From: Isoptericola halotolerans
Lineage (GTDB): Bacteria > Actinomycetota > Actinomycetes > Actinomycetales > Cellulomonadaceae
Assembly: GCF_013149785.1 (NCBI RefSeq)
Contig: NZ_JABEZU010000002.1
Coordinates: 62,001-126,000, forward strand
DNA: 64,000 nucleotides
Reading direction: 5' to 3'
The first letter of the stretch is position 1. Each line of letters starts with the position of its first letter. Positions 1 to 64,000 of this stretch are shown here, one piece after another. A program made the translations under genes and the position numbers. Under the pieces are notes generated by a model. That model made no database searches, had not been told where the DNA came from, and saw only the letters and a list, made by a program, of their open reading frames with translations.

Positions 1-371
1 AGCGTCGCGAGGAGGCCGAGACCCGCAACCAGGCGGAGTCCTTCGCCTACTCGATGGAGAAGCAGATCGCGGACAACCGCGACAAGCTCCCCGCCGACGT
101 CGTCACCGAGGTGGAGGCGGACATCGCCGGCGTCAAGACCGCCCTGGAGGGCGAGGACGCCGACGCCGTGAAGACCGCCTACGAGAAGCTCGGCGCCTCC
201 TCGCAGAAGATCGGTGAGGCCCTGTACTCGGCCGAGCAGGCCGCGGGTGCCGGTGCCGGTGCCGAGGGCGCGGCGGCCGGCGACGCGCCGTCGTCGGAGT
301 CGAAGGACTCCGACGAGGACGTCGTGGACGCCGAGATCGTGGACGACGAGGACGACAAGGACCGCAAGTGA
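1..371 (+). CDS. dnaK: DnaK (Hsp70) chaperone, 3' end only
   Basis: This is the C-terminal end of Hsp70, entering from the left edge; the reading frame begins at base 3. The visible ~122 residues carry the helical lid (RNQAESFAYSMEKQ, then 'LPADVVTEVEADIAGVKTAL') followed by a Gly/Ala-rich linker and a very acidic tail (EDVVDAEIVDDEDD), which is typical of actinobacterial DnaK. DnaK binds exposed hydrophobic peptides in an ATP-dependent cycle with DnaJ and GrpE in the cytoplasm. The stop codon overlaps the grpE start by 4 nt, so it is the first gene seen of a dnaK-grpE-dnaJ-hspR operon. The ATPase domain and promoter lie outside the window. Confidence 0.97.
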   Translation, partial: RREEAETRNQAESFAYSMEKQIADNRDKLPADVVTEVEADIAGVKTALEGEDADAVKTAYEKLGASSQKIGEALYSAEQAAGAGAGAEGAAAGDAPSSESKDSDEDVVDAEIVDDEDDKDRK

Positions 372-1030
372 CGTCGGACGAGACGCAGGGCACCCCCGAG
401 CAGCCGGAGGACGGCCGCTCGGGGGACGCCCCTTTCCAGTTCAGGGACAAGCGCAAGGTCGACCCCACCTCGGGTGAGAAGCGCCCCGACGCCCCGGCGT
501 CGGACGCTGCCGACGCCGCGCAGGGCGGGGACGACGGCGGAGCGACCGACCCGCTCGAGGCGCTCGACTTCGAGCCCTCGGCCGAGGCGACCGAGGACTC
601 CGAGCTGCTGGCGGCCAAGGCCCAGGCGGCGGAGAACCTCGACGCGCTCCAGCGGGAGCGGGCGAGCTTCACGAACTACCGCAACCGGGCGCTGCGCGAC
701 CAGGAGGCCGCGCGGACCCAGGGTGTCCAGGACGTGCTCGCGGCGCTGCTGCCGATGCTCGACGACGTCGAGCGTGCCAAGCAGCACGCCGAGCTGTCGG
801 GCCCGATGGCCGCCATCGCGGAGAAGCTCGACGCGTCGCTCGCGAAGTTCGGCGTCGAGCGGTTCGGCCGCGTGGGGGAGGAGTTCGACCCCACCGTGCA
901 CGAGGCGCTCATGCACAGCACGGACGCCGAGGCCGAGACCACCACGGTCAACCTGGTGGTCGAGCCCGGCTACCGCATCGGTGACAAGGTGGTCCGCGCC
1001 GCCCGCGTGGGCGTCGTCGGCCCCGAGTGA
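368..1030 (+). CDS. grpE: GrpE nucleotide-exchange factor for DnaK
   Basis: GrpE releases ADP from DnaK. The protein has 220 residues. The first ~75 are acidic, low-complexity and Pro/Ala/Asp-rich, and are probably disordered. The conserved part follows: a long coiled-coil helix (ENLDALQRERASFTNYRNRA), then a beta-domain with 'FDPTVHEALMHS' and a C-terminal 'GYRIGDKVVRAARVGV'. The start is GTG at 368, overlapping the dnaK stop as GTGA, which implies translational coupling. The long acidic N-terminus is common in actinobacterial GrpE. Identity is secure from the central and C-terminal motifs and from its place in the operon. Confidence 0.97.
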   Translation: MTSDETQGTPEQPEDGRSGDAPFQFRDKRKVDPTSGEKRPDAPASDAADAAQGGDDGGATDPLEALDFEPSAEATEDSELLAAKAQAAENLDALQRERASFTNYRNRALRDQEAARTQGVQDVLAALLPMLDDVERAKQHAELSGPMAAIAEKLDASLAKFGVERFGRVGEEFDPTVHEALMHSTDAEAETTTVNLVVEPGYRIGDKVVRAARVGVVGPE

Positions 1031-1032
1031 TG

Positions 1033-1104
1033 GTTGTGGGCGCGATCTCTGGGCTGTGAAACCGCCTCAAGCGGGCATAGCGGGCCAGAGATCGCGCCCA
1101 CAAC
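1033..1104. repeat. Long inverted repeat between grpE and dnaJ
   Basis: Perfect 20-bp arms, GTTGTGGGCGCGATCTCTGG at 1033-1052 and its reverse complement at 1085-1104, enclose a 32-nt loop. It fills the ~100-bp grpE-dnaJ gap and ends 30 nt before the dnaJ start. In RNA it would form a very stable hairpin inside the operon, so it could be a processing or attenuation site separating dnaK-grpE from dnaJ-hspR. It has no T-run. It resembles in design, not in sequence, the other long palindromes in this window. Confidence 0.85.
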
Positions 1105-1133
1105 GCCGAAGCAGGTAAGGAGAGAGGGACGTC

Positions 1134-2123
1134 GTGACCGGCCAGGACTGGATCGAGAAGGACTTCTACGCCGCGCTCGGCGTCCCCAAGGACGCCGACC
1201 AGGCGGCCATCAAGAAGGCGTACCGCAAGCTGGCGCGCCAGTACCACCCGGACCAGAACCCGGGCGATGCCGCCGCCGAGTCCCGCTTCAAGGAGATCGG
1301 CGAGGCGTACGCCGTGCTGTCCGACACCGAGCAGCGCCAGCAGTACGACGCGGTGCGCTCGATGGCCGGTGGTGGTGCCCGCTTCAACGCGGGTCCCGGC
1401 GGTGCGGCCGGTGGCTTCGAGGACGTCTTCAGCTCGATGTTCGGCGGGGGAGCGCGGCCCAGCGCAGGTCCGCAGTACCAGCAGTACCCCGGCGGCGGTG
1501 CCGGGTTCGAGGACATCCTCGGCTCGATGTTCGGCGGGGGTGGCCGGCCCGCCGGCTTCGGGGGCCCGCAGCAGCGCAAGGGGGCTGACGTCGAGACCCG
1601 CGCCACGCTCCCGTTCCGCGCCGCGGTCGAGGGCACCACGGTCGAGCTGACCGTCGACGGCAAGAAGATCACCGCGCGCATCCCCGCCGGCGTGCACGAC
1701 GGCCAGAAGATCCGGCTGCGTGGCAAGGGACGGCCCGGTCAGGCCGGTGGCCCGGCTGGCGACCTGCTCATCGCCGTGCACGTCACCGAGCACCCCGTGT
1801 TCTCGATCGACGGCGCCGACCTGCGGATGACTCTGCCGGTGACCTTCGCGGAGGCCACGCTGGGCACGACGGTCGAGGTGCCGACGCTCTCCGGCGACCC
1901 GGTGCGCCTCAAGGTCCCGTCCGGGACGCCGTCGGGCCGGGTGCTGCGCGTCAAGGGCCGTGGTGTGGCGACGGCGAAGCGCACCGGCGACCTCAAGGTC
2001 ACGGTGCAGGTCGTGGTCCCGCAGAAGCTGAGCCGCGCCGCGAAGAAGGCCCTGGAGGACTTCGCCGCGCAGGCCGACGGCGAGGACGTGCGCGCGGAGC
2101 TGGCGGCCCAGGCCGCACAGTAG
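1134..2123 (+). CDS. dnaJ: DnaJ-family co-chaperone, zinc-finger-less (type II/B)
   Basis: Hsp40 co-chaperone that stimulates the DnaK ATPase and delivers substrates. The J domain (residues ~9-75) carries the essential HPD in 'YHPDQNP'. It is followed by a Gly/Phe-rich region in which a short unit is duplicated (GFEDVFSSMFGGG and GFEDILGSMFGGG), then two beta-sandwich substrate domains of the DnaJ C-terminal family (~150-310). The 329-residue protein contains no cysteine at all, so the CXXCXGXG zinc finger of classical DnaJ is absent and it is built like CbpA. The start is GTG at 1134 with AAGGAGAG just upstream. It lies between grpE and hspR in the heat-shock operon. Confidence 0.95.
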   Translation: MTGQDWIEKDFYAALGVPKDADQAAIKKAYRKLARQYHPDQNPGDAAAESRFKEIGEAYAVLSDTEQRQQYDAVRSMAGGGARFNAGPGGAAGGFEDVFSSMFGGGARPSAGPQYQQYPGGGAGFEDILGSMFGGGGRPAGFGGPQQRKGADVETRATLPFRAAVEGTTVELTVDGKKITARIPAGVHDGQKIRLRGKGRPGQAGGPAGDLLIAVHVTEHPVFSIDGADLRMTLPVTFAEATLGTTVEVPTLSGDPVRLKVPSGTPSGRVLRVKGRGVATAKRTGDLKVTVQVVVPQKLSRAAKKALEDFAAQADGEDVRAELAAQAAQ

Positions 2124-2164
2124 GGTCGGGAGCAGGACCCGGTCGAGGAGCGAAGGAGGTCGCC

Positions 2165-2617
2165 ATGGTCACGGACGACGCACCCGTGCTCACGGTGTCG
2201 CAGGCGGCGCAGCTCACGGGCATGCATCCGCAGACGCTGCGCCAGTACGACCGTCTCGGCCTCGTCGTCCCGCGCCGCACCCGGGGCCGCGGACGGCGGT
2301 ACTCCCGCCGGGACGTCGCCCGCCTGCTCGAGGTCCAGCACCTGGCGCAGGACGAGGGCATCAACCTCGCAGGGGTCAAGCGCATCCTCGACCTCGAGCA
2401 GCACGTCTCGGTGCTGGAGCACCGGTTGCACGAGCTCGCGAGCCTGCTCGCCGAGCGTGAGCGAGCCGACGGTCGCGTCTTCGCGGCCGGGACCGGCGGT
2501 GACGTCGTGGCGGTGCCGCGCGGGCAGCGGGTCCGCCGGACGGAGCTGTACGTCGAGTCGCGTCGCGAGCAGGGCGGTGCGCTCGTGCTCTGGCGCCCGA
2601 CGCCGCACCGCGACTGA
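2165..2617 (+). CDS. hspR: HspR, MerR-family heat-shock repressor
   Basis: A 150-residue MerR-type regulator. The N-terminal winged helix-turn-helix (residues ~8-76, including 'GMHPQTLRQYDRLGLVVPRR') is followed by a coiled-coil segment (VKRILDLEQHVSVLEHRLHE). In actinobacteria HspR represses the dnaK operon by binding HAIR inverted repeats, with DnaK as co-repressor. Its position as the last gene of dnaK-grpE-dnaJ-hspR matches that arrangement. The HAIR site would lie upstream of dnaK, outside the window. ATG at 2165 has a strong AAGGAGG ribosome-binding site 6 nt before it. Confidence 0.95.
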   Translation: MVTDDAPVLTVSQAAQLTGMHPQTLRQYDRLGLVVPRRTRGRGRRYSRRDVARLLEVQHLAQDEGINLAGVKRILDLEQHVSVLEHRLHELASLLAERERADGRVFAAGTGGDVVAVPRGQRVRRTELYVESRREQGGALVLWRPTPHRD

Positions 2618-2725
2618 GCCGGTCCGTCGCCACAGCTCCGGGTCAATTTCCGTCAGGTCATTCTTTCGTTAATAGATTTCCTTCGGGAAGGCTTTCCTCA
2701 CTTCGCAAGGAATGGTGCTCCTTCC

Positions 2726-2754
2726 TGTGCAGGAATCGAATTCGCGCCTATGAT
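2726..2754 (+). promoter_or_regulatory. Candidate promoter in an AT-rich gap before the DUF1540 gene
   Basis: The gap 2618-2796 is clearly less GC-rich than its surroundings and contains several related AAGGAAT/ATTCCTT-like words and the short dyad TTTCCTTCGGGAAGG. TATGAT at 2749-2754 is a good -10 candidate. A weak -35 (TGTGCA, 2726-2731) sits 17 nt upstream. The repeated GGAA/TTCC words could be regulator sites. This is inferred from sequence only. Confidence 0.4.
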
Positions 2755-2796
2755 CGAGATATCGGCGACGACGAGACCTGACGTGAGGAGCGCACC

Positions 2797-3105
2797 ATGA
2801 CCACCCTGATGGAGATGCCCGAGGTCACCAGCTGCACCGTGGACGGCTGCAGCTACAACCACGACCACGACTGCCACGCCGGGGCGGTGACGATCGCCGG
2901 CGTGCCCGGCGACGCCTCCTGCGCCACCTTCATCCCGCTCAGCACCAAGGGCGGGCTCGACAAGGTCGTCGCGCACGTCGGTGCGTGCCAGCGCACCGAG
3001 TGCGTCCACAACGAGGACCTCGAGTGCGGGGCGCAGGCGATCCGCGTCGGCGCCGGTCCGCAGGACCCGAGCCACGCCGACTGCCTCACCTTCGACGCGC
3101 GCTGA
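2797..3105 (+). CDS. DUF1540 domain protein, Cys-rich, two repeats
   Basis: A 102-residue cytoplasmic protein made of two DUF1540-type units. Each has Cys/His clusters: 'CTVDGCSYNHDHDCHAGAV' with 'CATF' in the first, and 'CQRTECVHNEDLECGAQAI' with 'CLTF' in the second. The spacing C-x4-C-x7-C repeats in both halves, suggesting two small metal-binding (probably zinc) modules. No function is established for the family. It is monocistronic, with an AT-rich promoter region before it and a strong hairpin terminator just after. GTGAGGAGCGCACC before ATG 2797 supplies a ribosome-binding site. The family call is firm; the metal binding is an inference from the cysteine pattern. Confidence 0.85.
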   Translation: MTTLMEMPEVTSCTVDGCSYNHDHDCHAGAVTIAGVPGDASCATFIPLSTKGGLDKVVAHVGACQRTECVHNEDLECGAQAIRVGAGPQDPSHADCLTFDAR

Positions 3106-3134
3106 CCCGCGTCCCCCGTCACAGGCCGCAGCGC

Positions 3135-3164
3135 AGGACCCCGGACCTCCTGGTCCGGGGTCCT
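3135..3164. terminator. Bidirectional hairpin terminator
   Basis: A perfect 13-bp stem, AGGACCCCGGACC at 3135-3147 pairing with 3152-3164, closes a TCCT loop. It lies between the convergent DUF1540 (+) and GGDEF-like (-) genes, so it can stop transcription from both sides. Confidence 0.8.
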
Positions 3165-3192
3165 CGTGCGTCCGGGCGTGGTGTCGCGCCGC

Positions 3193-3981
3193 TCAGCGGC
3201 GCAGGTGCTTGATCAGGTCGAGGGCGGACTCGTGCGTCTCCGGGAGCCGCTCCACCCAGACCCGCACCGGGCGGCGCAGGCTCTCCGAGACGCCCAGCAC
3301 CTCGGCGTTGCGCTCCACGATGATGCGGACCGACTGTGCGAGCCGGGTCGTCTCGGTGCCGCGCTCGCAGAGCACCGCGAACACGCCGTCGCTCAGCGCC
3401 GCCATCGGGTGGCCGGGTCCGAACACCTGGTCCAGGGTGTTGCCGACCGATGCCGCCCGCGCCATGCGCTGCCACGCCCCGAGCGAGTCCACCGCGACGT
3501 CGAGCACAACCAGGCAGTGGGTGCCGGGCACGCCCTCGTCGTCGGTCGCGCGGCCGTACGTCTCACGGAGCCGTTCGCCGAGGTAGTCCGCCGTCGGGAG
3601 CCCGGTCGCCGGATCCCGGACCCCGGTCGGTGCGGGGTCGCGTTCGCGGACCTGTACCCAGCCTTGCGCGGCGCCGCGCACGGCGTCGACGTCGAGAGGT
3701 TCCCCCAGGGAGCGGTACAGGCACGCGAGGTCGTCCAGCGTCTCGTCCAGGCCGATGCCCGCAGCGCTGCGGGCCGTGCCCAGCCGGTGTGATGCCATCT
3801 CGGGGGAGCGTCCGGCCACGAGGGCCTCGACGAGGGCGTCCACGGCGGGGTGGTACCAGTCGCCAGGACGCAGCCACACCTCGGTCAGGCTGGCCGTGCG
3901 CCAGCGCTCACGGGTGTCGGCGGCGGGTGCGCCGCTGGTGGGGATGCTCATGGTGGTGGGAGTTCCATAGGCCTCCATCAT
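3193..3981 (-). CDS. Degenerate GGDEF-like domain protein
   Basis: A 262-residue soluble protein. The C-terminal half (residues ~120-262) has the fold signature of a diguanylate cyclase: 'DPATGLPTADYL' matches the D-x-L-TGL-x-N start of GGDEF domains. Where the catalytic 'GGDEFAVL' should be, the sequence reads 'SDGVFAVL' (residues 197-204). The key Gly-Gly and acidic residues are therefore lost, and cyclase activity is unlikely. The N-terminal ~115 residues are helical and unrecognised. ATG at 3951 (MSIPTS) is an alternative start; neither site has a clear ribosome-binding site. It is divergent from the sigma-factor fusion gene, sharing a 117-bp upstream region that holds an inverted repeat. 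Confidence 0.7.
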   Translation of the reverse strand: MMEAYGTPTTMSIPTSGAPAADTRERWRTASLTEVWLRPGDWYHPAVDALVEALVAGRSPEMASHRLGTARSAAGIGLDETLDDLACLYRSLGEPLDVDAVRGAAQGWVQVRERDPAPTGVRDPATGLPTADYLGERLRETYGRATDDEGVPGTHCLVVLDVAVDSLGAWQRMARAASVGNTLDQVFGPGHPMAALSDGVFAVLCERGTETTRLAQSVRIIVERNAEVLGVSESLRRPVRVWVERLPETHESALDLIKHLRR

Positions 3982-4005
3982 GACGCAGTTTCGCCGGACC
4001 GGTGC

Positions 4006-4034
4006 GGGTGAATCCGGTCACGAGCGGTTCACCC
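4006..4034. promoter_or_regulatory. Inverted repeat in the divergent GGDEF-like / sigma-fusion promoter region
   Basis: GGGTGAA (4006-4012) and TTCACCC (4028-4034) are separated by 15 nt. They lie between the two divergent start codons and ahead of TAAAGT (4069-4074), a possible -10 for the rightward gene. A regulator binding here could control both genes. Evidence is limited to symmetry and position. Confidence 0.4.
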
Positions 4035-4098
4035 TCCGTTCGCCCTGTCCCGGGCCGCAGTTCAGGCGTAAAGTGGCCGCGTCTGCGTCGGCCTCGGT

Positions 4099-7000
4099 GT
4101 GGACGCTCGCGGGGGTGGGGACGAAGAAGCGGATGGCGACGTGACCGACGTCTACGTGGGTTCGGACGGGACAGCTCCCAGCGACGGCGAGCTGATCCTC
4201 GAGGTGCGCGGCGGGAGCCTCGACGCCTACGGCGCCCTCTACGAACGGCACGCCGCGGCCGCCCAGCTCCTGGCCCGCCAGTACGTCACGACGGTCAGCG
4301 ACGCCGACGACGTCGTCTCCGACGCGTTCCACCGCGTGCTCGGTGTGCTCCAGAAGGGCGACGGGCCCGACACCCACTTCCGGGCCTACCTGTTCACGGT
4401 CGTGCGCCGCCTCGCCGCCGACGCGTCGCGCCGTGCCCGGCGCACCCGGCCGACGGCGGACGACGGGACGTTCGAGTCGGCGCTCGGGTCGTCGGCCTCT
4501 CCCGAGGACCCGACGCTCGCGGGGTTCGAGAACACCGTCGTCGCGCGCGCCTACCAGCTGCTGCCCGAACGGTGGCAGGCGGTCCTCTGGTACACCGAGA
4601 TCGAGCAGATGTCCCCCGCGCAGGTCGCGCCGATCCTCGGGCTCACCCCCAACGGCGTCTCCGCGCTCGCCTACCGGGCCCGCGAAGGCCTGCGTGCCGG
4701 GTACCTGCAGCAGCACCTCACCGCGGAGCCTGCCGACTCCTGCCGTGCCGTCAACTCCCTGCTCGGCAGCTACGTCCGAGGGAGCCTGTCGCGCCGCGAG
4801 GTCATCCAGGTGGACGGCCACCTCGACGGGTGCGGCGACTGCCGCGCTCTCGTGCTCGAGCTGGCCGACGTGGCCCACGGGATGCGCGCCGTCATCGCGC
4901 CGTTGGTGGTCGGCCTGGCAGGGTTGGTCGTGCTGGGGTCGCTGCCGCTCGGACTCGGCGCCGGTGGTGTGGCCGCGGGCGCTGCGGCCGGGACCGCAGG
5001 AGCAGCGTCGGGCTCGGTCGGTGCCGCGAGCTCGGGGCTGGGTGCCGGTGCGGGCGCGGCCACCGGGACCGCCGGTACGGCGAGCGGTGCCGCTGTGGGG
5101 AGCGGTGCTGGGGCGGCGACGGCCGCCACCACCGCGACGGCCACGGCGACCGCCACCACCACGACCACCGCGGTCGCCGCGACGACGGCCGGGATCTCCG
5201 GGGCGACCGTGGCGGCCTCGACCGGCGCCGTGGCCGTCGCGACCGTCGGCGTCGTCAGCGTCCTGGGAGCCCTGGGCGGGGGCGAGGAACCCCCGCTCGT
5301 GCCGGACGAGCCGCCCTACGCGGTCGCGAGCGAGCCGTGGCCTTCCGACGGTGAGGCGCTGCCCGACGACGAGCCCCTGCCGGACGACGAGGCGCTGCCC
5401 GAGCCTGCTCCCGAACCGAGCGACGTCCCCGGGGCCGACCCCAGCAACGTGCCGCCGTTCCTGCAGGACGCCGGGCTCCTCCCTGCCGAGGTCCTGGAGC
5501 CCGCTCAGGTGTCCGTGGCGGTCGTGGACCCGGGTCTCGGGCTGGAGCCCCGCGTCACCGAGAACCTCACGCTGCACGTCCAGAACCCGGGCGAGGCCGA
5601 GGCCCCGGGGTCCTACCTGCGGCTCGTCCTCCCCGAGGGGATGCGGTCCGTGAACGCCTTCTCGTCAGCCGGTGCCTCGGTGGCGAGCAACCTGACGTCC
5701 GGGCCGCTCCCGTGCACCCCGACCGACGTACCGCAAGAGGTCGTGTGCTCGCTCGGGACGCTCGCGGCCGGTGAGTCGCGCACGCTGTCCGTCCCGCTCG
5801 TCGTGCGCTCCGGCGGTTCGTACGCGGTCACCGCGCACACCTGGGCCGACGGTGTGGCACCGCAGAGTGTCGCCCTCGCGCCGGTCCGGGTCGCGAACTT
5901 CGGGCCGGAGCTCACCGCGCGGGCCGCGGGGACCGCGACCGTGGCGAACCCCGGCCTCACCGAGGTCGCCTTCACCGTGGAGAACAGCGGTGACGAGCCG
6001 GTCGACGCCGGGTGGACGGCAAGGGTCAGGGTGCCCGCCGGGCTCGTGCCGCGCGCCGTCGACGGCGGCCTCGCCTGCGAGACGCTCGGCACACCGGCCG
6101 ACGACGGCGCTGTCGGCTGGTCGTGCACGGGTGGGGCGCTCGCTCCCGGTGAGTCCACCTCCGGGCGGGTGACCGTCCTCGCCGACGGCACCACGGCGCC
6201 CGGCGCCTACGACGTGCGCGTCGTGCCCGTGCTGCCCGACGACCGACCCACCGTGCGTGCGGTCACGGTCGTCAGCGCGCCGCGGGCGTGGGAGGGCGCC
6301 AGCGGCGGGGCCGGGGCCATCCAGGCGACCTGCCTCGCGACCGGTGGCGTGTCCACGGCCGACGCCGCCGTGGTGGCCACGTACACCAACCGCACCGGTC
6401 AGACGGTGGGGATGGAGCTCGACGTCGCCGGGACGAAGCTGGCCTCCAGCAGCCTGCTCGCACCGGGGGAGTCGGTCACCCTCACCGCCCACGACGGGAT
6501 CAGGGTCCCTGCCGGTGCCGGCAGCTGGACGCTCTCGACCGTGGTCGGTGGCGAGACGTACACCCGGACGGTCGACGCCGGGGCGCACGGCGCCGCCGAG
6601 TGCTACGACCCGAGCTGGGACGTGCGGACCACCACCGCCGTGCTCAACGACGGCGGCAAGGTGCGGGTGGAGGGCGCGATCACCAACCTGACCAGCGAGC
6701 CCATGCAGGCGTCGATGACGGTCGCGGGTGGACGCACCGACGCGGTGCGGCTCGGCGCCGGCGAGACCGTCACCCTGGGCCGCACCACCGACCGGACCAG
6801 CCTCCCCGCCGGCACCGCGACCTTCTCCCTGTACCGGTGGGTGACCGACGCCGACGGCGACCAGCCGAGCACCGGCGTCGTCCCTGCCAAGGCCCCGACC
6901 GCCGAGCACGGTGCCGCGACGATCGCACCGCGGGCCGGTGCTGCCGAAGCGGTGGCCTCCTGCACCTACGACGCCGCGGCCGAGACCTCGTGGCGGACCT

Positions 7001-8106
7001 TCGCCGTCCCGGTCGACAACACGCGGTCGACGCTCCCGGTCGTCTTCGTGGCGCGGGCCGGTGACAGCACGAAGCAGCTCCGCGTGCCGGCCGGCGAGCA
7101 GGGCACGATCGAGATGCGCGTCGCCTGGGGCACCAGGACCGGGACGGTCACAGCCGACGGCGCCCACCTGCGTGACCTGGACGTCGGCTTCGCGAGCTGT
7201 GCCGAGAGCCCGCCGTGGCCCGACGGCGTCGTCGTCGGCGCCGAGGCCCGCTGCGACGCCGGCAACGCCCAGGTCGTCGTCGACGTCGCGGGCGGGGACC
7301 GCCGCTCCTGGACCGCCACGCTCCTGCGCCACGGCGCGACCGTCGAGTCGCGCAGGCTCGACGCCGGTGGCACGGTCCGGTTCGTGGTCGACACCGGGTC
7401 GTGGCGGACGCGAGCGGGAACCGTCACCGTCATGCTCGAGCGCACGGTCGAGGGCAACACGTTCGCCGTCGAGCGCACCGTGGAGCACGACGCGGTGCGC
7501 TGCATCGTGCGCGACCCGCGGGCGCGACTGGACCCGGGCGCCGTCCAGATGGACCGCTACGGCGACTACGCGACGTCGTGGCGGGAGGTCGGCGTCGTGC
7601 TCGACAACACCGGGTCGACCGTGCGTACCCGGTTCCACGTGACCGGCCCCCACGGCGTCGACGAGACGGTCACCGTCCCGGCGGGTGCCGAGCGGACGAT
7701 CGCCCCCCGGCGGGTCGACGGTCGCCAGGGTGGCGCCTGGACCGTGTCGTCACGGGACTGGTCGACACGGCTCGAGACCGGGACCTTCACCGCCGCCGAG
7801 GCCGGTTGGTGCGGTGAACGCGTGGCGTGGGGCGAGAAGTACTCCGAGGGCGACGTCCGGTCCTGGAACGGGAAGGCCTACCGCTACCTCGGCTGGGACG
7901 GCACCCGCCCCGGCGGTGAGCCCGGCGAGAGCCGTGAGCGTGGCGACGGCGCCGAGCGGGGCAAGAGCGCCGAGCGTGGCAAGAGCACCGAGCGTGGGAA
8001 CGGCGGGAACCGCCCCGGACACTGGTACGACGACGAGCAGTGGCGCGGCGTGTGGATGGGCCAGTGGCACCAGTGGGGCGAGACCGGGCTCTGCGAGTAC
8101 CGCTGA
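4099..8106 (+). CDS. Fusion: ECF sigma factor + zinc anti-sigma domain + hydrophobic segment(s) + long repeat region with lectin-like tail
   Basis: A 1335-residue protein. Residues ~40-90 are sigma-70 region 2 ('DADDVVSDAFHRVLGVL') and ~145-205 are region 4 ('LPERWQAVLWYTEIEQMSP', 'LGLTPNGVSALAYRAREGL'). A ZAS-type anti-sigma zinc motif follows directly: C215, H241, C245, C248 (HLDGCGDC). A hydrophobic helix spans ~264-285, then a ~110-residue Gly/Ala/Thr linker with a second hydrophobic stretch (~370-393), then an acidic Pro-rich spacer. Beyond ~460 are beta-rich repeats of ~90-120 residues. The later ones are delimited by cysteines (C835, C955, C1034, C1052, C1135, C1238). The tail (~1238-1335) resembles CBM5/12 ('YSEGDVRSWNGKAYRYLGWD'). 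It looks like a membrane-held sigma factor with its own extracellular sensor. Topology depends on whether the second stretch crosses the membrane. GTG 4141 is an alternative start. Confidence 0.88.
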   Translation: MDARGGGDEEADGDVTDVYVGSDGTAPSDGELILEVRGGSLDAYGALYERHAAAAQLLARQYVTTVSDADDVVSDAFHRVLGVLQKGDGPDTHFRAYLFTVVRRLAADASRRARRTRPTADDGTFESALGSSASPEDPTLAGFENTVVARAYQLLPERWQAVLWYTEIEQMSPAQVAPILGLTPNGVSALAYRAREGLRAGYLQQHLTAEPADSCRAVNSLLGSYVRGSLSRREVIQVDGHLDGCGDCRALVLELADVAHGMRAVIAPLVVGLAGLVVLGSLPLGLGAGGVAAGAAAGTAGAASGSVGAASSGLGAGAGAATGTAGTASGAAVGSGAGAATAATTATATATATTTTTAVAATTAGISGATVAASTGAVAVATVGVVSVLGALGGGEEPPLVPDEPPYAVASEPWPSDGEALPDDEPLPDDEALPEPAPEPSDVPGADPSNVPPFLQDAGLLPAEVLEPAQVSVAVVDPGLGLEPRVTENLTLHVQNPGEAEAPGSYLRLVLPEGMRSVNAFSSAGASVASNLTSGPLPCTPTDVPQEVVCSLGTLAAGESRTLSVPLVVRSGGSYAVTAHTWADGVAPQSVALAPVRVANFGPELTARAAGTATVANPGLTEVAFTVENSGDEPVDAGWTARVRVPAGLVPRAVDGGLACETLGTPADDGAVGWSCTGGALAPGESTSGRVTVLADGTTAPGAYDVRVVPVLPDDRPTVRAVTVVSAPRAWEGASGGAGAIQATCLATGGVSTADAAVVATYTNRTGQTVGMELDVAGTKLASSSLLAPGESVTLTAHDGIRVPAGAGSWTLSTVVGGETYTRTVDAGAHGAAECYDPSWDVRTTTAVLNDGGKVRVEGAITNLTSEPMQASMTVAGGRTDAVRLGAGETVTLGRTTDRTSLPAGTATFSLYRWVTDADGDQPSTGVVPAKAPTAEHGAATIAPRAGAAEAVASCTYDAAAETSWRTFAVPVDNTRSTLPVVFVARAGDSTKQLRVPAGEQGTIEMRVAWGTRTGTVTADGAHLRDLDVGFASCAESPPWPDGVVVGAEARCDAGNAQVVVDVAGGDRRSWTATLLRHGATVESRRLDAGGTVRFVVDTGSWRTRAGTVTVMLERTVEGNTFAVERTVEHDAVRCIVRDPRARLDPGAVQMDRYGDYATSWREVGVVLDNTGSTVRTRFHVTGPHGVDETVTVPAGAERTIAPRRVDGRQGGAWTVSSRDWSTRLETGTFTAAEAGWCGERVAWGEKYSEGDVRSWNGKAYRYLGWDGTRPGGEPGESRERGDGAERGKSAERGKSTERGNGGNRPGHWYDDEQWRGVWMGQWHQWGETGLCEYR

Positions 8107-8142
8107 CGCGCTGTCGTCAGGCTGCGAACCGGCGGCGCCGCG

Positions 8143-8778
8143 TCAGACGATGCCGTAGAGGCGGTCCCCGGCGTCGCCGAGACCCGGCACGATGTACTTC
8201 TTCTCGTTGAGCCGCTCGTCCACCGCTGCCACGACGACCTGCACGTCGACCCGGTCGCCGACCGCTTCCTGCACCACCTGCAGGCCCTCCGGCGCGGCCA
8301 GCAGGCACACCGCCGTGACGTCCCGGGCCCCACGCTCCAGCACGTAGTCGATCGCCGCGACCAGCGTGGCGCCCGTGGCCAGCATCGGGTCGAGGAGGAA
8401 GACCTGGCGGTCGGTGAGGTCGTCGGGCAGGCGGTTGGCGTAGGTGACGGCCTCGAAGGTCTCCTCGTCGCGCTGCAGCCCGAGGAACCCGACCTCCGCG
8501 GTCGGGAGCAGGCGGGTCATGCCGTCGAGCATGCCGAGGCCCGCGCGCAGGATCGGGATGACGATGGGGCTCGGGTCGCTCAGCGCGACACCCGTCGTGG
8601 TCGTCACCGGGGTCCGGACCTCCCGGGTCGTCGTGCGCACGTGGCGGGTCGCCTCGTAGGCGAGCAGCGTGACGAGCTCGTCGACGAGGAGCCGGAAGAT
8701 GGGTGACGGCGTCGACTCGTCCCGCAGGACGCTGAGCTTGTGGGCGACCAGCGGGTGGTCGGTGACGTGCAGGCGCAT
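8143..8778 (-). CDS. upp: Uracil phosphoribosyltransferase
   Basis: Converts uracil and PRPP to UMP in pyrimidine salvage. The 211-residue protein is of normal family length, with the PRPP-binding loop '[12 protein letters not shown]', the N-terminal '[13 protein letters not shown]' and a C-terminal uracil-binding '[12 protein letters not shown]'. I place the start at ATG 8778 rather than the GTG two codons earlier, because TACGGT (8785-8790) lies 6 nt before this ATG in the leaderless geometry seen repeatedly here. It is convergent with the sigma-fusion gene and follows a strong terminator. A uracil permease (62270) lies elsewhere in the window. Confidence 0.97.
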
Positions 8779-8784
8779 GGTCAC

Positions 8785-8790
8785 ACCGTA
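8785..8790 (-). promoter_or_regulatory. Leaderless -10 box of upp
   Basis: TACGGT on the minus strand, 6 nt before ATG 8778. Transcription would start at the A of the start codon. Confidence 0.55.
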
Positions 8791-8815
8791 CCGGGGTGAC
8801 CGGGGCCGGGGACGC

Positions 8816-8852
8816 CGAAGGGCCCGGCCGGTGCTCCCGGCCGGGCCCTTCG
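8816..8852 (-). terminator. Hairpin terminator of the LALTG surface-protein gene
   Basis: A 16-bp perfect stem (CGAAGGGCCCGGCCGG at 8816-8831, partner 8837-8852) with a 5-nt loop lies 30 nt past the stop of the 8882-10711 gene and before upp. A near-identical stem head, GAAGGGCCC...GGGCCCTTC, also ends the tRNA-Ser unit at 26.6 kb. Confidence 0.85.
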
Positions 8853-8881
8853 TGTCAGGGGATCATCCCTGAGTCAGCTGG

Positions 8882-10711
8882 TCAGCTCTCCTGCAGGCGG
8901 CGACGCACGACGAACAGCGTCACACCGCCGGCGATCAGCAGGAGCGCCACGACGGCCGCGATCCCGACGGTCGCGCCCGTGAGGGCGAGCTCGTCCTCCG
9001 CCGCGACCTCCTGGGCACGCACGGTGTCGTCGTCCTCGGGGATGTCCACGACGGTCTGGGCGGCCGGGCCACGGACGTTGTCCGGAGCGTCGGCGCAGTC
9101 CTCGGAGGCCGCCGGGTAGTCCACGATCGTGGAGTAGTCCGGGTTCACCTCGAAGAGGACCTGGACGGCCTCGCGCGTCCACGCGAAGTTGTCGTCGGTC
9201 TCGACGTAGGAGCCGTCCTCGAGCTGCTCCCAGCCCGGCCACTGCAGCGGCTCGGTGGCCGAGGCGCCCGGCCAGAGCAGACGACCCTCCAGCGGGAGGT
9301 CGGTGGTGACGTGGTTCTCACCGTCCGGGTTGAGGAACGAGATCGTCAGCGGGTTGTCGCTGTCCGCCTCGGCACCCTCCGGCAGGATGACCTCGTAGGC
9401 GAGGTACGGCGAGCCGCTCTCGCACACCGCGTTGATGTCACCGGGGGTCAGCTCGGCGGCAGGCTCCTCGGTCGCGCACGGCTCGTCGGTGAAGGTGGCC
9501 TCGCTCACCGGGTAGAGAGCCGTCCCGTCTTCCTGCAGCGTGTACTCCGCAGGCAGCTCACCGAGCGTGTTGCCTTCGGTGGCGGTGGCGAGGACGCCCT
9601 CCGAGACCTTCTCGTAGGTGACCTCGTCGGTGTTCTCGGGCAGCTCGACGTCGTCGTTCTCGGTGCCGCACAGGTCCACGACGGTCGGCACGTCGGGTGT
9701 CACGACGACCGGCTCCGACTCGCAGAGCTCGCCGGTGAAGTCGAAGGTCCACTCGAGCGCGGTGCCCTCGGCGGGCACGACGCCCTCGGCCGGGACAGCG
9801 GTGACCGTCACGCTGGTGCGGTCCTCGGTCCACACCTCGGTGTAGGTCGCGAGGTCGGTCGCCGGCAGGGTGACGGTGTTCTCGACCTCGCAGTCCTCGA
9901 CGAACGAGGGCGCGGGGATGGCGACGGGCTCCGGCGTCTCCGGCTCCTCGGGGTCCGGCGGCGTCTCCTCGGAGCACGCGGGCAGGTACTTGCTCAGCTC
10001 GGAGTGCTCGGCCTTCCTGAGGTCCTTGAACAGCGGGCCGTGGGGGTACGTGATGTGAACGTAGTCCGACCACTTGAAGCCCCAGTGGATGCCCACCGTG
10101 TCCTGCTGGACACCCCAGGCCTCGCAGACGTCGGCCGGCAGCAGGCTCTCGTCGAAGTGCTTCCCCGGGAACTCTTCCGGGAGCGTCGTCCAGAACTCGT
10201 CGCCGTCCCGCGTCGCGATGAGCGTCTGCTTGCCCGAGTTCTTCCAGGCGGCATCCTCGTTCGGGTCCAGCTTCGGGTAGACGTAGAACGCCGTCTCGAT
10301 CTTCCGCTCGGGGGCCGAGCAGGCCTTGGTCGTGCCGCGGTCCGTGAAGTCGAACTCGGTGCCGTTGTCACCGTCCCAGGCGTCTACCGTGACGGTCCAC
10401 TCGTTCGACCGGGTCGGGTCGAGCTTTATCGTCTTCTTGAAGGAGTGGCCGAAGGTCTGCGAGACCTGCTTGGCCCCGTTGACCTCGACAGTCACCTTGT
10501 TGACCTTGGGCCCGTGGCCGTGGCCGTTGCCCTTGCCCTTGCCGATGCCCTTGCCAGGGCCGTAGCTCGTTGCGTAGTGCTGCAGGTCGACAGTCAGGCT
10601 CTTGCAGGTCGCGCTGACCTTCGGCGTGTGCGCGGAGGCCGGCATCGCGGTGGCGACGAGCCCTCCGAGTGCGAGCGCGGCCGTGGCGACGCTCGCGAGG
10701 ATTCTCTTCAC
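8882..10711 (-). CDS. Secreted, sortase-anchored (LALTG) surface protein
   Basis: A 609-residue cell-wall protein of unknown function. Residues 1-27 are a Sec signal peptide ending 'AMPASA'. The mature part starts with a ~200-residue domain holding a Gly/Lys/His-rich segment (KGIGKGKGNGHGHGPK) that might bind metal or polyanion. Acidic Pro-rich linkers and beta-rich modules with paired cysteines follow. The C-terminus has the full sorting signal: LALTG at 575-579, a hydrophobic helix, then RRRLQES. LAXTG is the motif preferred by class E sortases of high-GC actinobacteria. No sortase gene lies in the window. The start is GTG 10711 with AAGGGA upstream. It is divergent from tadA. Confidence 0.88.
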   Translation of the reverse strand: MKRILASVATAALALGGLVATAMPASAHTPKVSATCKSLTVDLQHYATSYGPGKGIGKGKGNGHGHGPKVNKVTVEVNGAKQVSQTFGHSFKKTIKLDPTRSNEWTVTVDAWDGDNGTEFDFTDRGTTKACSAPERKIETAFYVYPKLDPNEDAAWKNSGKQTLIATRDGDEFWTTLPEEFPGKHFDESLLPADVCEAWGVQQDTVGIHWGFKWSDYVHITYPHGPLFKDLRKAEHSELSKYLPACSEETPPDPEEPETPEPVAIPAPSFVEDCEVENTVTLPATDLATYTEVWTEDRTSVTVTAVPAEGVVPAEGTALEWTFDFTGELCESEPVVVTPDVPTVVDLCGTENDDVELPENTDEVTYEKVSEGVLATATEGNTLGELPAEYTLQEDGTALYPVSEATFTDEPCATEEPAAELTPGDINAVCESGSPYLAYEVILPEGAEADSDNPLTISFLNPDGENHVTTDLPLEGRLLWPGASATEPLQWPGWEQLEDGSYVETDDNFAWTREAVQVLFEVNPDYSTIVDYPAASEDCADAPDNVRGPAAQTVVDIPEDDDTVRAQEVAAEDELALTGATVGIAAVVALLLIAGGVTLFVVRRRLQES

Positions 10712-10889
10712 GGCTGTGTGATCCCTTCACAGGTGGGTGGCGAGTGCGGGACACTCGGCAGGCAGGAAACGGGGATGGATGCTATTAGAGCATCATGTCC
10801 GTGTCGGACGGAAGATCCGACGAGGGTGAATTGTCCGGAGCAAGCATGCGGCGGACGATCAGCGAGGCCCTCGGCAGGCGGGCCCTCGG

Positions 10890-10895
10890 TAGCCT
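10890..10895 (+). promoter_or_regulatory. Leaderless -10 box of tadA
   Basis: TAGCCT lies 6 nt before GTG 10902. It supports that start over internal ATG codons. Confidence 0.5.
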
Positions 10896-10901
10896 GGACG
10901 G

Positions 10902-11435
10902 GTGCAGCACCCCGCCGACCAGGACCCCGCCGCTCCGTTCCCCCCGGACACCCTCGGGGAGCGCCGCGCGGTGTGGGACGGCCTGATGGGCATCGCGCTC
11001 GACGAGGCGCGCCACGCGACCGCGACCGACGACGTGCCGGTGGGCGCCGTCGTCGTCGGACCGGACGGGCAGCTGCTCGGCACGGGCCGCAACCGTCGCG
11101 AGGAGACGGGCGACCCCACCGCGCACGCCGAGGTCCTGGCGTTGCGCGAGGCGGCAGGTCGGCGCGGCGGCTGGCGGCTCGACGGGTGCACCCTCGTCGT
11201 CACCCTCGAACCGTGCGTCATGTGCGCCGGTGCGCTCGTCGCGGCCCGGGTCGACCGGCTGGTGCTGGGCGCCTGGGACCCGAAGGCGGGAGCCACGGGG
11301 TCGGTCTGGGACATGGTCCGCGACCAGCGGGCGCTGCACGAGGTCGAGGTGATCGCCGACGTGCGCGCCGACGAGTGCGCGGGGGTGCTGCGTGCCTTCT
11401 TCGCCTCCCGGCGCCGAGCGACGGACGAAGAGTAG
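10902..11435 (+). CDS. tadA: tRNA-specific adenosine deaminase (A34 to I34)
   Basis: A zinc-dependent deaminase that makes inosine at the wobble position of tRNA-Arg(ACG). The 177-residue protein has the cytidine-deaminase fold signatures H75-A-E77 (zinc ligand and proton shuttle) and P104-C105-V-M-C108. The N-terminal ~25 residues precede the usual family start, but a -10 box 6 nt before GTG 10902 favours the longer form. It is divergent from the LALTG protein gene. Its stop codon overlaps a 16-bp palindrome that probably belongs to the following two-component operon. Confidence 0.95.
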   Translation: MQHPADQDPAAPFPPDTLGERRAVWDGLMGIALDEARHATATDDVPVGAVVVGPDGQLLGTGRNRREETGDPTAHAEVLALREAAGRRGGWRLDGCTLVVTLEPCVMCAGALVAARVDRLVLGAWDPKAGATGSVWDMVRDQRALHEVEVIADVRADECAGVLRAFFASRRRATDEE

Positions 11436-11447
11436 GGGAACCCCTAC
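11432..11447. promoter_or_regulatory. Palindromic operator upstream of the two-component operon
   Basis: GTAGGGGAACCCCTAC: 7-bp arms around AA, overlapping the tadA stop and lying about 46 bp before the kinase -10 box. A dimeric NarL-type response regulator such as the one encoded at 12901 would suit such a site, so autoregulation is likely but unproven. Confidence 0.5.
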
Positions 11448-11493
11448 CTCAGGCCCGTGGGTGAGCCACATCCCGCCCGGAGGCGCGTCTCCG

Positions 11494-11499
11494 TAGTGT
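11494..11499 (+). promoter_or_regulatory. Leaderless -10 box of the histidine kinase operon
   Basis: TAGTGT ends 7 nt before ATG 11507, so the transcript should begin at the start codon. Confidence 0.5.
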
Positions 11500-11506
11500 C
11501 GGTGTC

Positions 11507-12913
11507 ATGACCAGCACCGAGCCAGCAGCGACACCAGGATCGCGCCTGGTCGCTCCCGCGCTGACGACCCACCGAGGGTTCTTCCGCGCCCCTGTCGCCG
11601 GGGCCACGTACCGCGGCCTCGCCCAGGTCACCGTCGGCTGGCTCTGGTCGCTGTCGGCCGGCCTGGTGGTCGTGGTCGTCGTGGTCACGGCGGCCGCCCT
11701 GGTGCCCGTCCTCGGGCTCGGCGTCCTGCTGCTGCCGTGGGCCCTCGCCCTGGCGCGTGGGTTCGCGGCCGTCGAGCGCCACCGCCTCGCCGCCCAGACC
11801 GGCGTCGTCGTCCCGGCGCCGGTGCCGGCGCCGGCACCGGCACCGCCCTGGTCGTCCGTTCGGCAGGCCCTCGCCCGACTGTGGGCGGCCGCCACCGACC
11901 CCGCGGGCTGGCGTGCCACCGCCTACGCGCTCGTGTCCCTGGTGCTGCAGAGCCTGTACCTGGCCTTCGTCGTCGGGCTGGCCGGGGGGACGCTCGGTGG
12001 CCTCGTGCTCGCGGCCCGGCTCCTGGCGACGGACGGCCGCAGCTGGCCGGTCGCTGCGGCGACGGCGGCCCTCGTCGTCCTCGCCGCGGTCGTCGCCCTC
12101 TGGTTCGCGGCCTGCTGCGCCCAGGCGGGCACCCTGACGACGCTGCGGCTCGCCCGGGCGCTGCTCGGTCCGTCCGCCGCCGCCGAGGCGCGGGCCGCGC
12201 AACGCGCCGCCGAGGCGGAGGCCCGCGTCGCCGAGTCGGCGGCCGTCGCCGCGACAGAACGTGCCGACATCCTCACCGAGACCCGAGCCGCCGCCCTCGA
12301 GGCCGCCGACTCCGAGCGGCGCCGCATCGAACGGGACCTGCACGACGGCGCCCAGCAGCGCCTCGTCGCCCTCGGCGTCACGATCGGTACGGCCCTGCGC
12401 GTCGCCGAGCGTGACCCGGCCGCCGCCGTCGGCGCCCTCGAGCACGCGCACACCGAGGTCAAGGAGACGCTCGCCGAGCTGCGCGACCTCGTCCGCGGCA
12501 TCCACCCGGCCGTGCTGTCCGACCGCGGGCTCGACGCGGCGCTGTCGGCGCTCGCGGCCCGCAGCCCGGTGCCGGTCAGGGTCGAGGCCTCCGGGCTCGA
12601 CGCCGCGGGGACGACGGCGCAGGCCGCCGCCTACTTCGTGGTCGCCGAGGCGCTGACGAACGTCGCCAAGCACGCCGGGGCGTCCCGCGCGACCGTCCGT
12701 GCCGCCGTCGTCGCCCACGACGACCCTGCCGACACCGGACCCGTGCTGCGCGTCGAGGTGACCGACGACGGCCGTGGCGGCGCCGGCACCGCCCCCGGTG
12801 GCGGGCTCGCCGGCCTGCGTGGGCGGGTCGCCGCCCTGGACGGCACCTTCGACCTGACCAGCCCGGCCGACGCTGGTACCCGACTCATCGTGGAGCTCCC
12901 GTGCGCATCGTGA
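11507..12913 (+). CDS. Membrane sensor histidine kinase (HisKA_3 family)
   Basis: A 468-residue two-component kinase. The N-terminal half has a paired hydrophobic region (~40-85) and a second pair (~135-205), giving about four membrane helices with little extracellular sequence. A short coiled coil (~215-265) leads to the dimerisation/phosphoacceptor helix 'ERRRIERDLHDGAQQRL' with H279. The ATP-binding domain has the N-box 'EALTNVAKHAGA' and G-box 'DDGRGGAG'. The arrangement resembles LiaS/VraS/DesK kinases that sense envelope or membrane stress. It overlaps the response regulator by 13 nt and heads a three-gene operon. Confidence 0.93.
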   Translation: MTSTEPAATPGSRLVAPALTTHRGFFRAPVAGATYRGLAQVTVGWLWSLSAGLVVVVVVVTAAALVPVLGLGVLLLPWALALARGFAAVERHRLAAQTGVVVPAPVPAPAPAPPWSSVRQALARLWAAATDPAGWRATAYALVSLVLQSLYLAFVVGLAGGTLGGLVLAARLLATDGRSWPVAAATAALVVLAAVVALWFAACCAQAGTLTTLRLARALLGPSAAAEARAAQRAAEAEARVAESAAVAATERADILTETRAAALEAADSERRRIERDLHDGAQQRLVALGVTIGTALRVAERDPAAAVGALEHAHTEVKETLAELRDLVRGIHPAVLSDRGLDAALSALAARSPVPVRVEASGLDAAGTTAQAAAYFVVAEALTNVAKHAGASRATVRAAVVAHDDPADTGPVLRVEVTDDGRGGAGTAPGGGLAGLRGRVAALDGTFDLTSPADAGTRLIVELPCAS

Positions 12914-13560
12914 TCGCCGAGGACTCGGTCCTCCTGCTCGACGGCCTCACCCGGCTGCTCCAGGCGGAGGGCCACGACGTCACCGGGCACCGCACCGCGC
13001 TGGAGATGGTCGCCGCCCTGACGACGGCGGGCGCGACGCTGCCGGAGCTGCTCGTCACCGACGTGCGCATGCCGCCGTCGCACACCGACGAGGGGCTGCG
13101 TGCCGCCGTGCACCTGCGCAGCCTGCACCCGGAGCTGCCGGTCCTGGTGCTCTCGCAGTACGTGGAGCAGCGGTACGCCGCCGAGCTGTTCGCCCGGGGG
13201 ACCCGCGGGCTGGGCTACGTCCTCAAGGACCGGGTGGCCGACGTCGACGAGTTCCTCGACGCCGTCGCCCGGGTGGCCGGCGGCGGCACCGTGCTCGACC
13301 CGGAGGTCGTCTCCCAGGTGCTGGCCCGTTCTCGCCACGACCTCGCCGACCTCACCCCGCGCGAGCGCGAGGTGCTCGCCCTGATGGCCGAGGGGCGCTC
13401 CAACGCCGCGATCGCGGACCGGCTCGTCGTCGGACCCGCGGCCGTGGAGAAGCACGTGACCAACATCCTCACGAAGCTGGGGCTGCCGCCCGACGCCGAC
13501 GCCCACCGTCGCGTCCTGGCCGTGCTGCGTTGGCTCGACCTGAACGGAGACCTGCGATGA
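12901..13560 (+). CDS. NarL/LuxR-family response regulator
   Basis: A 219-residue partner of the preceding kinase. The receiver domain (1-120) has the acidic pocket 'EDS', phosphoacceptor D54 in 'VTDVRMP', and K in 'VLKD'. The DNA-binding LuxR-type helix-turn-helix (~150-210) includes 'LTPREREVLALMAEGRSNAA' and the recognition helix 'AVEKHVTNILTKLGL'. The start is GTG 12901 inside the kinase gene. Its stop overlaps the next start as ATGA. Likely targets include its own operon through the palindrome at 11432. Confidence 0.95.
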   Translation: MRIVIAEDSVLLLDGLTRLLQAEGHDVTGHRTALEMVAALTTAGATLPELLVTDVRMPPSHTDEGLRAAVHLRSLHPELPVLVLSQYVEQRYAAELFARGTRGLGYVLKDRVADVDEFLDAVARVAGGGTVLDPEVVSQVLARSRHDLADLTPREREVLALMAEGRSNAAIADRLVVGPAAVEKHVTNILTKLGLPPDADAHRRVLAVLRWLDLNGDLR

Positions 13561-14570
13561 CCACCTCGACCCCGGGGCCCGCCCCCGAACCGACGACCTA
13601 CCCGGGCCCGCCGACGGATCCCCACCCGGCGCCGGGACCGCCGTCGGACCCGCGCCGCAGCCCGGCGGGGCGCGCACTGCTCGTCGTCGGCCTCGTCCTC
13701 GGTGGGCTGCTGGTCGCCTGGGGTGCGCTGCACCTGGTCGACCGGGCGCTGTCCTCGACCACGACCACCCGGGAGGACTACGACGCCGCGGCGAGCCTCG
13801 AGCTCGTCACCGACGGCGAGATCGACGTCCGTGCCGAGGACGGCGCCACCGGGGTCGACGTGGAGGTCGTGGCCCGCCGCGGGCTCGTCGCGCCGAGCTA
13901 CGCCGTGGACGAGGTCGACGGAGGCCTGGTGCTCACCCACAGGTGCCCGTCCTGGGCCTGGTTCTCGTGGGTGTGCTCGGGCGAGCTGCGCGCGGTGGTC
14001 CCGCCGGACACCGACGTGGTGGCGCGGGCGTCGAACGGGGACGTCCGGGCGTCCGGGCTCGACGGTGGTGCCGAGCTGAGGTCGGCGAACGGTGCGGTCT
14101 TCGCTGCGGTGATCGGTGGCGACCTGGTGGCGCGGTCGAGCAACGGGGACGTGGTCGTCCACGACGTCGCCGGCGACCTGGAGGCCCGGTCCGCCAACGG
14201 TGCGCTGGAGCTGGCGCGGGTCGGGGGGCGGGTGACGGCGACCACCGGCAACGGCGGCGTCCAGGTCTCGGACGCCGGCGGGTTCGTGACCGCCCGGTCG
14301 AGCAACGGGTCGGTGTCCGTGACGACCGCCGGCGGCGACGTCGAGGCGCGCACGGCCAACGGGAGGGTGGACGTGGCCGGGGCAGCCGGTGACGTGCTGG
14401 CACGGTCGAGCAACGGTGCGGTGACCGTCATCGGTGACGGGGAGCCGGTGGCGCTGACGATCGGCACGTCGAACGGGCGCGAGACCGTCGAGGGGCTGAC
14501 CGACCCGGGTGCCCCGAGGACGGTGGAGATCCGCAGCTCGAACGGGGACGTGGCCTACCTGGCCCCGTGA
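13557..14570 (+). CDS. DUF4097-type membrane-anchored beta-repeat protein
   Basis: A 337-residue protein. A Pro-rich cytoplasmic N-terminus (~1-40) precedes one transmembrane helix (LLVVGLVLGGLLVAWGALHL), leaving a large extracellular part. That part is a run of ~19-residue units with the recurring words SSNG or SANG ('ARASNGDVRASGLDG', 'ARSSNGDVVVHDVAGD', 'ARSANGALELARVGGR'), at least ten in all, which should fold as a right-handed beta-helix (DUF4097, putative adhesin). ATG 13557 overlaps the regulator stop as ATGA, so the protein is co-made with the two-component system and may be its accessory or output. Biochemical role unknown. Confidence 0.88.
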   Translation: MTTSTPGPAPEPTTYPGPPTDPHPAPGPPSDPRRSPAGRALLVVGLVLGGLLVAWGALHLVDRALSSTTTTREDYDAAASLELVTDGEIDVRAEDGATGVDVEVVARRGLVAPSYAVDEVDGGLVLTHRCPSWAWFSWVCSGELRAVVPPDTDVVARASNGDVRASGLDGGAELRSANGAVFAAVIGGDLVARSSNGDVVVHDVAGDLEARSANGALELARVGGRVTATTGNGGVQVSDAGGFVTARSSNGSVSVTTAGGDVEARTANGRVDVAGAAGDVLARSSNGAVTVIGDGEPVALTIGTSNGRETVEGLTDPGAPRTVEIRSSNGDVAYLAP

Positions 14571-14579
14571 CCGGTCCGT

Positions 14580-14640
14580 TCCGGCTCCGGTCGGCACGTC
14601 CGGCTCCGATCGGCCCCTCGAGCTGCCGACCGGAGCCGGA
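14580..14640. terminator. Bidirectional terminator palindrome between convergent genes
   Basis: Perfect 17-bp arms, TCCGGCTCCGGTCGGCA at 14580-14596 and its complement at 14624-14640. Extra partial copies of the same word lie inside the loop (CGGCTCCGATCGG) and just after (GCCGACCGGAGC). It fills the gap between two convergent stops, so termination in both directions is the simplest reading. Confidence 0.7.
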
Positions 14641-14655
14641 GGTGCCGACCGGAGC

Positions 14656-16164
14656 TCAGAGCTGCGGGATGTGCAGGTCGTAGACCTCGCGCAGCGCGTG
14701 CCGGGCCGCGTACCAGCCGCCCATGCCGTGCACGCCCGGCCCCGGCGGCACGGACGCGGAGCACAGGTAGACGCCGCCGCCCTGCCGGAACGGGTTCGGG
14801 TGGGCGGTCGGGCGCGCGATCATCCGCCACAGCGTGACCCGCCCGCCGGCGATGTCGCCGTCGGCCAGGTTCGCGTTGTGGCCGACCAGCCGGGCGGCCG
14901 GCGTGCACCGCGAGGCGACGACGACGTCCCGCACCCCCGGCGCGAAGCGTTCGACCTGGTCCAGCACGTCGTCCGTGACGTCGCGGGTGGAGCCGGCCGG
15001 GACGTGCGCGTACGTCCACAGCGGGCGCAGCCCTCCCGAGGCCCGCGAGGGGTCGACGACGGTGGGGTCGCTGACCAGGCACATCGGGCGCTCGGCGTGC
15101 TCGCCCGCGGCCACGGTGGCCTCGGCGCGGGCCATCTCCACGCGGGTCCCGCCGACGTGGACGGTCCCGGCGCGGCCCACCTCCGGCTCCGTCCACGGCA
15201 CCGGACCGGAGAGCACGAGGTCCACCTTGGCTGCCGCGTCCCCGCGCCCGACGCCGGCCAGCCCCCGGCGCCGGGACGGCGGCAGGTCGTCGCCCAGCAC
15301 GTCGAGCAGGATGCTCGGGGACGTGTCGAACACGTAGGTCGCGGCGTGGGGGAGGTCGGCCCGGGAGCGGACGGGATGGTCGGTGACCACGGTCCCGCCG
15401 TGCGCCTCCAGGTCGGCACGCAGCGCGGCCACGATGGCGCCCGACCCGCCACGGGGGATCGGCCAGCCGCCGGCGAGTGCGCCGACGTGGCCCGTGCCCG
15501 TCGCACCCGGGGGCCCGGACGACGGCGTCGCGTGCGCGAGCGTGCCCAGCAGCAGCGCGGTGCCGGCCGCCCCGAGCGACGGCAGCGGGGCGATGGCGTG
15601 CGCGGCGACCCCGGTCAGCAGTGCCGCCGCCTCCTCGGTACGGAACCGCCGCCCCCACAGGTCCGTGCCCTGCTCGAGCACCGCGAGGCCGAACCGGCCG
15701 GCCGCGACGAGGCCGCCGGCGTCGACCCCGGAGGGCCACGAGCGCTTGTCGCTCATCCCGACGGAGACCACCGCCCGCCAGCGTTCGACGAGAGGGCCGA
15801 GCAGTGACCGCCAGGCGCCGCCGTCGAGCCCGAGGCGGTCGGCCGTGCGGTCGAGGTCGTGGTACGCGATCCCCGCACGCCCGCCGGGCAGGGGCTGGGC
15901 GTAGGAGATCTCAGGGGTGAGCAGCTCGACGCCGTGGGCCGGCAGGTCGAGGGCGCGCAGCACCGGCGAGGCCCACGCCATGGGGTGCACGGCCGAGCAG
16001 ACGTCGTGCTCGACCCCGTCGGCCAGGCCGAGGTCGAGGGTGCGGGCCCCTCCGCCCACGGTCGGCTGCGCCTCCAGGACCGTGACGTCCAGGCCCGCGC
16101 GGGCGAGCGTCACGGCGGCGACGAGCCCGTTGGGCCCTGATCCGACCACCACGGCGTCCAGCAT
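14656..16164 (-). CDS. FAD-dependent oxidoreductase, phytoene-desaturase-like
   Basis: A 502-residue flavoprotein of the CrtI/PYROXD2-like amine-oxidase superfamily. The N-terminal dinucleotide-binding motif 'VVVGSGPNGLVAAVTLARAG' ends at 'VLEAQPTVGGGART', which binds the FAD ADP moiety. 'GGWPIPRGGSGAIVAALRAD' and the C-terminal 'YLCSASVPPGPGVHGMGGW' are typical of this group. The substrate is unknown; there are no carotenoid genes nearby, so a carotenoid role is not supported. TAGGCT 6 nt before ATG 16164 suggests a leaderless transcript. It lies 9 bp after the acyltransferase stop. Confidence 0.88.
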   Translation of the reverse strand: MLDAVVVGSGPNGLVAAVTLARAGLDVTVLEAQPTVGGGARTLDLGLADGVEHDVCSAVHPMAWASPVLRALDLPAHGVELLTPEISYAQPLPGGRAGIAYHDLDRTADRLGLDGGAWRSLLGPLVERWRAVVSVGMSDKRSWPSGVDAGGLVAAGRFGLAVLEQGTDLWGRRFRTEEAAALLTGVAAHAIAPLPSLGAAGTALLLGTLAHATPSSGPPGATGTGHVGALAGGWPIPRGGSGAIVAALRADLEAHGGTVVTDHPVRSRADLPHAATYVFDTSPSILLDVLGDDLPPSRRRGLAGVGRGDAAAKVDLVLSGPVPWTEPEVGRAGTVHVGGTRVEMARAEATVAAGEHAERPMCLVSDPTVVDPSRASGGLRPLWTYAHVPAGSTRDVTDDVLDQVERFAPGVRDVVVASRCTPAARLVGHNANLADGDIAGGRVTLWRMIARPTAHPNPFRQGGGVYLCSASVPPGPGVHGMGGWYAARHALREVYDLHIPQL

Positions 16165-16170
16165 GTCCGC

Positions 16171-16176
16171 AGCCTA
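16171..16176 (-). promoter_or_regulatory. Leaderless -10 box of the FAD oxidoreductase gene
   Basis: TAGGCT on the minus strand, 6 nt before ATG 16164; its TAG is also the stop codon of the upstream acyltransferase gene. Confidence 0.45.
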
Positions 16177-18351
16177 CGGCTCGGTCCCGAGCGCCGCGCG
16201 GACAGCGCTCGTCACCTCGGGCGCCAGCGTCCGGGCGAACGTCGCGGTGAGGTGCCCGTGGTCGAAGTACGCCGTGACGCCGCCGATCACCGGGTGGCAG
16301 ATCTCGTCGCACATGAGGTGGTCGACGCTCGTCACGGAGACCAGACCGGTCGTGTCGGCGCTCGCGGCCTCGGCCAGGGGGTCCGGCTCGAGCGCGACCT
16401 CGGTCGGGGCACCGCACGCGTCCGGGTCGTAGGCGAGCTGGACGAGGCACTCGGGCACGTTGCGGGGCATCGCCGGCGTGTCGCGCAGCACGAGCACCGG
16501 GACACCGGCGTCGGTGAACGCCGCGAGGGTCTCGCGATAAGCGTCCTCGGCGGCAGCCCCCTGATCCTGCTCGGCGACGCCCGCCAACGGCTGATGGGTC
16601 CGGTTCGACATGACCACCAGGTCGTAGCCGCCGGTCACGACGCTGTCCACGGCCCACGCGTTGGTGGCCCGGCAGGCCCCGGTGACGCCGGCACCTGGCA
16701 GCTCGATCGGCGCGTCCACGGTGTAGCAGACGGACTGCAGGTAGGTGTCGATCTGCCAGTCGTCCGCGACGATCCCCTCCTCGAGGGCAGGGACCCAGTG
16801 CCCGGCGTGCGAGTTCCCCACCAGCGCGATGCGCTCCGCCGGTCCGTCGGGTCCGTCGCCGCCGTAGGTGCACGTGGTGCGGGTCGTGAACGGCGAGTCG
16901 TTCCAGCAGTCGTCCGCGTACACGACAGGTCGGTCCTGCGCGGCCGCGGTGGGTGGCAGGACGAGCCCCGGGTCCGCGCACGCCGGGTCGCGCACCACCG
17001 CGGCGCCGAGGCACGGTGCGGCCTGTGCGACGGCGGCGCGCGAGTCCGCGACGGCGTCCTGCTCGGCGGCGCTCGCCCGGTCCCGGACGCCGACGGCGGC
17101 ACCTGCGACGACCGCGACGCACAGCCCGAGCATCGCGAACGTCGCCCCGAGCCGACGGGTGAGCAGCGGGTGGAACCGCAGGCGCTCCTCGACGTACCGC
17201 TGGGACAGCCACGACAGGAGCAGGGTGACCACGAGGACTCCCAGCATGCCGGCCGCGCCGAGGTCGCGGCCCAGCGCGAACGGGGCGATGACGACCAGCG
17301 GCCAGTGCCACAGGTACACCGAGTAGGAGGTGTCGCCGAGCCACTGGACCGGACGCCACCGCAGGGCCCCGCCCGGTCCGCCGCGCAGCCGGTCGGCGTC
17401 CGCGAGGATGACCAGCAGTGCGCCGACGGTCGGCAGCAGGGCGGTGTACCCGGGGAACGCGGTCCCGGCGTCGAAGGTGAGGACGGCGGCCACGATCATG
17501 GCCAGCCCTGCCCAGGCCGTGGCCGCACGCAGTCCCGGGTGCGAGCGCACGGTGCCCGGTTCGGCGCCCACCTGCTGCGCCGGACCCGTCGCCGCCGCCG
17601 GACCGGCGCTCGTGCCCTGCCCGACGCCGGCCGCGACGAGGACCCGTGCGGGACGTGTCGCGCGCAGCGCGAGGAGGGCGGCGAGCAGGCCGCCCAGCGC
17701 GAGCTCCCAGAACCGGGTCGTCGACACGAAGTAGGCAGCGGCAGGCTCGGCCCACGTCATCCACACCGACCAGCCGAGCGAGGTGGCCACGACCGTACCC
17801 GTCAGGGCGACCGCCAGCGCCGCCGTCGTGCGCTCGGAGCCGTGCCGGCGCCGCGCCTGGAGCCCCACCCAGGCGACCGCCGTGAACAGCAGCGGCCACA
17901 CCACGTAGAACTGCTCCTCGATCGACAGCGACCAGTAGTGCTGCACGGGCGAGTGCAGCTCGTCGGTGGCCAGGTAGTCCGTCTCGGACCGCGCCAGCGC
18001 CCAGTTCTCGACGTACAGCGCCGAGGCGAGCACCTCGCGGCCGACCGTGACGAGCGTCGTGGTGGGCAGCCAGAGCGCCGACGCTCCCAGCGTGACCAGC
18101 AGCACGAGGCTCGCGGCCGGGATGAGCCGCCGCACCCGCCGCGCCCAGAAGCCCAGCAGGTCGCGGCCGCTACGGATCGGGCGGCGCAGCAGGTGGCTGG
18201 TGATGAGGAACCCGGACACGACGAAGAACACGTCCACCCCGACGTAGCCGCCGGTGACCGAGGTGGGCCACAGGTGGAAGCCGAGGACCGCGGCGACGGC
18301 GAGGGCGCGCAGGCCCTGGATGTCTGTCCGCGGGGAGGACGGTGCTGGCAC
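16174..18351 (-). CDS. Acyltransferase-3 / SGNH fusion (OafA-type O-acetyltransferase)
   Basis: A 725-residue envelope enzyme. The N-terminal ~380 residues are an integral-membrane acyltransferase-3 domain: 'DIQGLRALAVAAVLGFHLWP' carries the conserved R and H, followed by 'GVDVFFVVSGFLIT' and about ten membrane helices. After a linker, the C-terminal domain (~440-725) is an extracytoplasmic SGNH esterase-like fold with 'VGNSHAGHW' (Ser near residue 511) and 'DHGHLTATF' (Asp/His near 693-696). Such proteins move acetyl groups across the membrane onto sugars, peptidoglycan or cell-wall polymers. GTG 18351 lies 3 nt after the sirtuin stop, so the two genes are probably coupled. The acceptor is unknown. 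Confidence 0.92.
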   Translation of the reverse strand: MPAPSSPRTDIQGLRALAVAAVLGFHLWPTSVTGGYVGVDVFFVVSGFLITSHLLRRPIRSGRDLLGFWARRVRRLIPAASLVLLVTLGASALWLPTTTLVTVGREVLASALYVENWALARSETDYLATDELHSPVQHYWSLSIEEQFYVVWPLLFTAVAWVGLQARRRHGSERTTAALAVALTGTVVATSLGWSVWMTWAEPAAAYFVSTTRFWELALGGLLAALLALRATRPARVLVAAGVGQGTSAGPAAATGPAQQVGAEPGTVRSHPGLRAATAWAGLAMIVAAVLTFDAGTAFPGYTALLPTVGALLVILADADRLRGGPGGALRWRPVQWLGDTSYSVYLWHWPLVVIAPFALGRDLGAAGMLGVLVVTLLLSWLSQRYVEERLRFHPLLTRRLGATFAMLGLCVAVVAGAAVGVRDRASAAEQDAVADSRAAVAQAAPCLGAAVVRDPACADPGLVLPPTAAAQDRPVVYADDCWNDSPFTTRTTCTYGGDGPDGPAERIALVGNSHAGHWVPALEEGIVADDWQIDTYLQSVCYTVDAPIELPGAGVTGACRATNAWAVDSVVTGGYDLVVMSNRTHQPLAGVAEQDQGAAAEDAYRETLAAFTDAGVPVLVLRDTPAMPRNVPECLVQLAYDPDACGAPTEVALEPDPLAEAASADTTGLVSVTSVDHLMCDEICHPVIGGVTAYFDHGHLTATFARTLAPEVTSAVRAALGTEP

Positions 18352-18354
18352 GCG

Positions 18355-19263
18355 TCAGAGCATCTCACCCAGGGCGACGAGGGTCTCGCTCACGCCGGCG
18401 TCGACCTTGACGGTGGCGAGGGGGTCGCCGCGGGTCTCGCCGCGGTTGACGATGACGACCGGCTGCCCGGCCTTGGCGGCGTGGCGCACGAACCGCAGGC
18501 CGCTCATCACGGTGAGGCTCGTGCCCGCGACCAGCAGGGCGTCGGCGGAGTCGACCAGCGCATAGGCCTGCTCGACGCGGGCGCGGGGAACGTTCTCGCC
18601 GAAGTAGACGATCTCCGGCTTGAGCACCCCGCCGCAGAACTCGCAGTCCGCCGGGCGGAAGTGGGACGTCCTGGCGATGACGGCGTCCGCGTCCGGGGCG
18701 ACCTCGATGTCCGCGACGGTGGTGCCGTCGTCGAGCACGGACTCGACGAAACCGGGGTTGAGCGCGTCGAGGCGCTCGGCCAGGTGGGCGCGGGAGATGG
18801 TGCGGCCGCACTGCAGGCAGATGACGCGGTCGTAGCGTCCGTGCAGGTCGATGACGGTGCGCGAGCCGGCGTCCTCGTGGAGCAGGTCGACGTTCTGGGT
18901 GATGACGCCGCGCACGACGCCGCGCTGCTCCAGCTCGGCGAGCACGCGGTGGCCGGCGTTGGGGTGGGTGCGGTTCACGTGCTGCCAGCCGACGTGGTTG
19001 CGGGCCCAGTAGTGACGGCGGAAGGCGTCGTCGCCGACGAACTGCTGGTACGTCATCGGGTTGCGCGGCGGGGAGTCGGGGCTGCGGTAGTCCGGGATGC
19101 CGGAGTCGGTGGAGATGCCGGCTCCGGTGAGGGCGGTGACCGTGCGGCCCTCGAGCAGGCGGGCGGCGTCGTCGACGGTGCCGTGGTGGATGACGGCGTC
19201 CGGCGGATGCTCCCAGCGGCGTTCCTGGTAGGTGGGGGCGAGCGGCCGGGCGGCGGGTTGCAC
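18355..19263 (-). CDS. Sir2-family NAD-dependent protein deacylase
   Basis: A 302-residue cytoplasmic sirtuin that removes acyl groups from lysines using NAD. Visible motifs are GAGIS (47-51), 'GIPDYRSP', TQNVD (122-126), catalytic H141 in 'LHGRYD', and a zinc ribbon C149-x2-C152 ... C207-x2-C210, followed by 'GTSLTVMSG'. The layout resembles the SIRT4-like class. The N-terminal 40 residues precede the usual domain start. GTG 19263 is supported by TACTCT 6 nt upstream (leaderless). It is transcribed with the acyltransferase gene and divergent from the PL9 gene. Confidence 0.95.
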   Translation of the reverse strand: MQPAARPLAPTYQERRWEHPPDAVIHHGTVDDAARLLEGRTVTALTGAGISTDSGIPDYRSPDSPPRNPMTYQQFVGDDAFRRHYWARNHVGWQHVNRTHPNAGHRVLAELEQRGVVRGVITQNVDLLHEDAGSRTVIDLHGRYDRVICLQCGRTISRAHLAERLDALNPGFVESVLDDGTTVADIEVAPDADAVIARTSHFRPADCEFCGGVLKPEIVYFGENVPRARVEQAYALVDSADALLVAGTSLTVMSGLRFVRHAAKAGQPVVIVNRGETRGDPLATVKVDAGVSETLVALGEML

Positions 19264-19269
19264 CCTTCG

Positions 19270-19275
19270 AGAGTA
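19270..19275 (-). promoter_or_regulatory. Leaderless -10 box of the sirtuin gene
   Basis: TACTCT on the minus strand, 6 nt before GTG 19263. Confidence 0.5.
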
Positions 19276-19291
19276 CGACGCCGGGCCGCTG

Positions 19292-19348
19292 CGAGCGTCT
19301 CTGTTCGTCAGGATTCAGCCGTCCATTCCTGACGAACAGAGACGCTCG
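19292..19348. repeat. Dispersed palindrome, copy A (GAGCGTCTCTG family)
   Basis: Perfect 22-bp arms (19292-19313 and 19327-19348, beginning CGAGCGTCTCTGTTCGTC) enclose a 13-nt loop with TCAGCCGT. The same arms and the same loop word recur at 55732-55794, and a diverged, inverted copy is at 23224-23286. It lies in a divergent promoter region, so it is not a transcription terminator for either neighbour. Confidence 0.9.
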
Positions 19349-19365
19349 TGGCGAGGTGACGACCC

Positions 19366-19420
19366 TTGACGGAAAGGTGGGAATGCGATTACCGTGTGAG
19401 AAACCGGTTTCTCACACGGT
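19366..19420 (+). promoter_or_regulatory. Promoter with a 30-bp perfect palindromic operator (LacI type) for the PL9 gene
   Basis: TTGACG (19366-19371) is a good -35. A 17-nt spacer leads to a -10 near 19389-19394 (TTACCG). A perfect 30-bp palindrome at 19391-19420, arm ACCGTGTGAGAAACC, covers the -10 and the expected start site. Its core GAAACCGGTTTC, with a central CG, is the LacI/GalR-family signature. Repression relieved by a pectin-derived sugar is the likely logic. The regulator gene is not in the window. Confidence 0.75.
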
Positions 19421-19460
19421 CGTTCGACGACGAACGACACATGTCTCGACGAGGAGATCC

Positions 19461-22400
19461 ATGTCATCCACCAGACTCAGGGCGACCGTGGCCGCGGTGA
19501 CCGCCGCCGTGCTCGCCGCCACCTCGATCAGCGCGGCAGCAGCCGCCGGCGCGGAGACCGCGTTCCGTGCCGACGACCTCGCCCCCGGCGCGTACACCAG
19601 CGACGTCGTCGCCGGGGACTTCATCGTCAAGGCCGCCCAGGGCAGCGGCGTCGACGTCGACGGCACCAGCCGCACCTCCGACCGCGGCGAGGCGTTCACC
19701 CAGCGGCTCAAGCTCAACGGTTCCGGGACGGCCGAGCACCGCTCGCTGCAGTTCTCCGTCGACGCCGCCACCGACGTCGTCGTCCACGCGCGCAGCGGCA
19801 GCGGCACCGCCGACCGCGCCCTCGCGCTCTTCGACGAGTCGTGGGCCGTCGTCGACACCGTCCCGGCGCTCGCCGACGACTCGCGGACCCCCGTCGCGAC
19901 CGAGATCCTCGAGGTCCCCGCGGCCGGCACCTACTGGCTCGCCTCGCCCAGCTCGGGGGTCAACGTCTACGCAGCACAGATCGGGCGCGACGACGAGGTC
20001 GAGCGCGCGCCGTGGGTGGACGTCGCCGCACCCGTCGTCGAGGACGTCACCACCGACGCGGACCACCCGGCCCGGCTCGCGGTCTCCTACCACGGGCACG
20101 TCGGCACCGACGGCGCCGACATCGCCCACGCCCTGCTGCTCGACGCCGAGGGCGGGATCGTCGACCGGGCGTTCACCGCGACCCCGGGAGACGGCGGCAC
20201 GATCCGGCTGACGCCGCCGGGCTCGGGGAGCTACGAGGTCGAGGTCCGGCTGACCCGCTCCGGCGAGACCGACGCGCTCAGCTCGCCGCGCGTCGCCGCC
20301 CCGGACTTCTCCCTGCCTCTGGTCGCCCCCGAGGTCACCAGCGCGCTGACCAGCGCCGTCGACGGCGACCAGGCCACCGTCGCGCTCGTGTGGTCGGCCG
20401 TCCCCGAGGCCGAGAGCTACTCCGTGTCGACCAGCCAGGACGGCGAGTTCAGCACCGTCGTCGACGGCGTGACGGGGACCTCCGCCGACGTGCCCGGGTT
20501 CACGGCGGGGGAGACCTACCAGGTCCGCGTGACCGCGCACCGCGGCGACGACCGGACGACCGGCCCGGCGTACGACGTCGAGGTCGCCGGCGCCGTCGAA
20601 CGCTGGCAGTCCGCCGACGTCGGCTCCAACGCCGGGTCCGGCGGCTCGGTGACCGACAACGGCGACGGGACCATCACCTTCGACGCCCGGGCCAGCTCCA
20701 CCAAGCTCGCCTCCTCCGAGGACGGCTTCCAGTACTACTTCACGCGGATCGACCCCGAGACCGAGAACTTCACCCTGACCGCGACGTTCCACGTGGACGA
20801 CGCCTCGGCCAAGGACAACCAGTCCGGGTTCGGCGTGATCGCCCTCGACGACCTCGTCACCGAGTCCTCCCCGCACCGGTACTTCAACTCCGCCGGTGCG
20901 CTGGTGACTCGCTACGGCACCGCGCCGGACTTCGTCAACGGCACCCCGGGCGCCCGGTGGGTGCAGGGATACACCGGTGCCACCGACGACAACACCGCCG
21001 GCGCGCGGTACCAGGACGACTCGGTCGAGTTCGACCCCGAGTACCGCACCGAGGCCGGTACGGCGGCGAAGTTCGAGACCGGGGACGTCTACGAGCTCAG
21101 CCTGCGCCGGTCGAACACCGGATTCCACGCGACGTGGCACCGCGACGGTGACGACGACGTCGCGGTCATCCACTACGACCCCGAGATGCTGCTGCAGCAG
21201 AACGGCGACGAGCTCTACGTCGGCATGGCCGTGGCCCGCAAGATCGCCGTGACCGTCACCGACTGGCAGCTCACCACCGTCCACCCCGACGACGACGAGG
21301 CGGCGCAGGAGCCACCCACGCGCTACGTGCCGACCACCCTGTCGGTGGACGTCACGCCCACCACCCCCGAGAGCGAGCTCGACCTGCCGCTGGTGACGAA
21401 CTTCTACGGCACCGGGCAGATCCTCGACGCCGACGGCGACGTCGTCGTCGACGGGCTGGAGCTCGAGCCCGGCGAGCAGCAGCTCGGCACCGTGGCCCTG
21501 GAGGCCGGGGTCAACGAGTTCACCGCGCGCGCCGTGCCGGGGGACGACCAGCCGCACCTGCGCGAGCGCGAGGAGCTGGAGTCCACCGACCCGGTCGAGA
21601 CCGCGGTCACCATCACCGTCGACTCCTACGGGCAGCCCGGCGAGTCGATCCGCGTGGCACCCGACGGCACGCCCGACGGCGACGGCACCGACGAGAGCCC
21701 GCTCGACCTCCACACGGCCGTCGGGTTCGCCCAGCCCGGTCAGCAGATCGTGCTGGACGGCGGGACGTACCGCCCGACGTCGGCGGTGGTGGCGCACCGC
21801 GGCCGCAGCGGGACCCCGGACGCCCCGATCACGCTGATGTCCGCCCCCGGCGAGCGCGCCGTGCTGGACCTCAACGACTCACGAGGCGGCGGGATCATCA
21901 TCCGCGGCGACTGGTGGCACGTGTACGACCTCGAGGTCACCGGCTCCCGGGACAAGGAGAAGCCGATGCTCGTCCAGGGCCACCACAACGTGGTCGAGCG
22001 GGTCGAGGCGCACCACAACCGCGACACCGGCATCCAGATCTCCGGCTCGGAGTCCGAGCCTCCCTCGATGTGGCCCACGCACAACCTCGTGGTCTCCTCG
22101 GTGTCGCACAACAATGCCGACGACGCCAAGAACGACGCCGACGGTTTCGCCGCGAAGCTCACCGTCGGCGAGGGCAACGTGTTCCGGTACAACATCGCGC
22201 ACCACAACATCGACGACGGCTGGGACCTGTTCGCCAAGTCGACCACCGGGCCCATCGGCACGGTGGTCGTCGAGGACTCCGTCGCGTACGACAACGGGTG
22301 GCTCGAGTCCGACCCGACCGACATCGGCGAGGGCAACGGGTTCAAGCTCGGCGGCGAGTCCATGCCGGGCGACCACCTGCTGCGCAACTCCGTGGCGTAC

Positions 22401-23207
22401 GGCAACGCCGGCGTCGGCGTCTCGTCGAACTCCGGCCCGGACATCCGGCTCGACGGCGTCACGACCGTCGACAACGCCCGGGGCGTCCGCCTGGAGACCA
22501 ACGCCGCCACCAGCGCCTACGAGGCCGCTGGGGTGATGTCCTGGAACACCGCGTCGGACGCGCTCGGGCTCAAGCAGGACGACACCTCGATGCTGACCGA
22601 CCCGACGAACTACTTCAGCGGGACGGCGCAGGACGCCTCGGACGGGCGACCCGCCGCCGTCGACGCCGACTGGTTCGTCACCCGGGACACCGAGAACCTG
22701 CGCCCGGAGATCGCCGCGGACGGGTCGATCGAGATGCACGGCCTGTACGAGCTGACGGACGTGGCGCCGTCGGACACCGGTGCTCGGCTGACCGCGAACC
22801 CGGACCCGACCGTCGTCGAGCTGCTGCCGCCGGTCTCCGGCGACGGCGCCGAGCCCGGTCCCGCTCCCTGGTACGCGACCGGCGTCTACCTGGCCGGCGA
22901 CGTCGTCCAGCACGACGGCGTGGTCTACGAGGCCCGGTGGTGGACCCGCAACCAGGAGCCGGGCGACACCGTCACCCGGGGCCGGTCGCACGTCGAGGCG
23001 ACCGGCCCGTGGGCCGAGGTCGGCCCCGCCGAGGCGGCTCCCGCCGTCGTCGGGTGCGCAGAGGCCTGGGATCCCGCGACCGTGTACCGCGGCGGGGAGC
23101 TCGTGGCGCACGACGGCGTGAACCACCACGCGCTGTGGTGGACGACCGGGCAGGAGCCCGGGACCGACCCCTGGGGAGCCTGGTCCGCCGTGGGGCCGTG
23201 CGCGTGA
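19461..23207 (+). CDS. Secreted PL9-family pectate lyase with Fn3-like and two CBM5/12-like modules
   Basis: A 1248-residue extracellular enzyme. ATG 19461 has a GAGGAGATCC ribosome-binding site and begins a signal peptide ending near 'AAAAAGAETA'. Residues ~100-400 are beta-sandwich modules, the last Fn3-like ('SALTSAVDGDQATVALVWSA'). Residues ~400-620 form a beta-jellyroll-like domain. A right-handed beta-helix (~730-1080) has the PL9 signature 'NNADDAKNDADGFAAKLTVG', whose Asp cluster (D887, D888, D892, D894) suits calcium and whose K899 fits the PL9 catalytic lysine; 'DDGWDLFAK' follows. Two C-terminal chitin-binding-like modules ('YLAGDVVQHDGVVYEARWW', 'VYRGGELVAHDGVNHHALWW') finish it. 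Action: calcium-dependent beta-elimination of polygalacturonate. Confidence 0.92.
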   Translation: MSSTRLRATVAAVTAAVLAATSISAAAAAGAETAFRADDLAPGAYTSDVVAGDFIVKAAQGSGVDVDGTSRTSDRGEAFTQRLKLNGSGTAEHRSLQFSVDAATDVVVHARSGSGTADRALALFDESWAVVDTVPALADDSRTPVATEILEVPAAGTYWLASPSSGVNVYAAQIGRDDEVERAPWVDVAAPVVEDVTTDADHPARLAVSYHGHVGTDGADIAHALLLDAEGGIVDRAFTATPGDGGTIRLTPPGSGSYEVEVRLTRSGETDALSSPRVAAPDFSLPLVAPEVTSALTSAVDGDQATVALVWSAVPEAESYSVSTSQDGEFSTVVDGVTGTSADVPGFTAGETYQVRVTAHRGDDRTTGPAYDVEVAGAVERWQSADVGSNAGSGGSVTDNGDGTITFDARASSTKLASSEDGFQYYFTRIDPETENFTLTATFHVDDASAKDNQSGFGVIALDDLVTESSPHRYFNSAGALVTRYGTAPDFVNGTPGARWVQGYTGATDDNTAGARYQDDSVEFDPEYRTEAGTAAKFETGDVYELSLRRSNTGFHATWHRDGDDDVAVIHYDPEMLLQQNGDELYVGMAVARKIAVTVTDWQLTTVHPDDDEAAQEPPTRYVPTTLSVDVTPTTPESELDLPLVTNFYGTGQILDADGDVVVDGLELEPGEQQLGTVALEAGVNEFTARAVPGDDQPHLREREELESTDPVETAVTITVDSYGQPGESIRVAPDGTPDGDGTDESPLDLHTAVGFAQPGQQIVLDGGTYRPTSAVVAHRGRSGTPDAPITLMSAPGERAVLDLNDSRGGGIIIRGDWWHVYDLEVTGSRDKEKPMLVQGHHNVVERVEAHHNRDTGIQISGSESEPPSMWPTHNLVVSSVSHNNADDAKNDADGFAAKLTVGEGNVFRYNIAHHNIDDGWDLFAKSTTGPIGTVVVEDSVAYDNGWLESDPTDIGEGNGFKLGGESMPGDHLLRNSVAYGNAGVGVSSNSGPDIRLDGVTTVDNARGVRLETNAATSAYEAAGVMSWNTASDALGLKQDDTSMLTDPTNYFSGTAQDASDGRPAAVDADWFVTRDTENLRPEIAADGSIEMHGLYELTDVAPSDTGARLTANPDPTVVELLPPVSGDGAEPGPAPWYATGVYLAGDVVQHDGVVYEARWWTRNQEPGDTVTRGRSHVEATGPWAEVGPAEAAPAVVGCAEAWDPATVYRGGELVAHDGVNHHALWWTTGQEPGTDPWGAWSAVGPCA

Positions 23208-23223
23208 CGCGCTGACACGGCTC

Positions 23224-23286
23224 CGACGAGCGTCTCTGTCCGTCCCTCATCCCGCGCTGATCAGGGACGGACAGAGACGCTCGTCG
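23224..23286. repeat. Dispersed palindrome, copy B (GAGCGTCTCTG family)
   Basis: Perfect 24-bp arms (23224-23247 and 23263-23286) and a 15-nt loop. The outer arm ACGAGCGTCTCTG is shared with copies A and C; read on the minus strand, the loop starts GATCAGC like copy C. It lies 16 bp after the PL9 stop, so it could act as that gene's terminator. Copy A lies just ahead of the same gene, so the two copies bracket PL9. Confidence 0.9.
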
Positions 23287-23375
23287 CGCGCGGTCGCCTG
23301 CACAACCGGTCCGTCCTAGCGTGGAAGGAGGCCGGTCCAGCCACGGGCCGGGCTGCTCCGAGGACGGAGGGCACG

Positions 23376-23618
23376 ATGGCCACCTGCGACATGTGCGGCA
23401 ACGACTACGCACGGGCGTTCACGATCACCAGGGCGGACGGCGCGAGCGGCGTCTACGACTCCTTCGAGTGCGCCACCCATGCGATGGCCCCACGCTGCGG
23501 CCACTGCGGCTGCATGGTGCTGGGGCACGGCGTGGACGTCGATGACGAGACGTTCTGCTGCAGCCACTGCGCGCGGCAGTCCACGGGAGCGGACATCACC
23601 GACAGCGTCGGGGTCTGA
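23376..23618 (+). CDS. Small Cys-rich zinc-ribbon-like protein
   Basis: An 80-residue soluble protein rich in Cys and His: 'MATCDMCGNDY' gives a first CxxC, then 'FECATH', 'CGHCGCMVLGHG' and 'CCSHC' give further knuckles, enough for two treble-clef or zinc-ribbon sites. It resembles small metal-binding proteins annotated in many actinobacteria; no function is known to me. ATG 23376 has GGACGGAGGGCACG upstream. It stands alone between copy B of the palindrome and the convergent PAS-ANTAR gene. Confidence 0.75.
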   Translation: MATCDMCGNDYARAFTITRADGASGVYDSFECATHAMAPRCGHCGCMVLGHGVDVDDETFCCSHCARQSTGADITDSVGV

Positions 23619-23655
23619 CCTTCCGCACCACCCGCGGCGCGCGGCGGCGTCGTCG

Positions 23656-24318
23656 TCAGCCGACGGGCGTCGCCGCGGGCGGCGCCTTGAGGACCGCGAG
23701 CACCCGGGACGCCTCGAAGGGGCGGTCGGGGGAGGCGCTCGAGTCCACCTCCCGCACCACGTGCTGGGACAGGGTTCGCAGGGGGACGTTGGAGTGGTTG
23801 GAGCTCCGTCGCAGGACGCTGAACGCCTCGTCGTCGTCGACCTCGAGGGCGAGGCGGACGAGGATCTTGGCCTGCTCGATGTCACGACGGCTGCTGGCCG
23901 CGGCGCGGATCGAGGCGTCGGCCTGCTCCGCGGCGAAGCGGGAGACGCTGTCGGTCAGGTCGTGGACGAAGCTGGCGATCGAGACCGTCGTGCCGCGCTC
24001 GTCGCGGCGGCCCTCACCGACGACCGAGACGACGTGCGCCTCGCTGTGCACGTCGAGGATGCGGTGCACGGTGGAGAACGGTTCCCCGGTGCGGCGCGCG
24101 TCGTCGAGGACGTGGCGCTCCGTGTCGCGGTCGTCCGGATGCTTGTGCGCCAGCACCATCTCGGTGGTGGGGACGACCTCGCCCGGTTCGAAGCCATGGA
24201 TGCGGTAGGTCTCGTCCGACCACCACCAGGTCTCGGTGTCGAGATCGACCTGGTAACGGCCCGGGCGTGTGCGGTCTGCTCGGGAGTGCCGGGTCTCGGT
24301 CGGTGTCGTCGAAGTCAT
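23656..24318 (-). CDS. PAS and ANTAR domain regulator
   Basis: A 220-residue cytoplasmic protein. Residues ~20-125 are a PAS domain of the PAS_3 type ('TWWWSDETYRIHGFEPGEV', 'HPDDRD'). Residues ~135-205 are an ANTAR helical bundle ('SSRRDIEQAKILVRLALEV', 'DEAFSVLRRSSNHSNVPLRT'). ANTAR domains bind paired hexanucleotide RNA hairpins and cause antitermination, so this is likely a signal-dependent RNA-binding antiterminator; the PAS ligand is unknown. ATG 24318 has AAGGAGGACCCG upstream. The upstream region contains the dyad TCTGGATTGACTCCAGA (24381-24397). It faces away from the chitinase gene. Confidence 0.88.
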   Translation of the reverse strand: MTSTTPTETRHSRADRTRPGRYQVDLDTETWWWSDETYRIHGFEPGEVVPTTEMVLAHKHPDDRDTERHVLDDARRTGEPFSTVHRILDVHSEAHVVSVVGEGRRDERGTTVSIASFVHDLTDSVSRFAAEQADASIRAAASSRRDIEQAKILVRLALEVDDDEAFSVLRRSSNHSNVPLRTLSQHVVREVDSSASPDRPFEASRVLAVLKAPPAATPVG

Positions 24319-24380
24319 CGGGTCCTCCTTCGTCGGTGCCCCCGTCGTGGATGGATCTCGGTCTCGTTACCGAAACGTTA

Positions 24381-24397
24381 TCTGGATTGACTCCAGA
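24381..24397. promoter_or_regulatory. Dyad in the PAS-ANTAR / chitinase divergent region
   Basis: TCTGGA-TTGAC-TCCAGA, 6-bp arms around 5 nt. The 233-bp gap between the divergent genes is otherwise unremarkable apart from the chitinase promoter and leader hairpin. A regulator could bind here to control both. Confidence 0.35.
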
Positions 24398-24494
24398 GCT
24401 CAGTGCGAGCGACGCCTGCCCGCCTGATCATCACGAACTCCTCACGGCTGTCGCCCTCGGTCAGGTGACCCTGGCGCTTCCTCTGTGGCACCGC

Positions 24495-24547
24495 TAATGT
24501 GCAGGGAACCGAACAAACCCGGTACCGGGTGCTCGGCACCCGGAGGA
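24495..24547 (+). promoter_or_regulatory. Chitinase -10 box and leader hairpin over the ribosome-binding site
   Basis: TAATGT (24495-24500) is the best -10 candidate. The ~45-nt leader contains CCGGGTGC (24525-24532) pairing with GCACCCGG (24536-24543) round a 3-nt loop. The stem takes in the first bases of the GGAGGA ribosome-binding site (24542-24547). An alternative stem, CCCGGTACCGGG, overlaps it. Translation may be structure-limited. Confidence 0.45.
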
Positions 24548-24551
24548 AGCA

Positions 24552-26315
24552 GTGAGGCTCCCGATGAGACAGAAGTCCCGCGCCCTGTTCGCCCTGACCG
24601 CGACGACCACCGCCGTCGGCCTCGCCGCCGGTGCCCTTGCCGCCGGGCCGGCGTCAGCCGCCCCGCCCGACCGCGGTGCTCCCGACGGGAGCTCCACCCA
24701 CGACGCCGACGGCGTCAACGGCTACACGACCCTCGGCTACTTCCCGGCCTGGGCCTCCGGCGAGGCCCACGACTACGAGGTCGCCGACCTGGTGCGGACC
24801 GGCGCCGCCGCCGACCTCACCCATCTCACCTACGCGTTCGGCAACGTCACCACCGACCTCGTGTGCGACATCAGCGACGGTGTCGTCCCCGACGACGGCG
24901 TCGATCCCGGAGAGCCGGAGGGCGACCCCGAGAACGACTACCTGCGGCTGATCGGCGCGGAGGACTCCGTCGACGGCGTGGCCGACGTCGAGGGCCAGGC
25001 GCTCGCCGGGAACTTCAACCAGCTCCGCAAGCTCAAGGAGATCTACCCGGACCTGAAGATCATGGTCTCCCTGGGCGGGTGGACCTGGTCCGACAACTTC
25101 TCCGAGGCGGCGCTTACGCCGGAGAGCCGCGAACGGCTCGTCGACTCGTGCCTGGACATCTACCTGGACGGCAACCTGCCCGTCTACGGCGACCAGGGCG
25201 GTCCGGGGGTCGCGGCCGGGATCTTCGACGGGTTCGACATGGACTGGGAGTGGCCCGGCGCCGACGGTGAGCACCCGACACCGCACCCCGACGTCGACCA
25301 GGAGAACTTCCTGGCGCTCATGGAGCTGTTCCGCGAGAAGCTCGACGAGCGCACCGCGGACACCGGCGACGAGTACCTGCTGACCGGCTTCGCCCCGGCC
25401 GGCTGGGCCCCGCGCACGAACGGGGGCTGGGTGGACCCGCGGCTGGCCGCCGTCGTCGACTTCCTCAACGTCCAGGGCTACGACTACCACGGCACCTGGG
25501 TCGCCGACCGGACTGGCCACCAGGGCAACCTGCACCCCTACTCGTGGCCCGACGCACCGGACCAGGACGCCAACTGGGGGCTCGCCGTCGACGGCCTGCT
25601 CGCTGCCTACCGCGCCGCCGGGTACCGCGACGAGCAGATCGTGCTCGGCCTCGCCGCCTACGGGCAGGGTTGGTCCGGGGTGGAGGACCCGACGCCCGGT
25701 GCACCGGCCGGTGGGGCGATCGGCGTGAAGAACTACTCCGCGCTGCGCACGGTGGGCACCGAGTACTACGACGCCGACGCCGTGGCCTCCTACCGGTGGG
25801 ACGGCGACCAGTGGTGGAGCCTCGACACGCCGCGGTCGGTGACCGCCAAGGCCGAGTGGCTCGCCGAGAACGGGTACGGGGGCGCCTACTTCTGGGACAT
25901 CGCCGGCGACTACGACAACGAGCTGACCGGCGCGCTGGCCGACACGTTCCGCGCGGCGACGCCGGGACCTCTGGTTGTCGGGGAGGGCGCCGCGCCCTGG
26001 TACGCCTCCGGGGTGTACACCACCGGCGACGTCGTGTCGCACAACGGTGTCGAGTACGAGGCGAAGTGGTGGACGCGGAACCAGGAGCCGGGTACCGCTG
26101 CGAAGCGCGGCCCGTGGCGCGAGATCGGGGTGCACGGGGACAACCCCGTGGCGGCCGAGCCGTGCGGGGCGGCCTTCGACCCGTCGGCGACCTACACCTC
26201 CGGCGACGTGGTCTCGCGCGCCGGGGTGAACCACGCCGCGATGTGGTGGACCCGCGGAGAGGTGCCCGGGACGTCGGTCACCGGCGCCTGGGACGCAGGG
26301 GTGCCCTGCGCCTGA
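24552..26315 (+). CDS. Secreted GH18 chitinase with two CBM5/12-like modules
   Basis: A 587-residue extracellular endochitinase. GTG 24552 lies 4 nt after GGAGGA. The signal peptide ends near 'AAGPASA'. The GH18 TIM barrel (~55-470) has 'MVSLGGWTWSDNF' on beta-3 and the catalytic 'FDGFDMDWEWP' with D226, D229, D231 and the proton donor E233, then 'VQGYDYHG' and 'YFWDIAGDY'. Two C-terminal aromatic modules ('VYTTGDVVSHNGVEYEAKWW', 'ATYTSGDVVSRAGVNHAAMWW') match CBM5/12 and are close relatives of the pair on the PL9 lyase. It cleaves chitin by substrate-assisted retention. A long palindrome follows 18 bp downstream. Confidence 0.95.
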   Translation: MRLPMRQKSRALFALTATTTAVGLAAGALAAGPASAAPPDRGAPDGSSTHDADGVNGYTTLGYFPAWASGEAHDYEVADLVRTGAAADLTHLTYAFGNVTTDLVCDISDGVVPDDGVDPGEPEGDPENDYLRLIGAEDSVDGVADVEGQALAGNFNQLRKLKEIYPDLKIMVSLGGWTWSDNFSEAALTPESRERLVDSCLDIYLDGNLPVYGDQGGPGVAAGIFDGFDMDWEWPGADGEHPTPHPDVDQENFLALMELFREKLDERTADTGDEYLLTGFAPAGWAPRTNGGWVDPRLAAVVDFLNVQGYDYHGTWVADRTGHQGNLHPYSWPDAPDQDANWGLAVDGLLAAYRAAGYRDEQIVLGLAAYGQGWSGVEDPTPGAPAGGAIGVKNYSALRTVGTEYYDADAVASYRWDGDQWWSLDTPRSVTAKAEWLAENGYGGAYFWDIAGDYDNELTGALADTFRAATPGPLVVGEGAAPWYASGVYTTGDVVSHNGVEYEAKWWTRNQEPGTAAKRGPWREIGVHGDNPVAAEPCGAAFDPSATYTSGDVVSRAGVNHAAMWWTRGEVPGTSVTGAWDAGVPCA

Positions 26316-26333
26316 GGGCCCCTCTCATCCCTT

Positions 26334-26410
26334 CCCGCGAAGTAGTACCTCCGGTCGCGCGGTCGTACCCCCGGGGTACTTCCCCGCGACCTGCGGTACT
26401 ACTTCGCGGG
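26334..26410. repeat. Imperfect 77-bp palindrome after the chitinase gene
   Basis: Outer arms CCCGCGAAGTAGTACC (26334-26349) and GGTACTACTTCGCGGG (26395-26410) are perfect. Inner GGTCGCG pairs with CGCGACC, and the centre is GTACCCCCGGGGTAC. It could end chitinase transcription, but it is far longer than a normal terminator and repeats the word GTAC three times per half. Confidence 0.85.
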
Positions 26411-26499
26411 ACGTCTCGGTGGTGACCGACGTCGCAGGGCCGCGGATTTCGCGGATACGGGCTGGTTCGGTATCCTCGGTGGGCCGGTTCGTCCGGCGA

Positions 26500-26589
26500 G
26501 GTAGCGTGTCCGAGCGGCCGAAGGTGCAGCACTCGAAATGCTGTGTGGTGTCAAAGCCACCGTGGGTTCAAATCCCACCGCTACCGCCA
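26500..26589 (+). tRNA. tRNA-Ser, anticodon CGA
   Basis: The acceptor stem GGTAGCG (26500-26506) pairs with CGCTACC (26579-26585). The anticodon arm CAGCA-CTCGAAA-TGCTG places anticodon CGA at 26534-26536, reading UCG (Ser). A long variable arm (class II tRNA, as expected for Ser) and a T-arm with GTTCAAAT follow. The discriminator G26586 is followed by an encoded CCA (26587-26589). Mature gene body 26500-26586. A strong terminator follows immediately. Confidence 0.97.
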
Positions 26590-26591
26590 CC

Positions 26592-26635
26592 CGAAGGGCC
26601 CCACCCGCAAGATTCTGCGGATGTGGGGCCCTTCG
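26592..26635 (+). terminator. Hairpin terminator of tRNA-Ser
   Basis: CGAAGGGCCCCAC (26592-26604) pairs with GTGGGGCCCTTCG (26623-26635); an inner CCGCA/TGCGG extends the stem. It begins 3 nt after the tRNA CCA. Confidence 0.88.
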
Positions 26636-27047
26636 TCGGTCCAGCACTTTGTCCGCTGCGCGTGTCCGGTCAGCCGATCGACGGACCCGCAGCATCGTCG
26701 GCCGTCCGTACCGCAAGTTGGTTGATGACCTCGCGCGTGTACGGGGGGATTGGCGACTCAGGTCGCGGGGCTTTTCGTCGGTGCGGGCGACGGCGAGGCA
26801 TGCGGGTCACTAGAGATGGTCACGCTCCTCATGGGGCACCACCGGGTCACCGACGTGCCGAGCCGCCAGACTGCTGACGCGGACCTCGGCGCGGACTTCC
26901 CTGTCGTCGGCGACCAGCGCCTCGTGGACGCGCTGACTGACCTGGGCTATCGCGGCCGGGCACGTACTGCGGTGCGCCCCCTCGGGGCAGTAGCGAGATC
27001 TCGGGACGAAGCCGGGTTCCGACGTGACGTCGTGCGAACCTTGCTCT
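26636..27047. other. Gene-poor stretch beside tRNA-Ser
   Basis: About 410 bp without a convincing gene. A rightward frame at 26750-27106 reads 118 residues with no recognisable domain and biased Gly/Arg content, so I do not call it. Composition is more irregular than the flanks. tRNA 3' ends are common integration sites, but I found no second copy of the tRNA 3' sequence (att) in the window. This may be the scar of an old insertion. Confidence 0.4.
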
Positions 27048-27401
27048 GTGGATCAGGTCTATGTGTACACGGTGGAGGACGGCCGCGCGGAGTGCTGGAG
27101 GGCTGAGATCGCCGTCCATGCCGATAGCCCAGCCAGCGCGTTCCGTACCCTTCGAGACGCAGGTCTGAGGAAGTCCCAGTTCGACGGTTCCACGCGGCCG
27201 ACTCGTGTGACACCTCGTGCGGAGTTCGACGACGATCTGTTCGGGGTGAGGGGGATAGCCCGCAGGCAGTCCGAGGATGAAGGTTGGGAACCGTGGGCAG
27301 CCGTCCCCGAGGGCTTCTGCCTGAACTGGAGGGACTCTGGGGCCGTGGGACTGCACAACCCGATCGGCGGCGGCTTCCGACGAGCGCACCCGCGAGATTG
27401 A
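27048..27401 (+). CDS. Hypothetical protein
   Basis: A predicted 117-residue soluble protein starting VDQVYVYTVEDGRAECW. It has mixed alpha/beta character ('AEIAVHADSPASAFRTLRDA'), is aromatic-rich near the end ('EDEGWEPWAAVPEGFCLNWR'), and has no signal peptide or membrane helix. Its amino-acid make-up is protein-like, unlike the overlapping frames. GTG 27024 would add eight residues; neither start has a clear ribosome-binding site. It lies alone between the tRNA-Ser unit and the convergent SDR gene in slightly less GC-rich DNA, which suggests an accessory gene. No family recognised. Confidence 0.5.
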   Translation: MDQVYVYTVEDGRAECWRAEIAVHADSPASAFRTLRDAGLRKSQFDGSTRPTRVTPRAEFDDDLFGVRGIARRQSEDEGWEPWAAVPEGFCLNWRDSGAVGLHNPIGGGFRRAHPRD

Positions 27402-27508
27402 CTCACCTGGAACGAGCCGTGGAGTCGCGAACTAGGTGAGCCGATCGATGGCAGCCGGTGCGCGTCCGCCGCGACGCGCAGGTCGACGGCTGACCCGGCG
27501 GCACGCCG

Positions 27509-28288
27509 TCACGCGATGAGCGACTGCCCGCCGTCGACGAACACCTCGGTGCCGGTCACATGGCTCGCCGCGTCCGACACGAGGAAGGCGATGGCGTCCG
27601 CGACCTGCGCCGCGTCGCCCGACTCCTCACCGGTCAACGGAATCTGCCCCTCCGGGAACTCCGCCTCGACGCCCAGATCCTCGGTGCTCCGCTGCTCGGT
27701 GTTGTCGTCGATCTGCGTGTCGATCGCGCCTGGGCACACGGAGTTGACCCGCACACCGCGCGGTCCGAGCTCGACGGCCGCCATGCGTGCGAACGCCACC
27801 TGGCCCGCCTTGCTCGTCGCGTAGGCCGACGCGCCGGAGTTGCTGAACGTGCGGGTCCCGTTGATGGACGAGACCACGACGACGGCGCCGCCCTGGCGCA
27901 CGAGCAGCGGCACTGCGTACCGCACGGTGTGGAAGGTGCCGGTGAGGTTGGTGTCGATCGTGGCGGCCCACTCCTCGGGCTCCAGCTCCTCGAGCGGGGC
28001 CCAGACGCCGTTGACACCCGCGTTCGCGACGACGATGTCGAGCCGGCCGAGCTCCTGCTCGACCTGGGCGAGCACGTCGCGCACCATGGCGGCGTCCTCG
28101 ACGTTCGCTGCCACCGGCAAGGCCCTGCCGCCGTCGCGCCGGATCTCCTCGGCGACGTCGTCGGCGCTCTCCTGGCTGTGCCCGAGCGGCACCACCGTGG
28201 CGCCCTCCCGTGCCAGGCGCAGCGCCGTGGCTCGTCCGATGCCCGAACCTGCGCCCGTGACCAGTGCGACCTTGCCTTCGAGTGTCAT
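27509..28288 (-). CDS. Short-chain dehydrogenase/reductase (SDR)
   Basis: A 259-residue classical SDR, an NAD(P)-dependent oxidoreductase. The cofactor motif TGAGSGIG (11-18) opens the Rossmann fold. 'ANAG' (88-91) and the catalytic Ser near 141 with Y156-x3-K160 in 'SAYATSKAG' complete the active site, and 'PGAIDTQ' follows. The C-terminus 'GTEVFVDGGQS' is typical of 3-oxoacyl-ACP reductase-like members. The substrate cannot be told. ATG 28288 has GGAGGGAGCGCG upstream; an earlier in-frame start at 28327 lacks this and is rejected. Confidence 0.9.
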   Translation of the reverse strand: MTLEGKVALVTGAGSGIGRATALRLAREGATVVPLGHSQESADDVAEEIRRDGGRALPVAANVEDAAMVRDVLAQVEQELGRLDIVVANAGVNGVWAPLEELEPEEWAATIDTNLTGTFHTVRYAVPLLVRQGGAVVVVSSINGTRTFSNSGASAYATSKAGQVAFARMAAVELGPRGVRVNSVCPGAIDTQIDDNTEQRSTEDLGVEAEFPEGQIPLTGEESGDAAQVADAIAFLVSDAASHVTGTEVFVDGGQSLIA

Positions 28289-28369
28289 CGCGCTCCCTCC
28301 GTGATCGACGCCATCGACGCTAACCACGACACCGGCACCTCGCGAGATCTGAGGAGCTCCGAGGTCCGT

Positions 28370-29164
28370 TCAGCGGACCGCCTGAAGCCTCGCGTCCGCG
28401 TCCCGCCGTCGTTCCTTGACCAGAAGGACGACGGCCACGACGACGCCTGCGATCGCGAGGAACGGGGCGGTGAGTCCGGCCCAGGGGAGGCTCGACGAGA
28501 ACGTCGAGAAGTCCCACAGGCCGTGGAGGAGCATCGCGGGGACCAGTGACCCCGTCGAGCGGAACGCCAGGTAGTACACGGATCCGAGCCCGAACTGGAT
28601 GACGACCTGGAGGAACGCCAGTGATCCGATGCCGAAGAAGAAGTTGGGCAGGTGCAGCAGCGAGAACAGGGTCGTGGAGAGGAACCAGACACCCATCTCG
28701 CCGAACCGGCTGCGCAGCGCGACGACGAGCTGGCCGCGCGCGACGACCTCCTCGTTGAACCCCACCAGGATGCTGCCGATCACGAGGAGGATCCACATCG
28801 TCATCGTCACCCTGGAGAACTCGCCGAACACCAGGTTGAGGATCGCGACCACGGCCATGATCACCGGGACGACGGCGCCGCTTCTCGGGAGCCGCTTGGT
28901 CTCGCGCAGAGACGGCCGCCACCACCCGAAGGCCGAGAGGCTGACGAGGATCACGACGAGGCCACCGCTGAGGGGCGCCACGTACCACTTCAGCAGCGTG
29001 TCTTCGCTCTCCCCGACGCGGGCGTAGTCGATGCCGTTGACCATCCAGATGGCGTAGAAGACCGCCAGGTAGGCGATGAAGACGGCGAGGCCCAGCCAGA
29101 CCCGAGGACGGACGCGCAAGGCTGTCGCGCCGGAGGTTGTGTGCATGGAGGCAGTCGAAACCAT
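28370..29164 (-). CDS. CPBP-family intramembrane metalloprotease (CAAX protease-like)
   Basis: A 264-residue integral-membrane protein with about eight hydrophobic helices. It has the three CPBP motifs: 'NEEVVARGQL' (EExxxR), 'FSLLHLPNF' (FxxxH) and 'LLHGLWD' (HxxxN/D-like). These residues line a glutamate-based active site within the membrane. Bacterial members cleave membrane proteins or act in bacteriocin immunity; no bacteriocin gene is visible here. ATG 29164 is preceded by CGGAGAAC; ATG 29146 is an alternative. The SDR gene lies 81 bp downstream on the same strand. Confidence 0.88.
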   Translation of the reverse strand: MVSTASMHTTSGATALRVRPRVWLGLAVFIAYLAVFYAIWMVNGIDYARVGESEDTLLKWYVAPLSGGLVVILVSLSAFGWWRPSLRETKRLPRSGAVVPVIMAVVAILNLVFGEFSRVTMTMWILLVIGSILVGFNEEVVARGQLVVALRSRFGEMGVWFLSTTLFSLLHLPNFFFGIGSLAFLQVVIQFGLGSVYYLAFRSTGSLVPAMLLHGLWDFSTFSSSLPWAGLTAPFLAIAGVVVAVVLLVKERRRDADARLQAVR

Positions 29165-29195
29165 GTTCTCCGAACACGGTCAAGCCCGCCGCCGC

Positions 29196-29486
29196 TCAGG
29201 TCAGCCGACGGGTCAGGTGCACGGCGACGGTGTCACCCACGTCCTTGCCGAGCCGCTTGCGCAGCTTCGCGTTGAGGGACAGCATCAGCTCGCCGCGCCC
29301 GGTGGGCATGAGGCCGACGTTCTCGACGGGGACGTCGTCCACCGTGGCGTCGACACGGACCGAACGGCCCGTCCCCAGGAGCTCGGTCGCACCGGCGAGC
29401 TCGACGCAGGGCCACACCTCGCCCTTGACGTCGACGCCGATGGGCGCGGTGAACGTGTGGTCGAGGGTGGTGCTCTGGTCGGGCAT
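29196..29486 (-). CDS. DUF1905 domain protein
   Basis: A 96-residue small beta-rich protein. 'HTFTAPIGVDVKGEVWPCVE' and 'ENVGLMPTGRGELMLSLNAK', ending 'RKRLGKDVGDTVAVHLTRR', match the DUF1905 pattern, a double-psi/AbrB-like small barrel with conserved 'LGKxVGDxV'. Function is unknown; some longer members carry a YdeI/OmpD-type partner domain that is missing here. ATG 29486 has GAAGGAGTCTC before it, an ideal site. It is divergent from the VOC protein gene with a 150-bp gap. Confidence 0.82.
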   Translation of the reverse strand: MPDQSTTLDHTFTAPIGVDVKGEVWPCVELAGATELLGTGRSVRVDATVDDVPVENVGLMPTGRGELMLSLNAKLRKRLGKDVGDTVAVHLTRRLT

Positions 29487-29636
29487 GAGACTCCTTCGAG
29501 GCGTTCGGCAGCTGAGGTGAGAGGGACTGTGCACAAGGCCCTGACTCATCGGTCCTCGCGGGATACGTTGAAACGACTGGTCGGTCCGGCGCGCCGCGCC
29601 CGGCGTCCGGCCGTCCCGAACGAAAGGAAGTCCTTC

Positions 29637-30014
29637 ATGGCATGTCGTCTCAGCGAGCTGGTGCTCGGATGCCGCGACCCCCGGCTCCTGGCCCGGTTCT
29701 GGTGCGACGTCCTCGACTACGTCGTCCTGGACGAGGAGGAGGACATGCTGGAGATCGGCCCTCGTGAGGGGTTCGGTGGCCCGCAGCCGACCATCATCCT
29801 CAGCCGCAGGGACGAGCCCGAACCGGGCAAGACGCGCCTGCACATCGACGTCAACCCGACCGACCGCGACCAGGACGCCGAGCTCGAACGCCTCCTGGCT
29901 CTCGGCGCCCGCCCGGCGGACATCGGCCAGACCGGCGAGGAGCACTGGCACGTCCTCGCCGACCCGGAGGACAACGTGTTCTGCCTGCTCAGGAGACGCC
30001 TCGACCCGCTCTGA
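29637..30014 (+). CDS. VOC / glyoxalase-like domain protein
   Basis: A 125-residue cytoplasmic protein with a vicinal-oxygen-chelate fold built from two beta-alpha-beta3 halves: 'LSELVLGCRDPRLLARFWCD' in the first, and 'KTRLHIDVNP' with 'EEHWHVLADPEDNVFCLLRR' in the second. The His and Glu positions needed for a metal site are only partly visible, so it may be an enzyme, a resistance protein or a binding protein. ATG 29637 follows GAAAGGAAGTCCTTC. The adjacent convergent gene is the ATPase-nuclease. Confidence 0.87.
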   Translation: MACRLSELVLGCRDPRLLARFWCDVLDYVVLDEEEDMLEIGPREGFGGPQPTIILSRRDEPEPGKTRLHIDVNPTDRDQDAELERLLALGARPADIGQTGEEHWHVLADPEDNVFCLLRRRLDPL

Positions 30015-30046
30015 CAGGGGACAGGCGCCGAGCACAGCTCACCGCA

Positions 30047-31555
30047 TCAGGAAGCGCGCTGGGTGTAGAGGTCTTCGAGAGTCACGAGGTGCACATCCTC
30101 GCGGCCGGCCGCTTCGGAGGTCAGCGACTCGTCGAATCCCGTCCGGCTGAACAGTGCGAGCTGGGCTCGTCCGACGTCGCGGCCGGAGTTCTGAAGGACC
30201 TGGCGGATGTGCTCGAGGCGGTTCAGGTCGGCCTGGGTGCGCTGCTTGTTGGTCGACTTCGCCTCGCCGAGAACGACGATCGGTGCCTTCTCGTCGTGCC
30301 GCCGTCGGCCGCGAGCGAGTGCGACGACGTCGAGCTCGTGCTGGGTGCGTCCCCTGGCGTCGTTGATGACGGCGGGCCCGACCTCGCCGACGGGCTGACC
30401 CCACCGGCCGCCGGAGAACCGTGCGGTCCAGACGCGGGCGAGGTGTTCGAAGTGTGGTCCGAGCACGTGCGTCGAGTAGCTGTCGGATGCCGCGCGCCAG
30501 GCGGCGGACACGTCGCGCTCCTCGAGCAGCGCCCGGTACGGGTCGATGACGACCTGGGCGAACCGGATGATCGGGTCGGCCAGGTAGTAGAGGGGTCGTT
30601 TGCGGGTGAGCACGTCCTCCACGCGCAACAGGAAGCCGGTGGCTTCGAGGACGCCGAGGGAGTGCTTGAGCGCGTTGTACTCGCGCCCGACCGCGGACCC
30701 GATCGCTGTGGGGGAGTGGTGCCCGGCGGCGACGGTCTGCAGCACGCTGTTGTAGACGGCCTTGTCGAGGTTGCGTGGGTCCTCGCGGAGCAGGAACGAC
30801 TTCTCGTTGAACAGGGCGCTGGCCGGGTTCAGGACCTGGCCGGCGAGCCATCTCTCGAGCCCGTCGGTCGTGGCCGGCGGGGGTGCGGTGACGAGCTGCT
30901 TGTACCCGGGCGTTCCGCCGAGGATCGCGTCGACGTGGAAAGCGACGTGGGGGTCGTCGATGTCCCAGAACTGGCGGGAGAGCTGGTAGTCGAACGGAGA
31001 CATCGCCAGCTCGAGCTGGGCACGGCCACGGAGCGGCTTGCTGCCGGCGAGCAGCTCGCGCATGACCGACAGCGATGACCCGCACAGGATGACGGTGGTG
31101 GGTGGGGTGTCCGGGTCGTTCTGCGCCTCGTCGTACAACAGCTGAAGCGCCGACGGGATCTCGGGAGAGTGAGCGAGGAGGTAGGGCAGCTCGTCGATGA
31201 CGAGCAGGCGAGCCCCGTGCCGCCGTCGTCCCGCACGTGTGCTGCGCCGCATGCCGAGCGCGACGCGGAGCGCGGCTTCCCAGTCCTCGAACCTCAGGCT
31301 GTCCGGGTCGAGGTCGAGGTGGTCGGCGATGTCGAGGGCGAACTGGTCCAGGGCAGGGCGCCGCTCGAGCTCGCGCGCTTGGTGGTAGAGCCCGTCAACG
31401 GCGTGGGCGAGGCGGCGCAGCACGTAGCTCTTGCCGTGCCGGCGCCGGCCCGACACGACGGCGACCCGGATGCCTGGGGCGGCCATCGTGACCAAGTTGG
31501 TCAGGTCGCTCCACTCGATCGTCCGGTCGAACAGGTCGGCAGGGCGTGTGACCAC
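30047..31555 (-). CDS. ATPase (archaeal-ATPase-like) with C-terminal PD-(D/E)XK nuclease-like domain
   Basis: A 502-residue cytoplasmic protein. A P-loop ATPase fills ~10-240: Walker A 'SGRRRHGKS' (35-43), Walker B 'LLVIDELPYLL' (117-127), sensor 'VILCGSSLSVM'. A winged-helix region (~285-350, 'IGSAVGREYNALKHSLGVLE') follows. The C-terminal ~150 residues look like the DUF234 nuclease fold, with 'HELDVVAL' (D409) and 'VVLGEAKST' (E431, K433) giving a D...ExK signature. The family is sporadic in bacteria and archaea; roles in defence or as toxins are suspected, not shown. GTG 31555 has GGAGGAAACGACG upstream. An AT-rich promoter with two tandem dyads precedes it. Confidence 0.85.
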   Translation of the reverse strand: MVTRPADLFDRTIEWSDLTNLVTMAAPGIRVAVVSGRRRHGKSYVLRRLAHAVDGLYHQARELERRPALDQFALDIADHLDLDPDSLRFEDWEAALRVALGMRRSTRAGRRRHGARLLVIDELPYLLAHSPEIPSALQLLYDEAQNDPDTPPTTVILCGSSLSVMRELLAGSKPLRGRAQLELAMSPFDYQLSRQFWDIDDPHVAFHVDAILGGTPGYKQLVTAPPPATTDGLERWLAGQVLNPASALFNEKSFLLREDPRNLDKAVYNSVLQTVAAGHHSPTAIGSAVGREYNALKHSLGVLEATGFLLRVEDVLTRKRPLYYLADPIIRFAQVVIDPYRALLEERDVSAAWRAASDSYSTHVLGPHFEHLARVWTARFSGGRWGQPVGEVGPAVINDARGRTQHELDVVALARGRRRHDEKAPIVVLGEAKSTNKQRTQADLNRLEHIRQVLQNSGRDVGRAQLALFSRTGFDESLTSEAAGREDVHLVTLEDLYTQRAS

Positions 31556-31588
31556 CGTCGTTTCCTCCGCTCCTCGAACCGAGCAATA

Positions 31589-31617
31589 GTAACGAGGTTT
31601 ACGGTAATCGAATTTAC
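31589..31617 (-). promoter_or_regulatory. Tandem 14-bp dyads in the promoter of the ATPase-nuclease gene
   Basis: GTAACGAGGTTTAC (31589-31602) and GTAATCGAATTTAC (31604-31617) share the form GTAA-N6-TTAC and repeat with a 15-bp period. TACTAT on the minus strand within this block is a -10 candidate. The second dyad covers the stop codon of the neighbouring glycosidase. The block is AT-rich in a very GC-rich genome. A repressor binding co-operatively here is likely; whether the protein autoregulates is not known. Confidence 0.65.
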
Positions 31618-32933
31618 TGTTGTTGGGAAGTGCTGGCTCCCAGGATGCGGGCGTTCACCCGCGCCTGCCAGTCCCGCTGCTCCCACATCGGGTGGTGCGG
31701 CGCCGCGTTCGAGCAGAGCACCACGCCCCACACGCCGTGCGCCAGCGCGGTGTCGATCCCGTGCTCGGCGAGCGCCCGGCCGATGCTGCCCTCCTCGAAC
31801 GTGCCGTGCAGGGGCGTGTACCCCACCCAGCCCTCACCGACGACGGCGGGGACGTCCCGCCAGCGCGCCCACCGGGCGATCGCGATCGTGCGGGACTCGA
31901 TCTCGCGCAGCATCACCGCCTCGTAGGCCGGGTAGTGCTCCTCCAGCCAGGTGTCCCAGGCCGACGGGTCGATCCAGTCGTAGCCGTAGATCATCTGGTC
32001 GGTGACGACGGTGGCGCGGTACTTCCACGCTGCGGCGCGCCCGTAGTCGGCGACGGCGGGGGCGTCGCCGCGCAGCATCCGTGCCAGCTCCGCGTTGGGG
32101 AAGTCCGCGCTGCCCTCGGACCGGATGTCGAGCACCTGCTGCAGGGCGTCCAGCACCCCGTAGCTGTACACGTGGAACTGGGCCGCGCCGAGCCCGTCCG
32201 GCACCTGGTGCATCGCCAGGTGCGGCGGCTTGCCGTAGCTCGCGGTGATCAGCAGGTCCGGGTGGCGCTCGCGGAGTCCCCGCAGGGCCGGGACGCCCTG
32301 GTCGAGCGCCGGCAGGATCGAGAAGTCGACCTCGTTGTGCAGCTCGACGAGGGCGATCTGCTCACGGAACCCGTGCGTGGTGAGCCAGCCGATCATGCGG
32401 TCCCACGCACCGGCGAGCACCGCGTACCGCTGGTCCAGCGGTACCGCGTCGATCGCGTCGAACCAGGCCGGCGACGCGGCGAACGCCGGCGACTGCTGGT
32501 ACTCCCAGCTCGCCAGCACGATGACGATGCCGTGCCGCCGGGCCACCTCGAACAGGGCGAGCAGACGCCCGCGCAGGTCGAGCGTGTACCCGCCCGGTGC
32601 GTCGTACCAGCGGGTGCGGCGCCCGAAGTACCCGCCGTCGGGGGACGCACCGAGGCCTTCGATCTCGAGGGCGCGGGCGTGGTCGTCCAGGCCGAGCTGC
32701 CCGCAGAGCAGCAGGGGCGCGGCACAGATCCGGATCGCGTTGTACCCGAGCGCCGCGGCGTCGGCGACGACGGCGTCCAGGTCCTCGTAGGGGTCGCCGG
32801 GCCCGGCCTGGGTGTACCAGGAGAAGTCCCACAGGGTGATGGTGAGCCGCTGCGGCAGGTGCGCGGGCACGGGCCCGGTGAGGCTGCTCTCGTCCTCGCT
32901 GAGGTGGCCGGAGCCCAGGTAGCGCTCGGTCAT
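31614..32933 (-). CDS. Clan GH-A-like glycoside hydrolase (cellulase-like family)
   Basis: A 439-residue cytoplasmic (no signal peptide) TIM-barrel protein. 'LTITLWDFSWYTQAGPGDPY' opens the barrel. 'VELHNEVDF' with E201 fits the acid/base on beta-4, and 'AVVGEGWVGYTP' with E367 fits the nucleophile on beta-7 of GH-A enzymes. Family assignment (GH5-like or a cellulase-like group) is uncertain. Its intracellular location suggests it cleaves imported oligosaccharides. ATG 32933 overlaps the stop of the DUF5107-TPR gene as ATGA, so the two are co-translated. It belongs to the ABC-importer locus to the right. Confidence 0.8.
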   Translation of the reverse strand: MTERYLGSGHLSEDESSLTGPVPAHLPQRLTITLWDFSWYTQAGPGDPYEDLDAVVADAAALGYNAIRICAAPLLLCGQLGLDDHARALEIEGLGASPDGGYFGRRTRWYDAPGGYTLDLRGRLLALFEVARRHGIVIVLASWEYQQSPAFAASPAWFDAIDAVPLDQRYAVLAGAWDRMIGWLTTHGFREQIALVELHNEVDFSILPALDQGVPALRGLRERHPDLLITASYGKPPHLAMHQVPDGLGAAQFHVYSYGVLDALQQVLDIRSEGSADFPNAELARMLRGDAPAVADYGRAAAWKYRATVVTDQMIYGYDWIDPSAWDTWLEEHYPAYEAVMLREIESRTIAIARWARWRDVPAVVGEGWVGYTPLHGTFEEGSIGRALAEHGIDTALAHGVWGVVLCSNAAPHHPMWEQRDWQARVNARILGASTSQQQ

Positions 32934-35900
32934 GGTCGGATCCTCTCGGTGAGCGTGCGTCCGGTGGCCGCCAGCCGCCGGAGGGTCGTGGCAGTGCGCG
33001 TCCGGGCGGCGCCGGTCCCGGTGTCGAACAGGTCCAGCTCGGGCAGCGACGTCGCGAAGTAGTCGACGTCGTCGGCGGCCTCGACGAGGGCGGCCGCCCG
33101 GTCCTCGAGCTCCCGCCACACGGCGTCGGCCGCCCCCCGGTCGCCCAGGCGTGCGTGGGCCACCCCGGTCCAGTACGTCTGCTCGTCGGCGGGGCGAGGC
33201 TCGACGGCGAGAGGCGTCGTCGCGCGGGCCTGCTCCCAGGCCGAACGGGCGCCGTCGTCGTCCCCAGCGGCGGCACGGCAGTCGCCGAGCACCACCCAGC
33301 GCTCCACCGGCGGTTGCGCGGGGTGGCGTCCCTCGCCCAGGGTGCCCGGGGGCGTGAGCCCGGCCTCCAGGAACGACGCCGCCCCGGCCGGGTCGGAGCC
33401 GACCATGCCGCGGGCCCGTGCGCAGGACGCACGGTCGAACGCCGCGATCGCCCGCCCCTCACCGCCCTCGAAGGGCCGGAACGTGCGGGTCGTGAGGATC
33501 GTCCAGGCCGTGTCCACGTCGCCGACGTCGAGCAGGAGCTCGACGTGCCGCAGCGCGAGGTCGTCCCGGTCGCCGAGCAGCTCGCCGTGGGCGCGCAGCA
33601 GGTCGAGGCGGTCGGCGGGGTCGAGCCCGCGGCGCTCCGCGAGCACGTCACGCTCCAGGACGAGGCGCGCGTCCTCGCGCAGCGACAGAGCCTGGTGCAG
33701 GGCCTGGTCGGCGAGGTCCTCGTCGTCGTCGACCGTGACGGCCGCGATCGCGAGGTTGCGCCACACGACGGGGTCGGTCGACCCACAGGCGGTCGCGTGC
33801 CGCAGGTGGTGCAGCGCCTCGGCGCCGCGCCCGGCGTCGAGCAGCCACATGCCCAGCAGGCCCGCGGCGACGTCGTCGTCCGGGTCGGCGGCGAGCGCCG
33901 CGTCGAGCGCGTCCCGCTGGTCGAGCCCGGCGGGGAACGCGAGCGCCACCTCCGCCGTTCGGGCCCGCCCGCGCTCCTCGGTGGCCTGTGCGGCGCGTCC
34001 TGCGCGGTCGAGCCAGTGGGCGCGCAGGTAGTGCCGGATCGGTCCGGCGAGCCCGCGTGCCGGGACGGCGGCGACGTCGTCGGCGGTGGCGCCGAGCGCG
34101 GCGTCGTACGCCCCGGCACGGGCCAGCTCGGCACCGACGTCGAGCGGGGTCCGGGCGTCACCGAAAGTGTGCTGCCCGAGCAGGACGGCGGTGGCCGGGT
34201 CGAGCGGGTCGGCGGCGTGCTCGCGCTCCAACAGAGCGCGGGCCTTGTCGACGTCGCCGAGCGCACGCAGCGCGAGGGCCGCGACGCGACGCGCCTCCGG
34301 GATCGTGCCGGCCTCGTCCGCCAGCCGGCGGGCGGCCTCGGCGTCGCCGCGTCGCAGCGCGAGGCGTGCGCGGGCGAGCCGTGCGGGAGCGGCCCAGGCG
34401 GCGTTCCAGGCCGCTCGGCCGAAGGCGCGGTCGGCGGCGTCGTCGTCCCCGAGGCGCTCGCACACCAGACCCAGCAGGTACGCCGTCTCGCCGTCGCGCG
34501 GGTTGAGGTTGCGGCGCGTGAGACGCGCCTGGGCGGTCTCGAGCGCGGTGCGGGCCGCCGCATACTCACCGCGGACGAGGTGCCACGACCCGAGCGCGGT
34601 CGCGGCGCGGGAGTCCGCCGGGTCGCGGCGCAGCGCCTCACGCAGGTAGGGCAGCGGCGAACGGGTGGGGTGGCGGTACTGGTGGAGGTGGACGGCCGTG
34701 AGGTACAGCTCGTCGTTCGACGAGATCTGGGTGGGAGCGTCGGGCGCGGTCGCGACCCACGGTTCCTCGGGCGCCGCGACGGCGGTCCAGGCGACCAGGA
34801 CGCGACCGGCGGCGAGGACCTCCACCCGCTCGACGTCGTCGGACTCCACGGTCCTGACGACGGGGCGGTCGGGGGCCAGGTCGGTGGTCCACTCACCGAC
34901 GACGCCGTCGCGGCCGTGGGCCCGCACCGTCGCGGCCGGGTGCGCGCGGGTCGCCAGGACCCCGACCTGCACGCCCCCGTCGCGCGCCGCGACCGACACG
35001 GCGGCCTCCGTGCTCGCCTGCCGGGCCGGGCCGATGCGATGGATGGGGAACCAGTACTGGCTGAAGGTCTTGGTCTCGCCGGGCAGCAGCCAGGCGAAGT
35101 CGGGCTGGTTGTCGGTGTAGACGCCGGCCATCAGCTCGACGTACGGGCCGTCGGTGTCGGTGAGCTGGTCGTCCCAGGCGTGCCCGAGGGGTCCGTCGCC
35201 CCAGGTCCACTGCTTCTTGCCGGGAGAGACCGACCGGTCGGCCCAGTGGACGAACCCGGCCTCGGCGCGGTGGTCGTACCCGCCGAAGAACTCCTGCTCG
35301 GTGTCCGTGACCATGTACGACGTGGGCACGGGGATGTTCGAGTACAGGTCGATGCGGTCCGCGTCGGGCCGCTCGGCGGCCAGCGCCGGGTAGTCCACCC
35401 CGTAGTACGGGCGGTCCGCGCGAGGGAACGCGGTGACCGCTCGCCGCGCGTGGTCGGCGACCATGGTGACGTCGTCGGGGAAGAACGACTGGTACTCCTC
35501 GTGCGCCCGTGCTGCCACGTTCGCCCACCACAGGAACGTCTGCGGCAGGTCGGTCCGGTTGTGCAGCACCACCTCCGCCTCGATGACGGAGCTGCCCGGG
35601 CGCAGCCGGACCCCGTGGGTGCCCCGCATGCGCTGGAGGGGATCGAGGTCGCTGTGCCAGACGACGACGGCGCCGTCGGGCTCGCGCTCGATGCGGGAGT
35701 CCACGGGCAGGAACGTGCCCGGACGATGGTGCTGCGGCCAGTTGAACTCCACGCCGCCGGAGATCCAGGGACCGGCGAGCCCGACGAGCGCCGGCTTGAT
35801 GACGTTGTTGCGGTAGAAGAAGTCGTACCCGGCGACCTTGTCGTGGCCGATGTGGATCCGGCCGCCGAGCTCGGGCAGGAGCATCAGGCGGACGGAGGCG

Positions 35901-36166
35901 TTCTCGAGATGGACGGCCTGCCAGCGCTGCGGTGCCTTGGTCGCCGCGACGCTGTCGACCATCGGCAGCGGGTAGACCTTGCCGCTCGACCCCTGGTACA
36001 CGCGGCGGTCCAGGAAGAGCGGGTACTCGTCGGGGTCGCCCGGGAGGTAGGTGTCGATCTCGACCGGTTCGCTCCAGCAGGCGACACCGCCGGCTGCGAG
36101 GAGGTCTGCCTGGTCGGCGGGGGCACTCGGGAGCAGGATGCGGCTCGCGGCGTCGGCTGTCGTCAC
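32930..36166 (-). CDS. DUF5107 and TPR-repeat protein of a sugar-utilisation locus
   Basis: A 1078-residue soluble protein. The N-terminal ~420 residues are DUF5107, a beta-rich fold resembling galactose-mutarotase-like domains: 'LENASVRLMLLPELGGRIHI', 'GVEFNWPQHHRPGTFLPVDS', 'WTWGDGPLGHAW'. Residues ~480-1060 are helical repeats of TPR type ('DSRAATALGSWHLVRGEYAA', 'LLGLVCERLGDDDAADRAFG'). DUF5107-TPR proteins accompany sugar ABC transporters and glycosidases; a carbohydrate-binding or processing role is inferred, not shown. It is divergent from the AraC regulator with a 95-bp gap containing a dyad, and coupled to the glycosidase gene downstream. Confidence 0.85.
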   Translation of the reverse strand: MTTADAASRILLPSAPADQADLLAAGGVACWSEPVEIDTYLPGDPDEYPLFLDRRVYQGSSGKVYPLPMVDSVAATKAPQRWQAVHLENASVRLMLLPELGGRIHIGHDKVAGYDFFYRNNVIKPALVGLAGPWISGGVEFNWPQHHRPGTFLPVDSRIEREPDGAVVVWHSDLDPLQRMRGTHGVRLRPGSSVIEAEVVLHNRTDLPQTFLWWANVAARAHEEYQSFFPDDVTMVADHARRAVTAFPRADRPYYGVDYPALAAERPDADRIDLYSNIPVPTSYMVTDTEQEFFGGYDHRAEAGFVHWADRSVSPGKKQWTWGDGPLGHAWDDQLTDTDGPYVELMAGVYTDNQPDFAWLLPGETKTFSQYWFPIHRIGPARQASTEAAVSVAARDGGVQVGVLATRAHPAATVRAHGRDGVVGEWTTDLAPDRPVVRTVESDDVERVEVLAAGRVLVAWTAVAAPEEPWVATAPDAPTQISSNDELYLTAVHLHQYRHPTRSPLPYLREALRRDPADSRAATALGSWHLVRGEYAAARTALETAQARLTRRNLNPRDGETAYLLGLVCERLGDDDAADRAFGRAAWNAAWAAPARLARARLALRRGDAEAARRLADEAGTIPEARRVAALALRALGDVDKARALLEREHAADPLDPATAVLLGQHTFGDARTPLDVGAELARAGAYDAALGATADDVAAVPARGLAGPIRHYLRAHWLDRAGRAAQATEERGRARTAEVALAFPAGLDQRDALDAALAADPDDDVAAGLLGMWLLDAGRGAEALHHLRHATACGSTDPVVWRNLAIAAVTVDDDEDLADQALHQALSLREDARLVLERDVLAERRGLDPADRLDLLRAHGELLGDRDDLALRHVELLLDVGDVDTAWTILTTRTFRPFEGGEGRAIAAFDRASCARARGMVGSDPAGAASFLEAGLTPPGTLGEGRHPAQPPVERWVVLGDCRAAAGDDDGARSAWEQARATTPLAVEPRPADEQTYWTGVAHARLGDRGAADAVWRELEDRAAALVEAADDVDYFATSLPELDLFDTGTGAARTRTATTLRRLAATGRTLTERIRP

Positions 36167-36203
36167 CCGACGAACGTACGGCGTCGGACGGCGTGGGAAC
36201 CAT

Positions 36204-36236
36204 GGCGGATCACCCGCAGTCCCTGGATGATCCGCC
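36204..36236. promoter_or_regulatory. Operator-like inverted repeat between DUF5107 and AraC genes
   Basis: GGCGGATCA (36204-36212) and TGATCCGCC (36228-36236) are perfect 9-bp arms 15 nt apart, centred in the divergent promoter region. It is a good candidate site for the adjacent AraC-family regulator or a local repressor. Confidence 0.6.
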
Positions 36237-36261
36237 GATCCCGCCGTGACATCATGCCGGG

Positions 36262-37125
36262 ATGGAGAAGGCGGACGGCTTCGAGCACCAGCGACTCGGC
36301 GTGGTTCCTCGACCGCTCGTGGCCGCGGCGTCTTCTCGCCCGGGGACGCGCCGGATGCTGGTGACGGACGCCGGATGCTTCCCCCGGGCCCAGGACCATG
36401 CCCGACGGCGGCCCCAAGGGATCGCCGAGACCATCGTCATCGTGTGCGTGGCGGGCAGCGGGTGGGTCGAGTCCGGCGGGACCCGGACGCGCGTCGGGAC
36501 GTCGACGGCGATCGTGCTGCCGGGCGGCGCCCCGCACGCCTACGGTGCGTCCGCCGACGATCCCTGGACGATCTGGTGGTGCCACGTCCGGGGCACGGAC
36601 GTGCCGGAGCTGGTCGACGCGATCGGCGCTCGCCCCGATGCGCCCACCGTCACCCTGCGCGAGGTCGAGACCGTCACCGCCCTGCTCGACGAGATCGCGG
36701 TGACCCTCGCCCGCGACACCACCCCGGCGCGGCTGCTCGCCACCGCGGGCATCGCCTGGCGCCTGCTCACCCAGCTCGCCGTCGACCGGACCCTCGCCGA
36801 GCCGGGGACGCCGCTGCAGCGGGCGATGCGCTACCTCGAGGAGCGCGTCGACGGGCGCATCCAGGTGCCGGAGCTCGCGGCCATGGTGGGCATCTCTCCC
36901 TCCCACCTGGCCGCCCTGTTCCGCGAGGCCACCGGCGGCGGGGTGCTCGCGCACCACACGGCGCTCAAGATGGCACGCGCCCGGGCCCTGCTGGACACCA
37001 CCGACCTGCCCGTCGCGGACGTCGGCCGGCAGGTCGGCATGGACGACCCGTTCTACTTCTCGCGACAGTTCCGCAGGACGCACGGCGTGAGCCCGCGCGG
37101 CTACCGGGAGACCCGCAAGGGGTGA
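36262..37125 (+). CDS. AraC-family transcriptional regulator
   Basis: A 287-residue one-component regulator. The N-terminal cupin-like sensor (~20-175, 'GSGWVESGGTRTR', 'VLPGGAPHAYGAS') probably binds a sugar. The C-terminal double helix-turn-helix (~185-285) has 'VPELAAMVGISPSHLAALFR' and 'VADVGRQVGMDDPFYFSRQF' with the family signature 'RTHGVSPRGYRETR'. It sits between the DUF5107/glycosidase pair and the ABC importer, so it is probably their activator. Its stop (TGA 37123-37125) is directly abutted by the permease stop on the other strand (TGATCA). Confidence 0.93.
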   Translation: MEKADGFEHQRLGVVPRPLVAAASSRPGTRRMLVTDAGCFPRAQDHARRRPQGIAETIVIVCVAGSGWVESGGTRTRVGTSTAIVLPGGAPHAYGASADDPWTIWWCHVRGTDVPELVDAIGARPDAPTVTLREVETVTALLDEIAVTLARDTTPARLLATAGIAWRLLTQLAVDRTLAEPGTPLQRAMRYLEERVDGRIQVPELAAMVGISPSHLAALFREATGGGVLAHHTALKMARARALLDTTDLPVADVGRQVGMDDPFYFSRQFRRTHGVSPRGYRETRKG

Positions 37126-37989
37126 TCAGCCCTTGGATGCACCCGACGTCAGGTCGGCACGCCAGAACCGCTGCAGGGCGATCATGAGCACCACCAGGAT
37201 CACCGCGGACACCGCCGAGCCGGTCACCACGAGCTGGTAGAACATCGGGTCGCGCTGGGTCTGCGAGTTCCAGAGGGTCAGGCCCAGGGTCACCGGGAAC
37301 GTCCTCGTGTCGTTGAGCATCACCAGGGGCAGCAGGTAGTTGTTCCAGATGGTGACGAACTGGAACAGGAAGATCGTCACCAGCGCCGGGCTCATCATGC
37401 GGGTGGCGATCGAGGCGAAGATCCGCAGGTCGCCGGCACCGTCCAGACGCGCCGCCTCCACGACCTCGTCCGGCACGCTGGCGTTCGCGTGGATACGTGC
37501 CAGGTAGACCCCGAACGGGCTGACCATGCTCGGCAGGAGGACCGCCCAGTAGGTACCGGTCAGCCCGACGCCGTTGAGCAGGAAGTACAACGGCAGGGCG
37601 ATCACCGTCGCCGGGACGAGCACGCCGCCGAGGATCACCGAGAACAGCACCTCGCGTCCTGGGAAGACGAACTTCGCGATCGCGTAGCCGCACGCCGCGG
37701 AGATGACCGTCGCGACCAGTGCCCCGAGCCCGGAGTAGACGATGCTGTTGACCACCCACCGGCTGAAGATGCCCCCGCTCTGCGTGAAGAGCCCGACCAG
37801 GTTCGACCACGCCTGGGGGCTGTCGGAGAACCACAGCCCGAACGTCGCGAAGAGGTCGCCGGGGGACTTGGTGGCGGCGATCAGCACCCACACCAGCGGC
37901 AGGAGGAAGTAGACGGCGGCCACGACGAGGATGCCGTTGATCGCCAGGGTGCTGACGGCGGGTGCCTGGCGGCGACGGACGGTCACCAT
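37126..37989 (-). CDS. Carbohydrate ABC transporter permease (MalG/CUT1 type)
   Basis: A 287-residue inner-membrane permease with six helices. The cytoplasmic EAA loop reads 'EVVEAARLDGAGDLRIFASI', the contact site for the shared ATPase (MsiK-like, not in the window). The C-terminus is 'LIALQRFWRADLTSGASKG', where 'FW/R...L..GA.KG' is a CUT1 MalG signature. ATG 37989 overlaps the stop of the MalF-type gene by 7 nt. It is the last gene of a binding protein - MalF - MalG operon. Confidence 0.95.
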   Translation of the reverse strand: MVTVRRRQAPAVSTLAINGILVVAAVYFLLPLVWVLIAATKSPGDLFATFGLWFSDSPQAWSNLVGLFTQSGGIFSRWVVNSIVYSGLGALVATVISAACGYAIAKFVFPGREVLFSVILGGVLVPATVIALPLYFLLNGVGLTGTYWAVLLPSMVSPFGVYLARIHANASVPDEVVEAARLDGAGDLRIFASIATRMMSPALVTIFLFQFVTIWNNYLLPLVMLNDTRTFPVTLGLTLWNSQTQRDPMFYQLVVTGSAVSAVILVVLMIALQRFWRADLTSGASKG

Positions 37990-38897
37990 GCGCGGTTCCC
38001 CTTCCTGTTGACGAGGCGGAGGAACCCGAAGGAGAACGCGAACCCGAGCACGGCGACGATCACGGCCATGGCGGCGGCGAGGTTCGGGTTCCCCTGGGAG
38101 AACGCCTGGTTGTAGGCGGCGAGGTTCGGCGTGTAGGTCGAGCTGATCGCCGTCGTCAGCGGCTGGAGGACCAGCGGCTCGACGAAGAGCTGCAGCGTGC
38201 CGATGATCGTGAAGACGGTCACGAGGATCACCGACGGGCGCACCAGGGGCAGCTTGATGTGCCAGGTGATCGACCACATCGAGGCGCCGTCCATGCGGGC
38301 GGCCTCCCGCAGCTCGCCCGGGATGGCGTCGAGCGCCGCGAGCAGGATGACCATGTTGTACCCGGCGAAGCCCCACAGGGCGATGTTGGCGATGGCGAAC
38401 AGGACGGTGCCGCTGGCGAGCGGCACGACGTCGATCCCCACGGCCGACAGGACCTGCAGGACCGGGCTGGTCGCCGGGATGTAGAGGAAGCCCCACAGCA
38501 GCGTGGCGATCACGCCGGGCACGCCGTAGGGGGCGAACGCCAGGACGCGGAAGAAGCGCGGCGCGCGGGCACGGCCCGTGTCGAGCAGCAGCGCGAGCCC
38601 GAGCGCTGTCACCACCATCAGGGGCACCAGGATCCCCGAGAACGCCAGCAGGCGTCCGAGGCTGGCCACGAAGGCCGGGTCCGTCAGCGCCCGCACGTAG
38701 TTGTCGAGCAGGACGAACGTCGTCTCCGGCGGGCCGAACCCCAGCCCGGAGCTCCGGGTGGCCAGCGTGCTCTGCACGATCGCATAGACGATCGGCGCGA
38801 CGAAGAAGAGCAGGAACATGACGACGAACGGCAGCAGGAGCGCCCAGAGGGCCGGCCTGCGCCGTGTCCGGCGTCGGACAGGCAGAATCGTGGTCAC
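37983..38897 (-). CDS. Carbohydrate ABC transporter permease (MalF/CUT1 type)
   Basis: A 304-residue inner-membrane permease. After a basic start (RRRTRRRPALW) it has six hydrophobic helices ('ALLLPFVVMFLLFFVAPIVY'), and the EAA loop is 'ELREAARMDGASMWSITWHI'. I chose GTG 38897 because AAAGG lies 6 nt before it; the longer frame from 38927 would run through a strong hairpin (38913-38945). It pairs with the MalG-type permease downstream and the lipoprotein upstream. Substrate: an oligosaccharide, identity unknown. Confidence 0.93.
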   Translation of the reverse strand: MTTILPVRRRTRRRPALWALLLPFVVMFLLFFVAPIVYAIVQSTLATRSSGLGFGPPETTFVLLDNYVRALTDPAFVASLGRLLAFSGILVPLMVVTALGLALLLDTGRARAPRFFRVLAFAPYGVPGVIATLLWGFLYIPATSPVLQVLSAVGIDVVPLASGTVLFAIANIALWGFAGYNMVILLAALDAIPGELREAARMDGASMWSITWHIKLPLVRPSVILVTVFTIIGTLQLFVEPLVLQPLTTAISSTYTPNLAAYNQAFSQGNPNLAAAMAVIVAVLGFAFSFGFLRLVNRKGNRAW

Positions 38898-38912
38898 GAA
38901 GGCCCTTTCCGA

Positions 38913-38945
38913 CGGCGGGGCCGGCACGTGCGGCCGGCCCCGCCG
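38913..38945 (-). terminator. Intra-operon hairpin between binding protein and permease genes
   Basis: A 13-bp perfect GC stem, CGGCGGGGCCGGC at 38913-38925 with partner 38933-38945 and a 7-nt loop, starts 8 nt after the binding-protein stop. Such hairpins stabilise the upstream message or partly terminate it, giving more binding protein than permease. Confidence 0.75.
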
Positions 38946-38952
38946 TGTGGCG

Positions 38953-40290
38953 TCAGTTGACGGAGATGCCGCGACCCTCGAGCGCGGCCACCATGTCGGT
39001 CTGCGTCTGCCGGTAGGCGTCGACGAGCGGGGTGCCGGTGTCCACGGCCTCCTTGACGTTGTCCGTCAGCGACGCGAACAGCGTGGACGACAGCGGCGGC
39101 CACTCCCACGACGTGTCGACGGCGGCGTCGGACTCGGCGAAGACCTCCCAGATGTCCTGCCCGCCGTAGAAGTCGAACACCTCCGGGTCGTCCTGGAGCG
39201 AGGCGACCTGGCTGGTGTCGGCGACGGCGGGCCAGCCGGCTCCGACGTTGGTGAGGATGTCGACGCTCTGCGGGTCCGAGTTCAGCCACAGCGCGAACTC
39301 GGCGGCGGCCGCCGGGTGCTCCGAACCCTTCAGCACGGCACTGGCGGACCCGCCCGCCCACGTGGCCGACACGTTCTCACCCGCGGACCACTGGGGCACG
39401 GGGCCGACGGCCCACTGCCCGGCCGTCTCCGGAGCGGTGCCGCGCAGGATCGCGTCGGCCCAGGACCCCGAGATCCACGTGACGATGTTGCCGTTCTGCA
39501 GATCCGCGTTCCACTCGTTGGAGAAGTCCGCCTCGACCTTGACGAGGTCCTCGTCGATCAGCCGCTGCCAGAACTCCGCGACGCTGATCGTCTCCTCACC
39601 GTCGATGGACACCGTCCACGCGTCGTCCTCGGCGGTGAACCAGCCGGCGCCGCCCTGCTGCGCCAGGCCGATGAGCCACGGCGCCTGGTTGAACGCGAAC
39701 GCGGTGATGTAGCGGTCGGGGTCCGAGTCCCGGATGACCTGCGCCGCCTCGTAGTACTCCTCCCACGTCTCGGGGTAGTCGATCCCGAGCGAGTCGAAGA
39801 TGTCCTCGCGGTAGAACTGCCCGAGCGGACCGGAGGCCTGAGGCACGGCGTAGACGCGGTCGCCGAAGACCCCCGTCTGCCACTGCCAGGGGACGAACGT
39901 CGCCTCGGCGTCGGCGACGTGGTCGGTGATGTCCTCGAGGGCGTCGCTGACGAGGAAGTCGGGGATGGCGTCGTACCCGAGCTGGACGACGTCGGCCGGG
40001 TTGCCGGCCTGGACGGCGGAGAGCATGGTCGCGTACCCGCCGTCGGGTCCGGCGGTGATGGTCTCCAGCGTCACCTGGATGTGGTCGTGCGAGTCGTTGA
40101 AGGCGTCGACGGCCTGGTCGATGTTCGGGACCCAGGACTGGAAGGTGAGCTCGACGGGCTCGTCCGGGGTGCCGCCGTCGGCCGTGCCGTCGTCGGAGCC
40201 GGTCGAGCACGCGGCCAGGGTGAGGGCGACGACGGCGCTTCCGGCGACCAGGCGCGTGAGCCTCGCGCGGCGCGCGGGATGGATGGACAT
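38953..40290 (-). CDS. Sugar ABC transporter substrate-binding lipoprotein
   Basis: A 445-residue extracellular binding protein (SBP family 1). The signal peptide ends in the lipobox 'LTLAACS', so Cys28 is lipidated. The mature part has 'VELTFQSWVPNIDQAVDAFN', 'AGNPADVVQLGYDAIPDFL', 'YAVPQASGPLGQFYRED', 'ETWEEYYEAAQVI' and 'KGSEHPAAAAEFALWL', all classic for CUT1 oligosaccharide binders. ATG 40290 has AAAGGAGCTTGT upstream. It heads the importer operon and is likely controlled by the AraC regulator at 36262. Confidence 0.95.
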   Translation of the reverse strand: MSIHPARRARLTRLVAGSAVVALTLAACSTGSDDGTADGGTPDEPVELTFQSWVPNIDQAVDAFNDSHDHIQVTLETITAGPDGGYATMLSAVQAGNPADVVQLGYDAIPDFLVSDALEDITDHVADAEATFVPWQWQTGVFGDRVYAVPQASGPLGQFYREDIFDSLGIDYPETWEEYYEAAQVIRDSDPDRYITAFAFNQAPWLIGLAQQGGAGWFTAEDDAWTVSIDGEETISVAEFWQRLIDEDLVKVEADFSNEWNADLQNGNIVTWISGSWADAILRGTAPETAGQWAVGPVPQWSAGENVSATWAGGSASAVLKGSEHPAAAAEFALWLNSDPQSVDILTNVGAGWPAVADTSQVASLQDDPEVFDFYGGQDIWEVFAESDAAVDTSWEWPPLSSTLFASLTDNVKEAVDTGTPLVDAYRQTQTDMVAALEGRGISVN

Positions 40291-40340
40291 ACAAGCTCCT
40301 TTGCGTGCAGGCGAGGCACCCTCGTCTCAGATGGTGCACG

Positions 40341-40360
40341 CCTGACGATATGGACCTGAC
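40341..40360. promoter_or_regulatory. Direct repeat upstream of the sugar importer operon
   Basis: CCTGAC at 40341-40346 and 40355-40360, 14 bp apart, around an AT-rich GATATGGA. AraC-family proteins often bind direct repeats, and an AraC gene lies in this locus, but the dyad at 36204 has a different sequence, so the link is tentative. Confidence 0.3.
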
Positions 40361-40435
40361 GGCCTGCTCGTACATGGGCGAAGCGACGTGCCACCTGGAC
40401 GATCTGCTGCTGCGGCACTCCCGGGAGGGGTGACG

Positions 40436-41314
40436 CTAGGTCGCCTGCACCAGCGCGTCGAGGCCGGGCTCGCCCGGCTCCTTGAGCGTGCCGGCCGCCG
40501 GTCCGCGGGACCCGAGGCCGGGCAGCTCGAGGTCCAGGTCGAGCGCACCGAGCCCCGCACCCCGCAGGTCGTCGAGGACGGCGCGCACCAGCCCTGGCAG
40601 GAAGTCGCGGCCGCGGCGCAGCGCCCACGGCACCCCCGCGAGGGTGAGCCACGCGGCCCGTTCCCACGCCGGGGGCGGGGGCGGCGGCGCGGGCAGCCGG
40701 GCGAGGTCCGGGAGGGCGACGCGCACGGCCCGTGCCGCGGTGACGGCCACGTGCCGGTGTCCCCAGGGCGAGGGATGCACGCGGTCCACGTACCAGGCAC
40801 CGGTGCCGAGCGGCCGGACGGCCTCGGCGACGTCGAAGACCACCACGCCGGTCCCGTCGCCTGCCTGGCGTCCGGCCACGGCGCGGACCGCCGCGTTCAC
40901 CGCGTCGATCCGCGTGCGCATCACCGACCGGACCCGTCCGCCGCACAGCTCGAACAGGCCGACGGGCGGCAGGGTCGCGAGGACGACGGCGGCGCCCGCG
41001 CCGCGCAGCGCCCCGACGCAGGTGGTCAGCCGCCGGGCGACGTCGGCGGGGGAGAAGTCGCTGCGCAGCGCGTCGTTGCCGCCGATCACCAGGGTGGCGA
41101 CGTCGGGTCGTGCCGCCAGCGCCCGGTCGAGCTGTTCGTCGACCACCGTCCGGGTGCGGGCGCCGTTGCGGGCCAGGTTCTCGAACCGGCCCGCCTCGGC
41201 CAGCAGCGCCAGGTGGGCCGCCCACCCGGGGCCGTGGGTCGCGTCGGGACCGACGGCGTCGCCCACGCCCGCCGTGATCGAGTCGCCGAGGGCGACGACC
41301 GCCGGCCCGTTCAT
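40436..41314 (-). CDS. SGNH/GDSL-family hydrolase
   Basis: A 292-residue protein without a signal peptide. It has block I 'VVALGDSITAGVGD' (catalytic Ser), block III 'TLVIGGNDALRSDFSPADVA' (GGND) and block V 'DRVHPSPWGHRHVA' (D-x-x-H, catalytic Asp/His). Such enzymes deacylate lipids or acetylated sugars. The C-terminal ~80 residues (Pro-rich, then 'GRDFLPGLVRAVLDDLRGAG') are an extension. ATG 41314 overlaps the preceding glycosyltransferase stop as ATGA, so it acts with those glycan genes, possibly removing an acetyl group from the glycan. Substrate unknown. Confidence 0.9.
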   Translation of the reverse strand: MNGPAVVALGDSITAGVGDAVGPDATHGPGWAAHLALLAEAGRFENLARNGARTRTVVDEQLDRALAARPDVATLVIGGNDALRSDFSPADVARRLTTCVGALRGAGAAVVLATLPPVGLFELCGGRVRSVMRTRIDAVNAAVRAVAGRQAGDGTGVVVFDVAEAVRPLGTGAWYVDRVHPSPWGHRHVAVTAARAVRVALPDLARLPAPPPPPPAWERAAWLTLAGVPWALRRGRDFLPGLVRAVLDDLRGAGLGALDLDLELPGLGSRGPAAGTLKEPGEPGLDALVQAT

Positions 41315-42498
41315 CGTGCACCCCCCGCCACGAGGGGCGAGGCGCTGTGGAGGGTCAGCATCGCGCGCCCCGTCGCCGACCACGGGAACAGCTCGGCTCG
41401 CGCCCGCGCCGCCGCCCGCCGGGCTGAGGCAGGCCGGGCGAGCACCTGACGGACCGCCACCCCCAGCGCGGCCGGGTCGGGGTCGGCGCTCGCGCCGGCG
41501 GCCCCCACCACCTCGGGCAGCGCGCTCGTCGACGAGCACACGACCGGCGTCCCGGAGGCGAGGGCCTCGAGCGCGGCCAGGCCGAACGTCTCGATCGGAC
41601 CCGGTGCGACGACGACGTCGGCGCTCGCCAGCAGGGCCGCCACCTCGTCGCGGTCCGGCACGAACCCGAGGAACCGGTGCGGGACACCGAGCCGCTCGGC
41701 GCGTGCCCGCAGCACGGTGGACTGCGGCCCGCTGCCGGCCACCACCAACCGCACCGGGACGCCGTCGGCCACCAGCCGTGCGACGGCCTCGACCGCCAGG
41801 TCGACCCGCTTCTCCCGGGACAGCCGGCTCATCACCAGCACGACGGCCTCGCCGGCCGGGGCGAGCCGCTGGCGCAGCCCCGAGGAGAACCGGTCGGGCG
41901 TGAAGCGATCGAGGTCCACCCCGAGCGGCACCCGGTGCAGGGGAGGGACCGTGCCGGGCCGCCGCGCCGTCAGTCGCCCCACCTCCCCGGCGGCGAACTG
42001 CGTGGTGGCGACCAGCCGGTCGAACCGGCCGAGCGTCGCCCGGTTCCACGCGTCGGCCGTCACGGGAGCGAGCCTGCGCCCGACGGCGCCGGGACGCGCC
42101 CCGCTGCCCGCGCCGGGCCAGAACGCCGACAGCACCCCGTCGAGCCGTTCGTGGAGCATCAGCAGGGACGGCACCCCGGCCTCGCGGGCCCAGAGCCCGA
42201 CGCCGGTCAGGGTGGCGCGGTCGGAGACCTCGAGACGGTCGGGGGCCAGCGCGTCGAGCACGGACCGCACGGCTGCCGGCCGCACCACCACCCGGTACCC
42301 GGCCACACCGGGGACCGGCGGCGCGGCCACCTGCACCACGCGCACGTCGCCCTCCCACCGCACGGCCGCCGTCGGCCCCGGCACGACGAGCACCGGCTCG
42401 TGGCCGTGCGCCAGGTACTCCCGGGACAGCGCGTGCATCGCGGTACGGATCCCGCCCGACCGCGGCGCGTAGGCGTTGGCGACGTGCACGATCCGCAC
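41311..42498 (-). CDS. GT4-family glycosyltransferase
   Basis: A 395-residue cytoplasmic GT-B enzyme. 'VHVANAYAPRSGGIRTAMHA' is the N-terminal acceptor-domain start. The C-terminal donor domain has 'VMSRLSREKRVDLAVEAV', 'VVAGSGPQ' and the EX7E motif in 'PIETFGLAALEALASGTPVV'. It transfers a sugar from a nucleotide-sugar, retaining configuration. It is paired with a second GT4 gene (4-bp gap) and overlaps the SGNH hydrolase gene. The product is probably a cell-envelope glycan or glycolipid. Confidence 0.92.
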   Translation of the reverse strand: MRIVHVANAYAPRSGGIRTAMHALSREYLAHGHEPVLVVPGPTAAVRWEGDVRVVQVAAPPVPGVAGYRVVVRPAAVRSVLDALAPDRLEVSDRATLTGVGLWAREAGVPSLLMLHERLDGVLSAFWPGAGSGARPGAVGRRLAPVTADAWNRATLGRFDRLVATTQFAAGEVGRLTARRPGTVPPLHRVPLGVDLDRFTPDRFSSGLRQRLAPAGEAVVLVMSRLSREKRVDLAVEAVARLVADGVPVRLVVAGSGPQSTVLRARAERLGVPHRFLGFVPDRDEVAALLASADVVVAPGPIETFGLAALEALASGTPVVCSSTSALPEVVGAAGASADPDPAALGVAVRQVLARPASARRAAARARAELFPWSATGRAMLTLHSASPLVAGGAR

Positions 42499-42501
42499 CG
42501 T

Positions 42502-43641
42502 TCACACCTCCGAGGCGATCCGGATGACGCTCTCGTAGTGCTGGACGAGGTCGTGGCAGACCTTCGCCCACGTCCTGCCGAGCGCGCGCTCGCGGGCCGC
42601 GGTGCCGAACGCTCGTCGTTTGCGGGCGTCGCCGAGCAGATCGTCGACGTGGCCGCGCATCGCGGCGTGGTCGCCCGGCGGGTACAGCCATCCGGTGTGC
42701 GAGTGCGCGACGACGTCCAGGGGGCCGCCCGCGGCGGGTGCCACCACGGGCACCCCCGAGGCGTTGGCCTCCTGCAGGGTCTGGCCGAAGGTCTCCAGCT
42801 CGCCGGGGTGCACGAACACGTCCAGGCTCGCCATCGCGCGGGCCAGCTCCTCGCCGCGCAGCAGCCCGGTGAAGTGCGCGTCGGGCAGGAGCTGTTCGAG
42901 CAGCGCCCGCTCGGGGCCCTCGCCGACGACCACGAGCCGGAGGTCCTCGCGCCCGCTGAGTACCCGCAGCGCCTCCACCTGCTTCTCGGCCGCCAGGCGG
43001 CCGACGTACCCGACGAGCAGCGGTCGGCCGGCCCCGACCTCGCGCCGCCAGGCCTCGTCACGCGCCGCGGGCCGGAACTGCACGGTGTCCACGCCGCGGC
43101 CCCACCGGTGCAGGCGGGGTACGCCGCGGGCGCGCAGGTGGTCGATCGTGGGTGTGGACGGTGCGAGCGTGACCGAGGCGCGTTCGTGCAGGTTGCGCAC
43201 CCGCCGCCACAGCAGCGGCTCGAGGTGCCGCATGCCGTACCGCGCGGCGTAGCTGGGCACCTCGGTCTGGTAGACGGCGACGGTCGGCACACCGAGCGAC
43301 TCGGCGGCCTGCATGCCGCGCCAGCCGAGGGTGAAGGGCGAGGCGAGGTGGACGACGTCGGGCCCGAACGCCGCGAGCGTGCGCTCGATGCGGGCGCGCT
43401 GCCCGACGACGACCCGCACGTCGGCGTAGCCCGGCAGCCCGACGGACGGGATCTCGACCACGGGCGCGCCGTGCACGAAGGGTGGGACGGACTCCTCGTC
43501 GGAGTCGGGAGCGAGGACCAGGGCCTCGTGCCCGCACCGCTGGAGATGCTCGAGGACCCGCAGCACGGAGTTCGTGACCCCGTTGACCTGCGGGAGGAAG
43601 GACTCGGCGACGATCGCTACCCTCACGTTCCGCACTGTCAC
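42502..43641 (-). CDS. GT4-family glycosyltransferase, mannosyltransferase-like
   Basis: A 379-residue GT-B enzyme close in motif to the GDP-mannose-dependent MgtA/PimB group: 'VAESFLPQVNGVTNSVLRVL', 'DVVHLASPFTLGWRGMQAAE', 'YQTEVPSYAARYGM', 'GRGVDTVQFRP', 'VGYVGRLAAEKQVEAL', and EX7E in 'GELETFGQTLQEANASGVPV'. Mannosylation of a membrane glycolipid is the likely role, by family resemblance. Several in-frame GTG codons (43641, 43635, 43626) could start it. It is first of the GT4-GT4-SGNH unit. Confidence 0.9.
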   Translation of the reverse strand: MTVRNVRVAIVAESFLPQVNGVTNSVLRVLEHLQRCGHEALVLAPDSDEESVPPFVHGAPVVEIPSVGLPGYADVRVVVGQRARIERTLAAFGPDVVHLASPFTLGWRGMQAAESLGVPTVAVYQTEVPSYAARYGMRHLEPLLWRRVRNLHERASVTLAPSTPTIDHLRARGVPRLHRWGRGVDTVQFRPAARDEAWRREVGAGRPLLVGYVGRLAAEKQVEALRVLSGREDLRLVVVGEGPERALLEQLLPDAHFTGLLRGEELARAMASLDVFVHPGELETFGQTLQEANASGVPVVAPAAGGPLDVVAHSHTGWLYPPGDHAAMRGHVDDLLGDARKRRAFGTAARERALGRTWAKVCHDLVQHYESVIRIASEV

Positions 43642-43722
43642 GGTCCGGGATGACCGGTGGGCGTGCGGCGGGCGACGTGTCGGGGTCGATGTCCCGAACG
43701 TCGGGGAAACGTTGGGGTGGAA

Positions 43723-45036
43723 CTACGCGGACCGGGCGAGCCGCACGATCCGCCACAGGCCCCCGGCCATGAGCACCACCAGGGCGAGGTTGCGCAGCGC
43801 CTCGACGGTGATCATCCAGCCGGCGCCGTCGAGGAACGGCCCGTAGGCGACCGGGTAGACGAGGTAGGTCGCGTAGGCGACGAGCACCATGCCGAGGGCG
43901 GGGGGCCACCAGGCGCGCAGCGCCCGGCCGGCGGGCAGCGTCGCGAGGGCGACCGCCACCGGGGGCCCGATCCAGGCGACGAACTGCGGCGAGCCCACCT
44001 TGTTGAACACGATCAGCGCCACGAGCTGCACGGCGGCGGAGAGCAGCAGGATCTCGTACGCCCTCTCGGGGCGCCGGCGCGCGGCCCACAGCGTCAGCAC
44101 GGCCAGCGCGACCACCGCGAGCGGGAGCAGCCAGTCCAGGGCGTCGGCGACGGCGTTCGCTGCCGCGCCCTGGAACTCGTAGGTGAAGATCACGTCGTTG
44201 TACTCGATCGCCACGCCCGGGTCCCACAGCCGGGCCACGGAGAACCAGGTGCCCGCCACGGACTCGGCCTGCAGCGTGCGCGATCCCTGCTCGCCGAAGA
44301 CGCTGAGGGCGCGGGTCCCGGCCCCGCCGACCAGGGCCAGCCCGACCACCACGGCGGAGACGATCGCCCCGGGGGCGACGACGGCCCGCAGCAGGTCGTG
44401 CAGGTCGCGGCGGGTGGCGGCGATCGCGACGACGACGGCGCCGGGGGCGATCTTGACCCAGGCCCCGACGGTGGCGACGGCGACGGCGAGGCATGGGTGG
44501 CGCCGGGCCAGCACGAGGGCGACCAGGATCAGGGGCGCGACGACGCCGTCGAGCCGGCCGAGGAAGATGGGGCCGAGCGCGAGCAGGAAGAGCAGCCACC
44601 ACCAGGCGCCGAGGGCCCCGCGGGGGGTGGCGCGGACGAGGACGACCGTGGCGACGGCGTTGAGCGCGACGATCATCGCCGTCCACAGGATCTCGTAGCC
44701 GAGCAGGTCGTCGGTGACGAGCGCCGGCGCCACGACCGGTGCGAGGGCGCCGGCGGGGTAGACCCAGTCGTAGTCCAGGACGGGCCACTGCCCGTTGTCC
44801 AGCCCGTGGCGGGCCCACCACTCGTAGAGGGTGACGTCGCCGTAGATCATGTTCTGCCAGCTGATGGCCTCGTGCACCAGGCGGGCGTGCACCACGACGA
44901 AGGCCAGGGCCAGCAGCCAGGGGGACTGCAGGAGGCTTCCGCCGCGGTCGCGGTCGCGGGTCTCGGGCGACGACGGTGACGACGACGACGCCGCGTCGCG
45001 CTCGTCGGCGGGCGGGTCGGCAGGCACGCGCCACAT
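43723..45036 (-). CDS. GT87-like integral-membrane glycosyltransferase (DUF2029)
   Basis: A 437-residue polytopic membrane protein with ~10 helices. After a disordered Ser/Asp/Arg-rich N-terminus, the first extracytoplasmic loop holds 'GDVTLYEWWARHGLDNGQWP' followed by 'DYDWVYPAGAL', the acidic catalytic loop typical of polyprenyl-phosphate-sugar-dependent GT-C enzymes. 'RLDGVVAPLILVALVLARR' and 'FNKVGSPQFVAWIGPPVAVA' are conserved in the family. It probably adds mannose or another sugar from a lipid carrier outside the membrane, with the two GT4 enzymes next door. ATG 45036 opens near a 74-bp palindrome. Confidence 0.88.
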   Translation of the reverse strand: MWRVPADPPADERDAASSSSPSSPETRDRDRGGSLLQSPWLLALAFVVVHARLVHEAISWQNMIYGDVTLYEWWARHGLDNGQWPVLDYDWVYPAGALAPVVAPALVTDDLLGYEILWTAMIVALNAVATVVLVRATPRGALGAWWWLLFLLALGPIFLGRLDGVVAPLILVALVLARRHPCLAVAVATVGAWVKIAPGAVVVAIAATRRDLHDLLRAVVAPGAIVSAVVVGLALVGGAGTRALSVFGEQGSRTLQAESVAGTWFSVARLWDPGVAIEYNDVIFTYEFQGAAANAVADALDWLLPLAVVALAVLTLWAARRRPERAYEILLLSAAVQLVALIVFNKVGSPQFVAWIGPPVAVALATLPAGRALRAWWPPALGMVLVAYATYLVYPVAYGPFLDGAGWMITVEALRNLALVVLMAGGLWRIVRLARSA

Positions 45037-45062
45037 CGTGCCAGACGGATCGGCGCGGGTCG

Positions 45063-45136
45063 GGTTCTGATCGTCATTCCGTGTTCTGTCCGGCAGTTCG
45101 AACTGCCGGACAGAACACGGAATGACGATCAGAACC
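45063..45136. repeat. Perfect 74-bp palindrome
   Basis: Two 37-nt arms with no loop and no mismatch, centred at 45099/45100 on TTCGAA; arm words include TCTGATCGTCATTCCGTG and TTCTGTCCGGCAG. It lies between the divergent GT87-like and acyl-CoA dehydrogenase genes, so it is not a terminator for either. Perfect palindromes of this size extrude as cruciforms and are usually unstable, which makes its survival notable. Confidence 0.95.
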
Positions 45137-45267
45137 GGCCAGGCGGCAAGGTGATACTCCGTATCGCTTGACTGAGACTGCGTCGCGTCGCACTATGGAG
45201 GCAGACCGACGCCGCCGTCACCAGCCTCTGCGGCGGCGCGGTCGCCCCCGTGGAGAGTGAGAGACCG

Positions 45268-46515
45268 ATGAACCGCCCCGACCAGCCCGGCGTCACCGCC
45301 CCCGACTACGACGTCTCCCAGCCGTCGGACGTCGACTACGCCCGCGCCTTCGCCGACGTCGCACCGGCCGAGCGTGACCACCAGCTCGCCGTGCGCCGGT
45401 TCGTCCAGGACGAGGTGCTGCCCGTCATCGACGGCTACTGGGAGCGCGCCGAGGTGCCGTTCGACCTGGTCAAGCGACTCGGTGAGCTCGACTTCCTGCG
45501 CGACGGCGTCGACGTGCCCGGCCGCCCGCAGGTCTCCTTCATGGCCGAGGGGCTCGCCAGCATGGAGATGTCGCGCGGCGACGGGTCGGTCGCCACGATC
45601 TGCGGCGTCCAGGGCGGCCTCGCGCTGCGCTCCATCGTCATGCACGGCTCGCCGGAGCAGGTCGAGCGGTACGCCGAGCCCATGGCGCGCGGGGAGGTCC
45701 TCGGTGCGTTCGCGCTCACCGAGCCCACCCATGGCTCGGACTCCGTCTCGTTGGAGACCGTCGCCCGCCCGGCGACCCGCGACGGGGTCGACGGCTACGT
45801 CCTCACCGGCGAGAAGAAGTGGATCGGGTTCGGCTCCTGCGGTGACATCACCGTGGTCTGGGCCCGCCTCGACGACCCGGACGCCGGCGAGCGCCACGGC
45901 CAGGTGCACGGCTTCGTCGTGCCGCAGGACGCCCCCGGGTACACCGGCACCACCATCGAGGGCAAGATGGCGCTGCGGGCGATCTGGCAGGCGCACATCG
46001 AGCTCGACGACGTGTTCGTCCCCGCCGACGCCGCACTGCCCGGCGCCACCTCGTTCAAGGCGACCGCCGCAGTCCTCTTCGCGACCCGCCTCGCCGTGGC
46101 GTGGTCCGCGGTCGGGCACGCCGTGGCCTGCTACGAGGCCGCCGTGCAGTATGCGGGCCAGCGCGTGCAGTTCGGCAAGCCGCTCGCCGCGAAGCAGATG
46201 GTGCAGGAGCGCCTCACCCGGATGCTGTCCACCCTCACCCAGATGCAGCTGCTCGTCGGAAGGCTCACCGAGCTCGCGGACGCCGGGCAGCTCACCGGCG
46301 AGCAGGCGTCCCTGGCCAAGTACACCTGCACCCGTGGGGCCCGCGAGATCGCCTCGGTCGCCCGCGACCTGCTCGGCGGCAACGGCATCCTCCTGGCCAA
46401 CCGGGTGGCGCGGCACTTCGCCGACATCGAGGCCCTGCACACCTACGAGGGCACCGAGTCGATGAACGCGCTCATCGTGGGCCGCGACATCACGGGACTC
46501 TCCTCCTTCGCCTGA
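45268..46515 (+). CDS. Acyl-CoA dehydrogenase, glutaryl-CoA dehydrogenase-like
   Basis: A 415-residue FAD enzyme that oxidises acyl-CoA at C2-C3. 'AFALTEPTHGSD' and 'GYVLTGEKKWIGFGS' bind FAD and substrate. 'RVQFGKPLAAKQMVQERL' and 'DLLGGNGILLANRVARHFAD' are on the C-terminal helices, and the catalytic Glu lies in 'LHTYEGTES', the position used by glutaryl-CoA dehydrogenases. Electron acceptor: ETF. ATG 45268 with GAGAG before it is preferred to GTG 45250. It is monocistronic, with a bidirectional terminator after it. Confidence 0.93.
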   Translation: MNRPDQPGVTAPDYDVSQPSDVDYARAFADVAPAERDHQLAVRRFVQDEVLPVIDGYWERAEVPFDLVKRLGELDFLRDGVDVPGRPQVSFMAEGLASMEMSRGDGSVATICGVQGGLALRSIVMHGSPEQVERYAEPMARGEVLGAFALTEPTHGSDSVSLETVARPATRDGVDGYVLTGEKKWIGFGSCGDITVVWARLDDPDAGERHGQVHGFVVPQDAPGYTGTTIEGKMALRAIWQAHIELDDVFVPADAALPGATSFKATAAVLFATRLAVAWSAVGHAVACYEAAVQYAGQRVQFGKPLAAKQMVQERLTRMLSTLTQMQLLVGRLTELADAGQLTGEQASLAKYTCTRGAREIASVARDLLGGNGILLANRVARHFADIEALHTYEGTESMNALIVGRDITGLSSFA

Positions 46516-46597
46516 CCACCAGCTCCCGGCGTGGGTCGACGCCGGTCGTGCATCACCGTCGTCGTCCACCAGCCGACGGCGCGGTGCACCCAGCGGC

Positions 46598-46630
46598 GAG
46601 CGCCGCCCCGAAGGATCCGGGGTGGCGCTC
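46598..46630. terminator. Bidirectional hairpin terminator
   Basis: GAGCGCCGCCCCG (46598-46610) pairs with CGGGGTGGCGCTC (46618-46630), one G-T wobble, 7-nt loop, between the convergent acyl-CoA dehydrogenase and epimerase genes. Confidence 0.8.
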
Positions 46631-46636
46631 CGTCGT

Positions 46637-48214
46637 TCAGGGAGAGGTGCGGAACGCGCGCTCGCGGACGTGCTCGTGGAGCCGGTCGAGCACGGCGATC
46701 TGGCGGTGGGCGAGCTCGATGAGGTCGGCGAAACGCTCGGGATCGAGCCCGACGTCGTCCGCGTACTCCTGGAGGGTCTGCCAGCCGCCCATCTTGCCCA
46801 GCAGCGCCGACCGGATGAGCTCCACCTCGAGCATCATCGTCAGCGGGGAGCGTTCGACGACCCGCCCGTTCAGCTTGAGACGTCCCACGCGTTCGCCGAC
46901 GCCCGCGATCAGCTGCCGGTACCGCCGACGGCGGATGCCGAGGGTGGCGAGGAGGGTGCGGTAGAGCCGTCGCTCGTCGCGCACCTGCTCGGTGATCTCG
47001 GAGAGGTCGGCGTGGAACGGGGTGTCCTGGTAGGCGTCGGTCATCCGCTCGAGGCGGCCGAGCCCGGCCGTGGCGCCCGTCAGGTGCTCGGACAGGTAGA
47101 GGCCGAACAGGTGCCGGTCGATCCCGGGCGGGACGGCGGCGTCCTGCTCGTGCGGGGGCAGCGCGGGCGGTCCGACGGCCACGGCGGGACCGGGCCGCAT
47201 CGGGGCGGATCCGAGGCCGCTTCCCTCGGCCATACCGGCGACGACCTCCTCGACAGCCTCGGCCGCCGTCCGGCCGGGCGCCCAGCCGAGCTCCGCCGTC
47301 GCCCGCGTGGTGTCCATGACGGGCACGCCCATGCCCATGTCGACCCAGCCCGGGTCGGCCGGCACGGCACGGCCGGAGTGCGCGAGCGCCAGGGCCGTGC
47401 GCACCAGGTGCGGCGGCAGCTCGACGAGCCGGCCGTGGCCGACCAGGCGCGCGAGGTCCGACCCGCGCAGCACGTCGCGGGCGGCGATGTTGAAGGCGCC
47501 GGTGGCACGCTGCCGCAGGACCGCCACGTAGGCCGCGGCGGCGTCGTCGGCGTGCACGGCCTGCACGCGCAACCCGGCGGGCAGCGGGAGCAGCGGCAGC
47601 CGGTGCCGACGCAGCAGGCTCATCGGGACGAGCCGGCCGACGAAGTACCGCACGATCTCGTGCCCGGCGTCGCCCTGGAACACCAGGGCGGTGCGCAGCC
47701 GGGCGACGGCGACCTCGGGGTGGTCGCGCTCCAGCTCGTCGAGCACCCGTTCCTGCGCGGCCTTGTCCACGCTGTAGTGCGACGTGGGGATGCCGGTCGT
47801 CGGCCAGTCCTCGCCGCGGGGCTCGTCGTCGTCGACCGTCGTGTAGGCGCCCACGGAGGAGGCGGCCACCAGGTGCGGTACGCCGGCGCGGACCACCGCG
47901 CTCGCCACCCGCCGGGTGCCGTCCACGTTGGTGCGGCGCAGCAGGTCGCGGTCGCGGTTGGGCTGGATGAGCCAGGCGAGGTGCACGACGGCGTCGGCGC
48001 CGCGGAAGTGGGCGGCGAGGCCCTCGACGACGCTCTCCTCGTCCGGGTCCGTGAGGTCGAGCGCCGCCCACTCGGCGTCCCGGTACGGGGGAGCGGTGCG
48101 GTCGGGCAGGCGCCGGGCGATCCCCAGCACGGAGTCGACCTCCGGTGCGGCCTGGAGGGCGCGCAGCACGGCGGTCCCGACGTTTCCGGACAGTCCGACG
48201 ACGACGATGCGCAT
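46637..48214 (-). CDS. NAD(P)-dependent epimerase/dehydratase fused to a helical C-terminal domain
   Basis: A 525-residue protein. The N-terminal ~330 residues are an extended SDR: 'MRIVVVGLSGNVGTAVLRAL' (GxxGxxG), 'VVHLAWLIQPNRD', 'SSVGAY' and the active-site 'YSVDKAAQE' (YxxxK). A ~45-residue Pro-rich linker leads to a ~150-residue all-helical domain ('TDAYQDTPFHADLSEITEQV', 'MMLEVELIRSALLGKMGGWQ', 'DDVGLDPERFADLIELAHRQ') that I cannot assign; it looks like a four-helix bundle. Substrate unknown. A GPP34 gene precedes it on the same strand, so lipid or glycan metabolism is plausible. Confidence 0.85.
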   Translation of the reverse strand: MRIVVVGLSGNVGTAVLRALQAAPEVDSVLGIARRLPDRTAPPYRDAEWAALDLTDPDEESVVEGLAAHFRGADAVVHLAWLIQPNRDRDLLRRTNVDGTRRVASAVVRAGVPHLVAASSVGAYTTVDDDEPRGEDWPTTGIPTSHYSVDKAAQERVLDELERDHPEVAVARLRTALVFQGDAGHEIVRYFVGRLVPMSLLRRHRLPLLPLPAGLRVQAVHADDAAAAYVAVLRQRATGAFNIAARDVLRGSDLARLVGHGRLVELPPHLVRTALALAHSGRAVPADPGWVDMGMGVPVMDTTRATAELGWAPGRTAAEAVEEVVAGMAEGSGLGSAPMRPGPAVAVGPPALPPHEQDAAVPPGIDRHLFGLYLSEHLTGATAGLGRLERMTDAYQDTPFHADLSEITEQVRDERRLYRTLLATLGIRRRRYRQLIAGVGERVGRLKLNGRVVERSPLTMMLEVELIRSALLGKMGGWQTLQEYADDVGLDPERFADLIELAHRQIAVLDRLHEHVRERAFRTSP

Positions 48215-48297
48215 GCCTCACGGTGGCATCGACGGCCGATGGTCGCACGGCGCCTCGCGTGCCGCCCCGGACGGGTGCCGGTCAGGACGGGCGTCGG

Positions 48298-48987
48298 TCA
48301 GGCGGAGGCGGCCACGGTCATCGCCGGGACCATCACGGCGACCAGCACCGCGGCGTTGACCTCGTCGACGGCCTTCCTGACCGCGTCGTCGGCCCACGAC
48401 TGCTGCGAGAGCCCCTTCGCCCGGCGCGCGGCCGCCTTGCCGTGCCCCGGCGGGACCAGCTTCTTGACCAGTCCCGTGCCGCGCAGCACGGACAGCAGCG
48501 CCGCGGTCTGCGGACGGGGCTCCTGGGTCCCGAGGAGCACCGCCTCGCACTCCGCGCGCAGCCGCAGCTCGTGCGAGGAGTCGGTCGCCGGCCAGGCGGT
48601 GGTGGGGAAGATCCGCAGCACGCGCCGTTCCTCGCGCTGGAGGATCCCCCGTTCCGCGAGACCGGACAGCAAGGGCTCGCGGGCACCCTTGGACAGCGGC
48701 CCGATCAGCGACGAGGGCGTGCGCGCCTTCTGGCCGACGACGGCGAGGGCCCGGTCGAGCGCCGGGTGCCCCGTGGGTGCGGCGTCCCGCACGACGACGG
48801 TGCCCCGGCGCAGCCGCGAGCCGTCGGCAGCGACGGCCCCGGACCCGACCACGTGCACGCGGCCGGTCAGCGCCAGCTCGACGAGCAGGGCGCCCGCGAG
48901 CCGGTAGTCGAGGTTGTCGACCACCGGGTCGGGCTTGCCGGTCGCGTCGTCGTAGGCGAGGAGCAGCAGGTCTTCGGCGATGATCAT
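48298..48987 (-). CDS. GPP34 (GOLPH3-like) family protein
   Basis: A 229-residue protein of the GOLPH3/GPP34 family: the N-terminal 'IIAEDLLLLAYDDATGK', 'YRLAGALLVELALTGRVHV' and a C-terminal helical half match. In eukaryotes GOLPH3 binds PI4P; in actinobacteria the family is abundant but its role is unknown, with phosphoinositide or envelope-lipid binding suspected. The C-terminus 'VAVMVPAMTVAASA' is hydrophobic. ATG 48987 has GGAAGGATCGGAGC upstream. Confidence 0.92.
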   Translation of the reverse strand: MIIAEDLLLLAYDDATGKPDPVVDNLDYRLAGALLVELALTGRVHVVGSGAVAADGSRLRRGTVVVRDAAPTGHPALDRALAVVGQKARTPSSLIGPLSKGAREPLLSGLAERGILQREERRVLRIFPTTAWPATDSSHELRLRAECEAVLLGTQEPRPQTAALLSVLRGTGLVKKLVPPGHGKAAARRAKGLSQQSWADDAVRKAVDEVNAAVLVAVMVPAMTVAASA

Positions 48988-49082
48988 GCTCCGATCCTTC
49001 CGGGTGCGTCCCGCGGGCGGATCCGTCGGACGGGTGACGCCGGTCCGTCGTCGGGTGGAGATCGCGACGACACCGTCAGCGA

Positions 49083-49182
49083 GTTTCGAAACGGTGGCGC
49101 ACCGGTGTCGAAAACCTGCGCCCCCTTGACCGGGTGCAGGCGGCTTCCTCTATGGTTCGACCCACCGGAAGAAAACGGTTTC
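49083..49182 (+). promoter_or_regulatory. Promoter with LacI-type operators for the orphan binding protein
   Basis: TTGACC (49126-49131) with TCTATG/TATGGT near 49149-49156 forms a promoter. GAAAACGGTTTC (49171-49182), a LacI/GalR-type dyad with a central CG, lies just past the expected start site, and GTTTCGAAAC (49083-49092) lies upstream. Both share the GAAA...TTTC half-sites of the PL9 operator, without being the same site. Confidence 0.65.
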
Positions 49183-49231
49183 GACGACGAGACCGACCGG
49201 TACCCGGACGACGGCGTGGAGGGTGCAGGCG

Positions 49232-50542
49232 ATGAGGCGACGGTACGTGCAGATCCTGGCGGGGGCGGCCGGATCGAGCCTGCTGCTCGCTGCGTGCGCC
49301 CAGGAGGACCCTCAGGCCGGCACCCGCGCGGATCCCGCGGTCGACACCCACGCGGCCACCGCCTGGGCGCTCTCCGGAGGCAGCGACGTCGTCCTCGACG
49401 GGGCGTTCGAGACGTGGAACGGTGATCACCCCGACGACACGATCGAGGTGTCGTGGCTCGAGAACGACGCCTACAAGACACGCATCGGCGAGGCGCTCGA
49501 GACCGGTGAGCCGCCCACCCTGATCCTCGGCTGGGCCGGCGCCGACCTCGACCGGCTCGTGGCCGAGGACGCCGTCGTCGACCTCAGCGACGCCGTCGGG
49601 CCCGTGCTCGACCGGGTGCTGCCGGCCGTCGCCGCGAACGGCGAGGTCGACGGACGCACCTACGCCGTGCCGAACAACCAGACCCAGCCCGTGGTGCTCT
49701 ACTACAACGCCCAGGTGCTGGAGCGGGTCGGGCTGGAGCCGCCCGAGACCTTCGACGACCTGCTCGCCGCGGTCGACGTCCTGCAGGACGACGGCGTGCT
49801 GCCCATCGCGCTCGCGGGCGGCAGCCGGTGGCCCGAGCTGATGTACATCCAGTACCTCACCGACCGGGTCGGTGGGCCGGAGGTGTTCCAGCGGGTGGTC
49901 GACGGCGAGCCCGGGGCGTGGTCCGACCCCGCGATCCTCGAGGCGCTGAGGATGATCCGCCAGCTCGTGGACGCGGGCGCCTTCGGCGACCACTTCACCG
50001 GGACCCTCGCCGACGGCTCGGGCGACGTCTCGCTCGTCGCCTCCGGCCAGGCGGCCTTCGTGCTGCAGGGCGCCTGGGTCTACCCCGACTTCCTCACCGA
50101 GGCCCCCGCGCTCATCGCCAACGACGGCCTCGGCTTCGCGCGGTTCCCCGACGTGGAGGGCGGGGCGGGTGACGCCGACAACGTGGTGGGCAACCCCGCG
50201 AACTTCTGGTCCGTGTCGTCCGCCGCGAGCCCCGAGGCGCAGCAGGTCGCGATCGACTTCCTCGTCGAGCAGACGTACGCCGAGCGAGAGGTCGACCGGT
50301 TCCTCATCGTGCGCACCGTCCCGCCCGTCCGTGACCTGGAGCGTCAGATCAAGCGCCTCGAGAACGCCGACTACCTGCGGTTCGTCTACGACATGGTCGA
50401 GTCGGCGCCGCACTTCCAGCTCTCGTGGGACCAGGCGCTCCCGCCCGAGCAGGCCGGGCCACTCCTGGACAACCTGCACCTCGTCTTCACCGGCGAGCTC
50501 TCGGCCCGTGGCTTCGCCGACGCGATGAACGACACCCTGTGA
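49232..50542 (+). CDS. Orphan sugar ABC transporter substrate-binding lipoprotein
   Basis: A 436-residue extracellular binding protein (SBP family 1). The lipobox is 'LLLAAC', lipidated at Cys19. It has 'DVVLDGAFETWNGDHPDDTI', 'YAVPNNQTQPVVLYYNAQVL' and 'EPPETFDDLLAAVDVLQDDG', matching CUT1 oligosaccharide binders such as xylo- or raffinose-type proteins. No permease or ATPase gene follows; the next gene is the convergent pnuC 10 bp away. It must therefore use permeases encoded elsewhere, or act as a sugar sensor. ATG 49232 has GGAGGG 8 nt upstream. It is probably repressed by a LacI-family protein. Confidence 0.92.
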   Translation: MRRRYVQILAGAAGSSLLLAACAQEDPQAGTRADPAVDTHAATAWALSGGSDVVLDGAFETWNGDHPDDTIEVSWLENDAYKTRIGEALETGEPPTLILGWAGADLDRLVAEDAVVDLSDAVGPVLDRVLPAVAANGEVDGRTYAVPNNQTQPVVLYYNAQVLERVGLEPPETFDDLLAAVDVLQDDGVLPIALAGGSRWPELMYIQYLTDRVGGPEVFQRVVDGEPGAWSDPAILEALRMIRQLVDAGAFGDHFTGTLADGSGDVSLVASGQAAFVLQGAWVYPDFLTEAPALIANDGLGFARFPDVEGGAGDADNVVGNPANFWSVSSAASPEAQQVAIDFLVEQTYAEREVDRFLIVRTVPPVRDLERQIKRLENADYLRFVYDMVESAPHFQLSWDQALPPEQAGPLLDNLHLVFTGELSARGFADAMNDTL

Positions 50543-50552
50543 GGCGGCCGGG

Positions 50553-51254
50553 TCACGCCGTCGTGCCGACGGCACCCTCCTGCTCGCGGCGGTGCACCCG
50601 CCACCACACGAAGAACCCGACCAGCGTGAAGACGCCGTAGAAGACGTACATCAACGACGTCGCGTAGTACTGGGCGCTCCACAGCAACGGCACGCCCACG
50701 ACGTCGACGGCCACCCAGATCAGCCAGAACTCCACCCAGCCGCGTGCCATGCCGTACGTCGCCAGGAGCGAGCCCATGAAGATCCAGGCGTCCGCCCACA
50801 CGGGTTTGTAGGAACCGAGCGCCGTGAACAACGGCGTGAGCAGCAGGGTCCCGCCCACCAGCGCGCCGACGAGGAACGCGCGCTGCGGCCAGGTCGCCCA
50901 CCGCGGGTGCACCCCCGCCCCGCCCGACGACGGCACCTTGCCGTCGGTGCGGACCTCCAGGTCCTGGCGACGGGTCTCGCGCCACCGCGCCCACCCGTAC
51001 ACCGACACGGCGATGAACATCACCTGCCGGCCCGCCTGGCCGAGCATGGTGACCCGGTCCGCGTCACCGAACAGCGAGCCCATGAACACGGTGAACAGCA
51101 GCAGGTTGCCCACGATGCCCACGGGCCAGGCCCAGACCTTGCGCCGCATCCCGCCCAGCGCCGAGGCCAGCCCGAAGGCGTTGCCGATCACCTCGCGCCA
51201 CAGGACCTGCTCGTCACCGACGGTGAACGTGGCGTCGAACAGCCACTCGATCAT
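50553..51254 (-). CDS. pnuC: PnuC-family nicotinamide riboside/mononucleotide transporter
   Basis: A 233-residue membrane protein with seven hydrophobic helices: 'FGLASALGGMRRKVWAWPVG' and 'GNLLLFTVFMGSLFGDADRV' early, then 'YGWARWRE' and a late 'EFWLIWVAVDVVGVPLLWSA' in the Trp-rich substrate region typical of PnuC. PnuC imports nicotinamide riboside by facilitated diffusion coupled to phosphorylation; some relatives import thiamine (PnuT) or riboflavin. No nicotinamide riboside kinase gene is nearby, and a likely thiamine-type ECF system lies next door, so PnuT-like use cannot be excluded. The TetR gene is 9 bp upstream on the same strand. Confidence 0.88.
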   Translation of the reverse strand: MIEWLFDATFTVGDEQVLWREVIGNAFGLASALGGMRRKVWAWPVGIVGNLLLFTVFMGSLFGDADRVTMLGQAGRQVMFIAVSVYGWARWRETRRQDLEVRTDGKVPSSGGAGVHPRWATWPQRAFLVGALVGGTLLLTPLFTALGSYKPVWADAWIFMGSLLATYGMARGWVEFWLIWVAVDVVGVPLLWSAQYYATSLMYVFYGVFTLVGFFVWWRVHRREQEGAVGTTA

Positions 51255-51263
51255 CGCGCGGCC

Positions 51264-52034
51264 TCAGGCCAGCACGTCGCGCACGGCCCGCGCGACGTCG
51301 TCGGCGTCGGCGTCGGCGTCCAGGACGGCCACGACGACGCGGCGGGTCGAGCCCTCGCCGGCCTGGTCCGACGTCCCTGTCGAGGCCGGTGGGGTACCGC
51401 CCTCGGCCCCGGGTGCCCACGCCGCGCGCCGCAGCTCGGCGAACGCCTCCTCCAGGTCGGGGCGCAGGTCCAGGTGCGGGTTGCGCAGCCAGCGGCGCAG
51501 CACCGCGTTGTGGACGGCGACCACCGAGGCGGCGAACGCGATCGACATGGTCGTGGTGGACCGGTCCGGGGGCAGCGTGTCGCGCAGGTAGGCGGTGAAG
51601 GCGCGCTCGTAGCGGTGCGTGGTCACGAGCTCGCGGTCCCGCAGCGCCGGCACCTCCTGCAGCAGGCGGTGCCGGGCGAGGGACGTCTCGCGCTGGCCCA
51701 CGTGGTGGTCGAACACCAGCCGGGCGGCGCGGCAGACCTCCAGGTAGGGGTCGACGGCGGGGTCCCAGACGGTCTCCCGGGTCCCGGCCTCGACGGAGTC
51801 GCGGGCCTCCGGCCTCGTGGCGGCCAGCATGACCACCACCTCCTCCAGCAGCAGCTCGTGGTCGGCGAAGACCACGTCCTCCTTGGAGCGGAACCGGCGG
51901 AAGAAGGTGGCACGGCTGACCTGCGCGGCGTCGGCGATCTCCTCGACCGTGGTCTGCTCGTACCCCTGGCGGGAGAACAGGTCGATCGCGGCGTCGACAG
52001 CCTGGGCGTGGGTGTGCGTCCGGACGGCAGTCAT
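51264..52034 (-). CDS. TetR-family transcriptional regulator
   Basis: A 256-residue repressor-type protein. The N-terminal helix-turn-helix (~8-55) includes 'VEEIADAAQVSRATFFRRF' and 'SKEDVVFADHE'. The helical ligand-binding part follows ('YLEVCRAARLVFDHHVGQRE'). The C-terminal ~50 residues are Asp/Gly-rich and probably flexible ('DADADADDVA'). ATG 52034 is preceded by TAGCCT at 7 nt, consistent with a leaderless message. It is co-directional with pnuC and divergent from the ECF transporter operon; control of both is likely. Confidence 0.9.
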   Translation of the reverse strand: MTAVRTHTHAQAVDAAIDLFSRQGYEQTTVEEIADAAQVSRATFFRRFRSKEDVVFADHELLLEEVVVMLAATRPEARDSVEAGTRETVWDPAVDPYLEVCRAARLVFDHHVGQRETSLARHRLLQEVPALRDRELVTTHRYERAFTAYLRDTLPPDRSTTTMSIAFAASVVAVHNAVLRRWLRNPHLDLRPDLEEAFAELRRAAWAPGAEGGTPPASTGTSDQAGEGSTRRVVVAVLDADADADDVARAVRDVLA

Positions 52035-52041
52035 GGGCAGG

Positions 52042-52047
52042 AGGCTA
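52042..52047 (-). promoter_or_regulatory. Leaderless -10 box of the TetR gene
   Basis: TAGCCT on the minus strand, 7 nt before ATG 52034. Confidence 0.45.
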
Positions 52048-52144
52048 CTCCGCAGCGGCGCCTCGCCGTCGGGTGGCGGCCACCGGGCCGCCCCACAGCG
52101 TCCGGCAGCCGGGACGACTCTCGCCAGCAGGGGTGAGGTTTGCC

Positions 52145-52150
52145 TATCCT
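52145..52150 (+). promoter_or_regulatory. Leaderless -10 box of the ECF transporter operon
   Basis: TATCCT lies 6 nt before GTG 52157, so the message should begin at the start codon. This leaves no room for a leader riboswitch. Confidence 0.55.
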
Positions 52151-52156
52151 GACTCG

Positions 52157-53953
52157 GTGACCCCTCCGCTCCTCGACGTACGCAGCCTGCGCGTACGGCA
52201 CCACCTGCCGCTCGACGACGGCGGCCACCGGCTCGGCGCACCCGCGCCCGACGGCGTGGACGTGGTCGTGGAGCCCGGAGAGGTCGTGCTCCTGCTCGGC
52301 CCCTCGGGCTGCGGGAAGTCCACCCTCGCGCTCGCCGCCAACGGGCTCGTCCCGCAGGTCGTCGGTGCTGACGTCGGCGGCAGCGTGCACGTCGGCGGGC
52401 AAGACGTCGCGCGGAGCCGACCGCCCCTGCTGACGGCCGACGTCGCCATGGTCTTCCAGGACCCGGACGCGCAGGTGGTCACCGGTTCCGTGCTCGACGA
52501 GGTCTGCTTCGCGCCGGAGAACCTCTGCCTGCCGGTCGCCGACGTGCTGGCGCGGGCCGAGACGGCGCTGCGCCAGGTCGGGCTCTGGGAGCGTCGGGAG
52601 GACGACCCGGCGGTGCTGTCCGGCGGTGGTCGTCAACGGCTCGCCCTCGCCTGCGCGCTCGCCACCGACGCCCGGCTCCTCGTGCTGGACGAGCCCACGG
52701 CCAACCTCGACCCCGCCGGTGTCGAGGAGGTCTACGCCGTCCTGCGGTCGGTCGCCGCCGCCGGGGGCCGCGGCGTGCTGCTCGTCGAGCACGACCTCGA
52801 CGCCGCCGTCGAGATCGCCGACCGCGTCGTCGTGCTCGACGACGCCGGTCACGTCGCCACCACCGGGCCGGTGCGGGAGGTCCTCGCCGGCCGGGCCGAG
52901 CTGCTGGCCGAGCTCGGGGTGTGGCTGCCCACCGCCACCCTCGCCGCGCTGCGGCTGCGTGCCGCGGGGGTCGCCGTCGACCGGCTGCCGCTGACCCCTG
53001 CCGAGCTCGCCACCGTCCTCGCCGGGGCACCGAGCCTGCCGGCACCGAGCCCGCCGGAGCCGCACCCGCCGGCTGTGCTGCACCGCCCGCAGCTGCCGCC
53101 GTCGGCCGCGGGCGACCGGCCGGCGCCACCGGTCATCACCGTCGAGCACCTCACCGTGCGACGCGGAGCCACCACCGCCGTCGACGACGTGAGCCTCGCC
53201 GTCGACCGGGGGGACTTCCTCGCCCTCGTCGGGGGCAACGGCGCCGGCAAGACGACCCTCGCCCAGGTCGTCGCCGGCGTGCTGCGACCCCGCCGCCGCG
53301 CCGTCACCGGGACGGTGCGGGTGGCCGGTCTCGACCCGCGCCGGGCCGACCCCGCCGACCTCACCACCGCCGTCGGCTTCGTCTTCCAGAACCCCGAGCA
53401 CCAGTTCGTCACCGGTCGGGTCGACGACGAGCTCGCCCACGGGCTGCGGGTCCGCGGGGTCCCCGACGCCGAGGTCGCGGCCCGGGTCGACGACGTGCTG
53501 GAGCGCTTCGGTCTCGCCGACCTGCGCGACCGCCACCCCTTCTGGCTGTCCGGCGGGCAGAAGCGCCGCCTGAGCGTCGGCACCGCGATCGTGTGCCGGC
53601 CCGAGGTCCTCGTCCTGGACGAACCCACCTACGGCCAGGACCGCGAGCGCGCCGTCGAGCTCCTCGACCTGCTCACCACCCTGCACGACGGCGGCACCAC
53701 CGTGGTGGTGGTCAGTCACGACATGCAGCTCGTGGCCGAGCACGCGACCCGCGTCGTGGCGCTCGCCGACGGGCGGGTGCTCGCCGACGGTCCGCCCGCC
53801 GTCGTCCTCGGCGACGACCGCGTGCTGGCGGCTGCCGGGCTGCGGACGCCCCCGCTCGCCCGGGCGACCAGGGCGCTGCCCGACCCGGCGTGGCGTGCCG
53901 TCACCCGGCTCGCCGACCTGCCCGCCCCTGGGCTCGCGACGGTGGGCGCGTGA
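52157..53953 (+). CDS. ECF-transporter ATPase with two fused ABC domains (YkoD/EcfAA' type)
   Basis: A 598-residue cytoplasmic ATPase with two tandem ABC domains. Domain 1 (~5-260) has Walker A 'GPSGCGKST', signature 'LSGGGRQRLA' and Walker B 'LLVLDEPTANLD'. Domain 2 (~330-570) has 'GGNGAGKTT', signature 'LSGGQKRRLS' and 'VLVLDEPTYGQD'. A Pro-rich linker (~300-325) joins them. It powers vitamin uptake with the T and S components that follow. The gene order, fused ATPase - T - S, matches YkoD-YkoC-YkoE of hydroxymethylpyrimidine/thiamine systems. The stop overlaps the next start as GTGA. Confidence 0.93.
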   Translation: MTPPLLDVRSLRVRHHLPLDDGGHRLGAPAPDGVDVVVEPGEVVLLLGPSGCGKSTLALAANGLVPQVVGADVGGSVHVGGQDVARSRPPLLTADVAMVFQDPDAQVVTGSVLDEVCFAPENLCLPVADVLARAETALRQVGLWERREDDPAVLSGGGRQRLALACALATDARLLVLDEPTANLDPAGVEEVYAVLRSVAAAGGRGVLLVEHDLDAAVEIADRVVVLDDAGHVATTGPVREVLAGRAELLAELGVWLPTATLAALRLRAAGVAVDRLPLTPAELATVLAGAPSLPAPSPPEPHPPAVLHRPQLPPSAAGDRPAPPVITVEHLTVRRGATTAVDDVSLAVDRGDFLALVGGNGAGKTTLAQVVAGVLRPRRRAVTGTVRVAGLDPRRADPADLTTAVGFVFQNPEHQFVTGRVDDELAHGLRVRGVPDAEVAARVDDVLERFGLADLRDRHPFWLSGGQKRRLSVGTAIVCRPEVLVLDEPTYGQDRERAVELLDLLTTLHDGGTTVVVVSHDMQLVAEHATRVVALADGRVLADGPPAVVLGDDRVLAAAGLRTPPLARATRALPDPAWRAVTRLADLPAPGLATVGA

Positions 53954-54786
53954 CCACGGCCGCCGTCGTGGACACGGTCGCGCCGACCGGTGAACCGGCG
54001 ACGGCCGGCCCCCGCCCCGGTGGCCTGGGCGACCTGCGCACCTACAACCCGCTGGTGAAGATCCTCGGGCCGGTCCCGGTGATGGTCTTCCTGGTGACCA
54101 CGCGTGACGTGCTGACCCCGGCGCTGGTGGCCCTGGCTGCCATCGCCGTGCTGGCCGTCATGGGCCGCCTGCGTCCCCGGGTGCTCGTCGCGGTCGCCCT
54201 GGGCGCCCTGGCGCTGTGCCTGGTCATGACGTTCTCCTTCGGGCTGCTGACCGACCCTGCCACCGTCCAGGACACGACGCTGCTGGCGACCGTCGGCGGG
54301 TTCGACGTGTGGTCCGGTGCCCTGGCCACGGGGCTGGCGACCGCGGTGCGGACCGTCGCGCTGCTGATGCTGGTGCTCCTCGGGGGGCTCACGACGTCGG
54401 GCGCCGACTTCGTGCGGGCCCTGACCCAGCAGGCGCGCCTGCCGTACCGGATCGGGTACGCCGCGCTGGCGGCCCTGCGGTTCGTCCCGCGGTTCTCCCA
54501 CGAGCTGGAGGTCATCCGTGGCGCCCACCGGGTCCGCGGCGTCGCCCCGGGTCGTGGCCCGTTCGCGGCCGTGCGGCGGCAGGCCGGCTACGTGGTCCCT
54601 CTGCTGGCCGGGGGGATCCGGCACGCGGAACGGGTGTCGTTGGCCATGGACGCCCGCGGTTTCGGGGCCCACCCGCGGCGCACCGACCGGGTCACCGCGC
54701 CCTTCCGCGTCTGCGACGTCGTCCTGCTCGTCTCGTTCTGGGCCGGGGGCGCGGGATGCGCCGTCCTGGCCGCCCTGCTGCGCTGA
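53950..54786 (+). CDS. ECF-transporter transmembrane (T) component
   Basis: A 278-residue membrane protein of the CbiQ/EcfT family. The hydrophobic part (~35-160) has about four helices. The cytoplasmic coupling helices carry the paired signature 'RGAHRVRGVAPGRG' and 'LAMDARGFG' (A-R-G), which dock on the two ATPase domains. GTG 53950 overlaps the ATPase stop, so the two are translationally coupled. A last helix (~255-275) ends the protein. It is specific for the S component next door, not a shared housekeeping T unit, as judged by the operon. Confidence 0.92.
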   Translation: MTTAAVVDTVAPTGEPATAGPRPGGLGDLRTYNPLVKILGPVPVMVFLVTTRDVLTPALVALAAIAVLAVMGRLRPRVLVAVALGALALCLVMTFSFGLLTDPATVQDTTLLATVGGFDVWSGALATGLATAVRTVALLMLVLLGGLTTSGADFVRALTQQARLPYRIGYAALAALRFVPRFSHELEVIRGAHRVRGVAPGRGPFAAVRRQAGYVVPLLAGGIRHAERVSLAMDARGFGAHPRRTDRVTAPFRVCDVVLLVSFWAGGAGCAVLAALLR

Positions 54787-54845
54787 CCGCGCTCGCCCGA
54801 CCTCTGCTCACCCGACCCCCGACCTCTGCCGACCATCGGAGTGCC

Positions 54846-55430
54846 ATGAAGACCCTCACCACCCGCTTCCTCATGACGTGCGCCGCGATCGGTGCCGCCA
54901 TGGGTGTCCTGCTCATCCCCGCCAACTTCGTCAGCGCACCGTTGGCAGCCTCCGCACCGATGGCGTACGCCCCGCTCGTGGGGCTGTGGGTCATCGGCCC
55001 GGTGCTCGCGCTCGCGCTGCTGCGCCGACCGGGGGCGGCGGTCCTGACGACGTTCGTGGCCGGCGTCGTCTCCTCCGCCTCGCCGGTGGGCGCCTGGTCG
55101 ATCGTGACCTGCCTCCTGGCCGGCGTCGCGGTCGAGCTGGCGTTCCTCGTGACGAGGTACCGGGTGTGGTCCGCCTGGCTCTACTACGTCGACGCCCTCG
55201 TCTTCGGCGCGCTGTACGTCGCCTCGGGCTGGGCGGCGTTCCACATGGACGCGATGGCGCCCGCCGTCCTGGTGACGTTCGTGGTGCTGATGATGGGCAG
55301 CTTCCTGGCCTGCACCTGGCTCGGGCGGCTGCTGGCGCGGCGCCTGGCGAAGGCCGGCGTCGCCCGCGGCCTCGTCCCCTCTCGGGGCGACGTCGCGGCC
55401 GGCGAGGTGGCGCAGGACGCCCTGCGGTAG
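54846..55430 (+). CDS. ECF-transporter substrate-binding S component, YkoE-like
   Basis: A 194-residue membrane protein with five to six helices: 'TCAAIGAAMGVLLIPANFVS' first, later 'WSAWLYYVDALVFGALYVAS' and 'TFVVLMMGSFLACTWLGRLL', the last resembling the YkoE C-terminus. YkoE members bind hydroxymethylpyrimidine or thiamine. The cargo here is inferred from this resemblance and gene order only. It is preceded by a 59-bp gap and ATCGGAGTGCC before ATG 54846, and is the last gene of the operon. Confidence 0.85.
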   Translation: MKTLTTRFLMTCAAIGAAMGVLLIPANFVSAPLAASAPMAYAPLVGLWVIGPVLALALLRRPGAAVLTTFVAGVVSSASPVGAWSIVTCLLAGVAVELAFLVTRYRVWSAWLYYVDALVFGALYVASGWAAFHMDAMAPAVLVTFVVLMMGSFLACTWLGRLLARRLAKAGVARGLVPSRGDVAAGEVAQDALR

Positions 55431-55488
55431 CGCTGCGTGCTGACGCGTCGTCGCGCAGCGCTCGACGGGCCGTGGCGCGCGGGGCGGT

Positions 55489-55716
55489 TCAGCCGGACTG
55501 CTCGCGACGGTCGGGCTCGTCGAACCCGACGTGCCGCCGTCGGTCGCGTTGCAGGAGCCGGACCTCGCGCACCACGATCGCCGCGGCGAAGACGAACGGC
55601 AGCCACGCCCACGGCCGGCCGCGCAGCGCGACGAGGAGACAGAGCCCGGCGATCGCGCCGGCACCGGCCACCATCGCGAGGCTGGACCAGCGGATCGATC
55701 GCACCGACGAGAGCAC
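55489..55716 (-). CDS. Small two-helix membrane protein
   Basis: A 75-residue hypothetical protein. Two hydrophobic helices, 'SLAMVAGAGAIAGLCLLVAL' and 'PWAWLPFVFAAAIVVREVRL', are joined by a short RGR turn. A basic-acidic tail (QRDRRRHVGFDEPDRREQSG) is probably cytoplasmic. GTG 55716 is supported by TACGCT 6 nt upstream, the leaderless pattern common here. It is convergent with the S-component gene and 15 bp from palindrome copy C. No family recognised. Confidence 0.6.
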   Translation of the reverse strand: MLSSVRSIRWSSLAMVAGAGAIAGLCLLVALRGRPWAWLPFVFAAAIVVREVRLLQRDRRRHVGFDEPDRREQSG

Positions 55717-55722
55717 CCGACG

Positions 55723-55728
55723 AGCGTA
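55723..55728 (-). promoter_or_regulatory. Leaderless -10 box of the small membrane protein gene
   Basis: TACGCT on the minus strand, 6 nt before GTG 55716. Confidence 0.4.
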
Positions 55729-55731
55729 GCG

Positions 55732-55794
55732 CCACGAGCGTCTCTGCTCGTCAGGGATCAGCCGTGGTTCCCTGACGAACAGAGACGCTCGTGG
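55732..55794. repeat. Dispersed palindrome, copy C (GAGCGTCTCTG family)
   Basis: 26-bp arms (55732-55757 and 55769-55794) with one mismatch and an 11-nt loop carrying TCAGCCGT, as in copy A. It lies in the divergent region between the small membrane protein and the Rv2466c-like gene, before the latter's -10 box, so it cannot be a terminator. Confidence 0.9.
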
Positions 55795-55822
55795 ATCGCT
55801 CGAACCGATTCGCGTCGGCGAG

Positions 55823-55828
55823 TACTGT
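55823..55828 (+). promoter_or_regulatory. Leaderless -10 box of the Rv2466c-like gene
   Basis: TACTGT lies 7 nt before ATG 55836. Confidence 0.5.
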
Positions 55829-55835
55829 GCGGGGG

Positions 55836-56453
55836 ATGACTACCGACACCACCACGCCCGTCGTCGACGTCTACATCGATCCCACCTGTCCGTTCGCCTG
55901 GGTGACCTCGCGCTGGGCGCTGGAGGTGGCGCAGCACCGCGACGTCGACCTCACCATCAGGCTCATGAGCCTGTACCTGCTGAACAAGGACAAGGACATC
56001 CCCGCGGACTACCGCGAGCGCATCGAGGCGAGCCGCGGCTCCGGCCGGGTCGCCGCCGCCGTGCAGGCCGACCACGGCGCCGGGGCGCTGTCCGCGTTCT
56101 ACACCGCGTTCGGCACCCGTTGGCACGACCAGGCCAACAAGGACCTCGACGCCGTGATCCGCGAGTCGCTCGCCGAGGCCGGCCTGCCCGCAGAGCTGGC
56201 CGACGTCGCGACGTCCGACGCGTACGACGAGGCGCTGGCCGCCTCGCACCATGCCGGCATGGACCCCGTGGGCGACGAGGTCGGCACCCCGACGATCCAC
56301 GTCGACGGCGTCGCGTTCTTCGGCCCCGTGATCACCCGCGTCCCGCGCGGCCAGGACGCCGTGAGGCTGTTCGACGCCGCCGTCACCCTCGCCGCCGACC
56401 CCCACTTCTTCGAGCTCAAGCGGACGCGCACCGAGCGTCCCGTGCACGCCTGA
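55836..56453 (+). CDS. DsbA/thioredoxin-fold protein, Rv2466c-like (mycothiol-linked family)
   Basis: A 205-residue cytoplasmic thioredoxin-fold protein with an inserted helical domain. It matches the mycobacterial Rv2466c mycothiol-dependent reductase along its length: 'DPTCPFAWVTSRWALEV', 'SHHAGMDPVGDEVGTPTIHV' and the C-terminal 'PHFFELKRTRTE'. The active site reads C18-P-F-A21, so the second cysteine of the CPWC motif is replaced by Ala. A monothiol mechanism with mycothiol is possible; dithiol chemistry is not. It is followed 19 bp later by an LLM oxidoreductase, perhaps in one operon. ATG 55836 fits a leaderless start. Confidence 0.93.
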   Translation: MTTDTTTPVVDVYIDPTCPFAWVTSRWALEVAQHRDVDLTIRLMSLYLLNKDKDIPADYRERIEASRGSGRVAAAVQADHGAGALSAFYTAFGTRWHDQANKDLDAVIRESLAEAGLPAELADVATSDAYDEALAASHHAGMDPVGDEVGTPTIHVDGVAFFGPVITRVPRGQDAVRLFDAAVTLAADPHFFELKRTRTERPVHA

Positions 56454-56472
56454 GCCCCGACCGAGGAGAGAC

Positions 56473-57396
56473 ATGAACCTCGACCTGCGCATCTTCACCG
56501 AGCCCCAGCAGGGAGCCTCGTACGACACCCAGCTCGCCGTCGCCCAGGCCACCGAGACGCTGGGGTTCAGCGCGTTCTTCCGCTCCGACCACTACCTCGC
56601 GATGGGTGGCGACGGACTGCCCGGGCCGACCGACTCCTGGACGACGCTGGCCGGCATCGCCCGGGAGACGTCGACGGTCCGTCTCGGCACGCTGGTCTCC
56701 TCGGCGACCTTCCGGCTGCCCGGCGTGCTCGCCATCCAGGTGGCCCAGGTGGACCAGATGTCGGGCGGGCGCGTCGAGCTCGGCCTCGGGACCGGCTGGT
56801 TCGCCGCCGAGCACGCCGCCTACGGCATCCCGTTCCCCGACAAGCGGTTCGGGATCCTGGAGGAGCAGCTGGAGATCCTCACCGGCCTGTGGGGCACCCC
56901 GGTGGGTGAGACGTACGACTTCGCCGGGCAGCACTACACGCTGGCGGACTCCCCGGCGCTGCCGAAGCCGGTGCAGGGGCGGATCCCGATCATCGTCGGC
57001 GGGGGCGGGCCGCGGCGCACCCCGGCGCTCGCCGCCCGGTTCGCCGACGAGTACAACCAGGCCTTCCCCGCGCTGGACTCGATCGGCCCGCGGATCCGGG
57101 TGATCGAGAAGGCGCTGGCCGACGCCGGCCGCCCGGCGGGCTCGCTGACCCAGTCCGTCGCACTGGTCCTCGCGGTGGGGTCCGACGAGGCGGAGTTCTC
57201 CCGCCGGGCCGCGGCGATCGGGCGCGAGCCTGCCGAGCTGCGCGAGCACGGGATCGCCGGGACGGTCGCCGAGGCCGTGGACCGGTTGGCCTCCCTGCGC
57301 GACCAGGGCGTCGAGCGCGTCTACCTGCAGGTCCTCGACCAGCAGGATCTCGACCACCTCGACCTGGTCGCCCGCGAGGTCGTCCCGCAGCTCTGA
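56473..57396 (+). CDS. LLM-class F420-dependent oxidoreductase
   Basis: A 307-residue luciferase-like monooxygenase-fold (TIM-barrel) enzyme. 'LGFSAFFRSDHYLAMGGDG' is the F420/substrate side of strand 2, 'RLGTLVSSATFRLPGVLAI' follows, 'SGGRVELGLGTGWFAAEHAA' is the glycine-rich cofactor region, and 'RIPIIVGGGGPRRTPALAAR' binds phosphate. Such enzymes use reduced F420 or FMN on various substrates; which one cannot be read here. ATG 56473 has GAGGAGAGAC upstream. It probably shares a transcript with the Rv2466c-like gene. Confidence 0.92.
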   Translation: MNLDLRIFTEPQQGASYDTQLAVAQATETLGFSAFFRSDHYLAMGGDGLPGPTDSWTTLAGIARETSTVRLGTLVSSATFRLPGVLAIQVAQVDQMSGGRVELGLGTGWFAAEHAAYGIPFPDKRFGILEEQLEILTGLWGTPVGETYDFAGQHYTLADSPALPKPVQGRIPIIVGGGGPRRTPALAARFADEYNQAFPALDSIGPRIRVIEKALADAGRPAGSLTQSVALVLAVGSDEAEFSRRAAAIGREPAELREHGIAGTVAEAVDRLASLRDQGVERVYLQVLDQQDLDHLDLVAREVVPQL

Positions 57397-57503
57397 CCGG
57401 AGCGGCGAGCGCCCACGACGCGGCGGTGTGAACGGGGCGTTGCGGCCCGCGGTCGGTGCGGTTGCCGGTTCGTGCAGGATGCGGTAGGGGGACGCTTTCA
57501 CCC

Positions 57504-57658
57504 GTGACAACGGGGATCGCGGCGCTCTAGCGTCTGGTCCCAGACGACGAGGTGGGTTCTCCGGCGAACGGGGAGCCCACCTTCGTCGTTCCCAGGGAGG
57601 TTCCTGGAGCGCCCGGTCATCCCCGCAGCGGTACGTGCTCTCGTGAGGAGACACGCCC
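57504..57658 (+). promoter_or_regulatory. Promoter and strongly folded leader of the beta-glucan operon
   Basis: GTGACA (57504-57509) and TAGCGT (57528-57533) form a candidate promoter with an 18-nt spacer. The ~120-nt leader starts with hairpin GTCTG-GTCC-CAGAC (57532-57545), which shares bases with the left arm of a much longer stem: 57544-57562 pairs with 57570-57589, ~19 bp with one bulge. The two cannot form fully at once, an attenuator-like design. GAGGAGACACGCCC precedes the ATG. I do not recognise a known riboswitch class. The rest of the 57397-57503 gap holds nothing I can identify. Confidence 0.5.
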
Positions 57659-59350
57659 ATGACGTCGCTCGACACCCGTTCCGCCCCTCCGCCCCGGCCA
57701 GGTCCTCCTCCGACACCCCGGGCGACCACCATCCAGGGGGACCCCCAGGCCGCCGCGCGCCGCCGTGACGCCAACGCCGCCGCGCACTCGCCGTCGTTGA
57801 TGCTGATCATGCTGCTCGCGACGCTCGGGGCCGTCGCCTATGCGGTGTTCCTGCTCGACCCGGACCATCGCGGCGACTGGTTGCCCTACGTGCTCGTCAT
57901 GGTCGCCGAGACGATCCTGCTGGTGCTCGCCCTGCTGGCGATGTGGACGGTGCTGTCCTCCGGCTACGACCCGCGCGACTTCGCCTATCACCAGGCCCGC
58001 GAGCGGCTCTTCGACACCCCGCAGGTCCTGCACGACGACGCCGCCGGCGACCCGACGCGCTGGCAGCTCTACCTGGGCGAGCGGCCCGTCACGGTGGACG
58101 TCTTCGTCACCACCTGCGGCGAGGACGTGGACACCATCGCCCGCACCGTGCGGGCCGCCGTCGCGGTCCACGGCGAGCACCGCACCTGGGTGCTCGACGA
58201 CGGCCGCTCCGACGAGGTGCGCGACCTCGCGACCACGCTCGGCGCCCGGTACGTCCGGCGGTTGTCCGGCGGCGGGCAGAAGGCCGGCAACGTCAACCAC
58301 GCGCTGAGCATCGCCAAGGGCGACCTGTTCGCCATCCTCGACGCCGACTTCGTGCCCCGGCCCGAGCTGCTGGTCGAGACCGTGCCGTTCTTCGTGCGCG
58401 AGGACGTCGCGTTCGTCCAGTCGCCGCAGACGTACGGCAACATGACCTCGCTCATCTCGCGAGGTGCCGGGTACATGCAGGCGGTCTTCTACCGGTTCGT
58501 CCAACCCGGGCGCAACCGGTTCAACGCCGCGTTCTGCGTGGGGACCAACGTCGTCTTCCGGCGTTCGGCCGTCGACGACATCGGAGGGATGTGCACCGAC
58601 TCCAAGTCGGAGGATGTCTGGACGTCCCTGCACCTGCACGAGCGCGGCTGGCGGTCGGTGTACATCCCGCAGACGCTCGCCGTCGGCGACGCCCCGGAGA
58701 CGATCGTGGCCTACGCCAAGCAGCAGCTGCGCTGGGCGACGGGCGGGTTCGAGATCCTCCTGCAGCACAACCCCCTGTCCCGCCGGCGCGAGCTCACCCT
58801 CGACCAGCGGCTCCAGTACTTCGTCACCTCGACGCACTACCTCTCCGGGATCGCGCCGCTGCTGCTGCTCGTCGTCCCGCCGCTGCAGATCTACCTGGGG
58901 CTCGCCCCCATGCGCCTGGACGTGTCGCCGGGGACCTGGGCCCTGTACTACCTCGGCTTCTACGGCCTGCAGATCGCGATCGCGTTCTTCACGCTCGGGT
59001 CGTTCCGCTGGGAGGTGCTCCTGCTGGCCGCGGTCTCGTGGCCCATCTACGTCAAGGCGTTCTGGAACGCCCTGACCGGCAAGCAACAGGCCTGGTCCGT
59101 CACCGGGCGGGCCGGCGGACCCACCAGCCCGTTCGAGGTGGTCGTGCCGCAGACCCTCTGCTTCGTCTTCCTGCTGGTCACCTCCGTGGTGGGGGTGTGG
59201 CAGTACGGCGGTGACGCGCTCACCAACCTGTCGGTGGCGTGGAACGTCACCAACACCCTGATCCTCGGCGGGTTCCTGCTCACCGCCGTGCGCGAGCACC
59301 GTGCCGCACGGGGCTCGCGCCGCGCCGTCGTCCCCGGAGGTGTCGCATGA
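57659..59350 (+). CDS. Processive GT2 beta-glycosyltransferase (cellulose/curdlan synthase-like)
   Basis: A 563-residue membrane synthase. Two N-terminal helices (~45-100) precede the cytoplasmic GT-A domain with 'VLDDGRSDEV' (D180, D181), 'DAD' (228-230), 'SED' (317-319, in place of TED) and 'QQLRWATGG' (355-363), the D,D,D,QxxRW set of processive enzymes. At least four helices follow. The family polymerises UDP-glucose and extrudes the chain. It lacks a PilZ domain. The downstream membrane-fusion protein (ATGA overlap) and GH81 beta-1,3-glucanase suggest the polymer is a beta-1,3-glucan (curdlan-like) rather than cellulose; this is an inference. Confidence 0.9.
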   Translation: MTSLDTRSAPPPRPGPPPTPRATTIQGDPQAAARRRDANAAAHSPSLMLIMLLATLGAVAYAVFLLDPDHRGDWLPYVLVMVAETILLVLALLAMWTVLSSGYDPRDFAYHQARERLFDTPQVLHDDAAGDPTRWQLYLGERPVTVDVFVTTCGEDVDTIARTVRAAVAVHGEHRTWVLDDGRSDEVRDLATTLGARYVRRLSGGGQKAGNVNHALSIAKGDLFAILDADFVPRPELLVETVPFFVREDVAFVQSPQTYGNMTSLISRGAGYMQAVFYRFVQPGRNRFNAAFCVGTNVVFRRSAVDDIGGMCTDSKSEDVWTSLHLHERGWRSVYIPQTLAVGDAPETIVAYAKQQLRWATGGFEILLQHNPLSRRRELTLDQRLQYFVTSTHYLSGIAPLLLLVVPPLQIYLGLAPMRLDVSPGTWALYYLGFYGLQIAIAFFTLGSFRWEVLLLAAVSWPIYVKAFWNALTGKQQAWSVTGRAGGPTSPFEVVVPQTLCFVFLLVTSVVGVWQYGGDALTNLSVAWNVTNTLILGGFLLTAVREHRAARGSRRAVVPGGVA

Positions 59351-60078
59351 CCTGGACCACCCGCCTCCGGCTCGCGGTCGGCGTCGTCGTCGTGCTGGCG
59401 CTGTGCGCCGCACTGACGCTGGTCCTCAACCGCCGGATGAGCCAGGTCACCGCCGCGCAGGCCACGATCGTCGCCGAGGAGGTCGCCGTCGGGGCCGACT
59501 ACGCGGGGACCATCGTGGAGTCCCACGTGGAACCTGGCGACGACGTCGAGCAGGGCGACCCGCTGTTCACGATGCGCAGCCTGCTGCTCGCGCACGACCT
59601 GTCCATCGGGGTGGTCTCCCGCAAGGCGGCGTCCTACGAGATCAGCCGCGACGGCCAGATGACCGTCGTGTCGCCCGTCGACGGCGTCGTGTCCTCGATC
59701 CTGTCCACGCCGGGCGGCTTCGTGCAGTCGGGGCAGGTCGTCGCCTCGCTCTACCGGCAGGGCTCGACCACGGTCGACGCCCGGCTGCTGCTCGACCCCG
59801 CGGACTTCGCGCGGATCCGGCAGGGCGCGTACGTCCGCATCACCCTGCCGGACCAGAGCGAGGTGCCCGGCGAGGTCGTCTCGATCGCCGTCAGCAGCAC
59901 CCGCAACATGGCCGAGGCTCAGGTCGTCGTCTCCAGCGCGACCCTGGACCAGCAGGCAGGAGCGGGTCTGGCGCAGCCAGGCACCCCGGTCGTGGCCAGC
60001 GTCGAGCTGCACGACAGCGGGGCGATGTCCGACGTCGACCTCGCGTTCCAGCGGTTCCTGCAGAGGATCGGGCTGTGA
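59347..60078 (+). CDS. HlyD/membrane-fusion-like protein of the glucan operon
   Basis: A 243-residue protein with one N-terminal membrane helix (LRLAVGVVVVLALCAALTLV) and an extracytoplasmic remainder. 'YAGTIVESHVEPGDDVEQGD' and 'TVVSPVDGVVSSILSTPGGF' form the two halves of a biotinyl-lipoyl-like domain. A beta-barrel (~155-225) follows. There is no long coiled coil, fitting a Gram-positive. It overlaps the synthase stop by ATGA and the GH81 start by GTGA. It probably guides the growing glucan through the cell wall or holds the glucanase near the synthase. Confidence 0.85.
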   Translation: MTWTTRLRLAVGVVVVLALCAALTLVLNRRMSQVTAAQATIVAEEVAVGADYAGTIVESHVEPGDDVEQGDPLFTMRSLLLAHDLSIGVVSRKAASYEISRDGQMTVVSPVDGVVSSILSTPGGFVQSGQVVASLYRQGSTTVDARLLLDPADFARIRQGAYVRITLPDQSEVPGEVVSIAVSSTRNMAEAQVVVSSATLDQQAGAGLAQPGTPVVASVELHDSGAMSDVDLAFQRFLQRIGL

Positions 60079-62195
60079 GCCGCGGGTCGGCGTGCCTGGC
60101 GGCGGCCGTCGTCGGGGCGGCGCTCCTGACGGCATGCACCACGGTGGACGCCCCACCCCCGCCGCCGTCGGCCGGGGCGGGAGTGGCGGACGCCGCACCC
60201 CCTTCCGTGGACCCCTCCGTGCTGCCGTCCGTGGACCGCGGGGGCGGGGCGATGCGACTGGCCGACGGGCTCGCACCCCCGACCAACCGGTGGTTCTCGG
60301 GGCTGGTGTTCGGCGACGCTGCGCAGCCCGTGTTCCCGCTGCCGCTCGCCGTCGGGCTCACCGCGTCCGGGTTCGCGTACGGGCTGCCCACGGTGCGCGC
60401 GGACGGCAGCGTGCTGTCGGGCTCCTACGCACCGCAGGTGCAGATGGACCTGCGCGAGCCCGTCACCGGTGTCGTGGTGGCCTACGACGCCGCCACGGTG
60501 ACGGTCGACCTGGTCGCCGGCGACGAGACGGTGCGGGGCCGGCTGCACCTGACCCGCGGCTCACCCGTGCTGACCTACACCGCGACGACCGACCAGGACC
60601 TCGGGCTCGGCGTCGCCTTCTCCGCCGGTGCCGCAGGCCTGCCCGACGACGTCGTGACCGCGGAGCTCGACGAGCGCACGCACGCCCTGGTCGGTGCGGG
60701 GGACCTCGACGTGGCCGACGCCCTGGCCGGGACCTCGCTCGCCCTGACCGCCGGGCAGACGGTGTCCTGGCTGGTCGCTCCCGACCCCGGGGAAGGCCCG
60801 GATGGGCTCGCCGAGCTCGTCGAGGCGACCCGGGACCCGGTGACGGGCTCCGAGGTCCACCACGAGACGTCACCTGAGGAGGCGACCACCTCCGTGACCT
60901 ACGCGACGGTCTCGGGCGGTCCCGCCGTCGTCGTGCGCTGGCCCCACCAGCAGCAGACCGCGGACGCTGCCGAGAGCTGCGCGCGGGGGACGTACGCCAC
61001 CGTCCGGGGGACGGCCGAGGTGTGCCTGACGTCGACGCTGTCGTGGCGCTCACCCGTCCGCGAACCGGCGCCCGGCCTCGACCTGTCGGGCCTGGACGAC
61101 GACGAGCGCGACGCGCTCGCGGACCAGGTGCGCACCGACGCCGCTGCCGTGCTGGGCGACGTCCGCCCGGCGGACACGTACTTCGGCGGCAAGGCGCTCG
61201 CCCGGGACGCGAACCTGTGGACGCTGGCCGTCGAGCTCGGGCTCGACGGCGTCGCCGCGGACCTGCACGAGAGCGTCGCCGCGGACCTGCGGACCTGGGC
61301 GCAGCCGGACGGGTGCGTCGAGCGCCCCGAGCGCTGCTTCACGTGGGAGCCCACGCTGCGGACCGTCGTCGGGCAGGCGACGTCGTTCGGGTCGGAGGAG
61401 GGCAACGACCACCACTTCCACTACGGGTACTTCCTGTACGCGGCCGGGGTGGCCGCGGCCGACGACCCCGACCTCGTGCGCGACCTCGCCCCGGTGCTGG
61501 ACCTGCTCGCCGCCGACGTGGCGGCGGTGAGCGACGTGCCGGTGCCCGACGGTCCGCCGATGCCCGGCCTGCGTGTGCTCGACGTCGTCATGGGCCACTC
61601 GTGGGCCTCTGGGCAGGCGCCCTTCGCCGACGGCAACAACCAGGAGTCCGCGTCCGAGGCGGTGTCCGCCTGGCACGGGCTGGCGCTGTGGGCGGACGCC
61701 CGCGTCGGCGCCGGGCTCGACGACGGCGGGCTGACGGAGCAGGCGCGGTGGATGCTCGCCCTCGAAGCCGCCTCGGCCCGTGCCTACTGGACGGACTTCG
61801 ACACGTCGGACCCGGCGACCGATGGCCTCGAGGCGTCGGTCACGTCGCTCGTGTGGGACGGCAAGCGGGAACGGGCGACCTGGTTCTCGGCCGAGCCCAG
61901 TGCCGCGCTGGGCATCGTGGTGCTGCCCGTGACGGGGGTCTCGGGCTACCTGGGCGAGGACCCGGACCGGGTCCGGGCGAACCTCGGCGAGGCCCTGGGC
62001 ACCGACGACCTCTGGGAGGACCGTTCGACCTGGGACGTGATGTTCGGCGACCAGCTCCTCATGTACGCGGCGATGCTGGGGCCCGCCGACGCCGAGGCGG
62101 CGCTCGAGGTGGCGCGCGACCTGCCGGACGAGCGGATCGACGACGGTTCGACGCGATCCTGGCTGCTGGCCTGGTTGCGGGCGCACGCGGGGTAG
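60075..62195 (+). CDS. GH81 endo-beta-1,3-glucanase, predicted lipoprotein
   Basis: A 706-residue membrane-anchored enzyme. The signal ends in the lipobox 'LLTACT', so it stays on the outer face of the membrane. The N-terminal beta-sandwich starts at 'LAPPTNRWFSGLVFGDAAQP', and the (alpha/alpha)6 catalytic part has 'GNDHHFHYGYFLYAAGVAA' (D445) and 'DGNNQESASEAVSAWHGLAL' (E524, E528), the GH81 catalytic set. It hydrolyses beta-1,3-glucan with inversion. It is encoded in one operon with a processive synthase, so editing, length control or release of the product is a better guess than nutrition. GTG 60075 overlaps the previous stop. Confidence 0.9.
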   Translation: MSRGSACLAAAVVGAALLTACTTVDAPPPPPSAGAGVADAAPPSVDPSVLPSVDRGGGAMRLADGLAPPTNRWFSGLVFGDAAQPVFPLPLAVGLTASGFAYGLPTVRADGSVLSGSYAPQVQMDLREPVTGVVVAYDAATVTVDLVAGDETVRGRLHLTRGSPVLTYTATTDQDLGLGVAFSAGAAGLPDDVVTAELDERTHALVGAGDLDVADALAGTSLALTAGQTVSWLVAPDPGEGPDGLAELVEATRDPVTGSEVHHETSPEEATTSVTYATVSGGPAVVVRWPHQQQTADAAESCARGTYATVRGTAEVCLTSTLSWRSPVREPAPGLDLSGLDDDERDALADQVRTDAAAVLGDVRPADTYFGGKALARDANLWTLAVELGLDGVAADLHESVAADLRTWAQPDGCVERPERCFTWEPTLRTVVGQATSFGSEEGNDHHFHYGYFLYAAGVAAADDPDLVRDLAPVLDLLAADVAAVSDVPVPDGPPMPGLRVLDVVMGHSWASGQAPFADGNNQESASEAVSAWHGLALWADARVGAGLDDGGLTEQARWMLALEAASARAYWTDFDTSDPATDGLEASVTSLVWDGKRERATWFSAEPSAALGIVVLPVTGVSGYLGEDPDRVRANLGEALGTDDLWEDRSTWDVMFGDQLLMYAAMLGPADAEAALEVARDLPDERIDDGSTRSWLLAWLRAHAG

Positions 62196-62269
62196 ACCGG
62201 CGTCGTCCGCGCTGCGCGCCGTAGGGTGTCCGACGGAGTTCACGGGACCTTCACGGACGGAGCGCGCGG

Positions 62270-63586
62270 ATGCAGTGGGGCTGGACGAAGCACGGCGACG
62301 GCCGGTCGATCGCGCCGGGCGAGGCGGTGGCGCCGGGGGAGCGGCTGACCTGGCCGCGCACCGTCGGTATCGGGGTGCAGCACGTCGTGGCGATGTTCGG
62401 CGCCACGTTCCTCGTGCCGCTGATCACCGGCTTCCCGCCGTCGACGACGCTGTTCTTCTCGGCGGTCGGGACCATCGGGTTCCTGCTCATCACGGGCAAC
62501 CGGCTACCGAGCTATCTCGGGTCCAGCTTCGCCTTCCTCGCGCCCATCGGCGCGGCGACGGCGTCCCAGGGACAGGCGGCGGCCGTCGGCGGGATCTTCG
62601 TCACGGGGGTGCTGCTGATGGTCGTCGGCGCGGTCGTGCACCGCGCCGGGGCACGCTGGATCGACCTCGTGATGCCGCCCGTGGTGACCGGGGTGATCGT
62701 CGCGCTCATCGGGCTCAACCTGGCGCCCGCGGCCTGGGACAACTTCTCGGCCGCTCCGGTGACGGCGCTGGTCACGCTCGTGGCGGTGCTGGTCGTCTCG
62801 GTCCTCTTCCGCGGCATCCTGGGGCGGCTGTCGATCCTCGTCGGCGTGCTCGTCGGGTACGCCTTCGCGGTGTGGCGTGGCGAGGTCGACTTCACGGAGG
62901 TCAAGGACGCCGGCTGGTGGGGTCTGCCGGAGTTCACGGCACCGAGCTTCGAGCTGAGCGTGCTCGGACTGTTCCTCCCGGTGGTGTTCGTCCTGGTCGC
63001 GGAGAACGTGGGGCACGTGAAGTCGGTCGCGGCGATGACCGGGCAGAACCTGGACGACCGCATGGGCCGGGCGCTGTTCGCGGACGGTGTCGCCACCACG
63101 CTCGCGGGGACCGGCGGCGGCTCCGGCACCACGACCTACGCCGAGAACATCGGCGTCATGGCCGCCACCCGGGTCTACTCCACCGCCGCGTACTGGGTCG
63201 CGGGCACGACGGCGCTGCTGCTGTCGTTCTCCCCGAAGTTCGGCGAGGTGATCAACACCGTGCCGGGCGGGGTGCTGGGCGGGGTGACGACCATCCTCTA
63301 CGGCATGATCGGCGTCCTCGGCTTCCGCATCTGGGTGCAGAACCGCGTCGACTTCGCCGACCCCGTCAACCTCGCGACGGCGGCGGTGCCGCTGGTGATC
63401 GGCATCGCGAACTACACGTGGTCGGCGGGCGGGGTGACGTTCGAGGGGATCGCGCTGGGCACCGCGGCGGCGCTGGTGATCTACCACGGCATGCGGGCGA
63501 TCGGGCGGTGGCGCGGGACCGTCGTGCCGACGACGACGCCCGCACCGTCGTCGGGCGCCGAGGAGCCGGACCGACCGCTGCCGTAG
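62270..63586 (+). CDS. uraA: Uracil/xanthine permease (NCS2 family)
   Basis: A 438-residue polytopic membrane protein with ~14 helices (7+7 repeat). 'VGIGVQHVVAMFGATFLVPL' is the NCS2 entry motif with the conserved QH. 'GSSFAFLAPIGA', 'FVLVAENVGHVKSVAAMTGQ' (catalytic Glu and His) and 'GTGGGSGTTTYAENIGVMAA' mark the substrate site of uracil transporters (UraA/PyrP). It is proton-coupled. ATG 62270 has GGAGCGCGCGG upstream; TAGGGT (62222-62227) is a possible -10. It works with upp (8143) in uracil salvage. Confidence 0.93.
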   Translation: MQWGWTKHGDGRSIAPGEAVAPGERLTWPRTVGIGVQHVVAMFGATFLVPLITGFPPSTTLFFSAVGTIGFLLITGNRLPSYLGSSFAFLAPIGAATASQGQAAAVGGIFVTGVLLMVVGAVVHRAGARWIDLVMPPVVTGVIVALIGLNLAPAAWDNFSAAPVTALVTLVAVLVVSVLFRGILGRLSILVGVLVGYAFAVWRGEVDFTEVKDAGWWGLPEFTAPSFELSVLGLFLPVVFVLVAENVGHVKSVAAMTGQNLDDRMGRALFADGVATTLAGTGGGSGTTTYAENIGVMAATRVYSTAAYWVAGTTALLLSFSPKFGEVINTVPGGVLGGVTTILYGMIGVLGFRIWVQNRVDFADPVNLATAAVPLVIGIANYTWSAGGVTFEGIALGTAAALVIYHGMRAIGRWRGTVVPTTTPAPSSGAEEPDRPLP

Positions 63587-63631
63587 CAGGGGCCGGTCTC
63601 GGGACGACGAGCCCGGGCCTCTTGCCTCAGG

Positions 63632-64000
63632 TCAGGCGTCGGGCTCGCGGCCGATGCCGTACTCGCGCTCGATCGGTTCGAGGTCCTCGACCGGGACGCA
63701 GCCGGGCATGTTCTCCAGCGGCTGGTCGGCCGCGAGGGGCACCTCCGCGGTGTCCAGCGGCTCGGTCCAGCCGGTGCCGACGAGAAGATCGATGACCCTG
63801 CCCGCGCGGTCGTCCAGGACCAGGTCGATGTCCTCGTACTGCGCGGCCAGGGTGTACGCCTGGACGATCCCGGCGGCACCGTAGCGGATCTGCGAGTAGC
63901 CCTCGACGAGGTGGGGCCAGTCACCGGTAGCGCGGACGTCGAACCCGCGGTCGGCGAGCACCTCGGCGCTCGCGCCGGCGAGGGCGAACCGCGGGTCGGC
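63632..64000 (-). CDS. Hypothetical protein, 3' end, partial at right edge
   Basis: The frame is open to the window edge; the visible ~122 residues are the C-terminal part. It is mixed alpha/beta: 'VEGYSQIRYGAAGIVQAYTL', 'YEDIDLVLDDRAGRVIDLLV' and the end 'VPVEDLEPIEREYGIGREPD'. No family is recognised. A GTG at 63961 could be an internal start, but upstream codons (...LAGASAEVLADRGFDV) look coding. Convergent with uraA; the 45-bp gap has no strong terminator. Confidence 0.6.
   Translation of the reverse strand, partial: ADPRFALAGASAEVLADRGFDVRATGDWPHLVEGYSQIRYGAAGIVQAYTLAAQYEDIDLVLDDRAGRVIDLLVGTGWTEPLDTAEVPLAADQPLENMPGCVPVEDLEPIEREYGIGREPDA

Follow-up and report, generated by a model that had tools for sequence, protein, structure and literature searches.

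A single gene in the window (the whole 64,000-nucleotide stretch of DNA analysed here) encodes a sigma factor, a zinc anti-sigma domain (ZAS) and a large sensor in one polypeptide, as the original prediction held, and the full-length chain recurs in relatives. The reading that we favour, with a probability of roughly 0.68, is that of a membrane-held, self-inhibited ECF sigma factor, which an outside signal would release through proteolysis and which would act on a divergent partner gene (Table 1). The plan of sigma factor, ZAS, membrane segment and exported sensor in one chain is already published (ECF52/SCO4117, ECF53), and the headline of the prediction is therefore not new; judged from its sequences, the sub-group described here is a conserved, much larger form of this known one-chain design. 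In fused sigma/anti-sigma sensors a single gene makes up a signal system, and few such systems have been studied. The sub-group offers a clean test case, with a conserved chassis, exchangeable tips, a conserved partner and a conserved candidate promoter, which allows promoter choice, release and ligand to be examined separately. Confirmation of the promoter would mean that the sensor tips could be read through one reporter.

Table 1. Features of the fusion gene and its divergent partner (window positions; cysteines in 1321-aa numbering)
Feature	Position	Strand	Remarks
Partner gene	3193..3951	-	252 aa; degenerate GGDEF-like domain
Promoter-like element of partner	3955..3987	-	here TGCGTCAT-N17-CTCCCA; conserved
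Palindrome GGGTGAA-N15-TTCACCC	4006..4034	.	
TAAAGT	4069..4074	+	candidate housekeeping-type -10 of fusion gene
Fusion gene (sigma/anti-sigma/sensor)	4141..8106	+	1321 aa; probable start GTG 4141; longest frame from 4099
Sigma70 region 2	4237..4446	+	Pfam
Sigma70 region 4	4546..4686	+	Pfam, sub-threshold in window protein
Zinc anti-sigma domain zf-HC2	4741..4845	+	Pfam; C-x25-H-x3-C-x2-C
Hydrophobic segment H1	4888..4944	+	conserved
Gly/Ala/Thr linker	4945..5208	+	without charge
Hydrophobic segment TM2	5209..5265	+	conserved; favoured as spanning helix
Spacer	5266..5505	+	80 residues; acidic, proline-rich
DUF11-like modules D1, D2	5506..6285	+	Cys pairs 525/536, 646/662
Ig-like modules R1-R5	6310..7806	+	Cys pairs 731/821, 941/1020, 1038/1121
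Tail	7807..8103	+	weakly CBM5/12-like; charged disordered insert; Cys 1224/1318

The region 4099-8106 (+) is one open frame (1335 aa counted from its first start), as predicted, but the true start probably lies 14 codons later, because in most orthologues MTDVYVGS or a similar sequence can serve as the beginning. A start-site pattern with AGGAG gave no match. Separate genes joined through a frameshift or an assembly error could mimic such a frame, and five further strong matches do end at contig ends, within or near the fusion gene. However, 13 of the 18 genus genomes, counting the window's own, carry a full-length fusion frame, as do 13 of 20 other genera, and third-position GC is even, 0.87-0.97 in each of the 18 75-codon blocks, which leaves no frameshift signature; we therefore regard a joining artefact as refuted by the orthologues. 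The search for the same architecture thus found the one-chain plan both within and beyond the genus (loci L187-L202 enter by match positions only). In a set of 60 genomes from the class, 4 contain the sub-group (E<1e-90), and it is these 4 that contain the partner (E<1e-30), the two genes lying side by side and divergent. In viral contigs, 11 pattern matches included no relative.

Both predicted sigma regions were recovered. In the window protein, Sigma70_r2 lies above its Pfam cut-off (2.9e-10), and the NCBIfam sigma70-ECF profile TIGR02937 scores 66.3 bits against a cut-off of 42.9, which places the protein within the ECF profile. Sigma70_r4_2 stays below its cut-off (1.1e-04, 22.1 bits versus 25.7), and region 4 is matched at E<=1 in all 26 orthologues. 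The zinc domain zf-HC2 is found at 2.9e-08, and the three predicted ZAS cysteines (C215, C245 and C248, numbered from 4099) are present in 26 of 26 orthologues.

Sigma and anti-sigma in one chain have been described for ECF48, ECF52, ECF53 and IutY/ECF243 (PMC8999054, PMC5826349). Among the closest parallels is ECF52 SCO4117 of Streptomyces coelicolor, likewise actinobacterial and termed the first characterised member of its group, which shares sigma2/sigma4, a fused zinc finger, membrane segment(s), an exported module and perhaps a Pro-rich part (PMC5826349). As described there, however, SCO4117-type proteins are shorter and end in one carbohydrate-binding module, whereas seven beta modules and no NPCBM are found in the window protein. 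ECF53 and ECF48 share the C-terminal zinc-finger fusion and one or two membrane helices, with extensions of up to 400 residues versus about 1100 here, a comparison by description only (PMC8999054). In the same source, IutY of Pseudomonas putida carries its sigma factor and its membrane anti-sigma on a single chain that is freed by Prc and RseP; it serves iron-siderophore cell-surface signalling and, as described, is without a string of Ig-like modules.

Of the ECF52 traits, the window protein shows the fused zinc finger with a membrane segment; in place of a long proline-rich extension it has an acidic, Pro-rich spacer of 80 residues, which may or may not count as one. The trait smart00776, which we take to be NPCBM, is absent: a Pfam search of the window protein down to E<=10 finds no NPCBM, and the 25 families listed, of 29, for the 26 orthologues do not include it. 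A protein that fits the SCO4117 type, L176, occurs in a 9.2-Mb genome of the class (646 aa, Pfam NPCBM 5.6e-28, the only such match among 21 other ectodomains picked by the analyst); no partner was found beside this locus or in its genome, and the window's sigma-ZAS part is far from it (branch 4.95, placement unsure). The SigI sigma factor of SigI/RsgI, the parallel originally drawn, is not generally counted among the ECF sigmas. That Clostridium thermocellum system does couple an outside sensor to a sigma factor, with RseP cleavage (PMC12203970), but it consists of separate proteins, whereas the window protein is a single frame; ECF52 and the other one-chain ECFs are nearer.

Two hydrophobic 19-mers follow the ZAS, at 264-282 and 371-389 (numbered from 4099), with mean hydropathy 2.44 and 2.02. 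The prediction of a helix at about 264-285 captured the former and overlooked the latter; both are kept in complete family members. The predicted Gly/Ala/Thr linker separates them, with a median length of 84.5 in the family (range 30-244, the longest possibly including misplaced TM2 calls) and about 90-160 residues within the genus. As it is nearly uncharged in the genus, the positive-inside rule is silent there. Linkers of Pseudonocardiaceae loci carry 2-3 K/R and zero D/E (13 of 13); that of the paralogue L181 has no K/R. In all 12 full-length genus relatives, the 40 residues after TM2 contain 5-10 D/E and 0-1 K/R. One segment presumably spans the membrane, more likely TM2.

Beyond TM2, about 950 residues form seven beta modules (borders set by the analyst's judgement), five of which hold a conserved cysteine pair. 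DUF11 is matched at 2.3e-05 (Pfam); among the Ig-like modules, R1, R2 and R4 resemble each other, as do R3 and R5, and the pairs lie, in table order, in R1, R3 and R4. The 12 cysteines besides the zinc motif are kept as six pairs in most orthologues, with one-sided loss in 0, 0, 2, 3, 2 and 1 of 26. Counted over 83 complete family proteins (each taken once, with truncated frames, frames below 500 aa and those with less than 150 aa after TM2 left out), the number of cysteines after TM2 is even in 81, two of which have none; in the cytoplasmic part odd and even numbers are mixed. The model of the ectodomain is all-beta (mean pLDDT 87.2, pTM 0.45), and most of its best Foldseek matches are chains of Ig-like modules, at low TM-scores. 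The even counts and the paired loss point to modules lying outside the cell, which supports the predicted export of cysteine-bearing beta repeats.

The tail, predicted to resemble CBM5/12, does so weakly and through relatives: the window's own tail has no Pfam match and stays below the CBM_5_12 cut-off, and CBM_5_12 appears at E<=1 in 2 of 16 orthologue tails (best 0.0036) and in 2 of the 21 other ectodomains (best 2.1e-6). A profile of 16 of the 20 tails (L040, L044, L081 and L084 left out; alignment A7 is without L040 and L044) matched chitinases with solved modules at E 0.015, 0.07 and 0.34; an 11-tail genus profile gave a single match (0.67), and hhalign against four CBM5/12 module sequences gave 4.8%. 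The tail is also exchanged or absent in relatives; a polysaccharide signal, as proposed earlier, is conjectural, and so is sugar binding by the window's tail. The surroundings had been called full of secreted glycan enzymes; of ten mechanically chosen ORFs, four had no match at 1e-4. The ten include a GDSL esterase and a beta-helix protein with two CBM5/12 modules (19356-23207), against which BLAST of the tail gave nothing convincing.

Of 109 homologous loci, 108 have the partner beside the fusion gene; when only distinct loci are counted, 99 of 100 do. The partner has a profile relation to the GGDEF protein 7e6g (E 3.2e-5), and the diguanylate cyclase signature GG[DE]EF is present in 0 of the 35 partners aligned, out of those found. 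An alternative partner start at 3981 would overlap its own candidate promoter, a conserved two-part, ECF-like element, GCGTCAT-N17-GTCTCA. GCGTCA occurs in 93 of 100 regions versus 9.7 when shuffled; in the window, the -10 part reads CTCCCA rather than the usual GTCTCA. Under a loose rule set by the analyst without shuffling, 864 kb of the 3.97-Mb genome (22%) contained three matches, the partner's own scoring 22.7 bits; gap-shifted controls gave 0-1 each, at best 18.9. On contig C2, the matches near 589773 (-; 19.8 bits, just above that control) and 434711 (+; 17.1 bits, below it) are not claimed as regulon sites. Literature searches on sigma plus GGDEF or DUF11 found nothing relevant among the papers listed, and no report of such a huge ectodomain or of a divergent degenerate-GGDEF partner.

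We propose that the cytoplasmic ZAS would keep sigma2/sigma4 inactive within the same chain, while one hydrophobic segment, more probably TM2, would span the membrane with its C-terminal side outside and the modules would reach outward to the exchangeable tip. An outside event (whether a tip-bound ligand, force or damage to the wall) would lead to cutting of the chain at the membrane, and the freed N-terminal piece, its ZAS removed or opened, could direct RNA polymerase to a small promoter set. The best candidate target would be the partner's promoter, the partner being a feedback or output component. The ZAS may, however, be structural rather than inhibitory.

Of the two modes of release originally envisaged, proteolysis is plausible by analogy with IutY, and a conformational switch ranks lower. 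In such a switch, outside binding or tension would loosen the ZAS while sigma stays at the membrane. We know of no strong precedent for a membrane-held sigma reaching RNA polymerase. The lack of a recognisable cleavage site and the strong conservation of ZAS and H1 would suit this scheme, and conformational release is listed as an option for ECF52 (PMC5826349), but proteolytic release is what has been characterised for IutY, a fused protein too, and what is expected of ECF48, ECF52 and ECF53 (PMC8999054), and we consider the switch unlikely. Were both hydrophobic segments to span, as their shared conservation might suggest, the modules would lie in the cytoplasm; the cysteine parity and paired loss, the DUF11/Ig-like nature of the modules and the acidic flank of TM2 in the genus make this distinctly improbable. 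A surface or wall-organising protein with a vestigial sigma part would explain the large repeat-built ectodomain, and one S-layer protein is among the 50 Foldseek matches listed. However, the sigma-ZAS part is the most conserved (mean column identity 70% versus 26% for the ectodomain), and the gene adjoins a conserved divergent gene with a promoter-like element; this option is very unlikely.

Within the favoured reading of proteolytic release, a more specific course is conceivable, though we give it little credence. By partial proteolysis, the fused sigma would lose its own anti-sigma and yet escape destruction. After the membrane cut, an AAA+ protease would engage the new end of the chain, pull it inward and slip on the Gly/Ala/Thr linker, leaving the folded sigma part intact as the active fragment; this sigma would fire the leaderless, ECF-like partner promoter, and the partner would feed back on it. 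We know of no earlier example of such linker use in a sigma factor. As the linker lies beyond the ZAS, the surviving piece might retain its brake. ClpXP can stall where a Gly-rich tract adjoins a folded domain, and then lets go of products that it has processed in part (PMC6677533); polyglycine is described as slippery, and Gly-Ala repeats as not slippery and acting differently (PMC9531181).

An exact copy of the palindrome is found once in the window's genome and in 8 of the 110 regions, of which two (L037/L092) come from the same genome. Rfam at gathering scores reports one tRNA in the window, at 26500-26586.

The frame at 4099-8106 (+) is a single real open reading frame: GC at third codon positions stays at 0.87-0.97 throughout (18 of 18 blocks) and relatives carry full-length frames, which bears out the original prediction of one polypeptide. 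Since most orthologues can begin at MTDVYVGS or similar, translation probably starts at GTG 4141, giving 1321 residues, and residues are numbered from there. Pfam and NCBIfam identify this fusion protein as an ECF sigma factor joined to a zinc anti-sigma domain.

Features of the fusion protein (residues) and of its divergent partner gene (window positions); cysteine counts refer to 26 orthologues
Feature	Position	Strand	Description	Both Cys	One-sided loss
Partner gene	3193-3951	-	start 189 bases from fusion gene		
H1, first hydrophobic segment	250-268				
Linker between H1 and TM2			mainly Gly, Ala, Thr; without K, R, D, E		
TM2, second hydrophobic segment	357-375				
After TM2, in order			acidic Pro-rich spacer, two DUF11-like modules, five Ig-like repeats, tail		
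Cys pair	525/536			26/26	0
Cys pair	646/662			25/26	0
Cys pair	731/821			20/26	2
Cys pair	941/1020			20/26	3
Cys pair	1038/1121			19/26	2
Cys pair	1224/1318			17/26	1

A search of relatives for the same architecture, with the first 400 residues as query, found full-length chains across both a genus draw (including one Krasilnikoviella flava genome) and a family draw. Counting the own genome, 16 of the 18 in the genus draw have matches of at least 230 bits; 13 of these carry open frames of 1307-1410 aa, and the gene is cut at contig ends in G005, G013 and G015; it is absent from G010 and from the 74%-complete G016. The family draw gives matches of at least 315 bits in 16 of 21 genomes, which include 15 of the 20 other genera; 13 of those 15 have frames of 950-1612 aa, a contig end cuts the frame short in G020 and G022, and no fusion gene is present in G021, G029, G032, G034 and G036. 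The contigs of G005, G013, G015, G020 and G022 all terminate inside the matched part, some close to the Gly/Ala linker, so that draft assemblies may under-report the protein. At least 580 relatives appeared in a wider contig scan, and the 80 kept come chiefly from Promicromonosporaceae (where NCBI taxonomy places Isoptericola), Cellulomonadaceae, Demequina, Luteimicrobium and Pseudonocardiaceae. A tree of 104 sigma and anti-sigma (sigma-ZAS) rows broadly mirrors taxonomy; a paralogue from the own genome (L177) and six other paralogues form a separate clade (support 100/100), and the NPCBM-bearing relative L176 has a branch of 4.95 and an unsure position. The own paralogue, of 687 aa (L177 5572-7638 (-), at about 441 kb of contig C2), consists of sigma-ZAS, hydrophobic segments, a Pro/Thr-rich part and a beta-like end.

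Among 83 unique complete proteins, a count that takes in paralogues and L176, 81 have an even number of cysteines after TM2 (two of these have none); the only odd numbers are seven in L160 and one in L136, whose frame is short. Treated as coin tosses, this evenness gives 4e-22, a value that takes no account of kinship and serves only as a guide. The cytoplasmic part has mixed cysteine numbers, with three in 35 of 83. Even numbers, and pairs that are kept or lost together, speak for exported modules in which the paired cysteines would form disulfides. Export would in turn need an odd number of spanning segments. The linker contains 2-3 K/R and no D/E in 13 of 13 Pseudonocardiaceae loci, and all 12 full-length relatives from the genus have 0-1 K/R and 5-10 D/E among the 40 residues past TM2, the charge pattern around TM2 being mixed elsewhere in the family. 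This distribution suggests TM2 as a better spanning candidate than H1, which might dip into the membrane or pack against the anti-sigma domain.

The model of the ectodomain (residues 440-1321, from an alignment of 26) is nearly all beta, and its mean pLDDT of 87.2 and pTM of 0.45 indicate good modules whose mutual placing is uncertain; a charged tail insert (820-852 in the model's own numbering) falls below 50 in pLDDT. Foldseek returned 218 matches in the PDB (E<=0.001), of which the best 50 are mainly big proteins made of strings of Ig-like domains and include axonemal central apparatus, mastigonemes, complement, alpha-2-macroglobulin and one S-layer protein. Given their low identity (7-12%) and TM-scores (0.09-0.21 by query), these matches reflect a common module fold, neither kinship nor a global match. 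Profile comparison, with module borders set by hand, paired the DUF11-like modules D1 and D2 at 98.4% and, among the Ig-like modules, joined R1, R2 and R4 at 94-96% and R3 and R5 at 96.8%; R1-R3 reached 44.6% and the remaining pairs at most 17%.

Of the CBM5/12-like tail originally predicted, a weak profile likeness to chitinases survives: they rank top among solved structures with a 16-tail profile (E 0.015, 0.07 and 0.34), and an 11-genus-tail profile retrieves one chitinase only (E 0.67). The window protein's tail has no Pfam match, and hhalign with four module sequences gives 4.8%. By eye, the Trp pair of genuine modules is not preserved in the tails. Pfam detects CBM5/12 in 2 of 21 other ectodomains (best 2.1e-6). 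Many Cellulomonas and Demequina relatives (for example, L144 and L125) share an alternative tip, NAFDSTATG...DAKGF...GDQYLIGAVTV, weakly matched by DUF3344 in 2 of 21 ectodomains, including L105 of Actinotalea; in Pseudonocardiaceae relatives the end is rich in Pro and Thr, and neither ending is seen in Promicromonospora or Myceligenerans (all three by eye). Because the ends differ in this way, the tip is exchangeable. Elsewhere in the window, a beta-helix protein (19356-23207 (+)) carries two C-terminal CBM5/12.

The fusion protein resembles ECF52, including SCO4117 of Streptomyces coelicolor, in joining a zinc finger and a membrane segment to the sigma factor in one chain; ECF52 chains also hold a Pro-rich part and an exported module. 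In published work, the ECF52 module is carbohydrate-binding and the sigma factor is proposed to be freed either by a cascade of proteolysis or by a change of conformation (PMC5826349), proteolysis is the expected regulation of ECF48, ECF52 and ECF53 (PMC8999054), the sugar-related domains of ECF52/53 are predictions awaiting experimental validation (PMC10766802), and a review that covers zinc-motif anti-sigma domains of class I suggests that the motif can be structural (PMC7406223). We set the sub-group beside ECF52 and ECF53 by their descriptions, as a variant of the published ECF fusion plan; ECF53 or another group may already include it. No publication about the long ectodomain or about the GGDEF neighbour turned up in a literature search, a result that argues weakly for there being none. 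A conserved partner and a promoter-like element make the system testable.

The partner is present in 108 of 109 loci, or 99 of 100 once identical regions are removed (L171 is the exception), and is kept beside the fusion gene in Micrococcales and Pseudonocardiaceae loci; neither upp, tadA, dnaJ nor merR was found near the fusion gene in the 13 Pseudonocardiaceae loci. Among 60 class genomes, own included (with up to 44 and 41 initial candidates scored in each genome), the partner (<1e-30) occurs in G000, G091, G092 and G107, the same genomes whose best sigma-ZAS match is <1e-90, and the two genes are adjacent and divergent in each. Eleven other class genomes, with sigma-ZAS matches of 1e-30 to 1e-79, have no partner at 1e-8. 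No Pfam or NCBIfam model names the partner, their matches being weak, far below cut-offs and in some cases GGDEF-like. A 35-partner profile matches the GGDEF protein 7e6g (3.2e-5), and seven weaker structure matches are also GGDEF-type, or PA0861. As the profile matches 7e6g yet GG[DE]EF occurs in 0 of 35 aligned partners, the partner is a degenerate GGDEF-like protein.

On the partner strand, GCGTCA lies in 93 of 100 distinct regions versus 9.7 when shuffled. Adding a loose -10 rule leaves 90 of 100 (a count without shuffled comparison), and a strict rule (GCGTCA and GTCYC, 15-20 bases apart) retains 32 of 100 versus 0.35 in shuffles, with a spacing of 18 in every one of the 32. In many Micrococcales the -10 part reads GTCTCA or GTCCCA, and several Pseudonocardiaceae have CGTC or CGTT in its place; it differs from a housekeeping -10 and ends a few bases 5' of the partner start codon, which would make the mRNA leaderless. 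At 22.7 bits, the copy in the window (3955-3987) has the top score in the 864 kb scanned. From position and conservation, we infer that the fusion sigma reads this candidate partner promoter. Upstream of the fusion gene, TAnAGT occurs within 30-130 bases in 28 of 100 regions versus 3.3 (at most 8) when shuffled. A palindrome, GGGTGAA-N15-TTCACCC, lies between the two genes at 4006-4034, and TTCACCC by itself is found in 51 of 110 regions versus 2.0 when shuffled. Upstream of a surface protein with an LPVTG end in another region (L221 8790-10514 (+)), the partner-promoter element recurs in a weak form (17.1 bits).
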